A program made the position numbers and the translations under genes. The notes beneath the pieces were generated by a model. It was not told where the DNA came from. It did no database searches and saw only the letters and a list, made by a program, of their open reading frames with translations. A DNA stretch of 64,000 bases from assembly GCA_947568835.1 (NCBI GenBank), contig OX387609.1, positions 1,058,001 through 1,122,000 on the forward strand, read 5' to 3'. This document shows, piece after piece, positions 1 through 64,000 of this stretch. Source of the DNA: Protonemura montana (lineage: Eukaryota; Arthropoda; Insecta; Plecoptera; Nemouridae). The first letter of the stretch is position 1, and each line of letters opens with the position of its first letter.

Positions 1-930
1 TCTACCAACAAAACATGTCTACCAACAAAACATGTCTACCAACAAAACATGTCTACCAACCAAACATGTCTACCAACAAAACATGTCTACCAACCAAACA
101 TGTCTACCAACAAAACATGTCTACCAACCAAACATGTCTACCAACAAAACATGTCTACCAACCAAACATGTCTACCAACAAAACATGTCTACCAACAAAA
201 CATGTCTACCAACAAAACATGTCTACCAACCAAACATGTCTACCAACAAAACATGTCTACCAACCAAACATGTCTACCAACAAAACATGTCTACCAACCA
301 AACATGTCTACCAACAAAACATGTCTACCAACAAAACATGTCTACCAACAAAACATGTCTACCAACCAAACATGTCTACCAACAAAACATGTCTACCAAC
401 CAAACATGTCTACCAACAAAACATGTCTACCAACCAAACATGTCTACCAACCAAACATGTCTACCAACCAAACATGTCTACCAACAAAACATGTCTACCA
501 ACAAAACATGCCTACCAACAAAACATGCCTACCAACAAAACATGCCTACCAACAAAACATGCCTACCAACAAAACATGCCTACCAACAAAACATGCCTAC
601 CAACCAAACATGCCTACCAACAAAACATGCCTACCAACAAAACATGCCTACCAACAAAACATGCCTACCAACAAAACATGCCTACCAACCAAACATGTCT
701 ACCAACCAAACATGCCTACCAACCAAACATGCCTACCAACCAAACATGTCTACCAACCAAACATGCCTACCAACCAAACATGCCTACCAACCAAACATGC
801 CTACCAACCAAACATGCCTACCAACCAAACATGTCTACCAACCAAACATGCCTACCAACCAAACATGCCTACCAACCAAACATGCCTACCAACCAAACAT
901 GCCTACCAACCAAACATGTCTACCAAAGAC
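1..930. repeat. 17-bp tandem array (accaacaaaacatgtct)
   Basis: About 54 copies run from the left edge, so the array may extend further. Units differ mainly at two sites: caacAaaac or caacCaaac, and catgTct up to about 510 or mostly catgCct after it. Since 17 is not a multiple of three and the unit has no stop in any phase, all three plus-strand frames stay open for 300 codons; these are not genes. Confidence 0.98.
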
Positions 931-1032
931 CACAGACTTACAGAGTTAAACAAAACAAAAATATTGTGAAGATATTGAACACGTTTGGCTGGCAATGTTT
1001 GAATATCTGCAGCAAGGCGGTGAGCGGGTTAA

Positions 1033-1485
1033 GTTAGGTTAGGTTAGGTTAGGTTAGGTTAGGTTAGGTTAGGTTAGGTTAGGTTAGGTTAGGTTAGGTT
1101 AGGTTAGGATAGGTTAGGTTAGGTTAGGTTAGGTTAGGTTAGGTTAGGATAGGTTAGGTTAGGTTAGGTTAGGTTAGGTTAGGTTAGGTTAGGTTAGGTT
1201 AGGTTAGGTTAGGTTAGGTTAGGTTAGGTTAGGTTAGGTTAGGTTAGGTTAGGTTAGGTTAGGTTAGGTTAGGTTAGGTTAGGTTAGGTTAGGTTAGGTT
1301 AGGTTAGGTTAGGTTAGGATAGGTTAGGTTAGGTTAGGTTAGGTTAGGTTAGGTTAGGATAGGTTAGGTTAGGTTAGGTTAGGTTAGGTTAGGTTAGGTT
1401 AGGTTAGGTTAGGTTAGGTTAGGTTAGGTTAGGTTAGGTTAGGTTAGGTTAGGTTAGGTTAGGTTAGGTCAGGTTAGGTTAGGTT
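1033..1485. repeat. Interstitial (TTAGG)n block
   Basis: About 90 uninterrupted pentamers with a few GGATA variants and one GGTCA near the right end. TTAGG is the common arthropod telomere unit; the block has unique sequence on its right and a minisatellite on its left, so it is internal here. Confidence 0.97.
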
Positions 1486-1486
1486 C

Positions 1487-1860
1487 AGCAAATATGTGCA
1501 GGAATGCAGCACATTCACGAGCAAGTTCACAGAAGTTGAGTGAAAGGATTTGATTGGATGCCACCAGCGTTCAACGAGGCTGAACAAGATGCGGGCTAAC
1601 TTACTATTTATCCATCACGTCGATTGAAATATGAGCGAATTTAAAATAACGGTCCGCGGATTTCAAACGTTAAACAACGCATGTAAAAAATCAAACACAA
1701 ACAGAAAGGAAAATGCCGATTGTACGCAAAGTACTGTTTTAATAATGATAGATATTTGCCTGCGGTTTTCCTGCTCTTGTTGTCGTGAATCGATTTTACT
1801 TCACTGCGTTGGTAACACTGCGATTAATCATAATCTATTCGGTCCCGGCACTTGAAAACA

Positions 1861-1896
<36 letters not shown>

Positions 1897-2648
1897 TTGC
1901 GCTGGGAGGAGACATCGTTACATCTGAAACAGCAGCGTGAGATCGGTTATCAGCAAATGTTTACCTAATTGTGGTGATTATCTGCGTTGTTTGCGTTAGG
2001 TTTTGTGTTGTTTCGATGCTATGTCAGACTTTATGTTGGCTTAACAGACAATTTCAGAACAATTTCAAGTTTATTCGAACATTGATTATATAAGTTTGAT
2101 GTCTTGCTTTTAAGAGGGCGAATATTTTCAGAAAATAAGACATTTTTAATAAAAATTTAAAACTTATTTGGTCATTTTTGAATATAATTGTCGATAATAT
2201 TTAGATCCTATTTGATAAGAGCAACTTTACAGAACTGCAACTAAGAATTTGGTGAAGGCTTTAAACGCTTGCCCTGTGAAATGCTGATTGTTCTTGACAA
2301 AATTGCGTACAACTTTAAAAAATGTCTGTATTTTAAAACTGAATCGAGTTATGTTAGAAAAAGTGAAAGCGTAACTCAAATCTCAACAAACTCAGATAAA
2401 GATTTCGAGAAATTATTTAAAAACTTGTCTGAACTTTTTCAAGCTCATTAAAATGCTATTGAGAGTGAAACTGGCATTCATTGAGTGACGCATACCATTT
2501 CTTTACAAGACAAATCGACGAATTATATCGTCACAAACAAGATGGGGAAAAGATTTCAATTTGTTTTATCTTTCCTGCTTTAGATTGGTTTACTGATTGA
2601 TATAAAATGCTGGCTCTCGAATTTTACAATTATCTGCAATCGAAAAAT
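1487..2648. other. No gene seen
   Basis: Mostly AT-rich single-copy sequence with a (GGCGTC)n tract at 1860-1896, about six units. The open frames 1631-1855 and 2269-2451 have no motif, no splice context and ordinary composition. Confidence 0.6.
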
Positions 2649-2725
2649 GTGCAACCGAACCGGGAAACGAACCCGGAACCTCGGAATTGCCGATCTATTG
2701 GTCTACCAACTGAGCTATCCGGGCA
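2649..2725 (-). repeat. tRNA-Lys-like retroposed fragment
   Basis: The minus strand begins GCCCGGATAGCTCAGTTGG, as in animal tRNA-Lys, and ends with a box B (GGTTCGTTTCC). The anticodon arm does not fold and the acceptor is mismatched, so it is not a working tRNA. It shares the broken middle (agaccaa..aga..ggcaatt) with the copy at 42050-42126, which marks a dispersed family. Confidence 0.75.
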
Positions 2726-4013
2726 CATACATTCCATATTTCACGCTCCATGTTTTGCGTTCCCCAAGCTCCCAAAAACATCTTCCAGTTCAGCTTCCTT
2801 TTCAAACTAATTTTAAAATACAACAATAATAATTGAATCCACTGAGTAGACAACTCTCAACCAATCTAAGACTTATCAGTTTCATTGGCTAGAGTTGGCT
2901 TCGCTGACCTCCAACTGCACAACGGAGTCCCCGGGGTAGAAGGGGGGGGGGGGGGGTGATGGGTAATGGGTGGACCAACATTCAGCCGCCAGGGAGCAGC
3001 ATCTGACCGACGCACGATTAACTGCGGTCAAAAGATCCATTTCACCAACTCGACCAGAGAAATTGTCGACCATAGCAACACGATGCGAGATGTTGATTGC
3101 GATTTGTGCTTCTGTAAAGTTAGCTACTATTTTCTTTATTATTTTCTTTATTATTAACCACAATAAACTCTAATAAACTCAACGACGGGGACCTTTCTTC
3201 CGAGCAGCAGTTTCAAATCTCTTGAGATCATTGATTTCTCTTTGTAATTGCAAATGCCCGTTACTTATCAAGGGTTATGAGGTGAATATGTGTTAAGCTT
3301 GTTATAGGAATTGTCTGGTCATTAAAATTTAACGCAAGAGTAACTGTACATTCGAATTATCAGTAGGTACTTGCAATAATTGGATTTCAGTTGGACTTTC
3401 TTTTACTTTCTTTTCTTTGGGGCCCTGCAACTCTGCAGCCCTTTGAGACTTGGATCTCTTTTAACAATAAAACTGTTGGAAATTACACGGCTAACTTTCT
3501 TGCGAATTTCCCATGAGTCAAAAGATGTTTAAAAGTATGTTTTGTTAAGATTGTTTTTTTCTGGCTTTTTGCCATCCTCTATTTGTTTGCCAGATTTGCA
3601 GCAGAAAAGCTCGTCCGAGGAAATTAAGAAATGCACAAAGCGCATGAGTTTAATTGAAATGCGGTTTAGATTCCAGGACTAAATCAAACGTTATCTAGCA
3701 AACGTAATTACTTGTGTTTTTGCTTTGCAAAGTCCAAATACCGCTCGAGATAAATTCAATATCTCAGCGAAGAAAAAAGTCGGAACATACAAAATTAATT
3801 CAAATGAGACGTGCATGTTATGCACTTCAGTTTTAGTGAGAAATAATTGATCCAATGTTTGCTGATTTTGCCGGTCGACCGTTTTCCAAAAAAGGACGCT
3901 TGCCTTATTTTAAAAAACGTCAAACGAAAGTCATTTTTGTTTCGATTTTGTTTGCACTACTTTGTACTTGTTTAAAAATCTTTGTTCTGGTAACTTAATG
4001 TTGATGCGCTAAA
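2726..4013. other. No gene seen
   Basis: Contains a 15-G run at 2942-2956 and AT-rich sequence. No repeat family from elsewhere in the window and no plausible coding exon was recognised. Confidence 0.55.
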
Positions 4014-7000
4014 CTCATTCTTGATTCGGTGATATCCACTGCAATGGGTTTTCAAACACAAGACAATGTTGGGACTCCGAGATTGTCTCTGTTAGTTTAA
4101 AATGTTGTAAACCACTTGGACCAAGTTAGAGAGCTCACAGTGACACTACATATACTCATTCTTGATTCGGTGATATCCACTGCAATGGGTTTTCAAACAC
4201 AAGACAATGTTGGGACTCCGAGATTGTGTCTGTTAGTTTAAAATGTTGTAAACCACTTGGACCAAGTTAGAGAGCTCACAGTGACACTACATATACTCAT
4301 TCTTGATTCGGTGATATCCACTGCAATGGGTTTTCAAACACAAGACAATGTTGGGACTCCGAGATTGTGTCTGTTAGTTTAAAATGTTGTAAACCACTTG
4401 GACCAAGTTAGAGAGCTCACAGTGACACTACATATACTCATTCTTGATTCGGTGATATCCACTGCAATGGGTTTTCAAACACAAGACAATGTTGGGACTC
4501 CGAGATTGTGTCTGTTAGTTTAAAATGTTGTAAACCACTTGGACCAAGTTAGAGAGCTCACAGTGACACTACATATACTCATTCTTGATTCGGTGATATC
4601 CACTGCAATGGGTTTTCAAACACAAGACAATGTTGGGACTCCGAGATTGTCTCTGTTAGTTTAAAATGTTGTAAACCACTTGGACCAAGTTAGAGAGCTC
4701 ACAGTGACACTACATATACTCATTCTTGATTCGGTGATATCCACTGCAATGGGTTTTCAAACACAAGACAATGTTGGGACTCCGAGATTGTCTCTGTTAG
4801 TTTAAAATGTTGTAAACCACTTGGACCAAGTTAGAGAGCTCACAGTGACACTACATGTACTCATTCTTGATTCGGTGATATCCACTGCAATGGGTTTTCA
4901 AACACAAGACAATGTTGGGACTCCGAGATTGTGTCTGTTAGTTTAAAATGTTGTAAACCACTTGGACCAAGTTAGAGAGCTCACAGTGACACTACATATA
5001 CTCATTCTTGATTCGGTGATATCCACTGCAATGGGTTTTCAAACACAAGACAATGTTGGGACTCCGAGATTGTCTCTGTTAGTTTAAAATGTTGTAAACC
5101 ACTTGGACCAAGTTAGAGAGCTCACAGTGACACTACATATACTCATTCTTGATTCGGTGATATCCACTGCAATGGGTTTTCAAACACAAGACAATGTTGG
5201 GACTCCGAGATTGTGTCTGTTAGTTTAAAATGTTGTAAACCACTTGGACCAAGTTAGAGAGCTCACAGTGACACTACATATACTCATTCTTGATTCGGTG
5301 ATATCCACTGCAATGGGTTTTCAAACACAAGACAATGTTGGGACTCCGAGATTGTCTCTGTTAGTTTAAAATGTTGTAAACCACTTGGACCAAGTTAGAG
5401 AGCTCACAGTGACACTACATATACTCATTCTTGATTCGGTGATATCCACTGCAATGGGTTTTCAAACACAAGACAATGTTGGGACTCCGAGATTGTCTCT
5501 GTTAGTTTAAAATGTTGTAAACCACTTGGACCAAGTTAGAGAGCTCACAGTGACACTACATATACTCATTCTTGATTCGGTGATATCCACTGCAATGGGT
5601 TTTCAAACACAAGACAATGTTGGGACTCCGAGATTGTCTCTGTTAGTTTAAAATGTTGTAAACCACTTGGACCAAGTTAGAGAGCTCACAGTGACACTAC
5701 ATATACTCATTCTTGATTCGGTGATATCCACTGCAATGGGTTTTCAAACACAAGACAATGTTGGGACTCCGAGATTGTGTCTGTTAGTTTAAAATGTTGT
5801 AAACCACTTGGACCAAGTTAGAGAGCTCACAGTGACACTACATATACTCATTCTTGATTCGGTGATATCCACTGCAATGGGTTTTCAAACACAAGACAAT
5901 GTTGGGACTCCGAGATTGTCTCTGTTAGTTTAAAATGTTGTAAACCACTTGGACCAAGTTAGAGAGCTCACAGTGACACTACATATACTCATTCTTGATT
6001 CGGTGATATCCACTGCAATGGGTTTTCAAACACAAGACAATGTTGGGACTCCGAGATTGTCTCTGTTAGTTTAAAATGTTGTAAACCACTTGGACCAAGT
6101 TAGAGAGCTCACAGTGACACTACATATACTCATTCTTGATTCGGTGATATCCACTGCAATGGGTTTTCAAACACAAGACAATGTTGGGACTCCGAGATTG
6201 TGTCTGTTAGTTTAAAATGTTGTAAACCACTTGGACCAAGTTAGAGAGCTCACAGTGACACTACATATACTCATTCTTGATTCGGTGATATCCACTGCAA
6301 TGGGTTTTCAAACACAAGACAATGTTGGGACTCCGAGATTGTCTCTGTTAGTTTAAAATGTTGTAAACCACTTGGACCAAGTTAGAGAGCTCACAGTGAC
6401 ACTACATATACTCATTCTTGATTCGGTGATATCCACTGCAATGGGTTTTCAAACACAAGACAATGTTGGGACTCCGAGATTGTCTCTGTTAGTTTAAAAT
6501 GTTGTAAACCACTTGGACCAAGTTAGAGAGCTCACAGTGACACTACATATACTCATTCTTGATTCGGTGATATCCACTGCAATGGGTTTTCAAACACAAG
6601 ACAATGTTGGGACTCCGAGATTGTCTCTGTTAGTTTAAAATGTTGTAAACCACTTGGACCAAGTTAGAGAGCTCACAGTGACACTACATATACTCATTCT
6701 TGATTCGGTGATATCCACTGCAATGGGTTTTCAAACACAAGACAATGTTGGGACTCCGAGATTGTCTCTGTTAGTTTAAAATGTTGTAAACCACTTGGAC
6801 CAAGTTAGAGAGCTCACAGTGACACTACATATACTCATTCTTGATTCGGTGATATCCACTGCAATGGGTTTTCAAACACAAGACAATGTTGGGACTCCGA
6901 GATTGTCTCTGTTAGTTTAAAATGTTGTAAACCACTTGGACCAAGTTAGAGAGCTCACAGTGACACTACATATACTCATTCTTGATTCGGTGATATCCAC

Positions 7001-7527
7001 TGCAATGGGTTTTCAAACACAAGACAATGTTGGGACTCCGAGATTGTCTCTGTTAGTTTAAAATGTTGTAAACCACTTGGACCAAGTTAGAGAGCTCACA
7101 GTGACACTACATATACTCATTCTTGATTCGGTGATATCCACTGCAATGGGTTTTCAAACACAAGACAATGTTGGGACTCCGAGATTGTCTCTGTTAGTTT
7201 AAAATGTTGTAAACCACTTGGACCAAGTTAGAGAGCTCACAGTGACACTACATATACTCATTCTTGATTCGGTGATATCCACTGCAATGGGTTTTCAAAC
7301 ACAAGACAATGTTGGGACTCCGAGATTGTGTCTGTTAGTTTAAAATGTTGTAAACCACTTGGACCAAGTTAGAGAGCTCACAGTGACACTACATATACTC
7401 ATTCTTGATTCGGTGATATCCACTGCAATGGGTTTTCAAACACAAGACAATGTTGGGACTCCGAGATTGTGTCTGTTAGTTTAAAATGTTGTAAACCACT
7501 TGGACCAAGTTAGAGAGCTCACAGTGA
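4014..7527. repeat. 141-bp satellite array, 25 copies
   Basis: Units begin ctcattcttgattcggtgat and end cacagtgacactacatata. Twenty-five copies are nearly identical; the recurring difference is one base in gattgt(C/G)tctg. One unit boundary has acatgtact in place of acatatact (about 4855). The last unit breaks off at cacagtga. Confidence 0.98.
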
Positions 7528-8950
7528 GGCAATTTGCTCGACACTCGATGACCGCAATCCTGGTTCGATCCTGATCCTGGCAATCTCTCAACGGCTGACG
7601 GCTCGCCGCAGGAAAGCCACACTTTGCGGTAAGTTCCGGGAAGTTCCGGGAAGTTCCGGGATGCGTTCCACACAATTCAACAAGACGCGGTGATAGTAAA
7701 TAAATCATTGTAAATCTCCGACAGTCACCAAAGTTTAGTCTAACTTGTCTTAGTTTGAATAGAATGAGACTTAATTCCGAGACGTTCCATGGCGAATTAG
7801 AAATGTGATTGTGCTCCAGAAAGAGAAGGGGAAATGAGCTTCAATGTCGATGGCTTCTCTAATCCCTTGCAACCGTCTTAAAGCGGATGGATTTCTTGAG
7901 TGAAGTATATTTAAGTTGTTGGCGGTTTGATTTCGGATTTTTAAACAAGGTTTAAACCAGTTTTTGTTTCCTACGCAAGAAGATTTTAGCTCAAATTTGA
8001 TAGTTTTTGTTCAACTTATTGATTTGTCTGTAAAAAATGATAAATATTTGTGAAATTAATTAAAGAACTGATTGATTTATGTTGATTAAAAAACATGTGT
8101 TTGTTGCTAATAGTCAATCAGCTGATGCCCCATCAAACCAAACCATCATCAAAACAAAACTGGTTAGAGAAAAAACAGACATAAAAACTGAAAAAAAGCT
8201 TGCAAAAACTCTTTTTCAAAATCTACGGCCACCACAACATGTATTTTCTTTTCCTAAAACTAAATAAATGAACAATTTATAAAACTTGTTTTATATAAAG
8301 TGATCAAAACAGCAATTGAAATGGCTGTGATGTACCACTATAGTTAAGTTCACTTAGAGTAAATGAACCCAATTGAAGCCAGCACAAAGCAAAACTTTCA
8401 CTCTTGTTTCTAGCACACATTGAATTGAATCTCAACAAAAACTCGCTTAACATTTCCCTCTGTTACCTCGTCAAGCTAACTCTTGCATCGCTGTCAAAAT
8501 GTCAAACTGTCACCAAACCTTGCCTGACATTGTTGCGTGACAAAACGATACCCGACAATCTCTTGTCATCTTCTTAGCGGCTGTCACCGTGACACGATCA
8601 TAATTCACATCTTATATAATCAGCTACTGTCTTACAGAGCTGGGAATTATTTTCCATGCAATTTCTAAGCGTATAATGAGATTAAGGTTAGGTTAGAATT
8701 TTGCTTGTGACATCTTGAATGATACCTTGTCCCAGATGGCCTAGACGCTCTTTGTTTCCAATGTTACTAACTTCTGTCTTGTTTTCAAGTCACATACATT
8801 CTCCAAGTAAATAAAATAGGTTTATCCAACTCACGTGCTTTGCCCAGTGGCGCACGCTAATGTCTGTAAGCTCGGCCATGCTTAATGATGTCACTTTCAT
8901 GAGATGAAATTAGAAATGGTATAAAATTGTAGCTAAAAAGTTCCAAGAAT
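7528..8950. other. No gene seen
   Basis: Just right of the satellite there is a box-B-like ggttcgatcctgatcctgg (7562-7580) and a triple aagttccggg (7631-7660). The remainder is AT-rich. The open frame 8079-8267 is Lys-rich without recognisable features. Confidence 0.5.
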
Positions 8951-9707
8951 CAATGAGAGGTTGGAGGGATGAGAGTTAAGCAACACTGTGCTGGGTCAGG
9001 TATTGGATGGGTGACCATCATACACATGACCAGTTCTGTTCGGGAGAGAGGTTGGAGGGATGAAAGTTAAGCAACACTGCGCTGGGTCAGGTATTGGATG
9101 GGTGACCATCATACACATGACCAGTTCTGTTCGGGAGAGAGGTTGGAGGGATGAAAGTTGAGCAACACTGCGCTGGGTCAGGTATTGGATGGGTGACCAT
9201 TATACACATGACCCGTTCTGTTCGGGAGAGAGGTTGGAGGGATGAAAGTTGAGCAACACTGCGCTGGGTCAGGTATTGGATGGGTGACCATCATACACAT
9301 GACCAGTTCTGTTCGGGAGAGAGGTTGGAGGGATGAAAGTTAAGCAACACTGCGCTGGGTCAGGTATTGGATGGTTGACCATCATACACATGACCAGTTC
9401 TGTTCGGGAGAGAGGTTGGAGGGATGAAAGCTAGTACAGCAACTTCACTCGCCTTGCTTATCAACCTCTCGACAGCATGGATTTGTGGAGGAATCCTGTT
9501 GTTCGCGTTGTACCGTCCTTCGGAAGGGCAGCCGGTGGTCACCTTGGTGCTATTCGACAGGAGTAGGCTACGTGCCGGCACCGGGTTTCCCCTCCTCCCT
9601 TCTAGGCTAGGTTATCATCATCATCCACACATTCACCGACGCCATTAGACCAGTGCCGCATGGCCAGATGTCAAAACAGTGCGTCGTTAAACGCAATAAA
9701 TGAATCA
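8951..9707 (+). mobile_element. 5S-derived SINE, copy A (5 head units plus body)
   Basis: Five 91-bp units with the 5S-like core (gttaagcaacactgcgctgg, tattggatgggtgacc), then the body starting gctagtacagcaac and ending at the tail agtgcgtcgttaaac near 9700. The extreme 5' head is missing. The short frames inside (9424-9648, 9360-9581) are translations of the body and not genes. Confidence 0.9.
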
Positions 9708-10377
9708 GGATCAGCATGTGTTTATCCATCATTACGCCAATGTTTTCCAAGAGTGTCACGGCACGCCACTGAATCACCGCCTCCTAAATTCTTTCTGCTG
9801 ATTTACACATCGAGATTCCAAACAGAAACAAACGCACGCGTGACCTAGCACGGCGATATTGCTTGCCAAGAAAATGCACATTTTCTATCCCGTAACGCTT
9901 TTCTTTTGTCCTGCTCTTCTCTTCTCTTCTCTGCTTTGCTTTGGTAGGATGAGTCAATACAGATGCAATGCGATGTTATGATATGGAAAATCGATAAAAC
10001 AGAGAGTTTAGTTTGTCCGCGTTGCTTGCAAGGGAGAATGGGAACGAAACGGAAAACGTGGAATGTTTTCAATGTTTCAGTTGTACTCGAAATAATTCAA
10101 ACGAAAAGTTGGTACAATTTTAACTTGGCAAGAAGCTACGTGTGGAATTCGAACAGAATTTCAGCCTATATTAAGCGTAATTACTCCCTGGTTCTGCAAT
10201 TAATGTCTACTTATTATTGCTAAAGATATTTATGTTGAATCGCATTGAAAATAAAGTGTTAAATTTCTTCAGCCGTCCGTCTTGCGTCTTCCGCTTCCGC
10301 TTTAGTAAAGTAGGTATCGCACAAGCGTAACAATTCAATACCTTATTATTATCAACACTCGTTACCGTCTCAAAAAT
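9708..10377. other. No gene seen
   Basis: Ordinary single-copy sequence with a tcttctcttctct pyrimidine stretch near 9915. The opposite-strand frames at 9845-10223 overlap each other and show no domain. Confidence 0.5.
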
Positions 10378-10423
10378 ATATACCCAAACGAGGACTCGAA
10401 CCCCGAACTCCACCTAATGAAAT
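10333..10423 (-). repeat. Fragment of the inverted-repeat/tRNA-like element
   Basis: Carries the terminal motif ttattattatcaacac, accgtctcaaaaat, and a tRNA-like T arm (minus: ggggttcgagtcc). The 5' half of the tRNA-like part is replaced by the 48-bp module described next. Confidence 0.7.
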
Positions 10424-10478
10424 ACCCCGCACATTTCAAGCGTTTGCAATTGAATTAAGTTAAGATTTCATCCGAATT
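10424..10478 (-). repeat. 48-bp dispersed module, copy 1
   Basis: aaataccccgcacatttcaa then gcgtttgcaattgaattaag; on the minus strand it matches the modules at 14227, 16318, 16531, 57484 and 59318. Confidence 0.7.
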
Positions 10479-10720
10479 CAATACCTTTTCGTTACTTTAC
10501 TATTATTGTATTTTTTTTTTGTCTAGATAAGGAAGTATGGAAGAACTTGGCGTATAATAAAGAGTTTTAAAAAAAGGAAAATTATTTGGAAAAATGAAGT
10601 TACATGCCTTAAATTAAGTATTTTCTAGCTGTTTTAATTAACAGATGAAATAAAATTCAATTAAAAATGCTTAAAAAACTGTCTGATTTGCCATAAGAAG
10701 CTTTGATAAAAACAGTTAGT

Positions 10721-13070
10721 CTTCACGTGGCTTGGTTCAGATTTCTCTACTATGTGACTGAGTTGGTCTTCACGTGGCTTGGTTCAGATTTCTCTGCTCT
10801 GTGACTGAGTTGATCTTCACGTGGCTTGGTTCAGATTTCTCTGCTCTGTGACTGAGTTGGTCTTCACGGGGCTTGGTTCAGATTTCTCTACTCTGTGACT
10901 GAGTTGGTCTTCACGTGGCTTGGTTCAGATTTCTCTGCTATGAGACTGAGTTGGTCTTCACGTGGCTTGGTTCAGATTTCTCTGCTATGTGACTGAGTTG
11001 GTCTTCACGTGGCTTGGTTCAGATTTCTCTACTCTGTGACTGAGTTGGTCTTCACGGGGCTTGGTTCAGATTTCTCTGCTATGAGACTGAGTTGGTCTTC
11101 ACGTGGCTTGGTTCAGATTTCTCTGCTATGAGACTGAGTTGGTCTTCACGTGGCTTGGTTCAGATTTCTCTGCTATGAGACTGAGTTGGTCTTCACGGGG
11201 CTTGGTTCAGATTTCTCTACTCTGTGACTGAGTTGGTCTTCACGTGGCTTGGTTCAGATTTCTCTGCTATGTGACTGAGTTGGTCTTCACGTGGCTTGGT
11301 TCAGATTTCTCTGCTATGAGACTGAGTTGGTCTTCACGGGGCTTGGTTCAGATTTCTCTGCTATGAGACTGAGTTGGTCTTCACGGGGCTTGGTTCAGAT
11401 TTCTCTGCTATGTGACTGAGTTGGTCTTCACGTGGCTTGGTTCAGATTTCTCTGCTCTGAGACTGAGTTGGTCTTCACGGGGCTTGGTTCAGATTTCTCT
11501 GCTATGAGACTGAGTTGGTCTTCACGTGGCTTGGTTCAGATTTCTCTGCTATGTGACTGAGTTGGTCTTCACGTGGCTTGGTTCAGATTTCTCTGCTATG
11601 AGACTGAGTTGGTCTTCACGGGGCTTGGTTCAGATTTCTCTGCTATGAGACTGAGTTGGTCTTCACGTGGCTTGGTTCAGATTTCTCTGCTATGTGACTG
11701 AGTTGGTCTTCACGTGGCTTGGTTCAGATTTCTCTGCTATGAGACTGAGTTGGTCTTCACGGGGCTTGGTTCAGATTTCTCTGCTATGAGACTGAGTTGG
11801 TCTTCACGTGGCTTGGTTCAGATTTCTCTGCTATGTGACTGAGTTGGTCTTCACGGGGCTTGGTTCAGATTTCTCTGCTATGAGACTGAGTTGGTCTTCA
11901 CGGGGCTTGGTTCAGATTTCTCTGCTCTGTGACTGAGTTGGTCTTCACGTGGCTTGGTTCAGATTTCTCTGCTCTGTGACTGAGTTGGTCTTCACGTGGC
12001 TTGGTTCAGATTTCTCTGCTATGTGACTGAGTTGGTCTTCACGGGGCTTGGTTCAGATTTCTCTGCTATGAGACTGAGTTGGTCTTCACGGGGCTTGGTT
12101 CAGATTTCTCTGCTCTGTGACTGAGTTGGTCTTCACGTGGCTTGGTTCAGATTTCTCTGCTATGAGACTGAGTTGGTCTTCACGGGGCTTGGTTCAGATT
12201 TCTCTGCTATGAGACTGAGTTGGTCTTCACGTGGCTTGGTTCAGATTTCTCTGCTCTGTGACTGAGTTGGTCTTCACGGGGCTTGGTTCAGATTTCTCTA
12301 CTCTGAGACTGAGTTGGTCTTCACGTGGCTTGGTTCAGATTTCTCTGCTATGTGACTGAGTTGGTCTTCACGTGGCTTGGTTCAGATTTCTCTACTCTGA
12401 GACTGAGTTGGTCTTCACGGGGCTTGGTTCAGATTTCTCTACTATGTGACTGAGTTGGTCTTCACGGGGCTTGGTTCAGATTTCTCTACTCTGAGACTGA
12501 GTTGGTCTTCACGTGGCTTGGTTCAGATTTCTCTGCTATGTGACTGAGTTGGTCTTCACGTGGCTTGGTTCAGATTTCTCTACTCTGAGACTGAGTTGGT
12601 CTTCACGGGGCTTGGTTCAGATTTCTCTACTATGTGACTGAGTTGGTCTTCACGGGGCTTGGTTCAGATTTCTCTACTCTGTGACTGAGTTGGTCTTCAC
12701 GTGGCTTGGTTCAGATTTCTCTGCTATGAGACTGAGTTGGTCTTCACGGGGCTTGGTTCAGATTTCTCTGCTATGTGACTGAGTTGGTCTTCACGGGGCT
12801 TGGTTCAGATTTCTCTGCTATGTGACTGAGTTGGTCTTCACGGGGCTTGGTTCAGATTTCTCTGCTATGTGACTGAGTTGGTCTTCACGGGGCTTGGTTC
12901 AGATTTCTCTGCTATGTGACTGAGTTGGTCTTCACGTGGCTTGGTTCAGATTTCTCTGCTATGTGACTGAGTTGGTCTTCACGGGGCTTGGTTCAGATTT
13001 CTCTGCTATGTGACTGAGTTGGTCTTCACGTGGCTTGGTTCAGATTTCTCTGCTCTGTGACTGAGTTGGT
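10721..13070. repeat. 47-bp satellite array, 50 copies
   Basis: The unit is cttcacgtggcttggttcag, atttctctgctatgtgactg, agttggt. The array length of 2350 bp is exactly 50 units with no indels seen. Variation is almost limited to four two-state sites: cacgTgg/cacgGgg, ctctGct/ctctAct, ctAtg/ctCtg and tgTga/tgAga. Confidence 0.97.
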
Positions 13071-13980
13071 CGGATGGCAGTTAAATCTGGGATTGTGTTT
13101 TTATGTCCGCAATTAAACCCGAGCGTAAAACCAGACTCGGCTTTACACAGAAATCATTTCGCCGAACGGAAACGTTGCTTATTTATCGCAGCCAATTCAT
13201 GGCCTATTAGCTGCGAGCTGAAACGAGTGCGTCGTTAAACAACGTCGTCGAAGTGGTCGCTGAACGTGGATACTGATTGGTTAAAATAGTATCACGAGAC
13301 TTGTAGGAAATCGGTTCGCAGCGTTGTAAACTTCGACAGTGCGTCGTTAAACATGTGCTAGACGTACGAAGCACTCGGGTGTTGTGCAAGGTTATATTTC
13401 TTCTAGATTCAATTTCAACGCGGTTTTCACGAAGTGTAAAAAGCTTTTTTGTCCCTCGGAAAAATTAGCAATAAAATTAACAGAAAGTTAATTAAAAAAA
13501 ACATAATAATTCCCCGAAGATTTTTTAGAAGTCCTAAAAATTATATTTTGTTTACTTTAATAACTCTCTGTACAGAAAATAAAAACAGTATCAATAACTC
13601 AGAGAACTTTGGGAGGGGGGGGGGGGGGGGAATAAATCTGATTCAGTCAGAAACAATAAATATTTTAAAAGACTGCTGTCCTGCATTTTTAAACCAATTC
13701 ATCAAACCAAGAAAGCGAATCAAGCAAACTACGTCGATAATAACTAGCATCCTTCTAAAATTCTTTGTAAAACCCAACAAGCGATTATATAATCCTGAAG
13801 CAACAAGTCAAGTCTTGCGCAAAGCAAACGCCCCTAAAAAACAACAACAACGCCATTCGACGAATCCAGAGCAAAAAGTCCTACATCCATCTCTAACTAA
13901 TCTTAGCTTCCCCCAGGATTACACTCTTGTAATCTTGATAATGCTCGAGAGCGGCCCCAGGCGTTGGTAAGCGAGCACGA
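13071..13980. other. No gene seen; two isolated SINE-tail motifs
   Basis: The motif agtgcgtcgttaaac (with one change in the first copy) occurs at about 13226 and 13334, without a visible SINE body. A 16-G run lies at 13615-13630. The open frame 13449-13970 runs through that G run and is Lys/Asn-rich without a domain, so I do not call it a gene. Confidence 0.5.
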
Positions 13981-14037
13981 GGTGGTGGTGGGGGTGGGAT
14001 GGGGTGGGATGGGGTGGGATGGATGGGGGTGGGATGC
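13979..14037. repeat. G-rich tandem (ggtgggatgg)
   Basis: Several units of ggtggtggtgggggtgggat and gggatggggt. G runs of three to five are spaced so that G-quadruplex folding of the plus strand is plausible. Confidence 0.85.
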
Positions 14038-14226
14038 TGTGGTCCATGGTAGCAACAACTAGACCAAGGAATCGATACCAAGCCCACCCCAGAATGTAAC
14101 GCACAAGATGTTATGTGTGTTGGGGCACAAAGTGGAGCTCGCCGTTGCTTGCAAAGCAAACTTTCTTATGAAGTTCACGGTCAAAGTTTTCATTTCGGGA
14201 CATTTTCAGATAGAATTATAGTTTTG

Positions 14227-14275
14227 TGAGATTTGATTTAAATTAGAATGCTTGCAACGTGCAAAGTATTTGTGT
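14227..14275 (+). repeat. 48-bp dispersed module, copy 2
   Basis: gagatttgatttaaatt, gaatgcttgcaacgtgcaaa, gtatttg. It directly abuts the left inverted repeat of the tRNA-like element, as it does at 59318. Confidence 0.6.
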
Positions 14276-14930
14276 ATTAGGAACACTAATAAACTCTCAA
14301 AACTCCATTCAAAAAATTAATCTTCTAATTTGCAATAAAATCAACTCAAAAGTGATATGTCCAAGTAGCTCAATTGGTTTGAGCAACACCCGCGACAGGT
14401 GGAGATCGGGGTCCAAGTAGCTCAATTGGTTAGAGCAACACCCGTGACAGGTGGAGATCGGGGTCCAAGTAGCTCAATTGGTTAGAGCAACACCCGCGAT
14501 AGGTGGAGATCGGGGTCCAAGTAGCTCAATTGGTTAGAGCAACACCCGCGACAGGTGGAGATCGGGGTCCAAGTAGCTCAATTGGTTAGAGCAACACCCG
14601 TGACAGCTGGAGATCGGGGTCCAAGTAGCTCAATTGGTTAGAGCAACACCCGTGACAGGTGGAGATTGGGGTCCAAGTAGCTCAATTGGTTAGAGCAACA
14701 CCCGCGACAGGTGGAGACCGGGGTCCAAGTAGCTCAATTGGTTAGAGCAACACCCGCGACAGGTGGAGATTGGGGTCCAAGTAGCTCAATTGTTTAGTGC
14801 AACACCCGCGACAGGTGGAGATCGGGGTCCAAGTAGCTCAATTGGTTAGAGCAACACCCGCGACAGGTGGAGATCGTGGTTCGAGTTTGGGCATCAATAT
14901 TTGAGACGTTTATAAGTGCTCCTAATAATA
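14276..14930 (+). mobile_element. Inverted-repeat element with amplified tRNA-like core
   Basis: The left end (attaggaacactaataaac, tctcaaaa) is roughly the reverse complement of the right end at 14900-14928 (tttgagacgtttataagtgc, tcctaat). Between them lie ten 52-bp units that start at 14359 and repeat every 52 bp to 14827. Each unit holds tRNA box A (tagctcaattgg); only the last continues into a box-B-like ggttcgagttt. Confidence 0.7.
14359..14878 (+). repeat. 52-bp tRNA 5'-half tandem, 10 copies
   Basis: The unit gtccaagtagctcaattggt, tagagcaacacccgcgacag, gtggagatcggg matches the acceptor 5' strand, D arm and anticodon arm of a tRNA. The position expected for T33 is not T and the 3' half is absent in nine of ten units, so these are not tRNA genes. 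Confidence 0.95.
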
Positions 14931-15904
14931 AATTAAAACGTTTTCATGTCGAATTGTAAATTTAAAGCTGGTCTCTGTTCAGGTTTCGCTCAAGATTTCG
15001 AGTTCTCTCTCTTGAAAATGGGAATAGAAATTAGGTACAGAAGCACATTCGTGAAATTTCAATGCTGTTTTGAGAGTTTTATCACAGGTTCTATGAACAT
15101 AGGAAATATAACATTATATGCGAAATGTTGATTCTGAAGTATCAAACATTTATCCAATCAAGGAAAGACAGGACTGGAAACTGGACAGAATTTGGTCCTC
15201 AATGCTAGTTTAACATTGTGTTTGACAAGCATGTTATTAATGACATCTCTGCCGTATCCAGCATCTGCCGCAACTCATCTTTCAACAATTTTCTTTTCAT
15301 CTGTCAAATGATTCGTCTGTAACGTAACACGATCGCCGCACTGTGACGTCAAGACTTTTTAATCCAATCGAAGTCCAGATATGAAAAACGATCTTGCAAA
15401 GTTTTATTTGCTGAAATTAGATCCGAAGTTCTTTAAATCCAAGCAAAATCATGTCGGGTGCAGAATAATTCAAAATGTTTGGGGGAAATTTCGATATGTG
15501 TAAGAACATGTCAACAAATATCGGAAAATACGAAGAAAATGTTATAAAATGGCGGAAAATAGGTTGAAAAATATATTTTAAAATGTCCTTAAATTTACAA
15601 AAATATTAGAAAATGATAGAAAATGTTAGATTGGAAAATACCCCTGGGGAAAAGACTCGCGCTGAGTCAGAATTAAGACAATGAATTGTGATGATTTCTA
15701 GGCTAAAAACAATTCCAAACAAATGTCAGAATTATTGAAAAATTGAAAATATCACAAATGGTCCATTTTGTGCTGTTTATCCCAAAGCTGAATTCCCAGA
15801 GCAGGTTCCTGTAAAGAATAGAAAGGTTGATTCCTCTTTCTGACATAAACAAGCAAAGAGTCCCTGAATCCCTGAGCGTCCTGTGGTCGAAACAGGAAGT
15901 GGGC
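14931..15904. other. No gene seen
   Basis: AT-rich. A family of short related phrases (gaaaatgttagaaaatgata) occurs at 15520-15640 as a degenerate A-rich repeat. No coding evidence. Confidence 0.55.
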
Positions 15905-15905
15905 T

Positions 15906-16040
15906 GGGGTTGGGTTGGGTTGGGTTGGGTTGGGTTGGGTTGGGTTGGGTTGGGTTGGGTTGGGTTGGGTTGGGTTGGGTTGGGTTGGGTTGGGTTGGGT
16001 TGGGTTGGGTTGGGTTGGGTTGGGTTGGGTTGGGTTGGGT
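15906..16040. repeat. (TTGGG)n array
   Basis: About 27 uninterrupted TTGGG units. The plus strand has GGG runs separated by TT throughout, an ideal G-quadruplex pattern. Open frames on both strands are repeat translations. Confidence 0.97.
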
Positions 16041-16913
16041 GGGATAGGCCGGTCAAACCCATAAATAACCTGGAATCTTAGTTTTCTCGATTCTTTAGTT
16101 TTCTTGGTAGAAAATTTCTTCTGAAGATAAAGTCACACGTGACTAAGTACACGTTTACAAACTTTGAAAAGTTAATTTAAAAAATTGTTAAGTTTTTCAT
16201 AAAATTTTAGTAATTACAAAACTATTTTACCGATTTCTCAGAAAAAAAAAATGATTGGGTCGAAGTTAATTACAAAAGAATATGTTCTTATTATGAAAAC
16301 TGTCACCGTCTCAAATATTGATGCGCATTGCGCATTGCAAGCGTTAGCAATTTAAATAAGATTTCATCGACAAAAGAATATGCTTTGCTAATTTGTTTGA
16401 AATAAAAGCCGTGATTTCGTTGCCACGTGCAACCCGTGGGTCGGTCGGTGTATAAATTTAACACATGAAACGTGTCCGGGACAATCTTTTCCAAAGTCCG
16501 CAGATTTTGACAAAGTTTCAATGGTTTATGTGAATTCTGATTTAAATCGCTAACGCTTGCAATGCTCGGGGTATTTTTTTCATAGGATAACCCAAGGTGA
16601 AGTAAAATGCAATACGACACTAGCTTCATGGTTTTCCCGCTAGAGCGCAACTAAACAAACAGAAGTGCATTTTCTCCGAAGTTAGTGAAATTAAAGATTT
16701 CGCTACGCTCGCTACGCTAATGAACACAAATCGTTAAAGCCAGTTTTCAATGCTGAACACAAATTTGTATCAAAATTATAAAACATGTTCTAGCGATTAT
16801 CGGATGTGGTTTTTTAAAGGTCGTTCAAATGCGGGATCATGAGCTTACTTCGGTAATTGTTGCAACCAGAGCGGCATTGTGCTGGAGGGCAACCCCATTA
16901 TTTACCCGGGTAA
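16041..16913. other. No gene; two modules in inverted orientation
   Basis: Holds 48-bp modules at 16318-16366 (minus) and 16531-16577 (plus) in opposite orientation. The first is preceded by aactgtcaccgtctcaaata, a relic of the inverted-repeat element end. The open frame 16303-16650 on the minus strand spans both modules and is not a gene. Confidence 0.6.
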
Positions 16914-17349
16914 ATAATCCCGGTCATGTGTATGATTGTCACCCATCCAATACCTGACCCAGCGCAGTGTTGCTTAACTTTCATCCCTCCAACCTCTCTC
17001 CCGAACAGAACTGGTCATGTGTATGATGATCACCCATCCAATACCTGACTCAGCGCGGTGTTGCTTAACTTTCATCCCTCCAACCTCTCTCCCGAACAGA
17101 ACTGGTCATGTGTATGATGGTCACCCATCCAATACCTGACCCAGCGCAGTGTTGTTTAACTTTCATCCCTCCAACCTATCTCCCGAACAGAACTGGTCAT
17201 GTGTATGATGGTCACCCATCCAATACCTGACCCAGCGCAGTGTTGCTTAACTTTCATCCCTCTTACCTCTCTCCCGAACAGAACTGGTCATGAGTATGAT
17301 GGTCACCCATCCAATACCTGACCCAGAGCAGTGTTGCTTAACTTTCATC
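16914..17349 (-). repeat. 5S-SINE head array B (5 units, no body)
   Basis: Five 91-bp units on the minus strand (on plus: gttgcttaactttcatccct ... ctggtcatgtgtatgatggt) with neither the SINE body nor the full 5S head. It is an orphan array of the head unit. Confidence 0.93.
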
Positions 17350-18044
17350 AACATTCATTTAACATTTAGCAAAATTCTCATGCTTCCATTTTTCCCATCT
17401 CTCTCCCATTTTAGAAAATTTCCTGCATTCTCACTGTTCCGTAATTTCCCGCTTCTCCCACGTCGAGCGAGCGGGTGAAGCTTCCCAGGGAAACGCTGAT
17501 CGAACCAGCTCAGTGCTAGAGAGAGACAGAGCGATACGTCACGTGGTGAGTCAGAGAGAGACAGAGACATGTTGCTGCTTACTACGCTGCGATGACAGAG
17601 AGTGAATTCCAATTAGACTTTGGCCAAGTTTAGCGACGACTTTGTGACGTTCACAGGAACTAGTTTGCAATTTGGACTTTGTTATTTTTATATTTGTACA
17701 TAAAAAATCTGGTTTTATTTTGACAGTTTTTGAAATCGGTACCAGGCATCTGATGGCCTGATTGTGATCTGTCTTCATTTAGCTATAGGTTTGTGAAATA
17801 TCTTAACAGAACCTCTGTGTGGCATTGTTGTAGACGTAAGTAAATCTTACTTCACTTGTACCTTATGTACATTAGCTTCAATTCAATACATTATTATTGT
17901 TTTGTATTGTATTGTATTTAAATAGCTGTCTATTACATTTTTCAGTGTGTTTAAATTGTCCAATATTTTCCACTTAATAATCTTTATTATAAAAATCATC
18001 TAAATTATAAAATTCTTCTTGTAGGAAGATGATCTTGAGGTTTG
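17350..18044. other. No gene seen
   Basis: Contains two gagagagacagag stretches (17518-17572) and AT-rich sequence. The Ser/Leu-rich minus frame 17355-17612 has no splice or domain support. Confidence 0.5.
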
Positions 18045-18190
18045 ATAATTTTTAGACTCATGTCTACTTGATGTAAACTTAGCAAAAGTTTTAACAAAAA
18101 CTATTTAAACTGGGTTCTGAATGCTAAGTAAAGAGCTACTAAATTTCCCGACGTTTTGTAACATATACTAGTTACTTCTTCAGAGGTTTG
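18045..18190 (+). repeat. Fold-back element, single arm (copy 1)
   Basis: ttagactcatgtctacttga, tgtaaacttagc, aacaaaaactatttaaactg, and aaatttcccgacgttttgta match the left arm of the complete copy at 59683-59936. Confidence 0.85.
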
Positions 18191-19396
18191 AACAGTCAAA
18201 TCTTGAGGTTTGTTTTGAATGCATCCCTGCTTGCAATGCATTTAATTTGTTGTGGAAGGTTATTCATGATTTCACTCCAACATTGAGCATCCATGGTACT
18301 TAGTCTAAGATGTCCCATCTGCAGTTTTCCAGCTTCTCCTGTTCCATGACCAGTGAATGTCATATCTTTTAAGAAAAAATAGGTTAAGTTGTTTGAACCA
18401 TACAAGAAGAAAACTTTAAGTGTCAATTGGCTAGTTTGTTAAATGCCCTGGTTAAATTTAACGGACTGTTAAAGTACGATAGCAATGAGAAAACATGTAA
18501 ACTTGCTACGGGTATTAAAAAAAACTGATTCAGTAAAAATAAGCAATAAAATTCAAATAAAATAACGGTTTTGTCAGCTGATTGGTTGCTAGGCATTATG
18601 TAGCACAAGAAGCAAAGTTAAAGTTTCACTCAAAAACATGCGATTTAAAGTCGGTTTTTCAGTGTAATTAACAGACCGTTAACAAGGGAAAATAAAAAAT
18701 TAACGGACTGTTAGATTAGTAACGAACCGTTAATAATCTAGCATTTATATTAAACTGGCGTTAATTTACGGATCTTAGTTTAACTATAATACCATCTCGA
18801 CTTGCCACAAAATGGCTGACAGATTTTCACTTCCGTTTAATTCAGGTTTTAGTTTTCATGTCATTTCCGCACTTTTAGCAAATTTAATTCAAGCTTTCCT
18901 GGATTTTATTTAACTGATCGTTAAACTCCGCGTTAATGTATGCTAAGTGCAATGTGTAGGAGTTTACATTTTCGCACAGGTTATGCGTTAGTAAAAAACC
19001 GAATGTATGTAATATTACCTGTCTTAATATTTTGTAGCATGACGCGTTCAACAACTTCAAGATTTCAGACAAAATGTTTTAAAACTATATTTTAGCCAAG
19101 CAAACGTCAACCATTGCTGAACTATCAACCAAACTTTTGTCTTGCCGGAAGTAGCTCTGTTGGGACCGGAACTACAAGGTAGAGTTAGTTTCACTTCCGG
19201 GATATTCTCACCAACCGAATTGAAGTCGAATAGCAAAGTTGATAAAGGAGAGTAAAAAATATTCTGTCACAAATACCAGAGTTCAATTTAATAATATGAC
19301 ATTTTCATCTAAAAAATCTTCACAACTAAATGTATTTTCTAATTTTTTAGTTAGCTACGAAGTAACTTATTTTTGAAACTCACATCAAAAATACAA
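18191..19396. other. No gene; cluster of near-palindromic TTAAC..GTTAA motifs
   Basis: Motifs such as ttaacggactgttaa, ttaacagaccgttaac and taacgaaccgttaat occur at about 18458, 18668, 18702, 18720 and 18912. The rest is AT-rich with no coding signal. Confidence 0.5.
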
Positions 19397-20354
19397 TTAT
19401 TATTTGTGGTGTTTAACGACGCACTGTTTTGACATCTGGCCATGCGGCACTGGTCTAATGGCGTCGGTGAATGAGTGGATGATGATGAGGATGATGATGA
19501 ACCTAACCTAGCCTAGAAGGGAGGAGGGGAAACCCTGTGCCGGCACGTAGCCTACTCCTGTCGAAGAGCACCAAGGGGACCACCGGCTTAACGTCCCTTC
19601 CGAAGGACGGTACAACGCGAACAACAGGATTCCTTCACAAATCCATGCTGTCGAGAGGTTGATAAGCAAGGCGAGTGAAGTTGCTGTACTAACTTTCATC
19701 CCTCCAACCTCTCTCCCGAACAGAACTGGTCATGTGTATGATGGTCACCCATCCAATACCTAACCCAGCGCAGTGTTGCTTAACTTTCATCCCTCCAACC
19801 TCTCTCCCGAACAGAACTGGTCATGTGTATGATGGTCACCCATCCAATACCTGACCCAGCGCAGTGTTGCTTAACTTTCATCCCTCCAACCTCTCTTCCA
19901 AACAGAACTGGTCATGTGTATGATGGTCACCCATCCAATACCTGACCCAGCGCAGTGTTGCTTAACTTTCATCCCTCCAACCTCTCTCCCGAACAGAACT
20001 GGTCATGTGTATGATGGTCACCCATCCAATACCTGACCCAGCGCAGTGTTGCTTAACTTTCATCCCTCCAACCTCTCTTCCAAACAGAACTGGTCATGTG
20101 TATGATGGTCACCCATCCAATACCTGACCCAGCGCAGTGTTGCTTAACTTTCATCCCTCCAACCTCTCTCCCGAACAGAACTGGTCATGTGTATGATGGT
20201 CATCCATCCAATACCTGACCCAGTGCCGTGTTGCTTAACTTTCATCCCTCCAACCTCTCTCCCGAACAGAACTGGTCATGTGTATGATGGTCACCCATCC
20301 AATACTTCGGTGATCTAGCGAGAACCGGTTTTTCGAACACGGCAAACCGTTCAG
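19397..20354 (-). mobile_element. 5S-derived SINE, copy C (near full length, 6-7 head units)
   Basis: Reading the minus strand: 5' head ctgaacggtttgccgtg, accggttctcgctagatcac, then 91-bp units, the body (agtacagcaacttcactcgc) and tail agtgcgtcgttaaacaccac followed by aaataataat. The 5S part accggttctcg, gatcaccgaag is close to animal 5S rRNA. The frame 19508-19699 is body translation. Confidence 0.92.
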
Positions 20355-21140
20355 TCACAAAACTAACTCCATATCAAAGTGAATTGCTCCACAGTAAAGC
20401 AATCAACAAAATAAAGAAAGACTTGCTTTGATTAAAACAAGTCGATCAAATTGTTCCTTGCGTTTCTAGCAGAATTTTCATTCGGCGCAAAGAAATCTTT
20501 TATCCACATTCACTTGGACTTCACCCCCATTTTCCACGCTCTGCAAATATTCGCTTTCGTAATGAAAATATAATAATTAATGAGAGAAGTCGAGGAATTG
20601 GACCTACGCAGATAAAACACGGTTAAAACTTGCACGAGCTTCACCGGAAATATATCTCTTCGTCATTCTACTCTAGCTAATAATTACCTGTGTGAAGCTG
20701 CTATCTCTCAATTAATTAATTCCACGGTCGGAACTTGCAATTATTTACCGTACATTTGCTCGGTGTTGATCATTAACAAAAAGTGACGCACGTTTGATCG
20801 ATGCCAGTGATTATCAAAGATGCAATCGCTCGTGAAAACTGGTGAAAGCCGCACAGGTTTAGCAATTTGTGCTTTTCAATTTGTAGAGAGTGATGATATT
20901 CCCGAATGATTGATTAAATAGCTGACAAAAACTTGCGTTTAGTGACAATTTCTATGTGTCTAACCATCTATAACCAATTAACTAAATATTTCATTTCATC
21001 CTTTCTATGCTCAAACTACAACAGAACAGAATTCACTTTAGGACCAAGATTTTTGCTAGCAACAATTGAAAATTTAAAAAAAATTTAAATAACATAATTT
21101 AATTCAAAAATTTAGTCGGAGACCCATTGCTAATATGAAC
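20355..21140. other. No gene seen
   Basis: AT-rich single-copy sequence; no repeat family or exon-like segment recognised. Confidence 0.55.
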
Positions 21141-21488
21141 TGGCGATACGTGGTAACGGTAGATGCCACCCGATGGCGCTTGCTGCTGAGCAAACGAGGC
21201 CGGCAACACGTGGTAACGGTAGGTGCCACCCGATGGCGCTTGCTGCCGAGCAAACGAGGCCAGCAATACGTGGTAACGGTAGGTGCCACCCGATGGCGCT
21301 TGCTGCCGAGCAAACGAGGCCGGCAACACGTGGTAACGGTAGGTGCCACACGATGGCACTTGCTGCTGAGCAAACGAGGCTGGCAACACGTGGTAACGGT
21401 AGGTGCCACCCGATGGCGCTTGCTGCTGAGCAAACGAGGCCGGCAACACGTGGTAACGGTAGGTGCCACCCGATGGCGCTTGATACCG
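21141..21488. repeat. 60-bp tandem array, about 5.7 copies
   Basis: The unit is acgtggtaacggtaggtgcc, acccgatggcgcttgctgct, gagcaaacgaggccggcaac. A 60-bp period keeps frame, so both strands show several long open frames (up to 148 codons); composition and strand symmetry mark them as repeat translations. Confidence 0.95.
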
Positions 21489-22339
21489 AACTTTTTAACA
21501 AATTTTAAAAATTTTAAAAACAACTTAAAATATCGACAGATGTTTATCAATCGTTGAGGTTAGAATTAATCAAGATTAATTAAGTGTAAACCAGTTTCAA
21601 ATGCGAGTAATCTGCTAGAAATAACATGTGTTTATCTCTAAAATATCTAGAAGATGTTTTAATATGTTTAATTATTTCCGCAAAGACAGTTTAAAATTAG
21701 CCTATGAACCGAATGGTAAAACGTGTATTTGATTGAAACAGATTGCGCTGAAGCTTTATTGATGGTTGAAATTGAATGACAATTTGCTTTCTTCAAAACG
21801 CCACGTCGTGTTCCTGTTTGGAAAGTGAGTCCCTGTTGTTCCCTAGGGACTCGACCCGGACTCGACCTGGACTCGACCTGGACTCGACCGGGACTCGACT
21901 GGGAGACCGGAGTACTCGGAGCTAGTCCACAAATGCATTATTCAGGTTTACTGAAAGCCGTGGAGAGCTTGCATTTACATTTCTGTTGGACGGAGATATT
22001 TAAAAACTAGAGAGCTTCTGACTTAACAATGATCAGAACTCGTACCAATCCGGTGAGATATTCATTTTCTCAAGTACGCAAATAACCTCATGAATAACTC
22101 AATTTACATTTAAAAACCTCACGATCAAAATATTTCAGAAGATTCTCATAACGGGTCATCTACTTTAGACAAGAAGAAAACCTAATAAAACAACTTCTTC
22201 TCTGTAACAAACTTAATCTTCTTTCTCAAAAACAGCGTCGAAAATCTCATCGCTCCTAAATTTCTCTCGACTTCAACCCGGCCGTGAGAGCATCTCTAAC
22301 TCTTTCTCTAACCAGCCTTATAAATGTAACTTAATCCAA
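21489..22339. other. No gene; short gactcgacctg tandem
   Basis: A ggactcgacctggactcgac tandem of about five to six units lies at 21845-21903. The rest is AT-rich. Confidence 0.55.
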
Positions 22340-23372
22340 CTAATAGTTGAACATTTTGTTGAAACTGTTGCCATGACGACTTCCAATCACATGCAGTGAA
22401 ATTCAGATGTTTCTGTGAGCTAGAGATCCAACTTATAGTTGAACATTTTGTTGAAACTGTTGCCATGACGACTTCCAATCACATGCAGTGAAATTCAGAT
22501 GTTTCTGTGAGCTAGAGATCCAACTTATAGTAGAACATTTTGTTGAAACTGTTGCCATGACGACTTCCAATCACATGCAGTGAAATTCAGATGTTTCTGT
22601 GAGCTAGAGATCCAACTTATAGTTGAACATTTTGTTGAAACTGTTGCCATGACGACTTCCAATCACATGCAGTGAAATTCAGATGTTTCTGTGAGCTAGA
22701 GATCCAACTTATAGTAGAACATTTTGTTGAAACTGTTGCCATGACGACTTCCAATCACATGCAGTGAAATTCAGATGTTTCTGTGAGCTAGAGATCCAAC
22801 TTATAGTTGAACATTTTGTTGAAACTGTTGCCATGACGACTTCCAATCACATGCAGTGAAATTCAGATGTTTCTGTGAGCTAGAGATCCAACTTATAGTT
22901 GAACATTTTGTTGAAACTGTTGCCATGACGACTTCCAATCACATGCAGTGAAATTCAGATGTTTCTGTGAGTTAGAGATCCAACTTATAGTTCAACATTT
23001 TGTTGAAACTGTTGCCATGACGACTTCCAATCACATGCAGTGAAATTCAGATGTTTCTGTGAGCTAGAGATCCAACTTATAGTTGAACATTTTGTTGAAA
23101 CTGTTGCCATGACGACTTCCAATCACATGCAGTGAAATTCAGATGTTTCTGTGAGCTAGAGATCCAACTTATAGTTGAACATTTTGTTGAAACTGTTGCC
23201 ATGGCGACTTCCAATCACATGCAGTGAAATTCAGATGTTTCTGTGAGCTAGAGATCCAACTTATAGTTGAACATTTTGTTGAAACTGTTGCCATGACGAC
23301 TTCCAATCACATGCAGTGAAATTCAGATGTTTCTGTGAGCTAGAGATCCAACTTATAGTTGAACAGTTTGAT
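22340..23372. repeat. 92-bp satellite array, 11 full copies
   Basis: The shared gaacattttgttgaaactg motif starts at 22349 and every 92 bp to 23361 (partial). Variation is small: atagTtgaac/atagTagaac/atagTtcaac, gAcgact/gGcgact, gCtagag/gTtagag. Confidence 0.97.
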
Positions 23373-23969
23373 AAAACCCGAACTAAGCAGAACAGTGTGA
23401 AAATGTTTTATTTACTGAATCTTAGTGTTTTGCTTTAGGATAAATTAATAAATGAGTTGCAAAAAGTTGAGTGAATTCTTCTTGCTAAACATTTGTTTTT
23501 AGTGGAAATGTTCGCCAGCCGACGAGAGCGATCCCTCGAGAGGGAAATGTAATTAAGAATGCTTCAGCCATCTTGTAATAAAAGAGCAGCGACAACAATG
23601 AATCTCTTTTCGTTCATTTAAAGCACTTTTGTGTCACGTATTCTTCGACCAGTTGTCACGACTACCAGCTAAACTTGGCACCTGAAGACGACCAATCTCT
23701 CGAACTGTCCGGCTCATTTCTCCGTCTCTCCTATCATTTTATTTGTCTCCTTTTCATGATCTACGTGAAAGACCGACATAAAAGTAACACGGCACAAAAA
23801 ACAGACAGTAAAATTACCCCCGATAAAATTACCCCCAATAAAATTACCCCCAATTAAATTACCCCCAATAAAAATACCCCCAATAAAATTGGGTTCTTTG
23901 TTCGGATTTTTACTACCCAGCTAAAATATAATCTGCTAGTTAAAAATAATTGTGCAAATAGGGGGAAAA
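23373..23969. other. No gene; aaaattaccccc tandem
   Basis: A 14-bp tandem (aaaattacccccaat) of about six units runs from 23811 to 23890. The short frame 23675-23857 runs into it and is unsupported. Confidence 0.55.
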
Positions 23970-24568
23970 ATGCGAGGTGGAGGAGCCGGGTTTGCTCTGC
24001 GGGTTGCGTTCAGGGGCACGAGGTAGAGGAGCCGAGTCTGCTGCGGGTTGCGTTCAGGGGCACGTGGTGGAGGAGCCGAGTCTGCTCTGAGGGTTGCGTT
24101 CAGGGGCACGAGGTGGAGAAGCCGAGTCTGCTCTGCGGGCTGCGTTCAGGGGCACGCGGTGGAGGAGCCGAGTCTACTCGGCGTGCTGCGTTCAGGGGAA
24201 CGAGGTGGAGGATCCGAGTCTGCTCGGCGGGCTACGTTCAGGGGCACGCGGTGGAGGAGCCGAGTCTACTCGGCGTGCTGCGTTCAGGGGAACGAGGTGG
24301 AGGAGCCGAGTCTGCTCTGCGGGCTGCGTTCAGGGGCACGAGGTGGAGAAGCCGAGTCTGCTCTGCGGGCTGCGTTCAGGGGCACGAGGTGGAGGATCCG
24401 AGTCTGCTCGGCGGGCTACGTTCAGGGGCACGCGGTGGAGGATCCGAGTCTGCTCGGCGGGCTGCGTTCAGGGGAACGAGGTGGAGGAGCCGGGTCTGCT
24501 CGGCGGGCTGCGTTCAGGGGAACGAGGCGGAGGAGCCAAGTCTGCTTGGCGGGCTGCGTTCAGGGGCA
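23970..24568. repeat. 46-bp GC-rich tandem array, about 13 copies
   Basis: The unit is gaggtggaggagccgagtct, gctctgcgggctgcgttcag, gggcac with variants (cgcggt/cgaggt, ggagga/ggagaa, gctctgc/gctcggc). The second unit is 44 bp. As 46 is not a multiple of three and units lack stops, all three plus frames are open; Arg/Gly/Ser-rich products are artefacts. Confidence 0.96.
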
Positions 24569-25186
24569 GGTATTGTTCACACTGGCTGGCAGTAAATTAA
24601 ATTGCCAGCCAACTAATTTAGCAACACAGACAAAAGTTGGCACACGTTCGAAATTGTTTGTAAAAAGTGAACGCATTTTATTGCCTAGCGAATAACTTTC
24701 TGTAACGCAGCGACACTTTCCTCCTTTTGCTCTGGATTAGCTCGGCGATTCGTTATCAAAGTTTTGGCCGCGGCGTCAGGGCGTGTAAAGTTAGTTGCAG
24801 GCAGTTAAGAGTTACATCGAGTTAGTTGGCAGTTAGTGCGATGGCCAGAAGGCCCTGACAAGGCGTCAGTCCCACCCTCCAAGCAGCAACTGGCACACAA
24901 ACCTTTCCCCGGCGTGAAACCTACGATTCTTGCTCTTATCCGTAAAGCAAGCCAGAAGACAAGGAGGCTGAACATAAAGTTTAATTGACTGTTTTTAATG
25001 GTTGGGACAAACTGATCGATGTTAACTTCAAGTTATAAGTTGGAGTTAGTTTGACGACGCAGCAAAGCCTTGAGGCATCCTCACTTCCAGATTGACAGTG
25101 CTTTAAGTGATATCGCGTGTGCCGATAGCGGCAAAATGGGTCCATTTCATTGGTGGAGTAAGAACATAATTTGCTCTTCCTGCAAA
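24569..25186. other. No gene seen
   Basis: Moderate GC; contains gcagttaagagttacatcga and gttagttggcagttagtgcg, short imperfect repeats near 24785-24840. No exon-like segment recognised. Confidence 0.5.
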
Positions 25187-25196
25187 TATTAAATGA

Positions 25197-26168
25197 CATT
25201 TTATTTGTGGTGTTTAGCTTGACACTGTTTTGACATCTGGCCATGTGGCACTGGTCTTATGAAGTCGGTGAATGAGTGGATGATGATGAACCTAACCTAG
25301 CCTAGAAGGAAGGAGGTGAAACCCGGTGCCGGCACGTAGCCTACTCCTGTCGAAGAGCACCAAGGGGACCACCGGCTTAACATCCCTTCCGAAGGACGGT
25401 ACAACGCGAACAACAGGATTCCTTCACAAATCCATGCTGTCGAGAGGTTGATAAGCAAGGCGAGTGAAGTTGCTGTACTAACTTTCATCCCTCCAGCCTC
25501 TCTCTCGAACAGAATTGGTCATGTGTATGATAGTCTCCTATCTAATACCTGACTCAGCGCAGTGTTGCTTAACTTTCATCCCTCCAACCTCTCTTCCGAA
25601 CAGAACTGGTCATGTGTATGATGGTCACCCATCCAATACCTGACCCAGCGCAGTGTTGCTTAACTTTCATCGCTCCAACCTCTCTCCCGAACAGAAATGG
25701 TCATGTGTATGATGGTCACCCATCCAATACCTGACCCAGCGCAGTGTTGCTTAACTTTCATCCCTCCAACCTCTCTCCCGGACAGAACTGGTCATGTGTA
25801 TGATGGTCACCCATCCAATACCTGACCCAGCGCAGTGTTGCTTAACTTTCATCCCTCCAACCTCTCTCCCGAACAGAACTGGTCATGTGTATGATGATCA
25901 CCCATCCAATACCTGACCCAGCGCAATGTTGCTTAACTTTCATCCCTCCAACCTCTCTCCCGAACAGAACTGGTCATGTGTATGATGATCACCCATCCAA
26001 TACCTGACCCAGCGCAGTGTTGCTTAACTTTCATCCCTCCAACCTCTCTCCCGAATAGAACTGGTCATGTGTTTGATGGTCACCCATCCAATACCTGACT
26101 CAGTTTGATGTTGCTTAACTTCGGTGATCAAACAAGAACCGGTGTTTTCAACACGCCAAATCGTTCGG
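25197..26168 (-). mobile_element. 5S-derived SINE, copy D (full length, 7 head units, TSD)
   Basis: On the minus strand it starts ccgaacgatttggcgtg, accggttcttg, gatcaccgaagttaagcaac, continues through seven 91-bp units and the body, and ends at caccacaaataaaatg. A 10-bp direct repeat tattaaatga flanks it at 25187-25196 and 26169-26178, the expected target-site duplication. Confidence 0.95.
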
Positions 26169-26202
26169 TATTAAATGAGAAATAGGGAAGCTATGTTAGT
26201 AT

Positions 26203-26262
26203 TTTCGTGGTTCGAGTCCACGTTTGGAAGTCAATTTTTGAGAGGTTTGTAATAGTTTTACT
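26203..26262 (+). repeat. Truncated tRNA-like element 3' part
   Basis: cgtggttcgagtccacgttt, ggaagtcaatttttgagagg, tttgtaatag matches the right end of the element at 14870-14928, beginning at box B. Confidence 0.65.
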
Positions 26263-27454
26263 GGTTCTCCTCTCTCTTCTTCTTTACCACTTGTATTATT
26301 TATTAAGAGATGCGACAAACCCAAGAAAACAGTCTAAAGACGAACGAATGTTTCCAAGTTTTTTTCAAAGGAATTAATAACAACGCAGAGTTGACTCTGA
26401 GATTATTTCAATGCATGAAATTCACGTGAAAGTTATCCCATGAAAGTTGATATTTGTCTGAAAAGGAATCTTTCCAGTATTTTTATTGGCTTGAATAATA
26501 ATAATATCAAGTCGTTGCCAGGGTGATATGGAATTAAACTTGGCTGATCACAATTCAAAGCTTAACTTTTCGGGGGGGGGGGAAGTATTCTTTTGAAAGC
26601 TTTTTATGACTGAGCGAAAAGTCGCGTAGACTTTCTAAGTTTCGTACTTTGAAAGATCTGGGAAAGTTTTAAACTTTGTTGGCTCTATGGCTGCTTTGAT
26701 GCTAACTCGAGGAAATACATAATCTCAATCAAAAGAATTGATTTAAAATTATTTATTGTGTTTAACGTTGCACTGTTTTGATAAAGGGCCTAGCCGCACT
26801 GGTCTAATGGCGTCGGTGAATGAGCTTGTAAAAATGCCAGTAGGTATCTGATATTTATTTTAAATTAATAAAACAGGCTTGAATTACGGTCAAAGACCAA
26901 ATCAATCACTATCATAATTTCTATTTGAGGTTATAGCAAAAGAGGGGTTTGAGGTTATAGCAAAAGGGGGGTTTGGGGTTATAGCAAAAGGGGGGGTTGG
27001 GGTTATAGCATATTTGGGGTCACATTTTAAGAAATAAAATATGTATATTTATTTTATTAATTGTTTTTGTGGGTTTTTTCTTGCCTCAAATCCTAATGTG
27101 TGTTGGCCTTGCGTAACAGACATTGCTTGCCCTTGAAGACGTTCAAATGTGTCATTGGTATTAAAATGGTAAAACCTTATTAAATATTTATTTATATAAC
27201 AATCTCTAGGCAAGTATATTTTACATTTTGACACTCACATTTCCCGGCATAATTTCATAACTCCCGCCAGACTCGGTGATGTCACTCATTTGATGACTCG
27301 ATTTAATGACTCGCCACAGCAAACAAAACTAAAATTAATCTCTTTTTCCGGATTGCTCACGAAATCGCCTCGAAATCAAACTTCTGTTTATTTGATTTGA
27401 TTACCAAACGATTTGATTTCTGTAGCTGTAACCGACTAACGGCTATGTGTGTTT
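26263..27454. other. No gene; SINE tail remnant and a ggttatagcaaaaggg tandem
   Basis: 26757-26822 is a diverged minus-strand SINE tail (gtgtttaacgttgcactgtt, ggtctaatggcgtcggtgaa). An 11-G run lies at 26572-26582. At 26927-27015 four units of gaggttatagcaaaaggggg form a G-rich tandem of about 27 bp. Confidence 0.65.
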
Positions 27455-27640
27455 TCAGACTTGTGTCTACTCCACATAACCTTAGCACTAGTTTTAACAA
27501 AAACTATTTCAACTGGGTTTGAATTCATTTTTAGATAATTTATTGGATATATTTGAAAAGGGACATTTAGCTGTTCTTTAGTTCTTTAGTTCTTTATTTC
27601 AAACCTAGTTAAAATAGTTGATTTCCTACTAACGGTTCGT
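27455..27640 (+). repeat. Fold-back element remnant (copy 2)
   Basis: Left-arm match at 27462-27525 (ttgtgtctactccacataac, cttagcactagttttaacaa); a degenerate right arm (ttcaaacctagttaaaatag) lies near 27597. Confidence 0.6.
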
Positions 27641-28990
27641 TAAATTCTAATCAGGATGTTACTGGTTGAATTCAATATACGTGTCATACGTGTCAAGCGA
27701 ATGATTAAAATGCCGGGGTGCGGATTATTTCACGGCTACAGAGATATTTAAAAGTAAACTCGATGTAAAACCTGCAATGATATTCTAATATTGTTTCCGT
27801 GATGTTGTTTGGCAAATCACGGTCGAGAACAGTTGATGTCTTGCCAATAAGTGAAACAAATGCAGGGCGAGCGAAAGAACCACATGTAGGCGTTAAACTT
27901 GGGTTGAAATTGAAATAACATGCACTGAAATATTGACAATAAATCAGTTTTGATGTCGATTCAATCTTTGGATAAAATTCATGACCCACAGAAAGAATGA
28001 AAAGCGCAAAAACATATTCTCTATCATTCGTTTTAACTTGTGATTTAAGTTTGATTCCCGCTAGAATTTTCAATGTTATTAAGTTTGAATTTAGTTTGAA
28101 TTTAAATGTATTTAAGATGTTGAAAAGATATTTTTTTGGCCGGACAGAAATCCTTGAAATTATTTCACATCACTCACGGCAGCTGTGCACGCAGCGGGTG
28201 CACTGCTAGTTAAGCTTATAAAACACTAGAAAATCGTTTTATTTTTTTTAACTGGAAAACAAAATATAAACATCTAACAAACAAACGAACAAATAAACAA
28301 ACAAACAAACCGCCAGTTGAATACAGAATTCTACCTGAGAAGCAACAAAATCTAACCATCGAGTCTGCAGTGAACAGCGATTCCAGCGCCACCTGGCGTT
28401 CACCCCTCGTCATCAGATCATCACACGATATGAAACAAGCTTTAGCCCCCCCCCCCCCCCCCCACCCCCGGAGAGTTTGTAACGCTAATTTGCCCCCCAG
28501 CTGGTGTCTAATTATTCCCCCCCCCCCCACCCCCCTCTGTGGAGCAAAACGTCTTGGTATTTGTCCGCTACGCACTCGAAAGCGCCGTCTGTATCTTCTT
28601 GCTCGCGTCTCAACTCCTTCAATCTCATCCAGTGGCGTGCGGTGTGGTCTGGGCGCTTGGGGCCGCATCACAAGGTTTATTACCATGGCGACAGTCAGTG
28701 CTCAATAACTCGGTACAGCATTTTACCCGCCATATGTTTTAACAACATGAAGTGAAGCAAAACTTTACATGGGATTCAGTTTTCATAAGACGTTAGTAAC
28801 AAAAGAATGACCACGCTATGAAAGTGGTTTGTCAGTTTGTTTGTTTTCTATGTATAAATAATACGCACTGATTTTCCAGATATCAAAAATAAAATACATT
28901 CTTAGTTAGACAACTGTATTCCAGATTTTATATCACAGATTATTTATGCAATGTCTATTTTAAATCAGATTCATTGGCGTCAAATCTTTG
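27641..28990. other. No gene; C-run interval
   Basis: Two C runs (28446-28463 and 28517-28528) flank 28464-28516. The open frames around 28216-28755 on both strands run through these homopolymers, with no domain or splice logic. A ttctttagttctttagttct tandem lies near 27575. Confidence 0.5.
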
Positions 28991-29137
28991 GTTTATTTTA
29001 TGAGTTTAACGACGCATCTGTTTTGACTATGAACGTTGTGGTACTGGACGGTCATCAATGATGTCATCGAGGATGCGTAGAATGATAACGAGTGTTTTCA
29101 TGGAGCTAATCTGGTCTTGAAGGTGGGATGAAACCCA
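28991..29137 (-). repeat. Diverged 5S-SINE body and tail
   Basis: gagtttaacgacgcatctgt, gtactggacggtcatcaatg and ggtgggatgaaacccag correspond in order to the minus-strand SINE tail and body (gtttaacgacgcactgtttt, ggcactggtctaatgg, gggaggggaaacccgg). The 10-bp array begins exactly where the body would continue. Confidence 0.6.
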
Positions 29138-29568
29138 GTTGACCCAAGTTGACTCAAGTTGACTCAAGTTGACCCAAGTTGACCCAAGTTGACTCAAGTT
29201 GACTCAAGTTGACTCAAGTTGACTCAAGTTGACCCAAGTTGACCCAAGTTGACTCAAGTTGACTCAAGTTGACTCAAGTTGACCCAAGTTGACTCAAGTT
29301 GACCCAAGTTGACCCAAGTTGACTCAAGTTGACTCAAGTTGACTCAAGTTGACCCAAGTTGACTCAAGTTGACCCAAGTTGACCCAAGTTGACCCAAGTT
29401 GACCCAAGTTGACTCAAGTTGACCCAAGTTGACCCAAGTTGACCCAAGTTGACCCAAGTTGACCCAAGTTGACCCAAGTTGACCCAAGTTGACCCAAGTT
29501 GACTCAAGTTGACCCAAGTTGACCCAAGTTGACCCAAGTTGACCCAAGTTGACCCAAGTTGACCCAGG
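29138..29568. repeat. 10-bp tandem array gttgac(C/T)caa, about 43 copies
   Basis: Decamers gttgacccaa and gttgactcaa alternate in an irregular order; C units dominate the right half. The minus-strand 67-codon frame is a repeat translation. Confidence 0.97.
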
Positions 29569-29570
29569 CT

Positions 29571-29598
29571 GAAACCCTATACTCCTGTATAGGGTTTC
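29571..29598. other. Perfect 12-bp inverted repeat between two arrays
   Basis: gaaaccctatac and gtatagggtttc are exact reverse complements separated by tcct. It lies exactly at the junction of the 10-bp array and the 32-bp array. Confidence 0.9.
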
Positions 29599-29604
29599 AC
29601 TGGG

Positions 29605-30304
29605 TTATAACACTGCACCACTGCACAGGGATCCACCTCAAACACTGCACCACTGCACATGGATCCACCTCAAACCCTACGCCACTGCACATGGATCCAC
29701 CTCAAACCATGCACCACTGCACATGGATCCTACCTCAAACCCTGCGCCACTGCACATGGATCCCATCTCAAACCATGCGTCACTGCACATGGATCCCATC
29801 TCAAACCATGCGCCACTGCACATGGATCCATCTCAAACACTGCGCCACTGCACATGGATCCATCTCAAACACTGCGCCACTGCACATGGATCCACCTCAA
29901 ACACTGCGCCACTGCACATGGATCCCATCTCAAACCATGCGCCACTGCACATGGATCCACCTCAAACACTGCACCACTGCACATGGATCCCATCTCAAAC
30001 CCTACGCCACTGCACATGGATCCACCTCAAACACTGCACCACTGCACATGGATCCCATCTCAAACCATGCGCCACTGCACATGGATCCACCTCAAACCCT
30101 ACGCCACTGCACATGGATCCATCTCAAACACTGCGCCACTGCACATGGATCCATCTCAAACACTGCACCACTGCACATGGATCCACCTCAAACACTGCGC
30201 CACTGCACATGGATCCACCTCAAACCCTGCACCACTGCACATGGATCCACCTCAAACCCTACGCCACTGCACATGGATCAACCTCAAACCGTGCACCACT
30301 GCAA
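29605..30304. repeat. 32-bp tandem array with GGATCC in most units, about 21 copies
   Basis: The unit is ccactgcacatggatccacc, tcaaacactgcg, with 32- and 33-bp forms (atccacc/atcccatc/atcctacc). All plus frames are open (up to 269 codons) because few units contain stops; His/Pro/Thr-rich repeats on the translated side are artefacts. Confidence 0.96.
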
Positions 30305-30619
30305 GACACGTCCAAGTAACTACAAAGTAGCTCGTTGTCGTTCTGTCAGTCTCAACGTGACGTCATAAAGTAACCAACATCTCTAGTAATATTCACTCTC
30401 GAGGGGAATCGAACCCCTGTCTATCGGGACTCGCGGTCAGCAAATCACTAATTCATATGGTGAACACTAATAACTAATTATTAGTAAAACCTAATATATT
30501 GGAATACTAATAACCTCACAAAAACTGGTGTCCAAACAGGGACTCGGTACCCGATCTCCAGCAATGAACAAAATCAAGAACCCATAAGTTGAACTCATAA
30601 ATTAATTAGGTATGTTTGT
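30305..30619. other. No gene; two minus-strand tRNA-like fragments
   Basis: 30390-30425 on the minus strand forms a perfect T arm (aggggttcgattcccct) with an anticodon-like stretch but no 5' half. 30525-30578 matches the tRNA-like element (on minus: ctggagatcgggtaccgagt, ccctgtttggacacc, tttttgtgaggttatta). Confidence 0.6.
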
Positions 30620-30948
30620 GAGCCTCGGTAGGTGGATATGTGGAAAGGTGGGAAGGTGGAAAGGTGAAAAGGTGGAAGGGTGGGAAGGTGGAAAGGTGGA
30701 TATGTGGAAAGGTTGAAAGGTGGGAAGGTGGGAAGGTGGAAAGGTGGGAAGGTGGGAAGGTGGAAAGGTGGAAGGGTGGAAAGGTGGAAGGGTGGGAAGG
30801 TGGGAAGGTGGAAGGGTGGAAAGGTGGGAAGGGTGGGAAGGTGGAAAGGGTGGAAGGGTGGAAAGGTGGGAAGGTGGAAAGGTGGAAAGGGTGAAAGGGT
30901 GGAAAGGTGGGAAGGTGGAAAGGTGGGAAGGTGGAAGGGTGGAAATTG
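30620..30948. repeat. Purine-only tandem (ggtgg(g/a)aag)
   Basis: Over 300 bp of ggtggaaaggtgggaaggtg-type units of 8-9 bp, where the plus strand is almost free of C. Open frames rich in Gly, Lys, Trp, Glu and Val are artefacts. Confidence 0.95.
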
Positions 30949-31836
30949 TGTGACAGTGGTTTTTCTTAAAGCTTTTGTATTAAAATCGAGAGGACCGGGT
31001 CTAGGTTTAAGCTCGACTGGGAAAGTCTGTGAATGTTGATGAGATGAGGACGACGAACAAGAGAATCGTGGAATAAAAAGTTGGTATCAGGTTGATTGCG
31101 GTGATAGCAAAAAAAAGGTGGGGCTCGTATATAAGGAACAAAAACATTTACATTTCTATAACTTCCGGTTTTTTTTTCTGGGCTGGTTTCTTTGTGAATC
31201 AATCAAATGTTATTTGCTATTTTATTCGGATGATTGTCTCTATTTCTGATTTATTGATGATAAAGCTAGTCTAGTCACAATAAAAGCCAAAACCTCTCAA
31301 CCTCTAGTCTGTCGTGGTCACCCAACCATATCCCAACTAAAATTAATGTTGCTTAACTTCGGTCACTTACGATAAACAGTTTTTGAGAGTTAATTGTAAA
31401 TAAACTTGATGAAAATTTAAAATATTGTATCCCCTATATTGACGATCAAAACAGGTCGATACCAACGAGATACGATGCGACCGTCCATTGCTTTTGATTA
31501 TTCATCAATTCAGGAAAAGCTGAGTGAAAATATTACCTGATTGCATTTGAATTACACGTACCGACCATTACAGTAATCAGCTGCTGCAATGACAGTTGTC
31601 TCGCGTTATATTTCCACCTGTCAAAACAATATCCCAGCTTTTCACATGAATTTCCATGCGTTAATTACAGCTTTGTCCTGTGAAACTGTCATTTCTATGT
31701 CTTCTCATTTTGCGACCATCAGACCATGTCCTAATCAGGTGCTAATCACTCATTTAAACCTGGAGGTAGGAGCAATAATTGGAGGAACTTAACGTGGCTT
31801 AACTTCTTTATAGAATCTTTATATAAAACACCATCT
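30949..31836. other. No gene; degenerate 5S-like fragment
   Basis: 31318-31365 carries a weak minus-strand 5S-head match (tggtcacccaaccatatccc, aatgttgcttaacttcggtc). The remainder is AT-rich without coding evidence. Confidence 0.5.
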
Positions 31837-31849
31837 TCTATACGCAACA

Positions 31850-32377
31850 CCGAACGGTTTGGCTGGTTGGAAACACCGGTTCTCGTTAGATCACCGAAGT
31901 TAAGCAACACTGCGCCGAGTCAGGTATTGGATGGGTGACCATCATACACATGACCAGTTCTGTTCGGGAGAGAGGTTGGAGGGATGAAAGTTAAGCAACA
32001 CTGTGCTGGGTCAGGTATTGGATGGGTGACCATCATACACATGACCAGTTCTGTTCGGGAGAGAGGTTGGAGGGATGAAAGTTAGTACAGCAACTTCACT
32101 AGCCTTGCTTATCAACCTCTCGACAGCATGGATTTGTGGAGGAATCCTGTTGTTCGCGTTGTACCGTCCTTCGGAAGGGACGTTAAGCCGGTGGTCCCCT
32201 TGGTGCTCTTCGACAGGAGTAGGCTACGTGCCGGCACCGGGCTTCCCCTCCTCCCTTCTAGGCTATGTTAGGTTCATCGTCATCCACTCATTCACCGACA
32301 CCATTAGACCAGTGCTGCATGGCCAGATGTCAAAACAGTGCGTCGTTAAACACCACAAATAATAATAATAATAATAA
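31850..32377 (+). mobile_element. 5S-derived SINE, copy G (full length, 2 head units, TSD)
   Basis: The cleanest copy. It starts ccgaacggtttggctggttg; aaacaccggttctcg and gatcaccgaagttaagcaac match animal 5S rRNA, followed by tattggatgggtgacc (5S box C). Two 91-bp units, then the body from 32082 and the tail agtgcgtcgttaaacaccac with (aat)n. A 13-bp direct repeat tctatacgcaaca at 31837-31849 and 32378-32390 is the target-site duplication. The frame 32075-32362 is body translation. Confidence 0.97.
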
Positions 32378-32390
32378 TCTATACGCAACA

Positions 32391-34071
32391 ACACGCAATA
32401 CGCAGTCCCAAACATAATGCACCGAACGCATCAACATTTGAAACAAAATGCAATACTCTCGGCGCAGCTTTAATATACAAATCTATCACTAAAGCTCGCT
32501 TAATCAGGTACAAGTACTCTTTAATGATCTCCCACAATCGTTGAAAGCAATCCAAGAAACAAACTGATTCAAGACTGAACTCAAAATATTTCTCTGCAAG
32601 ATTTGTCCATATTCATTACATGCTTATCATTCACATGTTATTATTATCAATTTGTTTTAAGTTCTATTTAAGCGCCACCTGGTGGCACCTACCAATACCA
32701 TGTCCTACTCTGACTGAAACGTATAAACTCAATGATGCTATACTAGTTGATGACTAAATCAGTAGGCTTTTCAGGGTTTTGATTGACATGGAAGTAGATT
32801 TTCGAATTTAGAATTGAGCGGATATTATAATTAGCACCGCAACGAGCGTCCATCGGTTTTTTTTTCAATGACTGCAACAGCGATCCAATTTGTGGTCAAT
32901 GTCAATTAATCGATAAATAATTAAACAGAGCAAATTTAACGTCAATCGGGCAGAAAATCGTCCGTCCAATCCATTTTCCATGCAATTTGGTATTTTAGAT
33001 CAGCGACCTAATAGCTAATATTGCTACCTGCACCAGTAAATAGTTAGCAGTTAACGCTTGTGTTAGTTTTAGCATCAATTTTAACGACCGATTAAACATT
33101 GGCTCGTGCCCAAGTACATGATTTAAATGATCTTGATGCAAGCAATGTTTGCATGAGAAGAGATTGCATTCCTTGGATTATATTGCATCGTGGCGAGTTG
33201 CGGTAGAAGATGAAAGGATATTTTGTTGGTGGGAAACCCAGATGAAAGGTTAAAAAGGTTAGATTAGAAGAGTAAAAGAATTCATAACGAATGCAACAGG
33301 TGAAATGGGGGAAGTTTTCATTCCCTAACGCAGGTAAAGATTATATATATATCCTAAAACATTACAAATAAGTTCAAAAAGATTTGAAAAAATTGAAAAA
33401 AAAATTATTTTTAAGTATTTTTAAGGTTTTTTAGAACCACATGTCGGTTACTACAAAGCAAGTCAGATTCTAACCACGACATTCACCCATCGCTCTAAAC
33501 AACTTCACCAAACACTATTGTTTCTATCGATTTTTCAAATGCAAAGTTCTTACGGTCATTATTCATGTGAAGAAAATCCATTTTCAGCGTTCATTCAGGC
33601 GGGAAATAATGGGTCACAAATACAATAAATAACTCCTGCAAAGAGAGCAAACCAAATGTTGATTCGCTCTTGGTATATTTGATCGTAATTAAACAGAAAT
33701 TCTAAAGAAGCAAAACACGCCTAGTTTTAGCACGTACCTCATCGGGAAATCAAATTTTGTTTTGGTTTCATTTTTTGCAATCCAAGTTACAAATTTCGAG
33801 CCAAATTTCTTCAAAAAACAGGTTGTTCACATTCCCGCTAGAGGTAGTTTAATCGCCGAGAAGGATAAAAACCAGGGACAGCGAGAACTGAGTTTCTGTC
33901 GCAAAACAAATGAATTTAAAACCCAACTTGATTCTTATCTTTACTGGCATAAGAAATGGTCAAATTATTTCACTTATCTAATTATGAAATATGTCAAATT
34001 ATTACCAATTTAAGCTCGTGTTTGTATATGTTTTTACATTCTGTACGTCCCAATCATGGCATCGTATCACA
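32391..34071. other. No gene seen
   Basis: AT-rich single-copy sequence. An imperfect palindrome gcgccacctggtggcacc lies at about 32671. The frame 33762-34013 has no recognisable feature. Confidence 0.55.
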
Positions 34072-34144
34072 GTCCCTGTGGCGCAGAGGATAGCGCGTTG
34101 GACTTCTAATCCAAAGGCCGTGGGTTCGATCCCCACCAGGGATG
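34072..34144 (+). tRNA. tRNA-Arg (anticodon TCT)
   Basis: A 73-nt cloverleaf: acceptor GTCCCTG with CAGGGAT (one G-U at the first pair), D stem GCGC/GCGC, anticodon arm TTGGA-CTTCTAA-TCCAA, 5-nt variable loop, T arm GTGGG-TTCGATC-CCCAC, discriminator G. The loop has T33, anticodon TCT and A37. Box A (TGGCGCAGAGG) and box B (GGTTCGATCCC) are intact, and a T-rich stretch (ttttatttttaa) follows as a Pol III terminator. No intron. All stems are intact, unlike every other tRNA-like sequence in the window. Confidence 0.95.
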
Positions 34145-34369
34145 TTATATTTTATTTTTAACTGGCACGCTATTTTACACAAATTGTGTTTTATTGCACA
34201 ACTAAACTCATGCCATCTATTTCTGTATTTATTTCAAATTATGTTTCACAAAACAGCGCTATTTCTCATTGAAATCTTTACATAAAGTCAAAAATAATTC
34301 AAGTTCATCAACATCATTCATTTTAATGAGCCTGGTATTTACAATTAAACAAAGCAACCAAACAAACAA

Positions 34370-35452
34370 CCGATCGGTTTGTTGTGTTGGTAACACCTCA
34401 TTTCATGAGATCACCGAAGTTAAGCAACACTCCGCCGGGTCACCGTATTGGATGGGTGACCATCATACACATGACCAGTTCTGTTTGGGAGAGAGGTTGG
34501 AGGGATGAAAGTTTAGCAACACTGCGCTGGGTCACCGTATTGGATGGGTGACCATCATACACATGACCAGTTCTGTTCGGGAGAGAGGTTGAAGTGATGA
34601 AAGTTAAGCAACACTGCGCCGGGTCACCGTATTGGATGGGTGACCATCATACACATGACCAGTTCTGTTTGGGAGAGAGGTTGGAGGGATGAAAGTTTAG
34701 CAACACTGCGCTGGGTCACCGTATTGGATGGGTGACCATCATACACATGACCAGTTCTGTTCGGGAGAGAGGTTGAAGTGATGAAAGTTAAGCAACACTG
34801 CGCTGGGTCACCGTATTGGATGGGTGACCATCATACACATGACCAGTTCTGTTCGGGAGAGAGGTTGGAGGGATGAAAGTTAAGCAACACTGCGCTGGGT
34901 CAGGTATTGGATGGGTGACCATCATACACATGACCAGTTCTGTTCGGGAGAGAGGTTGGAGGGATGAAAGATAAGCAACACTGCGCTGGGTCAGGTATTA
35001 GATGAGTGACCATCATACACATGACCAGTTCTGTTCGGGAGAGAGGTTGGAGGGATGAAAGATAAGCAACACTGCGCTGGGTCAGGTATTAGATGAGTGA
35101 CCATCATACACATGACCAGTTCTGTTCGGGAGAGAGGTTGGAGAGATAAAAGTTAAGCAACACTGCGCTGGGTCAGGTATTGGATGAGTGACCATCATAC
35201 ACATGACCAGTTCTGTTCGGGAGAGAGGTTGGAGGGATGAAAGTTAAGCAACACTGCGCTGGGTCAGGTATTGGATGGGTGACCATCATACACATGACCA
35301 GTTCTGTTCGGGAGAGAGGTTGGAGGGATGAAAGTTAAGCAACACTGCGCTGGGTCAGGTATTGGATGGGTGACCATCATACACATGACCAGTTCTGTTC
35401 GGGAGAGAGGTTGGAGGGATGAAAGTTAGTACAGCAACTTCTCTCGCTAGAA
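34370..35452 (+). mobile_element. 5S-derived SINE, copy H (11 head units, truncated body)
   Basis: Begins ccgatcggtttgttgtg with gatcaccgaagttaagcaac, then the longest 91-bp array (11 units). The first five units have ggtcaccgtattgg, later ones ggtcaggtatt, and units 2 and 4 share gtttagc, so pairs of units were copied together. The body stops after about 35 bp at 35452 in unrelated sequence. Confidence 0.94.
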
Positions 35453-36154
35453 CCATGTTCACACAGACACAAGCCACGTTGGTTCTAATGAAAGCACTCG
35501 ATGCTGGCTCGGATTCGATCATCGATCTCGTGCATGACGGGGTGGTAGTGCATCTGGCAGTTGCAGATTACTCCTGTCATGCTTTGATAAGGGTGGGAGG
35601 GGGGTGGGGGGGGGGGAGGATCCGCTTATAGGGGACTCTGAATTGGAGAAGAAGTCCTTGCTTCGCGAGCAGTGAAATTCTGGATAAATAGAGTGGAGAT
35701 ATATTTGAATTTCAATGCACACTGGTATCCTTTCAAAAATCTGTCGGGAAATCGGTGAATAGGTCCAGTACCTATCCCTCTCCTATCCTTCTCCTTTCCC
35801 TCTCCTATCCCTCTCCTATCCTTCTCCTTTCCCTCTCCTATCCCTCTCCTATCCCTCTCCTATCCCTCTCCTATCCTTCTCCTTTCCCTCTCCTATCCAT
35901 AGCGATCGTTCTTAATTTGAATAAGAATTTATTCCATCTGTGTAGAATGAGCCGCGCTGGGAATTTGTTATTTTCTAAAATTAGTAATCGTACTCTTGTT
36001 TTTTATTGTAATCTGAAGAAGTGCAGCAATGCATGGCAATAAAATCATCTGAATTAATATCGAGATTCAAGAGTCATGACGTCTTCTTCTCTCGGGTGGC
36101 GTTTCCCGCGTAATTTGGAACAAAATTATGTTATTATTTTGTTCGAATCCGAAT
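35453..36154. other. No gene; pyrimidine tandem
   Basis: 35767-35900 is a pure C/T-rich tandem (tatccctctcctttccctct). A G-rich stretch lies at 35590-35620. The adjoining open frames are unsupported. Confidence 0.6.
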
Positions 36155-36710
36155 TAGCCTACTCCTGTCGAAGACCAAGGGGACCACCGGCTTAACATCC
36201 CTTCCGAAGAACGGTACAACGCGAACAACAGGATTCCTCCACAAATCCATGCTGTCAAGAGGTTGATAAGCAAGGCGAGTGAAGTTGCTGTACTAACTTT
36301 CATCCCTCCAACCTCTCTCCCGAACAGAACTGGTCTTGTGTATGATGGTCACCCATCCAATACCTGACTCAGCGCAGTGTTGCTTAACTTTCATCCCCCC
36401 AACCTCTCTCCCGAACAGAACTGGTCATGTATATGATGGTCACCCATTCAATACCTGACCCAGCGCAGTGTTGCTTAACTTTCATCCCTCCAACCTCTCT
36501 CCCGAACAGAACTGGTCATGTGTATGATGGTCACCCATCCAATACCTGACCCAGCGCAGTGTTGCTTAACTTTCATCCCTCCAATCTCTCTCCCGAACAG
36601 AACTGGTCATGTGTATGATGGTCACCCATCCAATACGTGACCCAGCGCAGTGTTGCTTAACTTCGGTGATGTCACGGGGACCGGTGTTTCTAACACAACA
36701 AACTGTTCGG
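36155..36710 (-). mobile_element. 5S-derived SINE, copy I (4 head units, 3'-truncated body)
   Basis: Minus strand: head ccgaacagtttgttgtg, accggtccccgtgacatcac, four 91-bp units, then the body up to tcgacaggagtaggcta. The tail is missing. Confidence 0.92.
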
Positions 36711-38730
36711 TGTTATTGATACGAATAGCTCAGTGAATACAACAGAGACCACACAAACACAAACACAAACACAAACACAAACACAAACACAAACACACCC
36801 CCAAGCCTGCCAAACGCACTTTACATCCCATTGGTCTGTCACCACAATCTAATAGACTGAAATTAACATTAACCTTGCCACAAACATTACAAGGTAGACC
36901 CTGCAATTCAAGTGCATCGAGAGCGTCACATCGGTGATGCTAATTCGGGCCTAATAGCATGCTAATTCGGGCATAATTCGGGCCATCCACATAACATCGA
37001 CCGATTACCGAGTTATGTGGTTCAATCAAAGATGGCGTAGTCTGCTGTGTATTCAGTCGAGGTCATTGTATTGTCAACTATGACCGATAGCAGGTTTATG
37101 TATTGTAAGAGCTTCATTACAGGGACATGCCATGTTATTGTTGGGTCGGCTATTGTTTGACCTGCGTTGGGTTTGATGGGATGATATATTGGGGCTGGAA
37201 TTTGGTTCATGAGGAGGAAACTTTCCTATAAGAAGTCTGGACAATGGGGTTTCTGCTGAAATCGAAATTAAACCCTGGATAAAGCAACTAGTTTGATAGT
37301 TAATACTTTACTTGGTATTGAAAAGACATTTTAAAAACTAGTGCTTCTACTAACTGATCGGGTGTGGATATGGAAATGGAGGTCATCGATGCATGATTTG
37401 AATTTGGTTGCCGAACGTTGCTGCGCTCCACGGTTTGAAAGTTGAACCGTTGAAAAAAGAAATGTTTTGTTTGAACGGACGGTTTGCCACGTGGTCCAAC
37501 TTATTTACTTGTCAAATTAGCAGACATTTCACTTGTTTTGTCCCCCGTTTTGTTTGCCTTCAGCCTGACGACGTCCGCGCATCGTAGCGATCTTTGTTTG
37601 TAATTTTCAAACATGTTTTGTTTTCTTTTGGAATTAATTAAACCGCACGTGAAACATTTGAATGTTGCTAAATAATTAGTGAAAGTATTCCATCATCTGT
37701 CAGACGTTATTTTACATTGACTCGTGGTATTATTACTGAATTTATCTTTAGTTTTGTGTGAAACGAAATAATTTGAGTCAGTGTAAAATTGGAGCTCATA
37801 CGAATGTAGATTTCTGGAAATATTCATGGGAAGTTAAGAACAATCTTCTTTATATTCTTGCTCGGTTTGTTGTGGTCTACATCTTGATATATTATCTGTC
37901 AAATCAGAAGACGTCATCCATCATAGAACCAAAGGGAAAATGAGAGTCCAGAAAATATTAAAATTTTCTTCGGAAAAAACCACCGAGAATAACGTCACAA
38001 AGGAAAAAAGAAAACAGCTTCATGTCACGTGATACGCCAGCAATATGTCACAGAATCGAACACCAATTACCGTAATTGCGCCCAGAAACGAGTCGGTACA
38101 TTCTATGTCATGACGTCACAGACTGTACGGGGTTTTGTGCAGACGACAACAATGATTAAAATACAAAAAACAACAATCGATGAACCTTTACATAATAACA
38201 CTCGGTATATTTGGCCAGCTCGTGGGACAATGCACTCGAAGTGGAACAAAAGGACGATGACAAAAGTGAAACTACATGCGATTCGCTGTCCGGGAAATTA
38301 TTCACAATGAGGTGAAAAGCTGCCGAGGGATTTTCCAGTTCAATTTCCACCTCGCAATAAATTGACGCTGGCGACGGACATTTTTTTTGCGGCTTAGGCC
38401 ACAATTAAAACAAAATCTCGTGTTCTAATGGAGGTTGAAAGGTTACCCGCCAGGGGGTGGGTATTCTCTAATTTCACTGCATGTTCATTTCGAAACAGCC
38501 GCAGGCCGAGTTGGAAAAAAGTTTCCACGGCGATGATAAACTCCACAAAGCTGTGTTCAGAACCAAATGAATATCACATATAAAAAGTCAGTGAGAACAA
38601 AACTTGTAACTGTCGGTTAAAAATGTTTTAACGAGTTGTTAAAATTAATCTGGGACGCATCGTCAGTTCAAAACTACAAATTTGTGAAAATACTGGTTAC
38701 TAATTGAATTGATTTATTGTTTTTATCAAT
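36711..38730. other. No gene; (CAAACA)n tract
   Basis: 36750-36796 is a (caaaca)n microsatellite. A short repeat (gctaattcgggc, twice) lies at 36938-36972. The frames 37022-37210, 37758-37943 and 38029-38404 have no domain, no splice context and conflicting strands. Confidence 0.55.
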
Positions 38731-38842
38731 TTTATGTGGCACTGGTCTAATGGCGTCGGTGAATGAGTGGATGATGATGAACCTAACCTAGTTTAGAAGG
38801 GAGGAGGGGAAACCCGGTGCCGGCACGTAGCCTACTTCTTCC
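38731..38842 (-). repeat. 5S-SINE body fragment, copy J
   Basis: ggcactggtctaatggcgtc, ggtgaatgagtggatgatga, cccggtgccggcacgtagcc match the body; both ends are truncated. Confidence 0.88.
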
Positions 38843-39486
38843 TTATTTAACTCTTGGTTTGATGGAAGAAGCTCAATGAATTCTTGGCCGTGAATTTAAT
38901 GTAAATATTTACGTTGATACAAAAAAGAACTGACAGTCAGCGCCTCTAGCGGTGAATAAAAAGACTTATAAAACAAAGAAAGAAATTATTGTTTTCTGAA
39001 AGAGTTTTCTCCGAGTGGCGCTTTCCTTTAAAACGCAGCTGAAATCCAATTCAATTGCCGCGATTGATTTCTTCAGCAAAGCAATGAAAACTAAGCGACA
39101 CTACGCAACGACCCGTCAAATGGTTTTCATATAAAATGAATTTCCCAGACATTTTCCGTCGTGAAAACTCGACTCTAGCGCCGCGATAATATCGTTCGGT
39201 GCTAACGCAATAAAACATTATCGCGTGTCGTTTGATTGCCGTACAATCCAACGATCGGATTGGATAATTGGTCGCCGTAACAAGATTATGACGTCTACTG
39301 AAAGAACGTGAACAGGTTTCAAGTCTAGACTACATTTCATCTTAAGAACAATTTCACTAACTGTCAAGAACCTCAACATTTAGACCAAACTTACAAACTT
39401 ACAACCTTGGGGTTCTATAAAAAGAATTCAGACAGATTTGCCTTTTGACTTCACAATAACAGACTGGTAGGTACCACTTAGAGAAA
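38843..39486. other. No gene seen
   Basis: AT-rich; the minus frame 39051-39251 shows no motif. No repeat family recognised. Confidence 0.5.
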
Positions 39487-40108
39487 ATGATTTCTCCACA
39501 AATCCATGCTGTCGAGAGGTTGATAAGCAAGGCGAGTGAAGTTGCTGTACTAACTTTCATCCCTCCAACCTCTCTCCCGAACAGAACTGGTCATGTGTAT
39601 GATGGTCACCCATCCAATACCTGACTCAGCGCAGTGTTGTTTAACTTTCATCCCTCCAACCTCTCAACCGAACAGAACTGGTCCTGTGTATGATGGTCAC
39701 CCATCCAATACCTGACTCAGCGCAGTGTTGTTTAACTTTCATCCCTCCAACCTCTCTCCCAAACAGAACTGGTCATGTGTATGATGGTCAACCATCCAGT
39801 ACCTGACTCAGCGCAGTGTTGCTTAACTTTCATCCCTCCAACCTCTCTCCCGAACAGAACTGGTCATGTGTATGATGGTCACTCATCCAATACCTGACTC
39901 AGTGCAGTGTTGCTTAACTTTCATCCCTCCAGCCTCTCTCCCGAACAGAACTGGTCATGTATATGATGGTCACCCATCCAATACCTGACTCAGCGCAGTG
40001 TTGCTTAACTTTCATCCCTCCAACCTCTCTCCCGAACAGAACTGGTCATGTGTATGATGGTCACCCATCCAATACCTGACCCAGCGCAGTGTTGCTTAAC
40101 TCCGGTTA
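39487..40108 (-). mobile_element. 5S-derived SINE, copy K (6 head units, short body)
   Basis: Minus strand: a diverged head near 40110, six 91-bp units, then about 70 bp of body ending at acagcatggatttgtggaga. Several units show cctgactcagcg or gtgttgtttaac, variants rare at other loci. Confidence 0.92.
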
Positions 40109-41408
40109 TAGCATGAAAACCCGTTTGTTAAAACCCTACAAACCGATATAATCAACTAAATCTGTGAAAGTAACTTCTACTGCCAGGTTCTTGGTCGACA
40201 TTGAGACGAGCCAATATGGCCGTCTTGACCATCAGGATCATGATACTCTCTTAGCACGCTTAATAACCTTATAACAAGTATTGTTCAGCATCATGTCATT
40301 CTCAACATGAAATGTAGCATAGGTGACTTTGATGTCGAACTCGTCCCTCGGAAATGAGTCGTCGTATCAGAGTTTTGGCAAACGGAGATTGCTCTCGACG
40401 CAATGCGCTGTCCTCAGGGGGTGGAAGGGGTGGGGTAGGGGGTGTAGGGGGGGATGGAAGGGTGGAGGTCACATTGGGGATGTTAATTAACTCAAAAGCG
40501 AGGAATGCAATTACAGATCCAGGTATATGAACTTTGCAGATGAGATATTCGAGATCTATCTTTGATTGGAAATCGTCAAATAGCCACGAAATGCTTCAAT
40601 TACATATCTCTTTGATAGAAATGATTATATTATCTAAAATACATATCGTCTTAAATAGGTAAAGTCGTATTTAAATGCTCTCTTTGTATATGTTTTCACT
40701 TACTTAGTAGTAATTTAATATTTACTAATTATTTAAGTTCACATTTTTAAGTGTAGGTACTGTTGATTTCAACTGCTCTTACCGATTAAGTTACCATAAA
40801 CATAAATAATTATCTTCTGACAATCTATCCCTCCAACCACAAAATTGATAGCAACGCCCATAGCATAATTAATATAAAAATCAACATATTTGATAATTTA
40901 GTCCATAACTTGTATGATAATAATAAAATCGAATTCATTTTGAAGCATAAAAATATTGCAATTATGCTATAAAAATCCGTAAAAAAAATCATAACAAATT
41001 ATCCGCTACTTTCTCCGATTTACAAGAATCCCACCTAAATCCACAGCACTTCCTTATTACCATATGACGCAAGGTAAGATAGGTACGCACTAGAGAGAGA
41101 CACGCGTTAGTAAGAGAGAGACAGAAGTCAATGCAGCTGTGCAAGGTCTTGAACTAAGCCAAGATCGATGGGTAAAACATCGCCGACCAGCGATGTGTCA
41201 TAATTTTCTTAATCAAATAAACTGTTCTGACAGGTGACTTGATTTATTCCCTGACGCAACTCTGCGATGTGTGGAGGGGAAGGGAGGGGGGGGGGGAGGG
41301 CGGCGTTGTGTGGTTAAAAATGCGATCGTTGCTTTCAAGCTTGGCTGCGAGTCGTTCAGTCCAGAGCCACGATTTCAAGAATCTTAGAAGAACACAGCTC
41401 GTGTCTTA
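40109..41408. other. No gene; G-rich stretches
   Basis: G-rich, C-poor stretches lie at 40418-40465 and 41268-41302. The rest is strongly AT-rich. The frame 41239-41481 runs into the SINE head and is rejected. Confidence 0.55.
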
Positions 41409-41939
41409 TGAAGAAACACCGGTCCTCGTGAGATCACCGAAGTTAAGCAACACTGCGCTGAGTCAGGTATTAGATGGGTGACCATCATACACATGACCAG
41501 TTCTGTTCGGGAGAGAGGTTGGAGGGATGAAAGTTAAGCAACACTGCGCTGAGTCAGGTATTGGATGGGTGACCATCATACACATGACCAGTTCTGTTCG
41601 GGAGAGAGGTTGGAGGGATGAAAGTTAAGCAACACTGCGCTGAGTCAGGTATTGGATGGGTGACCATCATACACATTACCAGTTCTGTTCGGGAGAGAGG
41701 TTGGAGGGATGAAAGTTAAGCAACACTGCGCTGAGTCAGGTATTGGATAGGTGATAATCATACACATGACCTGTTCTGTTCGGGAGATAGGTTGGAGAGA
41801 TGAAAGTTAAGCAACACTGCGCTGGGTCACGTATTGGATGGGTGACCATCATACACATGACCAGTTCTGTTCGGGAGAGAGGTTGGAGGGATTAAAGTTA
41901 AGCAACACTGCGCTGAGTTAGGTATTGGATGGATGACCA
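41409..41939 (+). mobile_element. 5S-derived SINE, copy L1 (6 head units, no body)
   Basis: Starts aaacaccggtcctcgtgaga, lacking the first bases of the head, and runs through six 91-bp units. It breaks at ggatggatgacca, where a second head begins. Confidence 0.9.
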
Positions 41940-42030
41940 CCAAACGGTATGGCGTGTTGGAAACACCGGTCCTCCAGAGATCACCGAAGTTAAGCAACAC
42001 TGAGCTGGGTCAGGTATTGGATCCGACCCT
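41940..42030 (+). mobile_element. Second 5S-SINE head, copy L2
   Basis: ccaaacggtatggcgtgttg, aaacaccggtcctcc, gatcaccgaagttaagcaac, tattggatc. This is the 5S head in near-complete form, stopping inside box C and followed 19 bp later by a tRNA-Lys-like unit. Confidence 0.85.
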
Positions 42031-42049
42031 GCGAAGCTACAACATGTGT

Positions 42050-42126
42050 GCCCGGATAGCTCAGTTGGTAGACCAACAGACCGGCAATTGTGAGGTCCCA
42101 GGTTCGTCTCCCAGTTCGGTTGCACA
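42050..42126 (+). repeat. tRNA-Lys-like retroposed unit
   Basis: gcccggatagctcagttggt then a broken anticodon arm and box B ggttcgtctcc. It is the second copy of the family seen at 2649-2725 (minus). Confidence 0.75.
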
Positions 42127-42189
42127 TAATTCCAGTCGAGCTTTTTTTACCAATTTTATCGAAGTTTCAACTTAGTATTATATTAACCA

Positions 42190-42396
42190 TGCTTTGTGGT
42201 TTTTATAAAAACTATTTGATCTGCGTTTTGAATGCTAATTTAAGAATCCTTCATAAAGTAACAGGTACAAGTTACGAAACGTTGGGAAATTTAGTTGTTC
42301 TTCACTTAGCATTCAAAACCCATTTCAAATAGTTTTTGTTAAAACTAGTGCTAAGTTTACATCAAGTAGTCATGAGTTTAAAAACCAGTACAGATA
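42190..42396 (-). repeat. Fold-back element (copy 3)
   Basis: A short left arm (ataaaaactatttgatctgc, gttttgaatgctaat) and a complete right arm (aaagtaacaggtacaagtta, cgaaacgttgggaaatttag, tagtttttgttaaaactagt). The right arm dominates. Confidence 0.8.
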
Positions 42397-43170
42397 ATGT
42401 TTTGTGATTTCCGTATTTTCTAATCACGATGCAGTGTAAAGAAAAGACCAACGCGGTGATGAAAATCAATTTAATTTTGATACGTTTTTCATTAGCGCGT
42501 TGTGCAATGTGTAATTACACAACTTAAATCATTACAGCACTCTGTAATATCGACCGAACATTTTACTCGAAGAGGTTGTCGAATCGTAAAACAGTCTTCC
42601 CGCATTTCCCTGTAATTCGATTTAGTTTAAATTTATTTTCGCATCTTTTAATCTACAAACATAAAGTCTGCATTGCGCTGAATTGAATCTGAACCAAACA
42701 GACTTCGATAAGACAATTTAAACCTGTGAACCAGTTACGAGAAAAGCCTACAAAAGACTGAAATCGGGCAACGAACCGAATACCGTTTAGCGGCGCTTGT
42801 GTTTCTATCTTCGTTGACAAAAGACCGTCACTATGTCTCTTGACTGGAGTGACGTTTGAAGGCAAACATGAAAAAACATACGACGTTGACAAAGTAAATC
42901 GACCGACCGAAATGCCAGTCGCTCTAACTTGATGAGCAAACCTTATCTAAACATTCAATCTGTGGGGCAAAGCTTTGTTTTGTTGCCATGGGTCGCTGGT
43001 TCGATTCCTGCGCTTCTCCTGCAAACGTTTCATGTCAGATTTCTTCCGGTTTTCAATCGGGTATGCGATGCATTTTACGTGACATGGCAGCTTTTAGTGA
43101 GGTTATTGTGCATCGCAAACATTGCTTGGTACATGATGATATCTTGAAGTACACATTTGCAAATGCTCGA
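42397..43170. other. No gene; isolated box-B-like site
   Basis: ctggttcgattcctgcg at about 42997 resembles a tRNA T arm, but no cloverleaf could be built around it. Short frames on both strands overlap without domain support. Confidence 0.5.
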
Positions 43171-43181
43171 ATAACATACAC

Positions 43182-43260
43182 ACATTCACCGACGCCATTA
43201 GACCAGTGCCGCATGGCCAGATGTCAAAACAGTGCGTCGTTAAACACCATAAATAAATAA
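43182..43260 (+). mobile_element. 5'-truncated 5S-SINE, copy M (tail only, TSD)
   Basis: Starts in the distal body (cacattcaccgacgccatta) and ends agtgcgtcgttaaacaccat with (aaat)n. The direct repeat ataacatacac at 43171-43181 and 43261-43271 flanks it, so this is a genuine 5'-truncated insertion and not decay of a longer copy. Confidence 0.92.
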
Positions 43261-43271
43261 ATAACATACAC

Positions 43272-43573
43272 GCATCGAATGGTGTGGCAAAATTATGTAC
43301 TTCTTTCAAGATTTAGAGAAACTTGGAAATATATCAATTGGTTTTATATATTTGACGTCCAAGTGACATATCAAAGCTCTTTGTTCAGAGAGAAAACTAG
43401 ATTTTCCGGCCGAAAAAACACTAAAAATCATCTCCTTTGATGTCGGACATTTTCCATTTGGTCTTTAAAGCATTTTCCGCCCCTTTTTCGCATTTTTCGT
43501 TTAGTTTTTCGACCTATTATGAACAATTTTCTATCAAGGTGATAAAATTTTGGAAATTATTTTGCAATTTTTT
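43272..43573. other. No gene seen
   Basis: T-rich sequence (43440-43575) directly precedes the tRNA-Ala-like array. No exon-like segment. Confidence 0.5.
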
Positions 43574-44617
43574 TGTAGCGAGAGCGCCATGTCTGCCTTG
43601 CATTCGGGAGGTCCCACGTTCGATCCTGGTGGCCGGCTATCCTGGTAGTGAGAGCGCCATGTCTGCCTTGCATTCGGGAGGTCCCATGTTCGATCCTGGT
43701 GGCCGGCTATCCTGGTAGTGAGAGTGCCATGTCTGCCTTGCATTCGGGAGGTCCCAGGTTCGATCCTGGTGGCCGGCTATCCAGGTAGTGAGAGCGCCAT
43801 GTCTGCCTTGCGTTGAAGAGGTCCCAGGTTCGATCCTGGTGGCCGGCTATCCTGGTAGTGAGAGCGCCATGTCTGCCTTGCATTCGAGAGGTCCCAGGTT
43901 CGATCCTGGTGGCCGGCTATCCTGGCAGTGAGAGCGCCATGTCTGCCTTGCATTCTAGAGATCCCAGGTTCGATCCTGGTGGTTGGCTATCCTGGTAGTG
44001 AGAGCGCCATGTCTGCCTTGCATTCGAGAGGTCCCAGGTTTGATCCTGGTGGTCGGCTATCCTGGTAGTAAGAGCGCCATGTCTGCCTTGCATTCGGGAG
44101 ATCCCAGGTTTGATCCTGGTGGTCGGCTATCCTGGTAGTGAGAGCGCCATGTCTGCCTTGCATTCGGGAGATCCCAGGTTTGATCCTGGTGGTTGGCTAT
44201 CCTGGTAGTAAGAGCGCCATGTCTGCCTTGCATTCGGGAGATCCCAGGTTTGATCCTGGTGGTCGGCTATCCTGGTAGTGAGAGCGCCATGTCTGCCTTG
44301 CATTCGGGAGATCCCAGGTTCGATCCTGGTGGCCAGCTATCCTGGTAGCAAGAGCGCCATGTCTGCCTTGCATTCGGGAGATCCCAGGTTCGATCCTGGT
44401 GGTCGGCTATCCTGGTAGTGAGAGCGCCATGTCTGCCTTGCATTCGGGAGGTCCCAGGTTTGATCCTGGTGGTCGGCTATCCTGGTAGTGAGAGCGCCAT
44501 GTCTGCCTTGCATTCGGGAGATCCCAGGTTCGATCCTGGTGGTCGGCTATCCTGGTAGTGAGAGCGCCATGTCTGCCTTGCATTCGGGAGGTCCCAGGTT
44601 AGATCCTAATTCCCATT
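43574..44617 (+). repeat. 70-bp tRNA-Ala-like tandem array, 15 copies
   Basis: The unit agagcgccatgtctgccttg, cattcgggaggtcccaggtt, cgatcctggtggccggctat, cctggtagtg starts at 43581 and repeats every 70 bp to 44561. It holds box B (ggttcgatcct) and a loop cttgcat in the anticodon place, as in tRNA-Ala(TGC). The D stem does not pair, so I call it tRNA-derived rather than functional. The palindrome gccggc sits where the 3' acceptor strand of one unit and the 5' strand of the next would be. Confidence 0.93.
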
Positions 44618-47514
44618 TCCCAAGACTGTTCCTAGAGATAGCGATCAGTTTGAACTCGAAGATGGTTTTCCTGTAGAGAATTAATCCACTTGACACTGCA
44701 CCAACCGAATTGGAAACCTAGCAGAGCACTAACCCGATCTTACCCCGACGCTGAATTTGAGTTCAAGCTTTCGAATAACTCATTACAACAACATGGGGTG
44801 CCGAATTTAATTGCGATTGGCATTGCTCGAGTTTAGCGATGTCGTGTTCCATTCATTGTAAATAAGTGGATTGGTATATATCGTCGCCCACTGAAACTAA
44901 GTCAACAGGGGCTCGAACCTGGTACCTTTATGCCGGAAACATTGCTTGTCACATTTTGAAACAGGGCGTAAGTCACCTCGTCACGGTCAAACGGAGTGTT
45001 TAACATTGACAGGCCGTTAATATGTTGTACGGTATGTTTTAACGAGTTGTTAAGTGTGGAATGCACTATTAGTTGTAAATAAGCCAGAGTCGCTTGAACT
45101 TTTAGGTGCCGCTCGCAGCCCAGTGATTTATTTGTGAAAAACACTGGCTTAGGGTAAACGTAACGTAGGTATATGAAGACAGAGAGAGAGGGGGGGAACT
45201 AAATCGATTATATTTGTGTGTCATAAATCAAGTTTTGAAATATGTAGCATCGATCGACTATCAAATGACCATCGCTTATATTTACATTTTTCAAGCTGGT
45301 TACAAAATAAATCGACACAATTATTATGACAAAGGCTAAATGGGACGTGCGCTAAAGGTTGATGTTGGCTAATTTTGAAACGTAGCACCAATCATGATTT
45401 TCAAAAGGCAAAAAGTTTTGCTACTTCTCAATCCACTGATTTTTTGAAAATTTAAAACTAAAGCATTTTTAAGTTTTTTTTTCGTTTTTTAAATCGCGAG
45501 CATCTGAGTTTAACCCTAACCCAGTGATGAACATAGAAGATTTAACTTGATAACTTTTCTCAACAAAGCTTGGTCATCTCACCCCATTATGCACTAAATA
45601 CTTTACCCAATGACTACACGCAGGCGCATTCACGACCTCGATTAACTCAAGTTTATTTGGCAAAATATTGAGTCAGTGTCAAGGTGTCATTCTCAAGCCC
45701 AGTTTGTCAGTGAAAATCAGCCTGCATTGTCCACTGTTTTATACAGTAGGGCATCGAACAAGCTTGTATAACGTGCGTAACGTGCGTAACGTGCGTAACA
45801 TGCGTATAACCGCAGAGGTCGATGATTATGCGTGTTTGAGATAAGAGTAATTAGATACTGACAAAGTACGAGCTATTGTTTCCTTGTCGCACTTGCTCAG
45901 TGGTAGTCTTCTCATTCAAATGTTGCTATTCATGTCCAAGCTTCTTGCGAGCAAAGCGTTTCATTGGTATTAAGTAATATTTAAAGGAAATCCTAATCGT
46001 ACCTAAGATCTGTGTGTGGTTTTAATGTAATTATCTTGCGGTTTGACTTAAATTCTTTCAATGTTTTCATAGCGAATGGCTGAACAAATGTGTTGAAGTT
46101 TTGTTTTAATAAAAGCGATAGCTGGACATTGATTACGTGCAAACACCACAACTGTTTATCTACGTTCAGGTGTTCAACCGTGAAACCTGGCATCGATTTA
46201 CAATTAATCATTGTTCAAGATTTATGAGGTGTTCATAAGTTATGTTGTGAAGATTTTTTTTTCATGATATTATCTTAACACTGAAACGAGGCCAAAAAGG
46301 CGAGTAAAGTGGATTAAAAACCCACTTTTATCCAGTTTAATTTGATTTAAATTCTGCATTTTCAATAAGCGTTTGTTTTCAATGAGTTTTAAGACATCTG
46401 AAGTAATTATCTCAATACAGTTCAGATAATAAAACGTTTGACAGCTCGTGGATCTCTAAGATCTTGAGTGAATGCAGTTCAAACTAGCAATTAGCATATG
46501 GCGTAAATATCACCATTTCCATGACTCGATATCATTGTCCCCATAGCGGCATAGCTGACCAAAAGAGAACTAAACGTTAAACCATTACTCATCAATAGCC
46601 AGATGCCCGAAATGTGTCAAATATCCACACCGGCGACCACGCGGCCGTGTCTGGCCGGCGTTAATACCACACTAATTCGAGTGCGATAGATATTTTAATA
46701 TGCACGGATCGATAAAATGCAAATAAAGACTTCATATACAGTGCAAGCCCTGAAGGCACAATTCTCCCGTCCGACCAGCAGTCACCCTTTCAACAACACA
46801 GACACGTAATGTGCTAAGCGTGCACTACGCCATACCGATTGCAGCAAATACCAAATAGGGCTCGATGTTGCGATTTGCAACAGGTAATTTCAATGCTTGC
46901 GGGCATACGTAGGTACTTAGTGGGTATGTGTGTTACTCTGTTGCTAATTGACGATAGATTTGTGCTAAATGATCAGCTTGGGTTACGTTATAATATCAAA
47001 AACAACTGCACGGGCATGAGAAGACATTCTAGGTGTGTTTGCAATAGGAATTTCAATCATATGTGATTTTAGTTTCGTTTATTGGCTCTTTACCACTGAC
47101 CTTATTTCAGCATTTATTTTATTAAACCTAGGTATATATTGGTAGACATGCTGGGTCACTTCATGTAGTGGATGAAATCTAATACAATTTATTGTTTCTG
47201 TCAAGTGAGTCGTGGTAAAAGATGATACGGCCGATTTCACACTGGCCGTGAATTTATTTTGAAGCGCACATAATAATTAAATTACAGTCAACTGTCTGGC
47301 AAAACAAGCCAATGATCAAGTTTCATTTAATCTCCCTGTTAACTTGTCGTTATTTTAGTATACTGCAAGGTCTAAGTGCACAAGATCGTCGGCATGTTGA
47401 TTTACTGGGCATTTAAATGGTTACAATTAGGTCACTTATTATCGTGTGTAGCCTATTTAATTAACGAACAAGTCTGTACGAGATTACGTTTAGTGGTCAG
47501 CTACTTACGGTTCA
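44618..47514. other. No gene; tRNA-like 3' half and a small tandem
   Basis: 44905-44935 on the minus strand carries ggtaccaggttcgagcccct, a box B with no cloverleaf. 45772-45806 has four units of gtaacgtgcgtaac type (10 bp). The frames 45993-46211 and 46839-47066 have no domain. Confidence 0.5.
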
Positions 47515-47690
47515 CGTGTCGCGGCCGAATTTATCCCGGGCGCCGAGTGGAATGTAACTCGGAAGCTGACACGATGATCAAACTTTTCACACAACCACTA
47601 GATTTGAAAGCTTGGAGCCAACTGAGCCGTTGAGTTCGCGCGGCGACGCGAGCGCGCTCCACTGGCGGCTGAATGAACTACGGTCGATTT
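47515..47690. promoter_or_regulatory. CpG-rich stretch, possible promoter
   Basis: Contains gtcgcggccgaatttatccc, gggcgccgagtgg and cgcgcggcgacgcgagcgcg in an otherwise AT-rich neighbourhood. The overlapping frame 47376-47633 has no motif. No gene could be attached to it. Confidence 0.25.
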
Positions 47691-49765
47691 TATTGCTCGG
47701 GAATCAGCTGGTTTGTGCAGGATTCTGCTTGCAGCCGTTATATTTTGAAATATATCTCAAATAGTTTGATCACACATATATTCACATATATTCACAATGT
47801 TCAGAAAACATATAATAGAAGGAAATTCATTGCAGGGTAGATGATAGACTTCGAAAATGAATGAAGACTAGCAAATGAATGCAATTACTATGTTTTAAAT
47901 TGAAGATAATCTCGCTCCTTGATAATCACATCACTGATTTGCAATTTGTGTCTTGCTAACTAAAATTGAACATGCATATCACAAAAGCTAGGGATCTGTT
48001 TAATCGTACTAATCCAGTACTAACCTGGGAGAAATGAGAAGTCTGAAGCACTGTTCTTACAGATAGAATGGCAAGGATGATGGCATTACGGAGTGAAAAC
48101 AAAGACAGCAGTTTAATAATAATAACCATCCGTCAATATATTACTTTATGTATATGTACAGTACAATAATTATTACTTCACACACAGCCGATCTGTCCTT
48201 AATAACGAGGACACGTAATATTTAATTGGAAATGTTTTCCTTCTATGAAAGCTACAAAATGTGTGTGTGACAAACGAAACCATCGGATAGTGATAAAATT
48301 CCTTGAGGACTTCAACACTTAACAAGATGACTGTCTTGCTACCATGAGATATGCAAGAAACACTAGAAGATCCCAGTTGATAAAATGAGTTCCCAAAAAA
48401 TAAAGCCTACTTTGGGCTAGTATAACCATGCCTGGAATCGAAGCTAACAGAATAATTGCACCAGTTTTTATACTGGATAATAGTTAGCAGTTTTAAGAGT
48501 AGTCAACAAACTAGTTATTCCCAGGAAGAAAAGTGCAGGCTGCAATTGTGTTCAATGTTTGATTAGCTTCAAGGCTTTCAGGAAAGTCAGTATTTTCATC
48601 GCTTAACTAATTGAATCGCGAACAGTATTGACACCGAACAGATGCCTCGCTCTCAGCACGAGTATTCTGAACATTGAATGCTTTCAATGTCTTCTTTTCT
48701 GCCAAATACAGCACCGCAGATTTTCCTGGGATGGCCTACAACTATCCAGACATTGTCATACCAGCCCTATATGGCAAACAAAGATTGGTAAATGGTAAGA
48801 TATATTCATAATATAATTAACAATGTATAATAGTCATGTCAGAAAATGATGGCAAACCACAAGATATAGGCAATAAATTGATTACAATATAAATATTCAA
48901 CTATTCAGTACATACCCCTGCATTTGCATGACTATCCAATTTGATATTACATAGGTATTATTAATATTTGTTGAGGTAAAAGGTAAAGAGTCCAGCTAGT
49001 CACCTCTTTGCTTTCGATTTCCTCATTACTTACACAATTCATTTAATATCCGTTGTCCGATTCAAACGATCGACTTTCATCGCTCGAGTTGTGGAACTTA
49101 CACTCGCTGCCGAGCAGCCCTGGTCGGCGAATGTAAAGCAATTCGACGGAAATCGTTTTCTCTTGCCTTCTTTAAAATGCCTCAAACTAAACAATATAAA
49201 TAAATCTCATATGTTAACCAATGTAGAACACATTTGAATGTCCGCCATTCAGAGTGAAACGATAAAACAAACTCTCACGTTCATTCTCTGGAGACCAGGG
49301 TATCACAACCGCTAAGCAAACTGAAAGGAAACACAAAATAACGGCACAAAAAGACTGGCAAGACTCGAAGAGAAATATGGGTACTACGCAATAAGTTAAA
49401 ATCAGTAGGCAATCAATCTCAAACAACTCTGACTTAGTATCCGAGGCAGAGGATCTTGACAAAACGTTGGGCTAAAAACTTGTAAAAGATGAGCCAAGAT
49501 GGGGAAGATGCTAACTTAGCAAGATATCATCAATAATCCAAGATCGCACAAATCTGAACCCAATAAGATTCTTCCCACACCTTGTGCCCAATGAAAGAGC
49601 CAACAGACGCAGGATTCGTTCGATGATTCACAAAAAGCATCTCGCTGTTACCAACTCCCGTCCAAATTAAAACGATTTCCGTCGATTGTCTAAGAGCAAA
49701 TTCCCCGACGTTTTTGGTGTTGAATCCTTACGTCGGCGACCCCTACACGAACTTGACGCCGGTGC
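47691..49765. other. 3' flank of Sec24, no gene seen
   Basis: AT-rich; the part next to 49765 should hold the Sec24 3' UTR. The minus frame 49214-49462 is hydrophobic in part but lacks splice or domain support and may lie in that UTR. Confidence 0.5.
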
Positions 49766-49877
49766 CTACTTGACGTTTGACTTAATGTGCTGCAAAAACT
49801 CGTAGTACGAGAGAGACGCTTCCGACCGATCTTCTACGAGCCGCTCGTAGAACTTCACTCTGTCTTGGCTGTCGTCC
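49766..49877 (-). CDS. Sec24AB: Sec24 exon 16 (C-terminus and stop, residues 1296-1332)
   Basis: Encodes [20 protein letters not shown] then [16 protein letters not shown] and TAG. It matches the family ending FLQxMIEDRTESALSYYEFLLHIQ. Acceptor tttgttgcag. The open frame runs upstream through the minisatellite, but that stretch is intronic. No AATAAA is clear downstream; an ATTAAA on the minus strand near 49041-49046 is a possible poly(A) signal. Confidence 0.95.
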
Positions 49878-52800
49878 CTGCAACAAAAACATGAAGGTAT
49901 TAGGCAGCCGACAGTAAACCAGGTGCCGGCATGCAGCCTGTTCCTGTCCAACAGCACCAAGGACCGGTCACCGCTTAGCCTTGTCACTTTGACACACTGT
50001 GCTGGCTGCTCCTGTCCAACAGCACCAAGGACCGGCCACCGCTTAGCCTTGTCACTTTGACACACTGTGTTGGCTGCTCCTGTCCAACAGCACCAAGGAC
50101 CGGCCACCGCCTTGTCACTTTGACACACTGTGTTGGCTGCTCCTGTCCAACAGCACCAAGGACCGGCCACCGCCTTGTCACTTTGACACACACTGTGTTG
50201 GCTGCTCCTGTCCAACAACACCAAGGACCGGCCACCGCTTAGCCTTGTCACTTTGACACACTGTGTTGGCTGCTCCTGTCCAACAGCACCAAGGACCGGC
50301 CACCGCTTAGCCTTGTCACTTTGACACACTGTGTTGGCTGCTCCTGTCCAACAGCACCAAGGACCGGCCACCGCTTAGCCTTGTTGCTTTCAGTTAATTT
50401 AATGGAAAGAGAAGTACCTTATTATCTGAAGCGTGGCTGGCGAAGATTTCTCCGACTGCAAGAAGTTGACAAAGTTCCGCAGAGCTTCCGATTCTTCCGT
50501 GTCCAGCTCTGGCAGGTCTCGCTGGAAACGAGAAAGAAACGCACAACGTTTAGTCCAGTAGAAAGCAACGCCAAGAAACTGCAGCCAAATGAACACCATG
50601 TGTCTTTCAAAACCCAAGACGATGGCACATTCTACACAACGTACTGGAATTGCTGGTATGAAAGTCACAAGATGCTTAGATTAGACCATTTTTTTCAGTC
50701 AAATATCCCAGGAATGTTCCAACCAAACAAACTTCCAGGACCGATAACAGATTCCAAGATCAAGTCGGACTGGATTTAAGATGGTCTATTACATGGACAC
50801 ATCGGGGAAAAAATCACAACTGAAATAATCCTTCGGGACTCCAGCCAACTTGACAGGTTAACCTTTACTACCAATCCTAAAACAAATGTTTTAACAAATT
50901 CACTGGTCTTTCCAGGATGAAATGTCTGCTGGTCTTCTTCAGTTTGTATATTAAAGCATCCTAGTAAACAAAACAAAATTGCCAAAGGATCCAACACCAT
51001 ACAGCTATCCAGTACACATTTATAAAGTGGTGCTCTTTTTAATGAAATTACCCTCACGGCAAGGCACGTTAAGCACATAACAATGTATTTGTGTTCTTCA
51101 AAACATTTCACTTAACAAAATAAACTCCCGACTCACCAAGTCTTCTCTGATCTCGAGGAACGATGCGACACCGAAAGTGGTGTGACAAAACGCCGGGCTG
51201 ACATTTCGACCGATGAAGATAATCATCTCGTCGTTGCTGTCCAATAGGAAGACTCCGCTGGACTCGAGCTTCTCGGCAGTCAGCTGTAGCCGAGGGGGCT
51301 GCGGCACGATCACGCCCTCCACGTCGATCGAAGGCTGGAGAATGGAAGAGTGAGGTTAGGAAAGTACACGATAATAATAATTATGTTGCGTGGTTACAAT
51401 GCATACATCACTCTAATCGTCTTCATACAATTATTACAGGCATTTCTTTAACAAGTTGTACTATTTACTAACATTACTTAGTATTAAGAAATAGTTTCAA
51501 CTCTTCAACTCCGTTGGGTATTGTGGTCCTATGTAATGTGATTCCATCCCGGAATGGTTTGCCCAATGAAAGAGTATCTCCCCGTTATTTGTGTTGTAGC
51601 CTCTCCTTTGTATTGTGTATTTACTCAGGTCTCTGGCTGAAGAATTGTTCGTGTATTGTTGCATATCTCTGTGACAATGAGGATCATTTTGACTTCAGCC
51701 CAACTTCAGCTTCTCTATCAAATCAGTGGGTCTTTGCTCCCTTTATAACTTGTTTAGCAGTTTCCAGGCTGCTTGTCTTTGCAACTTCTTCAAGAGGTAT
51801 ATTAATTAAGCTATCATCGTGAGGGTCGCAGCTTGCGCTGGCATAATCTAGCATCGACCAGACTTCTAGGCCACGTCTTTTCTTTCTCTTCTGCTGCCCC
51901 GAATGGAAATGGTTCAATAAAACAGGAATTGATTCGAAAGTTTACTGTTCCGAAGAACCGTTGATAAAGTAACAGGTACAAGTTACGAGACGTTGGGAAA
52001 TTTAGTTGTTCATCACTTAGCATTCAAAACCCATTTGAAATAGTTTTTGTTAAAACTAGTGCTAAGTTTACATCAAGGAGACATGAGTCTAAAAACAATC
52101 AGAAGAAAATCCAGTTACAAAATCCAGATTGTTTGTTTTCAAATTTTACTATTGAGTACGATTGTATTGTGTTGTATTTGATTGACAACTCGTTGAAAAT
52201 CTCCACGTGTTTGGGGATCTTTATGCTGATCCTTATGTCTGGTATCAAGCAATACAAAAGTTCAGTTCTAGAGAAGGTTCAATATGAAAGAGTAAAAGTG
52301 GTAAATGAATTGGGAGGTAGAAAACAGAAGATTGTGGATGAGGAAAGTGGTAGCAATCATCAATTTCCTATCACGGTAGGTTGAATTTCCTTTTCAATTC
52401 AGAGAGAAGATTCATTTAGGAATGTGATTCAATTAAGAAGCCATATCATCGAGTACTTAGGTCCATTAGAGCAGGATAGCAAAGCTTGCCTGTTCGTTTA
52501 TCCTGTGTACTGGATACATGTCCGGATAGACGGCCTGGATCAGGTTGGCCAACGGCAACGTCTTCATCTGACACATGGCGTACACGCGGTCGTCCAATCG
52601 CGTGCTGGCTCCAGTGCGGAACGCAATCTGCAAAACACGGGCTAAACGGTAACGGCTGTCGAAAGAGATACTTGATGTTCGTAGGGTAATGTACCGTGCA
52701 AACTGTATTTACTATTTGATATTTACTTTGCCACAGTTCTTTCTTGGTGGATAGTACGCTGTTTTGAAATAAATTTCATTTTAACTGTCTTTAATACGCT

Positions 52801-55800
52801 TTTCTCTCATGTAAAGCAACAACACTGATCGATTCTAAAACAACCAACTCTGGCAAAAGTTCCATCAACAGATGTCCCCAGCCTGAGTAGCCTTAACCAA
52901 TTCCAAAACATTACTTTTCATCAAATTTCAATGAACAGGTACTGAAATATTTCTGAAATAGTCTGTCTAAATGCCAGCTTTCAAAAACAAAATATATAGT
53001 TAAGCTCACGCATAAAAAGTATTGAACGTTTGGTAGCCATGGAGATGCTGAGATGGTAGCTACTGGTATATGGCTACTGTAATTTGGTCTAACTACACAG
53101 ATGAGATGCTGTTACTCACGTATTTGAGCAGGGCTAGAATGTACATCGGCAGGAGCCGCAAGCTGTGAGGGGCAAGAAGAGGCCCCGCCCCCGACTGGCC
53201 TTGCGAGACTTTGTACGCAGAAGCGACGTCCACGGCGACGTTGATGAACGCCTCACGAGCGTCTGCCAGCGAACTGAGGTGCGATCGGTCGACGGCCATC
53301 TTGGAAAGCAGTCCGACGATGCATTGTTGGTCCGCGGAGAGCAGGATGTCGTTGAGGTTAGCGGCAACCGGCAGGCAGAGCGTGTGCACGCGGATACGAC
53401 GCTCACCTGGTGGCAGGCAGCGGTACTTTCACGGGGAACAAGTCAATTTCCCTAGCAAGAGATAGGTACCTAAGATTTATTATACCTAAAGAAATTTATC
53501 AAACCATTAAGTTTCTTAACTTAGTATTCAAAACCCATTTCAAATAGTTTTTGTTAAAACTAGTGCTGCGTTTACATCAAGTAGACATGAGTCTAAAAAC
53601 CATCATAACATATATCTATATATACCTTGATTTTATTTTGCTAAAAGTGAGTAAATCGCAAGAACATACCTTTGCTGGAAGTGTAAAGCAGTGCCGCCTG
53701 GAAGCAAACGTTCTGCAAGTCAGACAAACTTTCCTCCACGGAGACTTGCATCCCGAATCCAGCGTCGGGATTCACGTTGGGCAGCGACAGAAGGTCCGTT
53801 GACCTCACGAAGAAGTTGCCGTGGAACGTGTGGATCGCCAGACCCCTGACCAATCAACAGCAAGCTCGAGGTTAGGTTAGGTTTGTTACGAGATCGGCAG
53901 GTAGGTTTGCAGACGTCAAGCACAACGTTGAGTGCGTTAAATGTTGGGGTTTTTGTTTGAAAATCAAGTCGTTACCGGTGACAGGTTAGAACGGTTCTGC
54001 TCTGTTGAGGTTAGTGTTTGGTTCTAATTCGGATGTTAAGTTTTGTATGACATGACCAGCTCTGCAAGGACCTAAATCATGATTAATAACCGTTCAGAGA
54101 TCACAACCAAGAGCAGGTTGGGAAATTAGCTTCGAGCTTTCAACTAAAAATCAACCTCACGTTGAGGTGTTGCAGTAATCGATGATCTCATTATTTCTTG
54201 CACGCTTCAAAGTTTCATCGTCAAAAGATCTTAAGGACAAAATTTATTAAAAATAAGCTCTCACGCTAAAAAATCTTTTTGAGGCTGATGTCTATTTTTG
54301 CTTTACTTTCAAGAAAACCATTCCTAAAATAGATATTATATGCCAAGAACTTTTTTTTGCAATCCATTCCTAGATGCTCAGCATCATTTCAAAGCATTCT
54401 TAAGCCATTTTTGCCATAGAAGCCAAATATAATTTATATTTATAGCCGTAGAAGCTGGAAGAAATTGGTAGGTAAACTGACACATAGAGCTTTGCTCTGG
54501 TATTTTCCCTCACGAGCTAGAACGTACCTAACAAGAGTACAATAAGAGCGATGATAGCGATGAATTACCTGCTACATCGAATGCGCATGACGGCTTCCAG
54601 TCCCAGCTTCCGTGTAAGATATCGCCTGAACGCCTGCTCCAACGCGTCAGCTTTCTTCCAATCGTTGGCCTTGAACAACGGGAAGTGATGGATCGAGCCG
54701 CCCGAGAACTGGGAGATTCCCGCTGAAATTACACAGAAAAACACAAGCGTTAGACGTTCATGGAAAAAGCAGGCGTGCATTTTATGCACTTAGGTTAGGA
54801 ACGCTGAATTTATCTTTTGAAACAGACAAAATAGGTGGGTTACCTACATTAAAAGTCGTCAAAATCAGACAATATGCGATGGAAACATTAATTTGAATTC
54901 AATTTACTAACTAGTGCAACTAATATCAGATCAGATTACTGGGGAAGAAGGTAGATAGAAGTTACTTATGGAGTTTTAAAGGCAGACTGCGATAGAAAAG
55001 TCCTTAATAACGTGCTTGCTATTGGTCTGTTTAACTTAAGAGATATATCTCTTAAGTAATGTAACAGCGGAAATGTAAATGAAGACTTTTCTTTCTTGGT
55101 CAACCTTATGCTAGCATCACATCCACTAATCTGGCACAATACGCACCAAGAATATTATCGGATCAAACTACAACATTCAATACAGTGACGCCAACCAATA
55201 CAGGGTTGTAATCATCTCACAAAGTTAACTTACAAAGCGTGGCGAGATCGCAGTATTGTTGATTGACTACGAACAAGTCTACGGCAATCTGTTGCCCCGA
55301 GCAGTCGAGTGCCAGCCGCTTGTAGAAGTCGGTAGCTGGGTTCAGGTGTTGCACGTCTTTAGAAGCTCGAGCGGAGGGAATCTCACGAGATGCCAACGCG
55401 CCGGGACCGTAGTTTGGTAGGCACGATTGGAACACGGTAACTCGACCCCCCGTCCCGGACTGGAAGCATATATAACTCACGGTCAGTGAATTCAACCAAT
55501 TATATCAACTCTCTGCCTGACAGAACAAAAACACACTCTAAACTTAATTTAAACTTGGCCTATTCATGTTTTAATGGCTGATTTCTGATATCCTGCCTTT
55601 TCAAAAATCTTCGAGGGATGCCATGCAATTGAAAATGGATTTCTAACAGAAAAATAAACCAATGCTGCTATAACTATTTGTAGAGAATCGAAATATCATC
55701 GACAAAATCAAAAAATTAAATCAAAAAAGTCCGTAAGGCCATTTATCAAATTGGACGCCTGCATTTCCCCATTCAAAGTCTCCAGGAAAGTCTAGATTTT

Positions 55801-58800
55801 GTTGAAATAGCGGTCAACGAGAGGTTTTGATATAAGAATGGCAGATAACGTTGAAGATTTCAATTCATATAACATTTACCAACCAAATATCAAGTAGGAT
55901 ATTTGCAGACGGTGAGAATTACATAAATAAATTTATACAATTTAACCATCAAAATGCGGTGAGTTCTTTGGTTCAACTTACCATCAGCTTGTAAGCGGCC
56001 TGAAGCGCGGGACCCAGCGCGGAATGACTGTCGTGAGATTCCGCAAAACGCTTGGGAAGGTCGCGTAGCAAATCCCGAGCCAGTTCCTTGACTTCGTTCA
56101 GGTTGGCCACCAAAGTATCAGGGCACGGCAGGAACACATCTGCAAGGCAAGTGTCATGGGTTTAAATTGGTTGCACAATATCTTGCAGGACTTTAGACCA
56201 ACAAGGATAGAACATGTGTGTATCAAGGTCAAGTTTCTTCATTCATCATTTTTTACCACGTTCGTACAATATGGTATTAGACAAATCAGTTACTCCATGT
56301 CGTCCATCCTTATCCACGTCAATGTCACCCACGTCATTTAAAATTTTTTAAATTCCTGTACTGAATAAAAGGCATGCTTAATCAAGAATATTTTTAAATT
56401 TGTTTTAAAACCGTTCTTGTTGTTCTTGCTGTAAGTCAGTTGACAATCTAATAAAAGTTTATTGTAAAAACATTTGCCGTTTGCTATTGGACTTTTGTTG
56501 CTAAATTTTGAATGTTTGTCAATCTTTAAAATGTTACGGTATGCGTTGATGTAGTGAGTCATCCACCCACTTCCAGTGACAACCATCGTCGAAGACCTAC
56601 CTTCCACGTCAACGACTACCATCTGTTGGGGCTGATTTAGTCCGTCAGCGAGACTGTAGAAATGCACGGCGGAGTCGTACGTGATGAAACCGATCTGCGT
56701 GCGACCGTCTCCCGGAAGCTTGTCAAGCTCGTCAAGGAGGATCTCACAGAACAGCTTCAAGTAACCGCTCTCAATTGCCAGGCACGACACGTCCAGCAAG
56801 AACAGGTAGACGGCCGGTTGGGGCGGTCGCAGCTGCAAGGAGTCAGGTTAGGTTCATGATTGTTATTAGAATCATGTCTACTTGATGTTACCTTAGCACT
56901 AGTTTTGATAAAAACTGTTTGAATAGGGTTTAGAAAAATACAGGACTGCTCACATCCTTGAAAAAGTAACAGGTGCAAGTTACAAAACGTTGGGAAATTC
57001 AGTTGTTCTTCACTTAGCATTCAAAGCCCAGTTCCAATAGTTTTTGTCAAAAGTTAGGTTGATGTTATGATATAACATTAACAGGTATATTTGAGTTAAA
57101 TTAGTAGAGAACGACAAAGTGTAGTCTTGGTTTAGGTTTTTGCCCCTCGTCTTTAGTATCTCTTGAGTTTCTTGCGGTGAATGTCAAGCAAGAATGGTCC
57201 AAACGTTCCCAACGTAACGTGAGGATATAAAATTCCAGCCGACTCACCATGTACTCAGAAGGTGCGATGAATTCTATCGTCGAAGATTTGATCTCCGGTC
57301 TTCTCGACGGGTCGCCGTATGTTTTGCTGACCGGATCAAATTGAAACTCTTCGGGAACTGAAATCAAACCACGAACAAACGATAAGTCGATGTCAAATTA
57401 AAAGCAATCTACAAACATTGCTTTTACATGTTTTCTTCGCATTATTTCTTCAAATCATTGCGTTTCCAGGACAAGTTTCCAGGTTTTGTGAAATCGATTT
57501 GAATTGCAAACGCTTGAAATGCCTGTGGTATTTTACAGGTTGGTTAAATCATTGAATTACTTCATTTACGCTTCAATGGTGCACTAAATCAAACTTATAT
57601 GAAGCTCTGAAGAACTTTATACCGTACCGTGTCTAATTTAACCGTACTGATTTCTTTTATTGTAGTTAATTGTTTATTTCTAGTAAGTGTTTCCATGAAA
57701 CCTTGTAAAACAAGACAGAAGCTTCACGACCCGAGTGATTTAAACTTACGCTCGTTGACTCTGAAGCAAAGGTTGCACTTCCAGCGCTTGTGGTCGACGA
57801 AGTAAACGAACGGGTTGATGTACGTGCGACAAGCGCGACATCGTACGATCGACTGGCACTGGATCACCGCCAGATGCTGAAAGAAATTACATTTCAGATT
57901 CACGTCCAGTTCATGTCAATGCACTGGAGAAAGTACGATATGATGGACATGGCAAGTGAATCGAATGTCACGGCAGTTTTTGATCGCATTTCTGTCGGTT
58001 GAAAGCTGAGATACAAAATTATCAATCATTTGAACATCATAACATTCCTGGTAACTTTCGATTGCTCTGAGAACTTTTTGAAAAATGGGAAAAAGAGATT
58101 ATTTACGTAATGGAAGAACAAAATTCTGATGGAACCAAAAAAATATTTTCATTAAAACGCTGTTGGTCAAGTTTAAAAAGCCTAAGAAGCTGACGATGTT
58201 TGCGTGTCATTTTTTTAAAAACTCGTAACAGTTTAACATTAATCAGGATTGTGCAAGAAATGAAGACTTTTAGCCGATCATTAGCCCGGTTCTTGGTTTA
58301 GTAATCTCGGAATCTCAGATGAAACTTACCAGCATGTTTCGACCGGGATTCTTCTGCATGAACTTCGTCATAGGGAGGACAACAGGAACAACAGGAACAA
58401 CAGGACAAGGCTGGGAACAACAGGACAAGGCTGGGAACAACAGGACAAGGCTGGGAACAACAGGACAAGGCTGGGAATAATCAGATGATCACATAACATT
58501 TAATTTCAATGTTGCCAATTGGATGGTAAATTAATTGTGGTAATCATTCTACATCGCTTCTTGAAAGTTTGATGAAAGTCTTCAGCTAAGGAAAGTTGCA
58601 AGAATTTACCTTCAAGCTTCAACTGCGGCAGAAATTTGCTATTTCCACAAGCTTAGAACAGAAAATAATGGGTAAGAAATCAGCGACTCACGTTTAGATC
58701 TTTGAACGGGTGGATGAGGATCCCGAGCGGCAATCGGGACTTCTGCAGCAGAGAGTTGGTCTCCGGGATTTTAGTCATCGTACACCGGAAGATGCTGGAA

Positions 58801-61800
58801 GAAAGGATTTCAGTTATTCACAAACATAACTAATCATTTTCTAAAAAATTGGGAGCGACACTTATAAATTGTTTAGTGCGAGAACAATGCTTTTAATCGA
58901 ATATTTACTTGGAATATTTAAAACCTCTCACAAATTGGTGCACAACCGGGCACTCGAACCATTTAATAAAGTTCCACATCAGCTTTACCTTGTTCTGGTT
59001 TTTAGGACATACATATTATTATTTTTTATTTTTTTTCATAAATCTGTTGTAAATGCAACGTCAGTACTCACTCAGGACTGCAGTTAACAGCGTCGAGGAA
59101 CTCCTGCTGCAGCTTGATCCGTGGGGTGTCCACCTTCTCCGCTGGTAAGATGTTTCTGCACTGCATCAGATCGTAGCTGTCTGCGCCCCAGAGTTTGCTG
59201 AAACCCTGCTGAGCCACCGAGAGCCCCGCCAACTGGGCGTTGATGCCCGCTTCACTGCCCGCCACAGCGCCTGAGTGGGCATTCACAGCGTATATTTCAC
59301 AATTTGCTTATTAGTTTTTAGATGAAATCTGATTTAAATTGCAAACGCTTGCAATGCGCGGGGTATTTTATTATTATCAACACTATAACCGTCTCAAAAA
59401 TCGATTCCCAAACGCGCGGACTTGGACCCCAATCTCCACCTTTCGCGGGTGTTGCTCTAACCAATTGAGCTACTTGGACACTGGCTTTTTGAGAGAATTT
59501 TCATGTATTTGATGAGAATAATGGATCTCCAAGGAGTAGAACCAGCAATTTTTGTGACGGTTATAGTGTTGATAATAATAAAATGCTTATTAGTTAATTA
59601 TTGTTAAGATTTTTTAAATGTAAAGGCCTGTTTTTCAGCGATTAATAGGCTGTTAGCAAACAAAATAATCCTCCGATTGATAGTTTTTAGACTCATGTCT
59701 ACTTGATGTAAACTTAGCACTAGTTTTAACAAAAACTATTTCAACTGGGTTTTGAATGCTAAGTAAAGAACAACTAAATTTCCCAACGATTCGTAACTTG
59801 TGCCTGTTACTTCTTCAAGGACTGCTCTAACCCTTGATAAAGTAACAGGTACAAGTTACAAAACGTTGGGAAATTCAGTTGTTCTTCACTTAGCATTCAA
59901 AACCCAGTTGAAATAGTTTTTGTCAATCTTCTGATTGGCTGTTGCTAAGCAAATAACACAATTAAAGGACCATTACATCCAAAAATAACTCCAAAATTCA
60001 GAGCTGTCATCTGTTGCCAGCAACGGATTGCCAGACTTAAATTTAGAACAGCCGTTTGGAGTTGATTAGAGTTTGGTGGGATATTTAATTACAGGCACTG
60101 AGTCTAATGGTCAGAACCTGAGCAAGTGCATAGGATGGGTTGGGGTACAGAAGAAGGTGTAGAGGGAATAAATGGTTCAATTCTATATTTAATGCAGTAA
60201 TGAAAGAATATGATTAACTGCCCCACACGATTATAAACTTGACAGGTGCAGGATGTTTCGAGGTTAGGTCCGTCGAATGGATTAAAACCACCCATGAATA
60301 CTTATGATAAATAATTATTATATACTTTTAACTATTATATACTTCCTATACTGGTACCACAATATATCAATGGTACTTGGGTTAATTTTAACTCACATCT
60401 GAATTGTTTATAATGTAATGTTTGAAAAATTGGCTTCCGAGCCACCAAATAAACATTATTATTATTAATAATGCAGATGGTACAGACAGTGAAATGATAA
60501 CGCCGGTAATGTTAGGTTAGGTTAGGTTAGGTTAGGTTAGGTTAGGTGCTTACGCAAACATTAAGACAAGAAGAGCTCACCTCGCTGTTGCTGCTGCTGC
60601 GGATAGCGATTGTTTGCCAATTGACTCGTAGGAACTGTGCTTTGTGGATAGCCGTTGGTTCCCGGTGGATGGCTGGCAACACCGGGAACACCGGTTGGAG
60701 GGGGTCTTCCCGTAGGTGGGGCCATTCCCGGATAGGACGCAGACATTGCCGGACCACTTTGAGGCATTCCTGGTCCACTTTGAGGCATTCCCGGACCACT
60801 TTGAGGCATTCCCGGTCCACTTTGAGGCATTCCTGGACTACTTTGATACATTCCTGGACCGCTAGGTGGCATGCCCTGACCACTTTGGGGCATGCCAGGA
60901 CCACTTTGGGGCATGCCAGGACCACTTTGAGGCATGCCAGGACCACTTTGATACATTCCTTGCCCGCTAGGTGGCATGCCAGGACCACTCGGTATAATTC
61001 CAGGTCTAGGAGGCATTCCGCTTTGATTAAGCCCAGTTCCACTAGATGGTAATCCAGGTCTACTCTGAATAATTCCAGGACTATTATTTTGATTAATTCC
61101 TAAACCACTCGGCGACATTCTTGGGTCGCTCGGTGGCATGAGCGGTCCTGGTGGGTTTCCAGTTTGATTGAATCCAAGTCCAGCGGTGGGCATACCAGGG
61201 CTACCGGAGGGCATCGCACCCATAGGCGCCGCACTCTGCAACATTCCAGAACCAAACGGTGGTATTCGTTGCAATCCAGGGCCGGCTTGAGTCGTTCCCG
61301 AGAGCGGTGGTCCCATTCCCGGCAGCTGTCTGCCGATCGCAGAGAGTTGCGGAGGTCCTTCTGACGACGACGGGCCATTAGTCTGCTGTCGGTTTGGCGA
61401 CGGCTGCTGATCGTACGCCGCCATCCTGTTTTCTGTTCTAGGCAACGTGCCCAGCGCATTGGTCCGCGGGATCGGAGGTCCGGCCAACGATTGGATCCCG
61501 CCGCCCGTCGGTTGCAACGTGTGAGTCGCTGCCGAGCTCGCGGGATTGCCACCAAGGATGCCGTGGAAGTTGCCGGCGTTGCTCTGAACCTGCGAGCCCT
61601 GCGGGAATATGCCAGCGTTCGGTTGTCGGGTTTGGTCGTATTGGTTCGCAAACCGTTGAGGGGAACTTGTCGCACTGTACGATGAGGCACTGTTTGTCGT
61701 CACGGGAATGCTAGCAGTTTGATTGGAGTACGATGGTTGCGATGCTTGTCTATTCGGGTCGGTAGGAACCACGTTGCCGCCGGGAAAGATTCCTGCGTTC

Positions 61801-62622
61801 GGAGTTTGATTCATTCCCGGCTGATGCGGAACTGTAATTGTTTGTCCGTACGGCCCGGAACTAGGTCCAAGTCGATGACTAGCTGCGTAGTTTTGCGTCA
61901 CGTTTTGCTGATTTAAGTTGGGAACACTGCCGAAGTTCTTGTAGGTTTGTTGCGGTGGCACTGGAGACATTTGAGGGGGCGTGGCGTTCGGAGTAAGTCG
62001 GTTTATTGCTGTGAGCTGCGTTGGAGCCGGTACAGGGGACGGGTCACGTGAAGACTGGGAAGAGAGACTGCCTGGGGACGAAGAGAAAAACTCAATTAGC
62101 CGTCGGCCGATTTGTTTTTTCGATATCATAATATCAATTAATTATGTGTATTGAATCCAGTCAGTGAATGCAGCCTTGAAAAATTGAAAGCACAGCTGGG
62201 TAAACAAAACTGTAATATGCACTGGTTTGAAGCTTAGGTGTTTCAATCACAAGCAATTGGCAACAGATGATAGTTTAGTCTAGTACCTACTATTTTTAAA
62301 ACTATTAGTCTAATCATTATCTGGTAATCATTACCAGGTATACTTTTGAAATGAGATGTTTTAACATTGAAGTCTATTATATAAATATGTATAATCTTGC
62401 TAGTGAACAAAGTGCAATGCCCCGTGCTTAAGTCGTACTTGGATGGCTGAATTGCTGGTTTCCATTGGTTATGTTTGGAGGGTGCTGTCCCATCATCATC
62501 GGTCTTGGTGCTTTCTCTGGATAAACAGGCGGTCTTCCATTGAACTGTGCTGGTTGTCCGTTCGGTATGAATCCGTCAGAACTCGGCGGGTACTGGTTCG
62601 TAAAACCTCCTGGTCGTGCCAT
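49766..62622 (-). CDS. Sec24AB: Sec24, SEC24A/B class COPII coat subunit (16 coding exons)
   Basis: Sec24 pairs with Sec23 in the inner COPII coat at ER exit sites and binds cargo sorting signals. I joined 16 minus-strand exons: 62439-62622, 60581-62071, 59072-59270, 58692-58794, 57750-57876, 57248-57357, 56601-56832, 55982-56139, 55234-55459, 54569-54722, 53670-53845, 53120-53406, 52490-52627, 51137-51334, 50418-50521, 49766-49877. Lengths sum to 3999 nt, 1332 residues plus stop, with every phase compatible. Layout: low-complexity Pro/Gly/Gln N-terminus (1-~560), zinc finger with Cys 672, 675, 693, 696, trunk (~740-960), beta-sandwich and helical domains (~960-1190), gelsolin-like domain and C-terminal helix (~1200-1332). 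The stretch ending in [13 protein letters not shown] before LRPPQP, and [20 protein letters not shown], are typical of SEC24A/B rather than SEC24C/D. Human SEC24A and SEC24B are of similar size. The start is the ATG at 62622, just after a likely acceptor, so an upstream non-coding exon is probable. Confidence 0.95.
49935..50385. repeat. 68-bp minisatellite in the last Sec24 intron, related to the SINE body
   Basis: Seven copies with starts of the shared motif cctgtccaac at 49943, 50011, 50079, 50142, 50207, 50275 and 50343. Two copies are shorter (63 and 65 bp). The left flank reads ggtgccggcatgcagcctg, then cctgtccaacagcaccaagg, which parallels the minus-strand 5S-SINE body (ggtgccggcacgtagcctac, cctgtcgaagagcaccaagg). 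Open frames on both strands are products of the repeat. Confidence 0.9.
50418..50521 (-). CDS. Sec24AB: Sec24 exon 15 (residues 1262-1295)
   Basis: Encodes [20 protein letters not shown] and [14 protein letters not shown], the conserved LPELDTPES-type segment of the C-terminus. Acceptor ctcgtttccag, donor ATAAG|gtactt (phase 2). The intron that follows holds the 68-bp minisatellite. Confidence 0.93.
51137..51334 (-). CDS. Sec24AB: Sec24 exon 14 (gelsolin-like domain, residues 1196-1261)
   Basis: Encodes [40 protein letters not shown] and [15 protein letters not shown], the core of the C-terminal gelsolin-like fold. Acceptor cattctccag, donor TTG|gtgagt, phase 0 at both ends. Confidence 0.95.
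51955..52112 (-). repeat. Fold-back element in Sec24 intron 13 (copy 4)
   Basis: Right arm only: aaagtaacaggtacaagtta, cgagacgttgggaaatttag, aaatagtttttgttaaaact, acatgagtctaaaaac. Confidence 0.9.
52490..52627 (-). CDS. Sec24AB: Sec24 exon 13 (helical domain, residues 1150-1195; GC donor)
   Basis: Encodes [40 protein letters not shown] and HRINEQ. Acceptor gtgttttgcag. No GT fits at the expected end; the likely donor is CAG|gcaagc, a GC-AG type donor with otherwise strong consensus, phase 0 into exon 14. A GT at CCA|gtacac eight codons earlier would also keep frame but removes residues that usually separate this helix from the gelsolin-like domain. Confidence 0.9.
53120..53406 (-). CDS. Sec24AB: Sec24 exon 12 (beta-sandwich end and helical domain, residues 1054-1149)
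   Basis: Starts [20 protein letters not shown], closing the beta-sandwich, and then gives the helical domain ([44 protein letters not shown]). Acceptor cctgccaccag, donor TAC|gtgagt, phase 0 end. Confidence 0.95.
53513..53604 (-). repeat. Fold-back element in Sec24 intron 11 (copy 5)
   Basis: Partial right arm from acttagtattcaaaacccat to tagacatgagtctaaaaacc; the inner part of the arm is missing. Confidence 0.85.
53670..53845 (-). CDS. Sec24AB: Sec24 exon 11 (beta-sandwich, residues 995-1053)
   Basis: Encodes [20 protein letters not shown] and [20 protein letters not shown], then ALLYTSSK. These residues are among the most conserved in SEC24A/B. Acceptor gattggtcag, donor AAAG|gtatgt (phase 1). 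Confidence 0.95.
54569..54722 (-). CDS. Sec24AB: Sec24 exon 10 (end of trunk, residues 944-994)
   Basis: Encodes [20 protein letters not shown] and [20 protein letters not shown] then RIRCS. This matches the trunk-to-beta-sandwich transition. Acceptor gtaatttcag, donor AGCAG|gtaatt (phase 2). Confidence 0.95.
55234..55459 (-). CDS. Sec24AB: Sec24 exon 9 (trunk, residues 869-943)
   Basis: Encodes [20 protein letters not shown], then [20 protein letters not shown] and [18 protein letters not shown]. All are family landmarks of the C-terminal half of the trunk. Acceptor tatgcttccag, donor CTTT|gtaagt (phase 1). Confidence 0.95.
55982..56139 (-). CDS. Sec24AB: Sec24 exon 8 (trunk, residues 816-868)
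   Basis: Encodes [20 protein letters not shown] followed by a helix and [15 protein letters not shown]. This is the trunk segment that follows the VVxDVE strand in the family. Acceptor ccttgcag, donor ATG|gtaagt, phase 0 end. Confidence 0.95.
56601..56832 (-). CDS. Sec24AB: Sec24 exon 7 (start of trunk domain, residues 739-815)
   Basis: Begins [20 protein letters not shown], the first strand of the vWA-like Sec23/24 trunk, and continues [20 protein letters not shown] with a [11 protein letters not shown] segment. Acceptor actccttgcag, donor GAAG|gtaggt (phase 1). The frame stays open beyond the donor into the intron, but the encoded residues no longer match the family. Confidence 0.95.
56868..57058. 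repeat. Fold-back element in Sec24 intron 6 (copy 6)
   Basis: Both arms: a shortened left arm (atcatgtctacttgatgtta, cttagcactagttttgataa) and a right arm (aaagtaacaggtgcaagtta, caaaacgttgggaaattcag). The left arm stops at gggttt. Confidence 0.88.
57248..57357 (-). CDS. Sec24AB: Sec24 exon 6 (residues 702-738)
   Basis: Encodes [20 protein letters not shown] and then [16 protein letters not shown], the family connector between zinc finger and trunk. Acceptor gatttcag, donor ATG|gtgagt (phase 0). The first split codon gives Leu. Confidence 0.95.
57484..57534 (+). repeat. 48-bp dispersed module in Sec24 intron 5
   Basis: atcgatttgaattgcaaacg, cttgaaatgcctgtggtatt match the module elsewhere; no inverted-repeat element adjoins it. 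Confidence 0.65.
57750..57876 (-). CDS. Sec24AB: Sec24 exon 5 (zinc finger, residues 660-701)
   Basis: Encodes [20 protein letters not shown] and then [20 protein letters not shown]. Four cysteines in CX2C-X17-CX2C form the structural zinc ribbon of Sec23/Sec24. Acceptor tttctttcag, donor GAGC|gtaagt (phase 1). It joins in frame to exon 4 without any intervening exon. Confidence 0.95.
58330..58410 (-). other. Possible 27-codon cassette exon in Sec24 intron 4
   Basis: An 81-nt stretch without stops is bounded by a cccag acceptor and a strong CTG|gtaagt donor. It would insert [20 protein letters not shown] plus NPGRNML between exons 4 and 5 without shifting frame. The family has no insert here, and the acceptor sits in a short tandem repeat (58383-58475), so it may be a chance or cryptic exon. 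Confidence 0.3.
58378..58478. repeat. 21-bp tandem repeat in Sec24 intron 4
   Basis: Units of the form acaggacaaggctgggaaca, about four copies plus shorter acaggaaca units. On the minus strand each full unit supplies a cccag that could act as a 3' splice acceptor, so the number of candidate acceptors grows with copy number. Confidence 0.85.
58692..58794 (-). CDS. Sec24AB: Sec24 exon 4 (residues 625-659)
   Basis: Encodes [20 protein letters not shown] and [15 protein letters not shown], the highly conserved start of the folded Sec24 core. Acceptor ctttcttccag, donor AAC|gtgagt, phase 0 end. Too short to appear as a long open frame; found from splice sites and family similarity. Confidence 0.93.
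58922..58962 (-). repeat. Fragment of tRNA-like element in Sec24 intron 3
   Basis: aaacctctcacaaattggtg, cacaaccgggcactcgaacc corresponds to the right end plus box B of the inverted-repeat element on the minus strand. Confidence 0.5.
59072..59270 (-). CDS. Sec24AB: Sec24 exon 3 (residues 559-624)
   Basis: Acceptor cactcag before GCGCTG, donor CCTGA|gtgagt (phase 2). It encodes the linker ending in [20 protein letters not shown] and LDAVNCSP, which lines up with the family segment just before the first folded part of Sec24 (vertebrate pattern ...LNCNPELFRCT...). Confidence 0.9.
59318..59364 (+). repeat. 48-bp dispersed module next to inverted-repeat element
   Basis: gatgaaatctgatttaaatt, gcaaacgcttgcaatgcgcg, gggt. 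It abuts the left inverted repeat in the same order as at 14227. Confidence 0.75.
59365..59584 (-). mobile_element. Inverted-repeat element with tRNA-like core in Sec24 intron 2
   Basis: Perfect 29-bp inverted repeats at 59365-59393 and 59556-59584 (ends attttattattatcaacac and accgtc); similarity extends about eight bases further inward with one mismatch. The core on the minus strand is tRNA-like: gtccaagtagctcaattggt (box A), acacccgcgaaaggtgg, then ggggtccaagtcc. It has no coding capacity and is 220 bp long. Confidence 0.85.
59683..59936. repeat. Complete fold-back element in Sec24 intron 2 (copy 7)
   Basis: The left arm (cttagcactagttttaacaa, cccaacgattcgtaacttg, cctgttacttcttcaagg) and right arm (aaagtaacaggtacaagtta, caaaacgttgggaaattcag, cttagcattcaaaaccc) are reverse complements over about 110 bp around a spacer of about 20 bp. 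It is the reference copy for the family. Confidence 0.92.
60508..60547. repeat. Short (TTAGG)n tract in Sec24 intron 2
   Basis: About seven TTAGG units immediately downstream of the exon 2 donor. It has the same unit as the large block at 1033-1485. Confidence 0.95.
60581..62071 (-). CDS. Sec24AB: Sec24 exon 2 (large low-complexity N-terminal exon, residues 62-558)
   Basis: A 1491-nt exon that begins after a pyrimidine-rich acceptor (cttcgtccccag) and ends CGAG|gtgagc, phase 1 at both ends. It encodes a disordered region rich in Pro, Gly, Ser, Gln and Met. The last third is a heptapeptide tandem of the form (P/Q)-S-G-P-G-M-(P/Y), followed by a short Gln run. This part of Sec24 is poorly conserved and flexible in known family members. 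The open frame continues upstream to 62129 but the acceptor at 62072-62074 makes the first 19 codons intronic. Confidence 0.9.
60727..60997 (-). repeat. 21-bp coding tandem repeat (heptapeptide) in Sec24 exon 2
   Basis: About 13 units of 21 bp encoding seven residues, mostly SGPGMPQ with PSG, YQS and GQGM variants. It lies inside the large exon and keeps frame, so copy-number change lengthens or shortens the protein in steps of seven residues. Confidence 0.9.
62439..62622 (-). CDS. Sec24AB: Sec24 exon 1 (start codon, residues 1-61)
   Basis: Begins [17 protein letters not shown] and is rich in Pro, Gln, Asn and Gly, like other Sec24 N-termini. Donor CAA|gtacga leaves phase 1; the split codon completes to Ser with exon 2. 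The ATG is the first in frame after a candidate acceptor (cacaccag at about 62640). Joining this exon to the next rests on splice phase and composition, not on strong homology. Confidence 0.75.
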
Positions 62623-62639
62623 TTCACTTTTAAGACTGA
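62623..62639 (-). other. Probable 5' UTR end of Sec24 preceded by an acceptor
   Basis: The minus strand reads tttgtttcacaccag before TCAGTCTTAAAAGTGAA and the ATG. A pyrimidine-rich acceptor this close to the start codon suggests an upstream non-coding exon that I could not place. Confidence 0.4.
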
Positions 62640-64000
62640 CTGGTGTGAAACAAAACAGTAAGTCTTACCTGGAAAATGATAAATACGTCTTAATTGGTGA
62701 CCAATTATGACTCTGGGCCTTGGTCGTCTCCTGTCAAAAAATTGGGTCATGAACACTATCTATCTAGGTCAGTTATGAATCTGTATTTCTGGTTCACCCC
62801 AGAGCCAAGACAGCTTTATCACCATATTAATTCCAGTTACGTGGCGCTTTGCAAGAAATGCTTTAAGAAGCAGAAAATTTCTGGTTTACTTAAAGATAAA
62901 AATGAGCTCGTCATGCAACATATTCATTGACATGTCAAAACCTTGGAAGTTCAACATTTGACAGGTTATTTTCTACACACATTACAAAAGTACAATTACC
63001 AGATCCAGGGCACTCTAAGACAATGCGGAAATTAAATCAATAAATATTCAATATGCACCACTTATCAAACGTCATTAAATTACGTAAATTAACAGAAAGT
63101 TAAAAAAACCCTACACCATTAACCGAACCGACACTTCCTAACTTTCGAAATACTCTAATTCTTATAAAAATCAGTCTAGGAAGAATCCACTATGTAAAAA
63201 TAATATATTTAAATAATAGCAATAATACCTAAACAATGTTATCAATATTTAACAGTTTTTTTAGCCCAAAATCGGCATTTTCACACATCACGTCAAACTG
63301 TGCCTGCCCGAAGACGTGTCACCAACACTCCCACAAAGCAATGCGAGCATGAGTCGTGCTTCGCGGCGTTGCCAGCCGTACAGTCCCGCCTAGAGTTTAA
63401 AAATAAACACCTAAGTCCAAATATTATCAACAATTCCGTTTAATTTTCTTTCATATCATACACATTGAACGCAAATCGGGTGTTTCTTTAATCTTCCAGG
63501 TTTCCAAAATTAATTAAAGTAAACGTCAGATCAAGTGATTTTTTTTTCAGAGTATTTGATCTTCAGTTCCCTTCCTGTAGAAAGTGGTAGAACCTGATTC
63601 ATATATGTGATTCAGCCTGCAGGCCTGTTGCAAAAGTACACAATACAATTACACAATCAAATGAACTGGTAAAAAAATGCCTTTAACCTTCAAACTGTTT
63701 GGTACAAAGCTAGCAAATAGAGAAATCTGTTATTTTTATACAGAAATCAATTCTCAATATGTTTCCCTCTCCATAAATTAAAATGTATCATATCCGATTA
63801 TCTATTGCATAAGTTGTCGAGAATGAGAATGTGTTTGATACAAGCTCATAATAAAACATTATTTCCCTAAATCACAGCGTCTGCAAATAAACAGACTGAT
63901 ATATAAGCGTACCAATGTTTGATATGAAAGATAACTAACTTACAATTATTGCTATTTTCAACCATGGAGTTCAACAAAACGAATTAGTACTGAACTAGTT
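62640..64000. other. Region upstream of Sec24, no coding seen
   Basis: AT-rich except around 63.3 kb. Small open frames here (for example 62694-62930 plus strand) have no recognisable domain or splice support. No tandem array or SINE copy was seen. Confidence 0.6.
63270..63400 (-). promoter_or_regulatory. Candidate Sec24 promoter region
   Basis: The most GC- and CpG-rich stretch upstream of the gene. On the minus strand a TTTTTAAA-like A/T element precedes a ggcggga box and a CpG-containing stretch. It is placed only by composition and position, 650-780 bp upstream of the start codon. Confidence 0.2.

Follow-up and report, generated by a model that had tools for sequence, protein, structure and literature searches.

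The window analysed here, a stretch of 64,000 nucleotides from Protonemura montana (contig C12, positions 1,058,001-1,122,000), lies about 1.1 Mb into an 18.2-Mb contig of an assembly of 258,480,905 bp in 34 contigs. Tandem Repeats Finder (TRF) detects nine arrays of a 91-bp unit in it, with 2 to 11 units each, and a BLAST search with a single unit recovers the identical nine places. The arrays belong to copies of a SINE, of which A, G, H and L lie on the plus strand and B, C, D, I and K on the minus strand. The two programs thus agree with the original prediction, which had placed 91-bp arrays in nine copies on both strands and given a unit number for each.

Copy H (plus strand) consists of a diverged, 5S-like head at 34369..34416, which is the 5' part of the element and 75% identical to the head of copy G in BLAST, an array of eleven 91/92-bp units at 34417..35422 (TRF, BLAST) and only the first ~20 nt of the body at 35423..35442, after which other DNA follows. 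These boundaries had been assigned correctly beforehand. In BLAST comparisons the eleven units are 94.6-100% identical to the consensus unit, which excludes chance. A tRNA-Arg (TCT) gene is located at 34072-34144, about 220 bp upstream of this copy.

Two copies are complete insertions. Copy G (31846..32379, plus strand) comprises a head, two units (31897-32078), a body and an AAT tail, is flanked by an exact target-site duplication (TSD) of 13 bp, TCTATACGCAACA, and contains a match to the 5S rRNA model of Rfam (RF00001) at 31849-31969 on the plus strand. Copy D (25201..26172, minus strand) is a complete SINE with seven units (array 25485-26121) and an exact TSD of 10 bp, TCATTTAATA. The exact duplications flanking both confirm the earlier proposal that the arrays are situated inside otherwise ordinary insertions. 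In copy C (19396..20355, minus strand; array 19696-20305), the other testable copy of the window besides D and G, head, six units, a part unit and body are present and the body is 0.5% diverged, and no TSD was found.

The remaining copies retain various parts of the element. Copy I (36155..36714, minus strand) has a head, four units (36300-36663) and the first ~140 nt of the body, and copy K (39489..40130, minus strand) a diverged head, six units (39557-40101) and the first 62 nt of the body. Copy A (8955..9701, plus strand) is headless, with five units and a part unit (8955-9427) before its body. Copy B (16922..17349, minus strand; TRF, BLAST) is a solo array of four units and a part unit with neither head nor body. 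Copy L (41413..42022, plus strand) contains part of a head, five units and a part unit (41440-41945), then a second head with 36 nt of a unit, and is without a body; at 41938-42150 the truncated array is directly adjoined by this second SINE head and then by a tRNA-like stretch.

The plain form of the SINE is composed of a head (48 nt), one 91-nt unit, a body of ~285 nt and (AAT)n. The unit, which makes up 91 of the 434 nt of the SINE consensus, is shorter than the SINE and a part of it, and consists of nucleotides 49-120 of 5S (73 nt) and an 18-nt linker. The linker had been put at about 45 bp, but its actual length is ~18 nt, since the 5S match of copy G (58.5 bits, model positions 1-120) covers the 48 nt of the head and nucleotides 1-73 of the unit. 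Copies G, I and D pass the Rfam gathering score for 5S; over model positions 1-120 RF00001 scores 42-58.5 bits in three copies of the window, and of eight loci searched outside it seven score 45.6-64.2 bits. The 5' part is thus homologous to 5S rRNA, as in the 5S-derived SINEs of the SINE3 type, and the element also shares TSDs and a simple 3' tail with that type. Non-autonomous Helentrons with central repeats insert without target-site duplication; the TSDs of the SINE copies do not agree with this class.

Counts for the whole genome were obtained by pattern searches for junctions. At up to two mismatches there are 4,086 + 4,033 = 8,119 unit/body junctions (reversed control: 0), 10,092 head/unit junctions and 26,138 unit/unit junctions. 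The one-unit SINE is the ordinary form in the genome, which the window alone could not reveal. A TSD score of at least 8 was reached by 8 of 16 loci with one unit (n = 1), 4 of 5 with n = 2 and 1 of 6 with n ≥ 3, compared with 1.4% of swapped controls, supporting retroposition of the plain SINE. The number of units per locus ranges from 1 to 16+, so that the original description of a 5S-headed SINE carrying a segment of its head as an internal array of variable number is borne out.

Whether a copy carries a single unit or an array seems to be decided by its location. Thirty loci with exact junctions were sampled on contig C1 between 0.5 and 15.2 Mb. The first ten (L001-L010, 0.5-1.5 Mb) have 8, 2, 2, 1, 2, 16+, 3, 2, 6 and 2 units, that is, nine of ten are arrayed with 2 to 16+ units. 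The copy at L011 is cut short within its first unit, and a separate four-unit array lies nearby. From L012 to L030 (2.6-15.2 Mb) one full unit is found in 17 of the 19 loci, the others being L017, truncated inside the unit, and L021 with five units.

The same tendency is seen in near-perfect copies on ten large contigs. For n ≥ 2, 100 of 317 places (at most two mismatches) were listed, all with at most one mismatch, and 98 remained after two on C16 had been dropped; for n = 1, 61 places had at most one mismatch (of 223 at up to two), and 56 remained after the five on C16 had likewise been left out so that both sets cover the same contigs. Among the matches listed, 87 of the 98 copies with n ≥ 2 lie within 3.5 Mb of a contig end, versus 31 of the 56 with n = 1 (Fisher p = 6e-6); 32% of the DNA of those ten contigs lies in this range. 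The 31 distal one-unit copies count against growth driven by place. The regional signal is nevertheless strong, and the arrays occur preferentially in subtelomeric regions and the plain SINE is dispersed, as is characteristic of SINE-derived satellites (sSats).

Other tandem DNA follows the same gradient. Counting arrays of any kind with a period of at least 8 and at least three copies in TRF, tandem coverage at 1.0 Mb is 29-100% in seven 10-kb stretches, of which six belong to large contigs and one to a 1.1-Mb contig, compared with 0% in four such stretches at 4.0 Mb, and the former are still 25-100% tandem when the 91-bp family is left out. Within the 3-kb loci, tandem DNA other than the 91-bp family averages 11.8% below 2 Mb (11 loci) versus 0.7% above (19 loci; p = 0.02). 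Two of the 10-kb stretches at 1.0 Mb, L033 and L035 on C4 and the small contig C6, are near-pure satellite, mainly of 16-bp and 30-bp units. TTAGG-type and variant telomere-like repeats were observed at contig starts, with (ACCTA)n on C16, which we take to match the TTAGG telomere motif of arthropods, and (AAACC)n on C13; interstitial (GGTTA)n and (GGGTT)n arrays occur in the window at 1027-1485, 15907-16040 and 60511-60547.

Arraying is not peculiar to the 5S SINE: these regions also contain arrays of a tRNA-headed SINE and of several other units. In the window a tRNA-headed, SINE-like family is represented by ten 52-bp units (14359..14880, plus strand; TRF), the unit being what we take to be the box-A part of its tRNA-like head, and by a single head that is not arrayed (59420..59479, minus strand). 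The 52-bp unit is also found in eight tandem copies in L031 on C2 and singly in L036, with similar 3' sequence after it. Its unit/unit junction occurs at 10,642 places (at most one mismatch), and the plain start of this SINE at 922 places; of 100 exact places listed for the plain start, 97 are no more than 3.1 Mb from an end, and the C1 interior has none of them. Arrayed units without relation to the 5S SINE (41, 73, 47/53 bp and others) share these regions as well; the 41-bp unit is found on both C1 and C11, and its junction has 9,153 exact matches, of which the 100 listed are all in the first 1.0 Mb of C1.

On one chromosome (C1, 2-28.99 Mb) the interior arrays were analysed from lists of exact matches. 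Interior islands lie, among other places, at 19.04, 20.98, 22.42, 25.10 and 26.09 Mb. Of the six islands that contain 52-bp arrays, five are accompanied by a 91-bp array at a distance of up to 10 kb, whereas uniform placement gives 0.06 such islands on average and never more than 3 in 100,000 placements; the island at 28.87 Mb lacks such a neighbour. Of the 18 interior array loci 7 are equally close, versus none of 66 single-head loci, and an array neighbour within 5 kb is found at 8 of 18 array loci versus 5 of 66 singles, which fits islands. This co-occurrence indicates that the array state goes with the region. The tRNA-headed SINE is itself distal, which counts against local growth as the sole fit for the islands; the lack of its plain form in the C1 interior means that they may be transposed chromosome-end DNA and not sites of growth.

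A composite transposon was considered for inverted pairs of arrays about 3 kb apart on C1 and rejected: in L042, the one pair that was read, the spacer contains some dispersed repeats and does not match L021, which belongs to a second pair of this kind, and two loci are thin evidence. Several other arrays were observed. At 43575-44607 of the window about fifteen 70-bp tRNA-like units with a GGTTCGATCC motif, presumably B-box-like, directly follow a T-run; this unit has no relative outside its own array among the sampled loci. At 49938-50384 there are 6.7 copies of diverged 68-bp units which are 80-88% like 25-40 nt of the body of the 5S SINE and may form an older array that derives from a different part of a related SINE. 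At C1:923572-924144 and C1:1225130-1225613 head/unit junctions are spaced 92 bp apart, so that these arrays are in another register and perhaps represent independent births; one guessed junction pattern for them gave two matches in the genome, and the guess was therefore wrong.

The original prediction had left open whether the arrays insert preformed or grow after insertion. The units themselves support growth in place. Comparing 141 units from 20 arrays of at least four units, the distance is 3.9% within loci and 4.6% between loci, a difference reached in none of 1000 permutations. The nearest neighbour of a unit is in its own locus in 36% of cases versus 5% expected, and adjacent units are more similar than in shuffled order (0 of 1000). 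Block duplications are evident on the plus strand of L042 (units 2-5 repeated as 6-9), in copy H (1-2 as 3-4) and in L031 (unit 8 = unit 9), and alternation or blocks are present in copy H and both arrays of L042. On the open alternative, growth in place is thus supported by blocks and adjacency, and the array state follows place; place is partly confounded with subfamily, as described below.

Units also appear to be exchanged between loci, for which the evidence is suggestive. At the 14 loci with n ≥ 4, units are 2.05% and bodies 4.14% diverged, with units lower in 10 of 14 (p = 0.017), and unit and body divergence show no correlation at these loci, unlike at those with n = 1. Extreme cases are the minus-strand copy of L042, with units at 1.1% (11/975 sites) and the body at 7.4% (15/202), and L032 with 1.0% versus 7.1%. 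The unit lineages of a closed locus would be as old as the insertion, so that an old body with young units implies that units were imported or exchanged. Unit position 22 differs as well, with G in 74 of 101 inner units and A in 13 of 20 copies that have a single unit. Three observations count against exchange. Lower divergence of units than of bodies is also seen with n = 1 (5.1% versus 6.3%, p = 0.036; the two values correlate, rho 0.64), at the eight loci with n = 2-3 units are not younger (3.4 versus 2.8%), and the first and last units of arrays are mixed at position 22 (11 G/9 A and 12 G/8 A). The contrast of the unit/body ratio between n ≥ 4 and n = 1 is modest (bootstrap P = 0.039). The divergence values were computed with diagnostic sites masked, which weakened the contrast seen with one consensus across subfamilies; for copy K the body value (10.9%) comes from 55 sites and is unreliable. 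The single shared unit, together with units younger than their bodies, suggests a founding duplication plus exchange.

We consider it moderately probable, on balance, that the arrays are a SINE-derived satellite which arose from the part of a 5S-headed SINE that carries its internal promoter, through one founder, place-dependent growth and exchange. The plain one-unit SINE would insert by retroposition, and a single founding tandem duplication of the 91-nt unit, which has AAGTTA at both ends, would have entered the SINE family. Position in the outermost ~3 Mb of a chromosome would raise the tendency of short tandem duplications to expand through unequal exchange or slippage; SINE copies in these parts would thereby reach 2 to 16+ units, and most of those elsewhere would keep one. 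The interior array islands would be either further growth sites or transposed chromosome-end DNA. Finally, units would pass between loci, making inner units more alike across loci than the ages of the bodies allow. No function of the arrays is needed for this.

A possible though doubtful extension is that discrete cis-acting amplification zones, namely the chromosome ends and interior islands of ~10 kb, grow any short duplication, so that unrelated SINE heads become arrayed together, and that units pass between zones, by which old copies gain young arrays. If this is true, a SINE array would report the local recombination or replication behaviour.

Rather unlikely, in our estimate, is a young subfamily that retroposed with a preformed head array, in which source copies differ or reverse transcription slips and the distal position reflects a bias of insertion or retention. 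It draws on the body diagnostics, which set copies with n ≥ 3 apart from those with n = 1: body site 21 is T in 16 of 20 copies with n = 1, 2 of 7 with n = 2 and none of 14 with n ≥ 3, and sites 72, 79 and 242 follow the same pattern. Exact matches occur at 2,507 places for the young type (C21) and 824 for the old type (T21). The young type is itself concentrated distally, 84 of the 100 places listed lying at 28.8-31.6 Mb of C1 at very high density, whereas the 59 places of the old type on C1 extend over its full length and are denser beyond 29 Mb (19 of 59 in the last 4.2 Mb). As the arrays follow the body subfamily and the young subfamily is distal, place and subfamily are partly confounded. 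The exact TSDs around copies with seven and two units (D and G) are also as expected from preformed arrays, as is the identical 91-bp unit in 28 arrays of the 5S SINE, with one place of 68-bp body-like units as the exception (TRF arrays of the window and loci). Yet within the old subfamily all three classified copies below 2 Mb are arrayed, versus none of 18 at 2-27.8 Mb (16 more unclassified); within the young one, arrays are found in five of six classified copies below 2 Mb and two of five in the interior (four unclassified). Units much younger than the body at several loci, the differences between loci in copy number and block duplications, and the TSD score of at least 8 in only 1 of 6 loci with n ≥ 3 versus 12 of 21 with n = 1-2, small as these numbers are, also argue against preformed arrays.

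That arrays are kept because each unit holds a complete 5S-type Pol III control region, with more units giving more transcription, appears improbable. For the promoter monomers of mouse L1, more units have been proposed to give more transcription. These monomers and the VNTR of primate SVA are variable promoter or internal repeats carried by the element itself; they differ from the arrays of the 5S SINE, mouse L1 having the Pol II promoter of a LINE and the SVA repeat being a non-promoter VNTR. The unit starts at nucleotide 49 of 5S and would, from the sequence, hold the whole internal control region, the boxes of which were located from what we assume to be their positions in 5S; a Pol III stop (TTTT) is present in only 4 of 178 units, and the arrayed subfamily is the young one. 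Against this, units without any visible relation to the 5S SINE are arrayed in the same regions, array B stands alone without head and body, and three of the five classified young copies of the interior have one unit.

We think it similarly improbable that each locus was duplicated independently across the 6-nt direct repeat AAGTTA soon after insertion, with neither founder nor exchange. This repeat is found at both unit boundaries, 91 bp apart, the two units of L002 have three variants in common, and other duplications do exist, namely the 92-bp spacing at two places of C1 and the 68-bp body-like array of the window. The SINE consensus contains thirteen other direct repeats of 6-7 nt, spaced 40-250 bp, so that microhomology alone is insufficient as the cause of the unit, and yet 28 of the 29 SINE array places use the 91-bp unit; the difference at position 22 between inner units and single-unit copies is likewise not expected. 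Although tandem repeats can be mis-assembled, an assembly artefact is very improbable, since units within arrays differ in orderly blocks, arrays covered in full are shorter than 1.3 kb and, among the matches listed, the n ≥ 2 form occurs on at least 11 large contigs.

It had been supposed that no SINE with a head array of variable number had been described. This does not hold, as the satellites sSat1, sSat2 and sSat3 of squamates (Vassetzky et al. 2023, PMC10702118) are head-containing units in few to hundreds of copies with a subtelomeric preference. As here, each tandem unit is a SINE segment, which in snakes is 67 nt long and includes promoter box B together with part of the body; SINE ends flank the arrays, similarity exists within and between loci, subvariants alternate and the plain SINE is spread (PMC10702118). 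In both cases the unit is part of the SINE and its number varies between loci. The squamate satellites derive from tRNA-headed SINEs and mostly keep one SINE end (PMC10702118), whereas the element described here has a 5S head and often both ends. Further differences are the host, in which a TTAGG-like contig end is found, the 2 to 16+ units so far and the second SINE arrayed close by in interior islands.

Other systems share single features. In Lathyrus sativus, short arrays carried by dispersed retrotransposons have expanded mainly in a single type of chromosome region (PMC7004042), but the elements there are LTR elements and the regions primary constrictions, instead of SINE heads and chromosome ends. 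The Cg_HINE Helentrons of the oyster (PMC7492417) are dispersed elements with satellite-like central repeats, an internal short tandem array as here, but they are DNA transposons, and the abstract describes neither a Pol III promoter unit nor an effect of chromosome ends. HaSE3, a 5S rRNA-derived SINE of the moth Helicoverpa, has a 5S head, a body, a LINE-like tail and TSDs, and the word "tandem" is absent from the main text of its report (PMC3272025). A literature search, scant in subscription papers, found no 5S-headed SINE with head arrays. What is new is the 5S head, the non-squamate host and the arraying of two SINEs together, while the phenomenon itself is known from squamates.

In the squamate study it was regarded as uncertain whether SINE-derived satellites are limited to squamates (PMC10702118). 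The present arrays extend them beyond squamates and to a type-1, 5S head. With the one-unit SINE at thousands of places, the genome contains a built-in experiment in which the sequence is near-constant and the place varies, and array length could serve to map the sites of tandem growth. That two unrelated SINEs are arrayed in the same regions suggests that the region, and not the element, causes satellites to arise.
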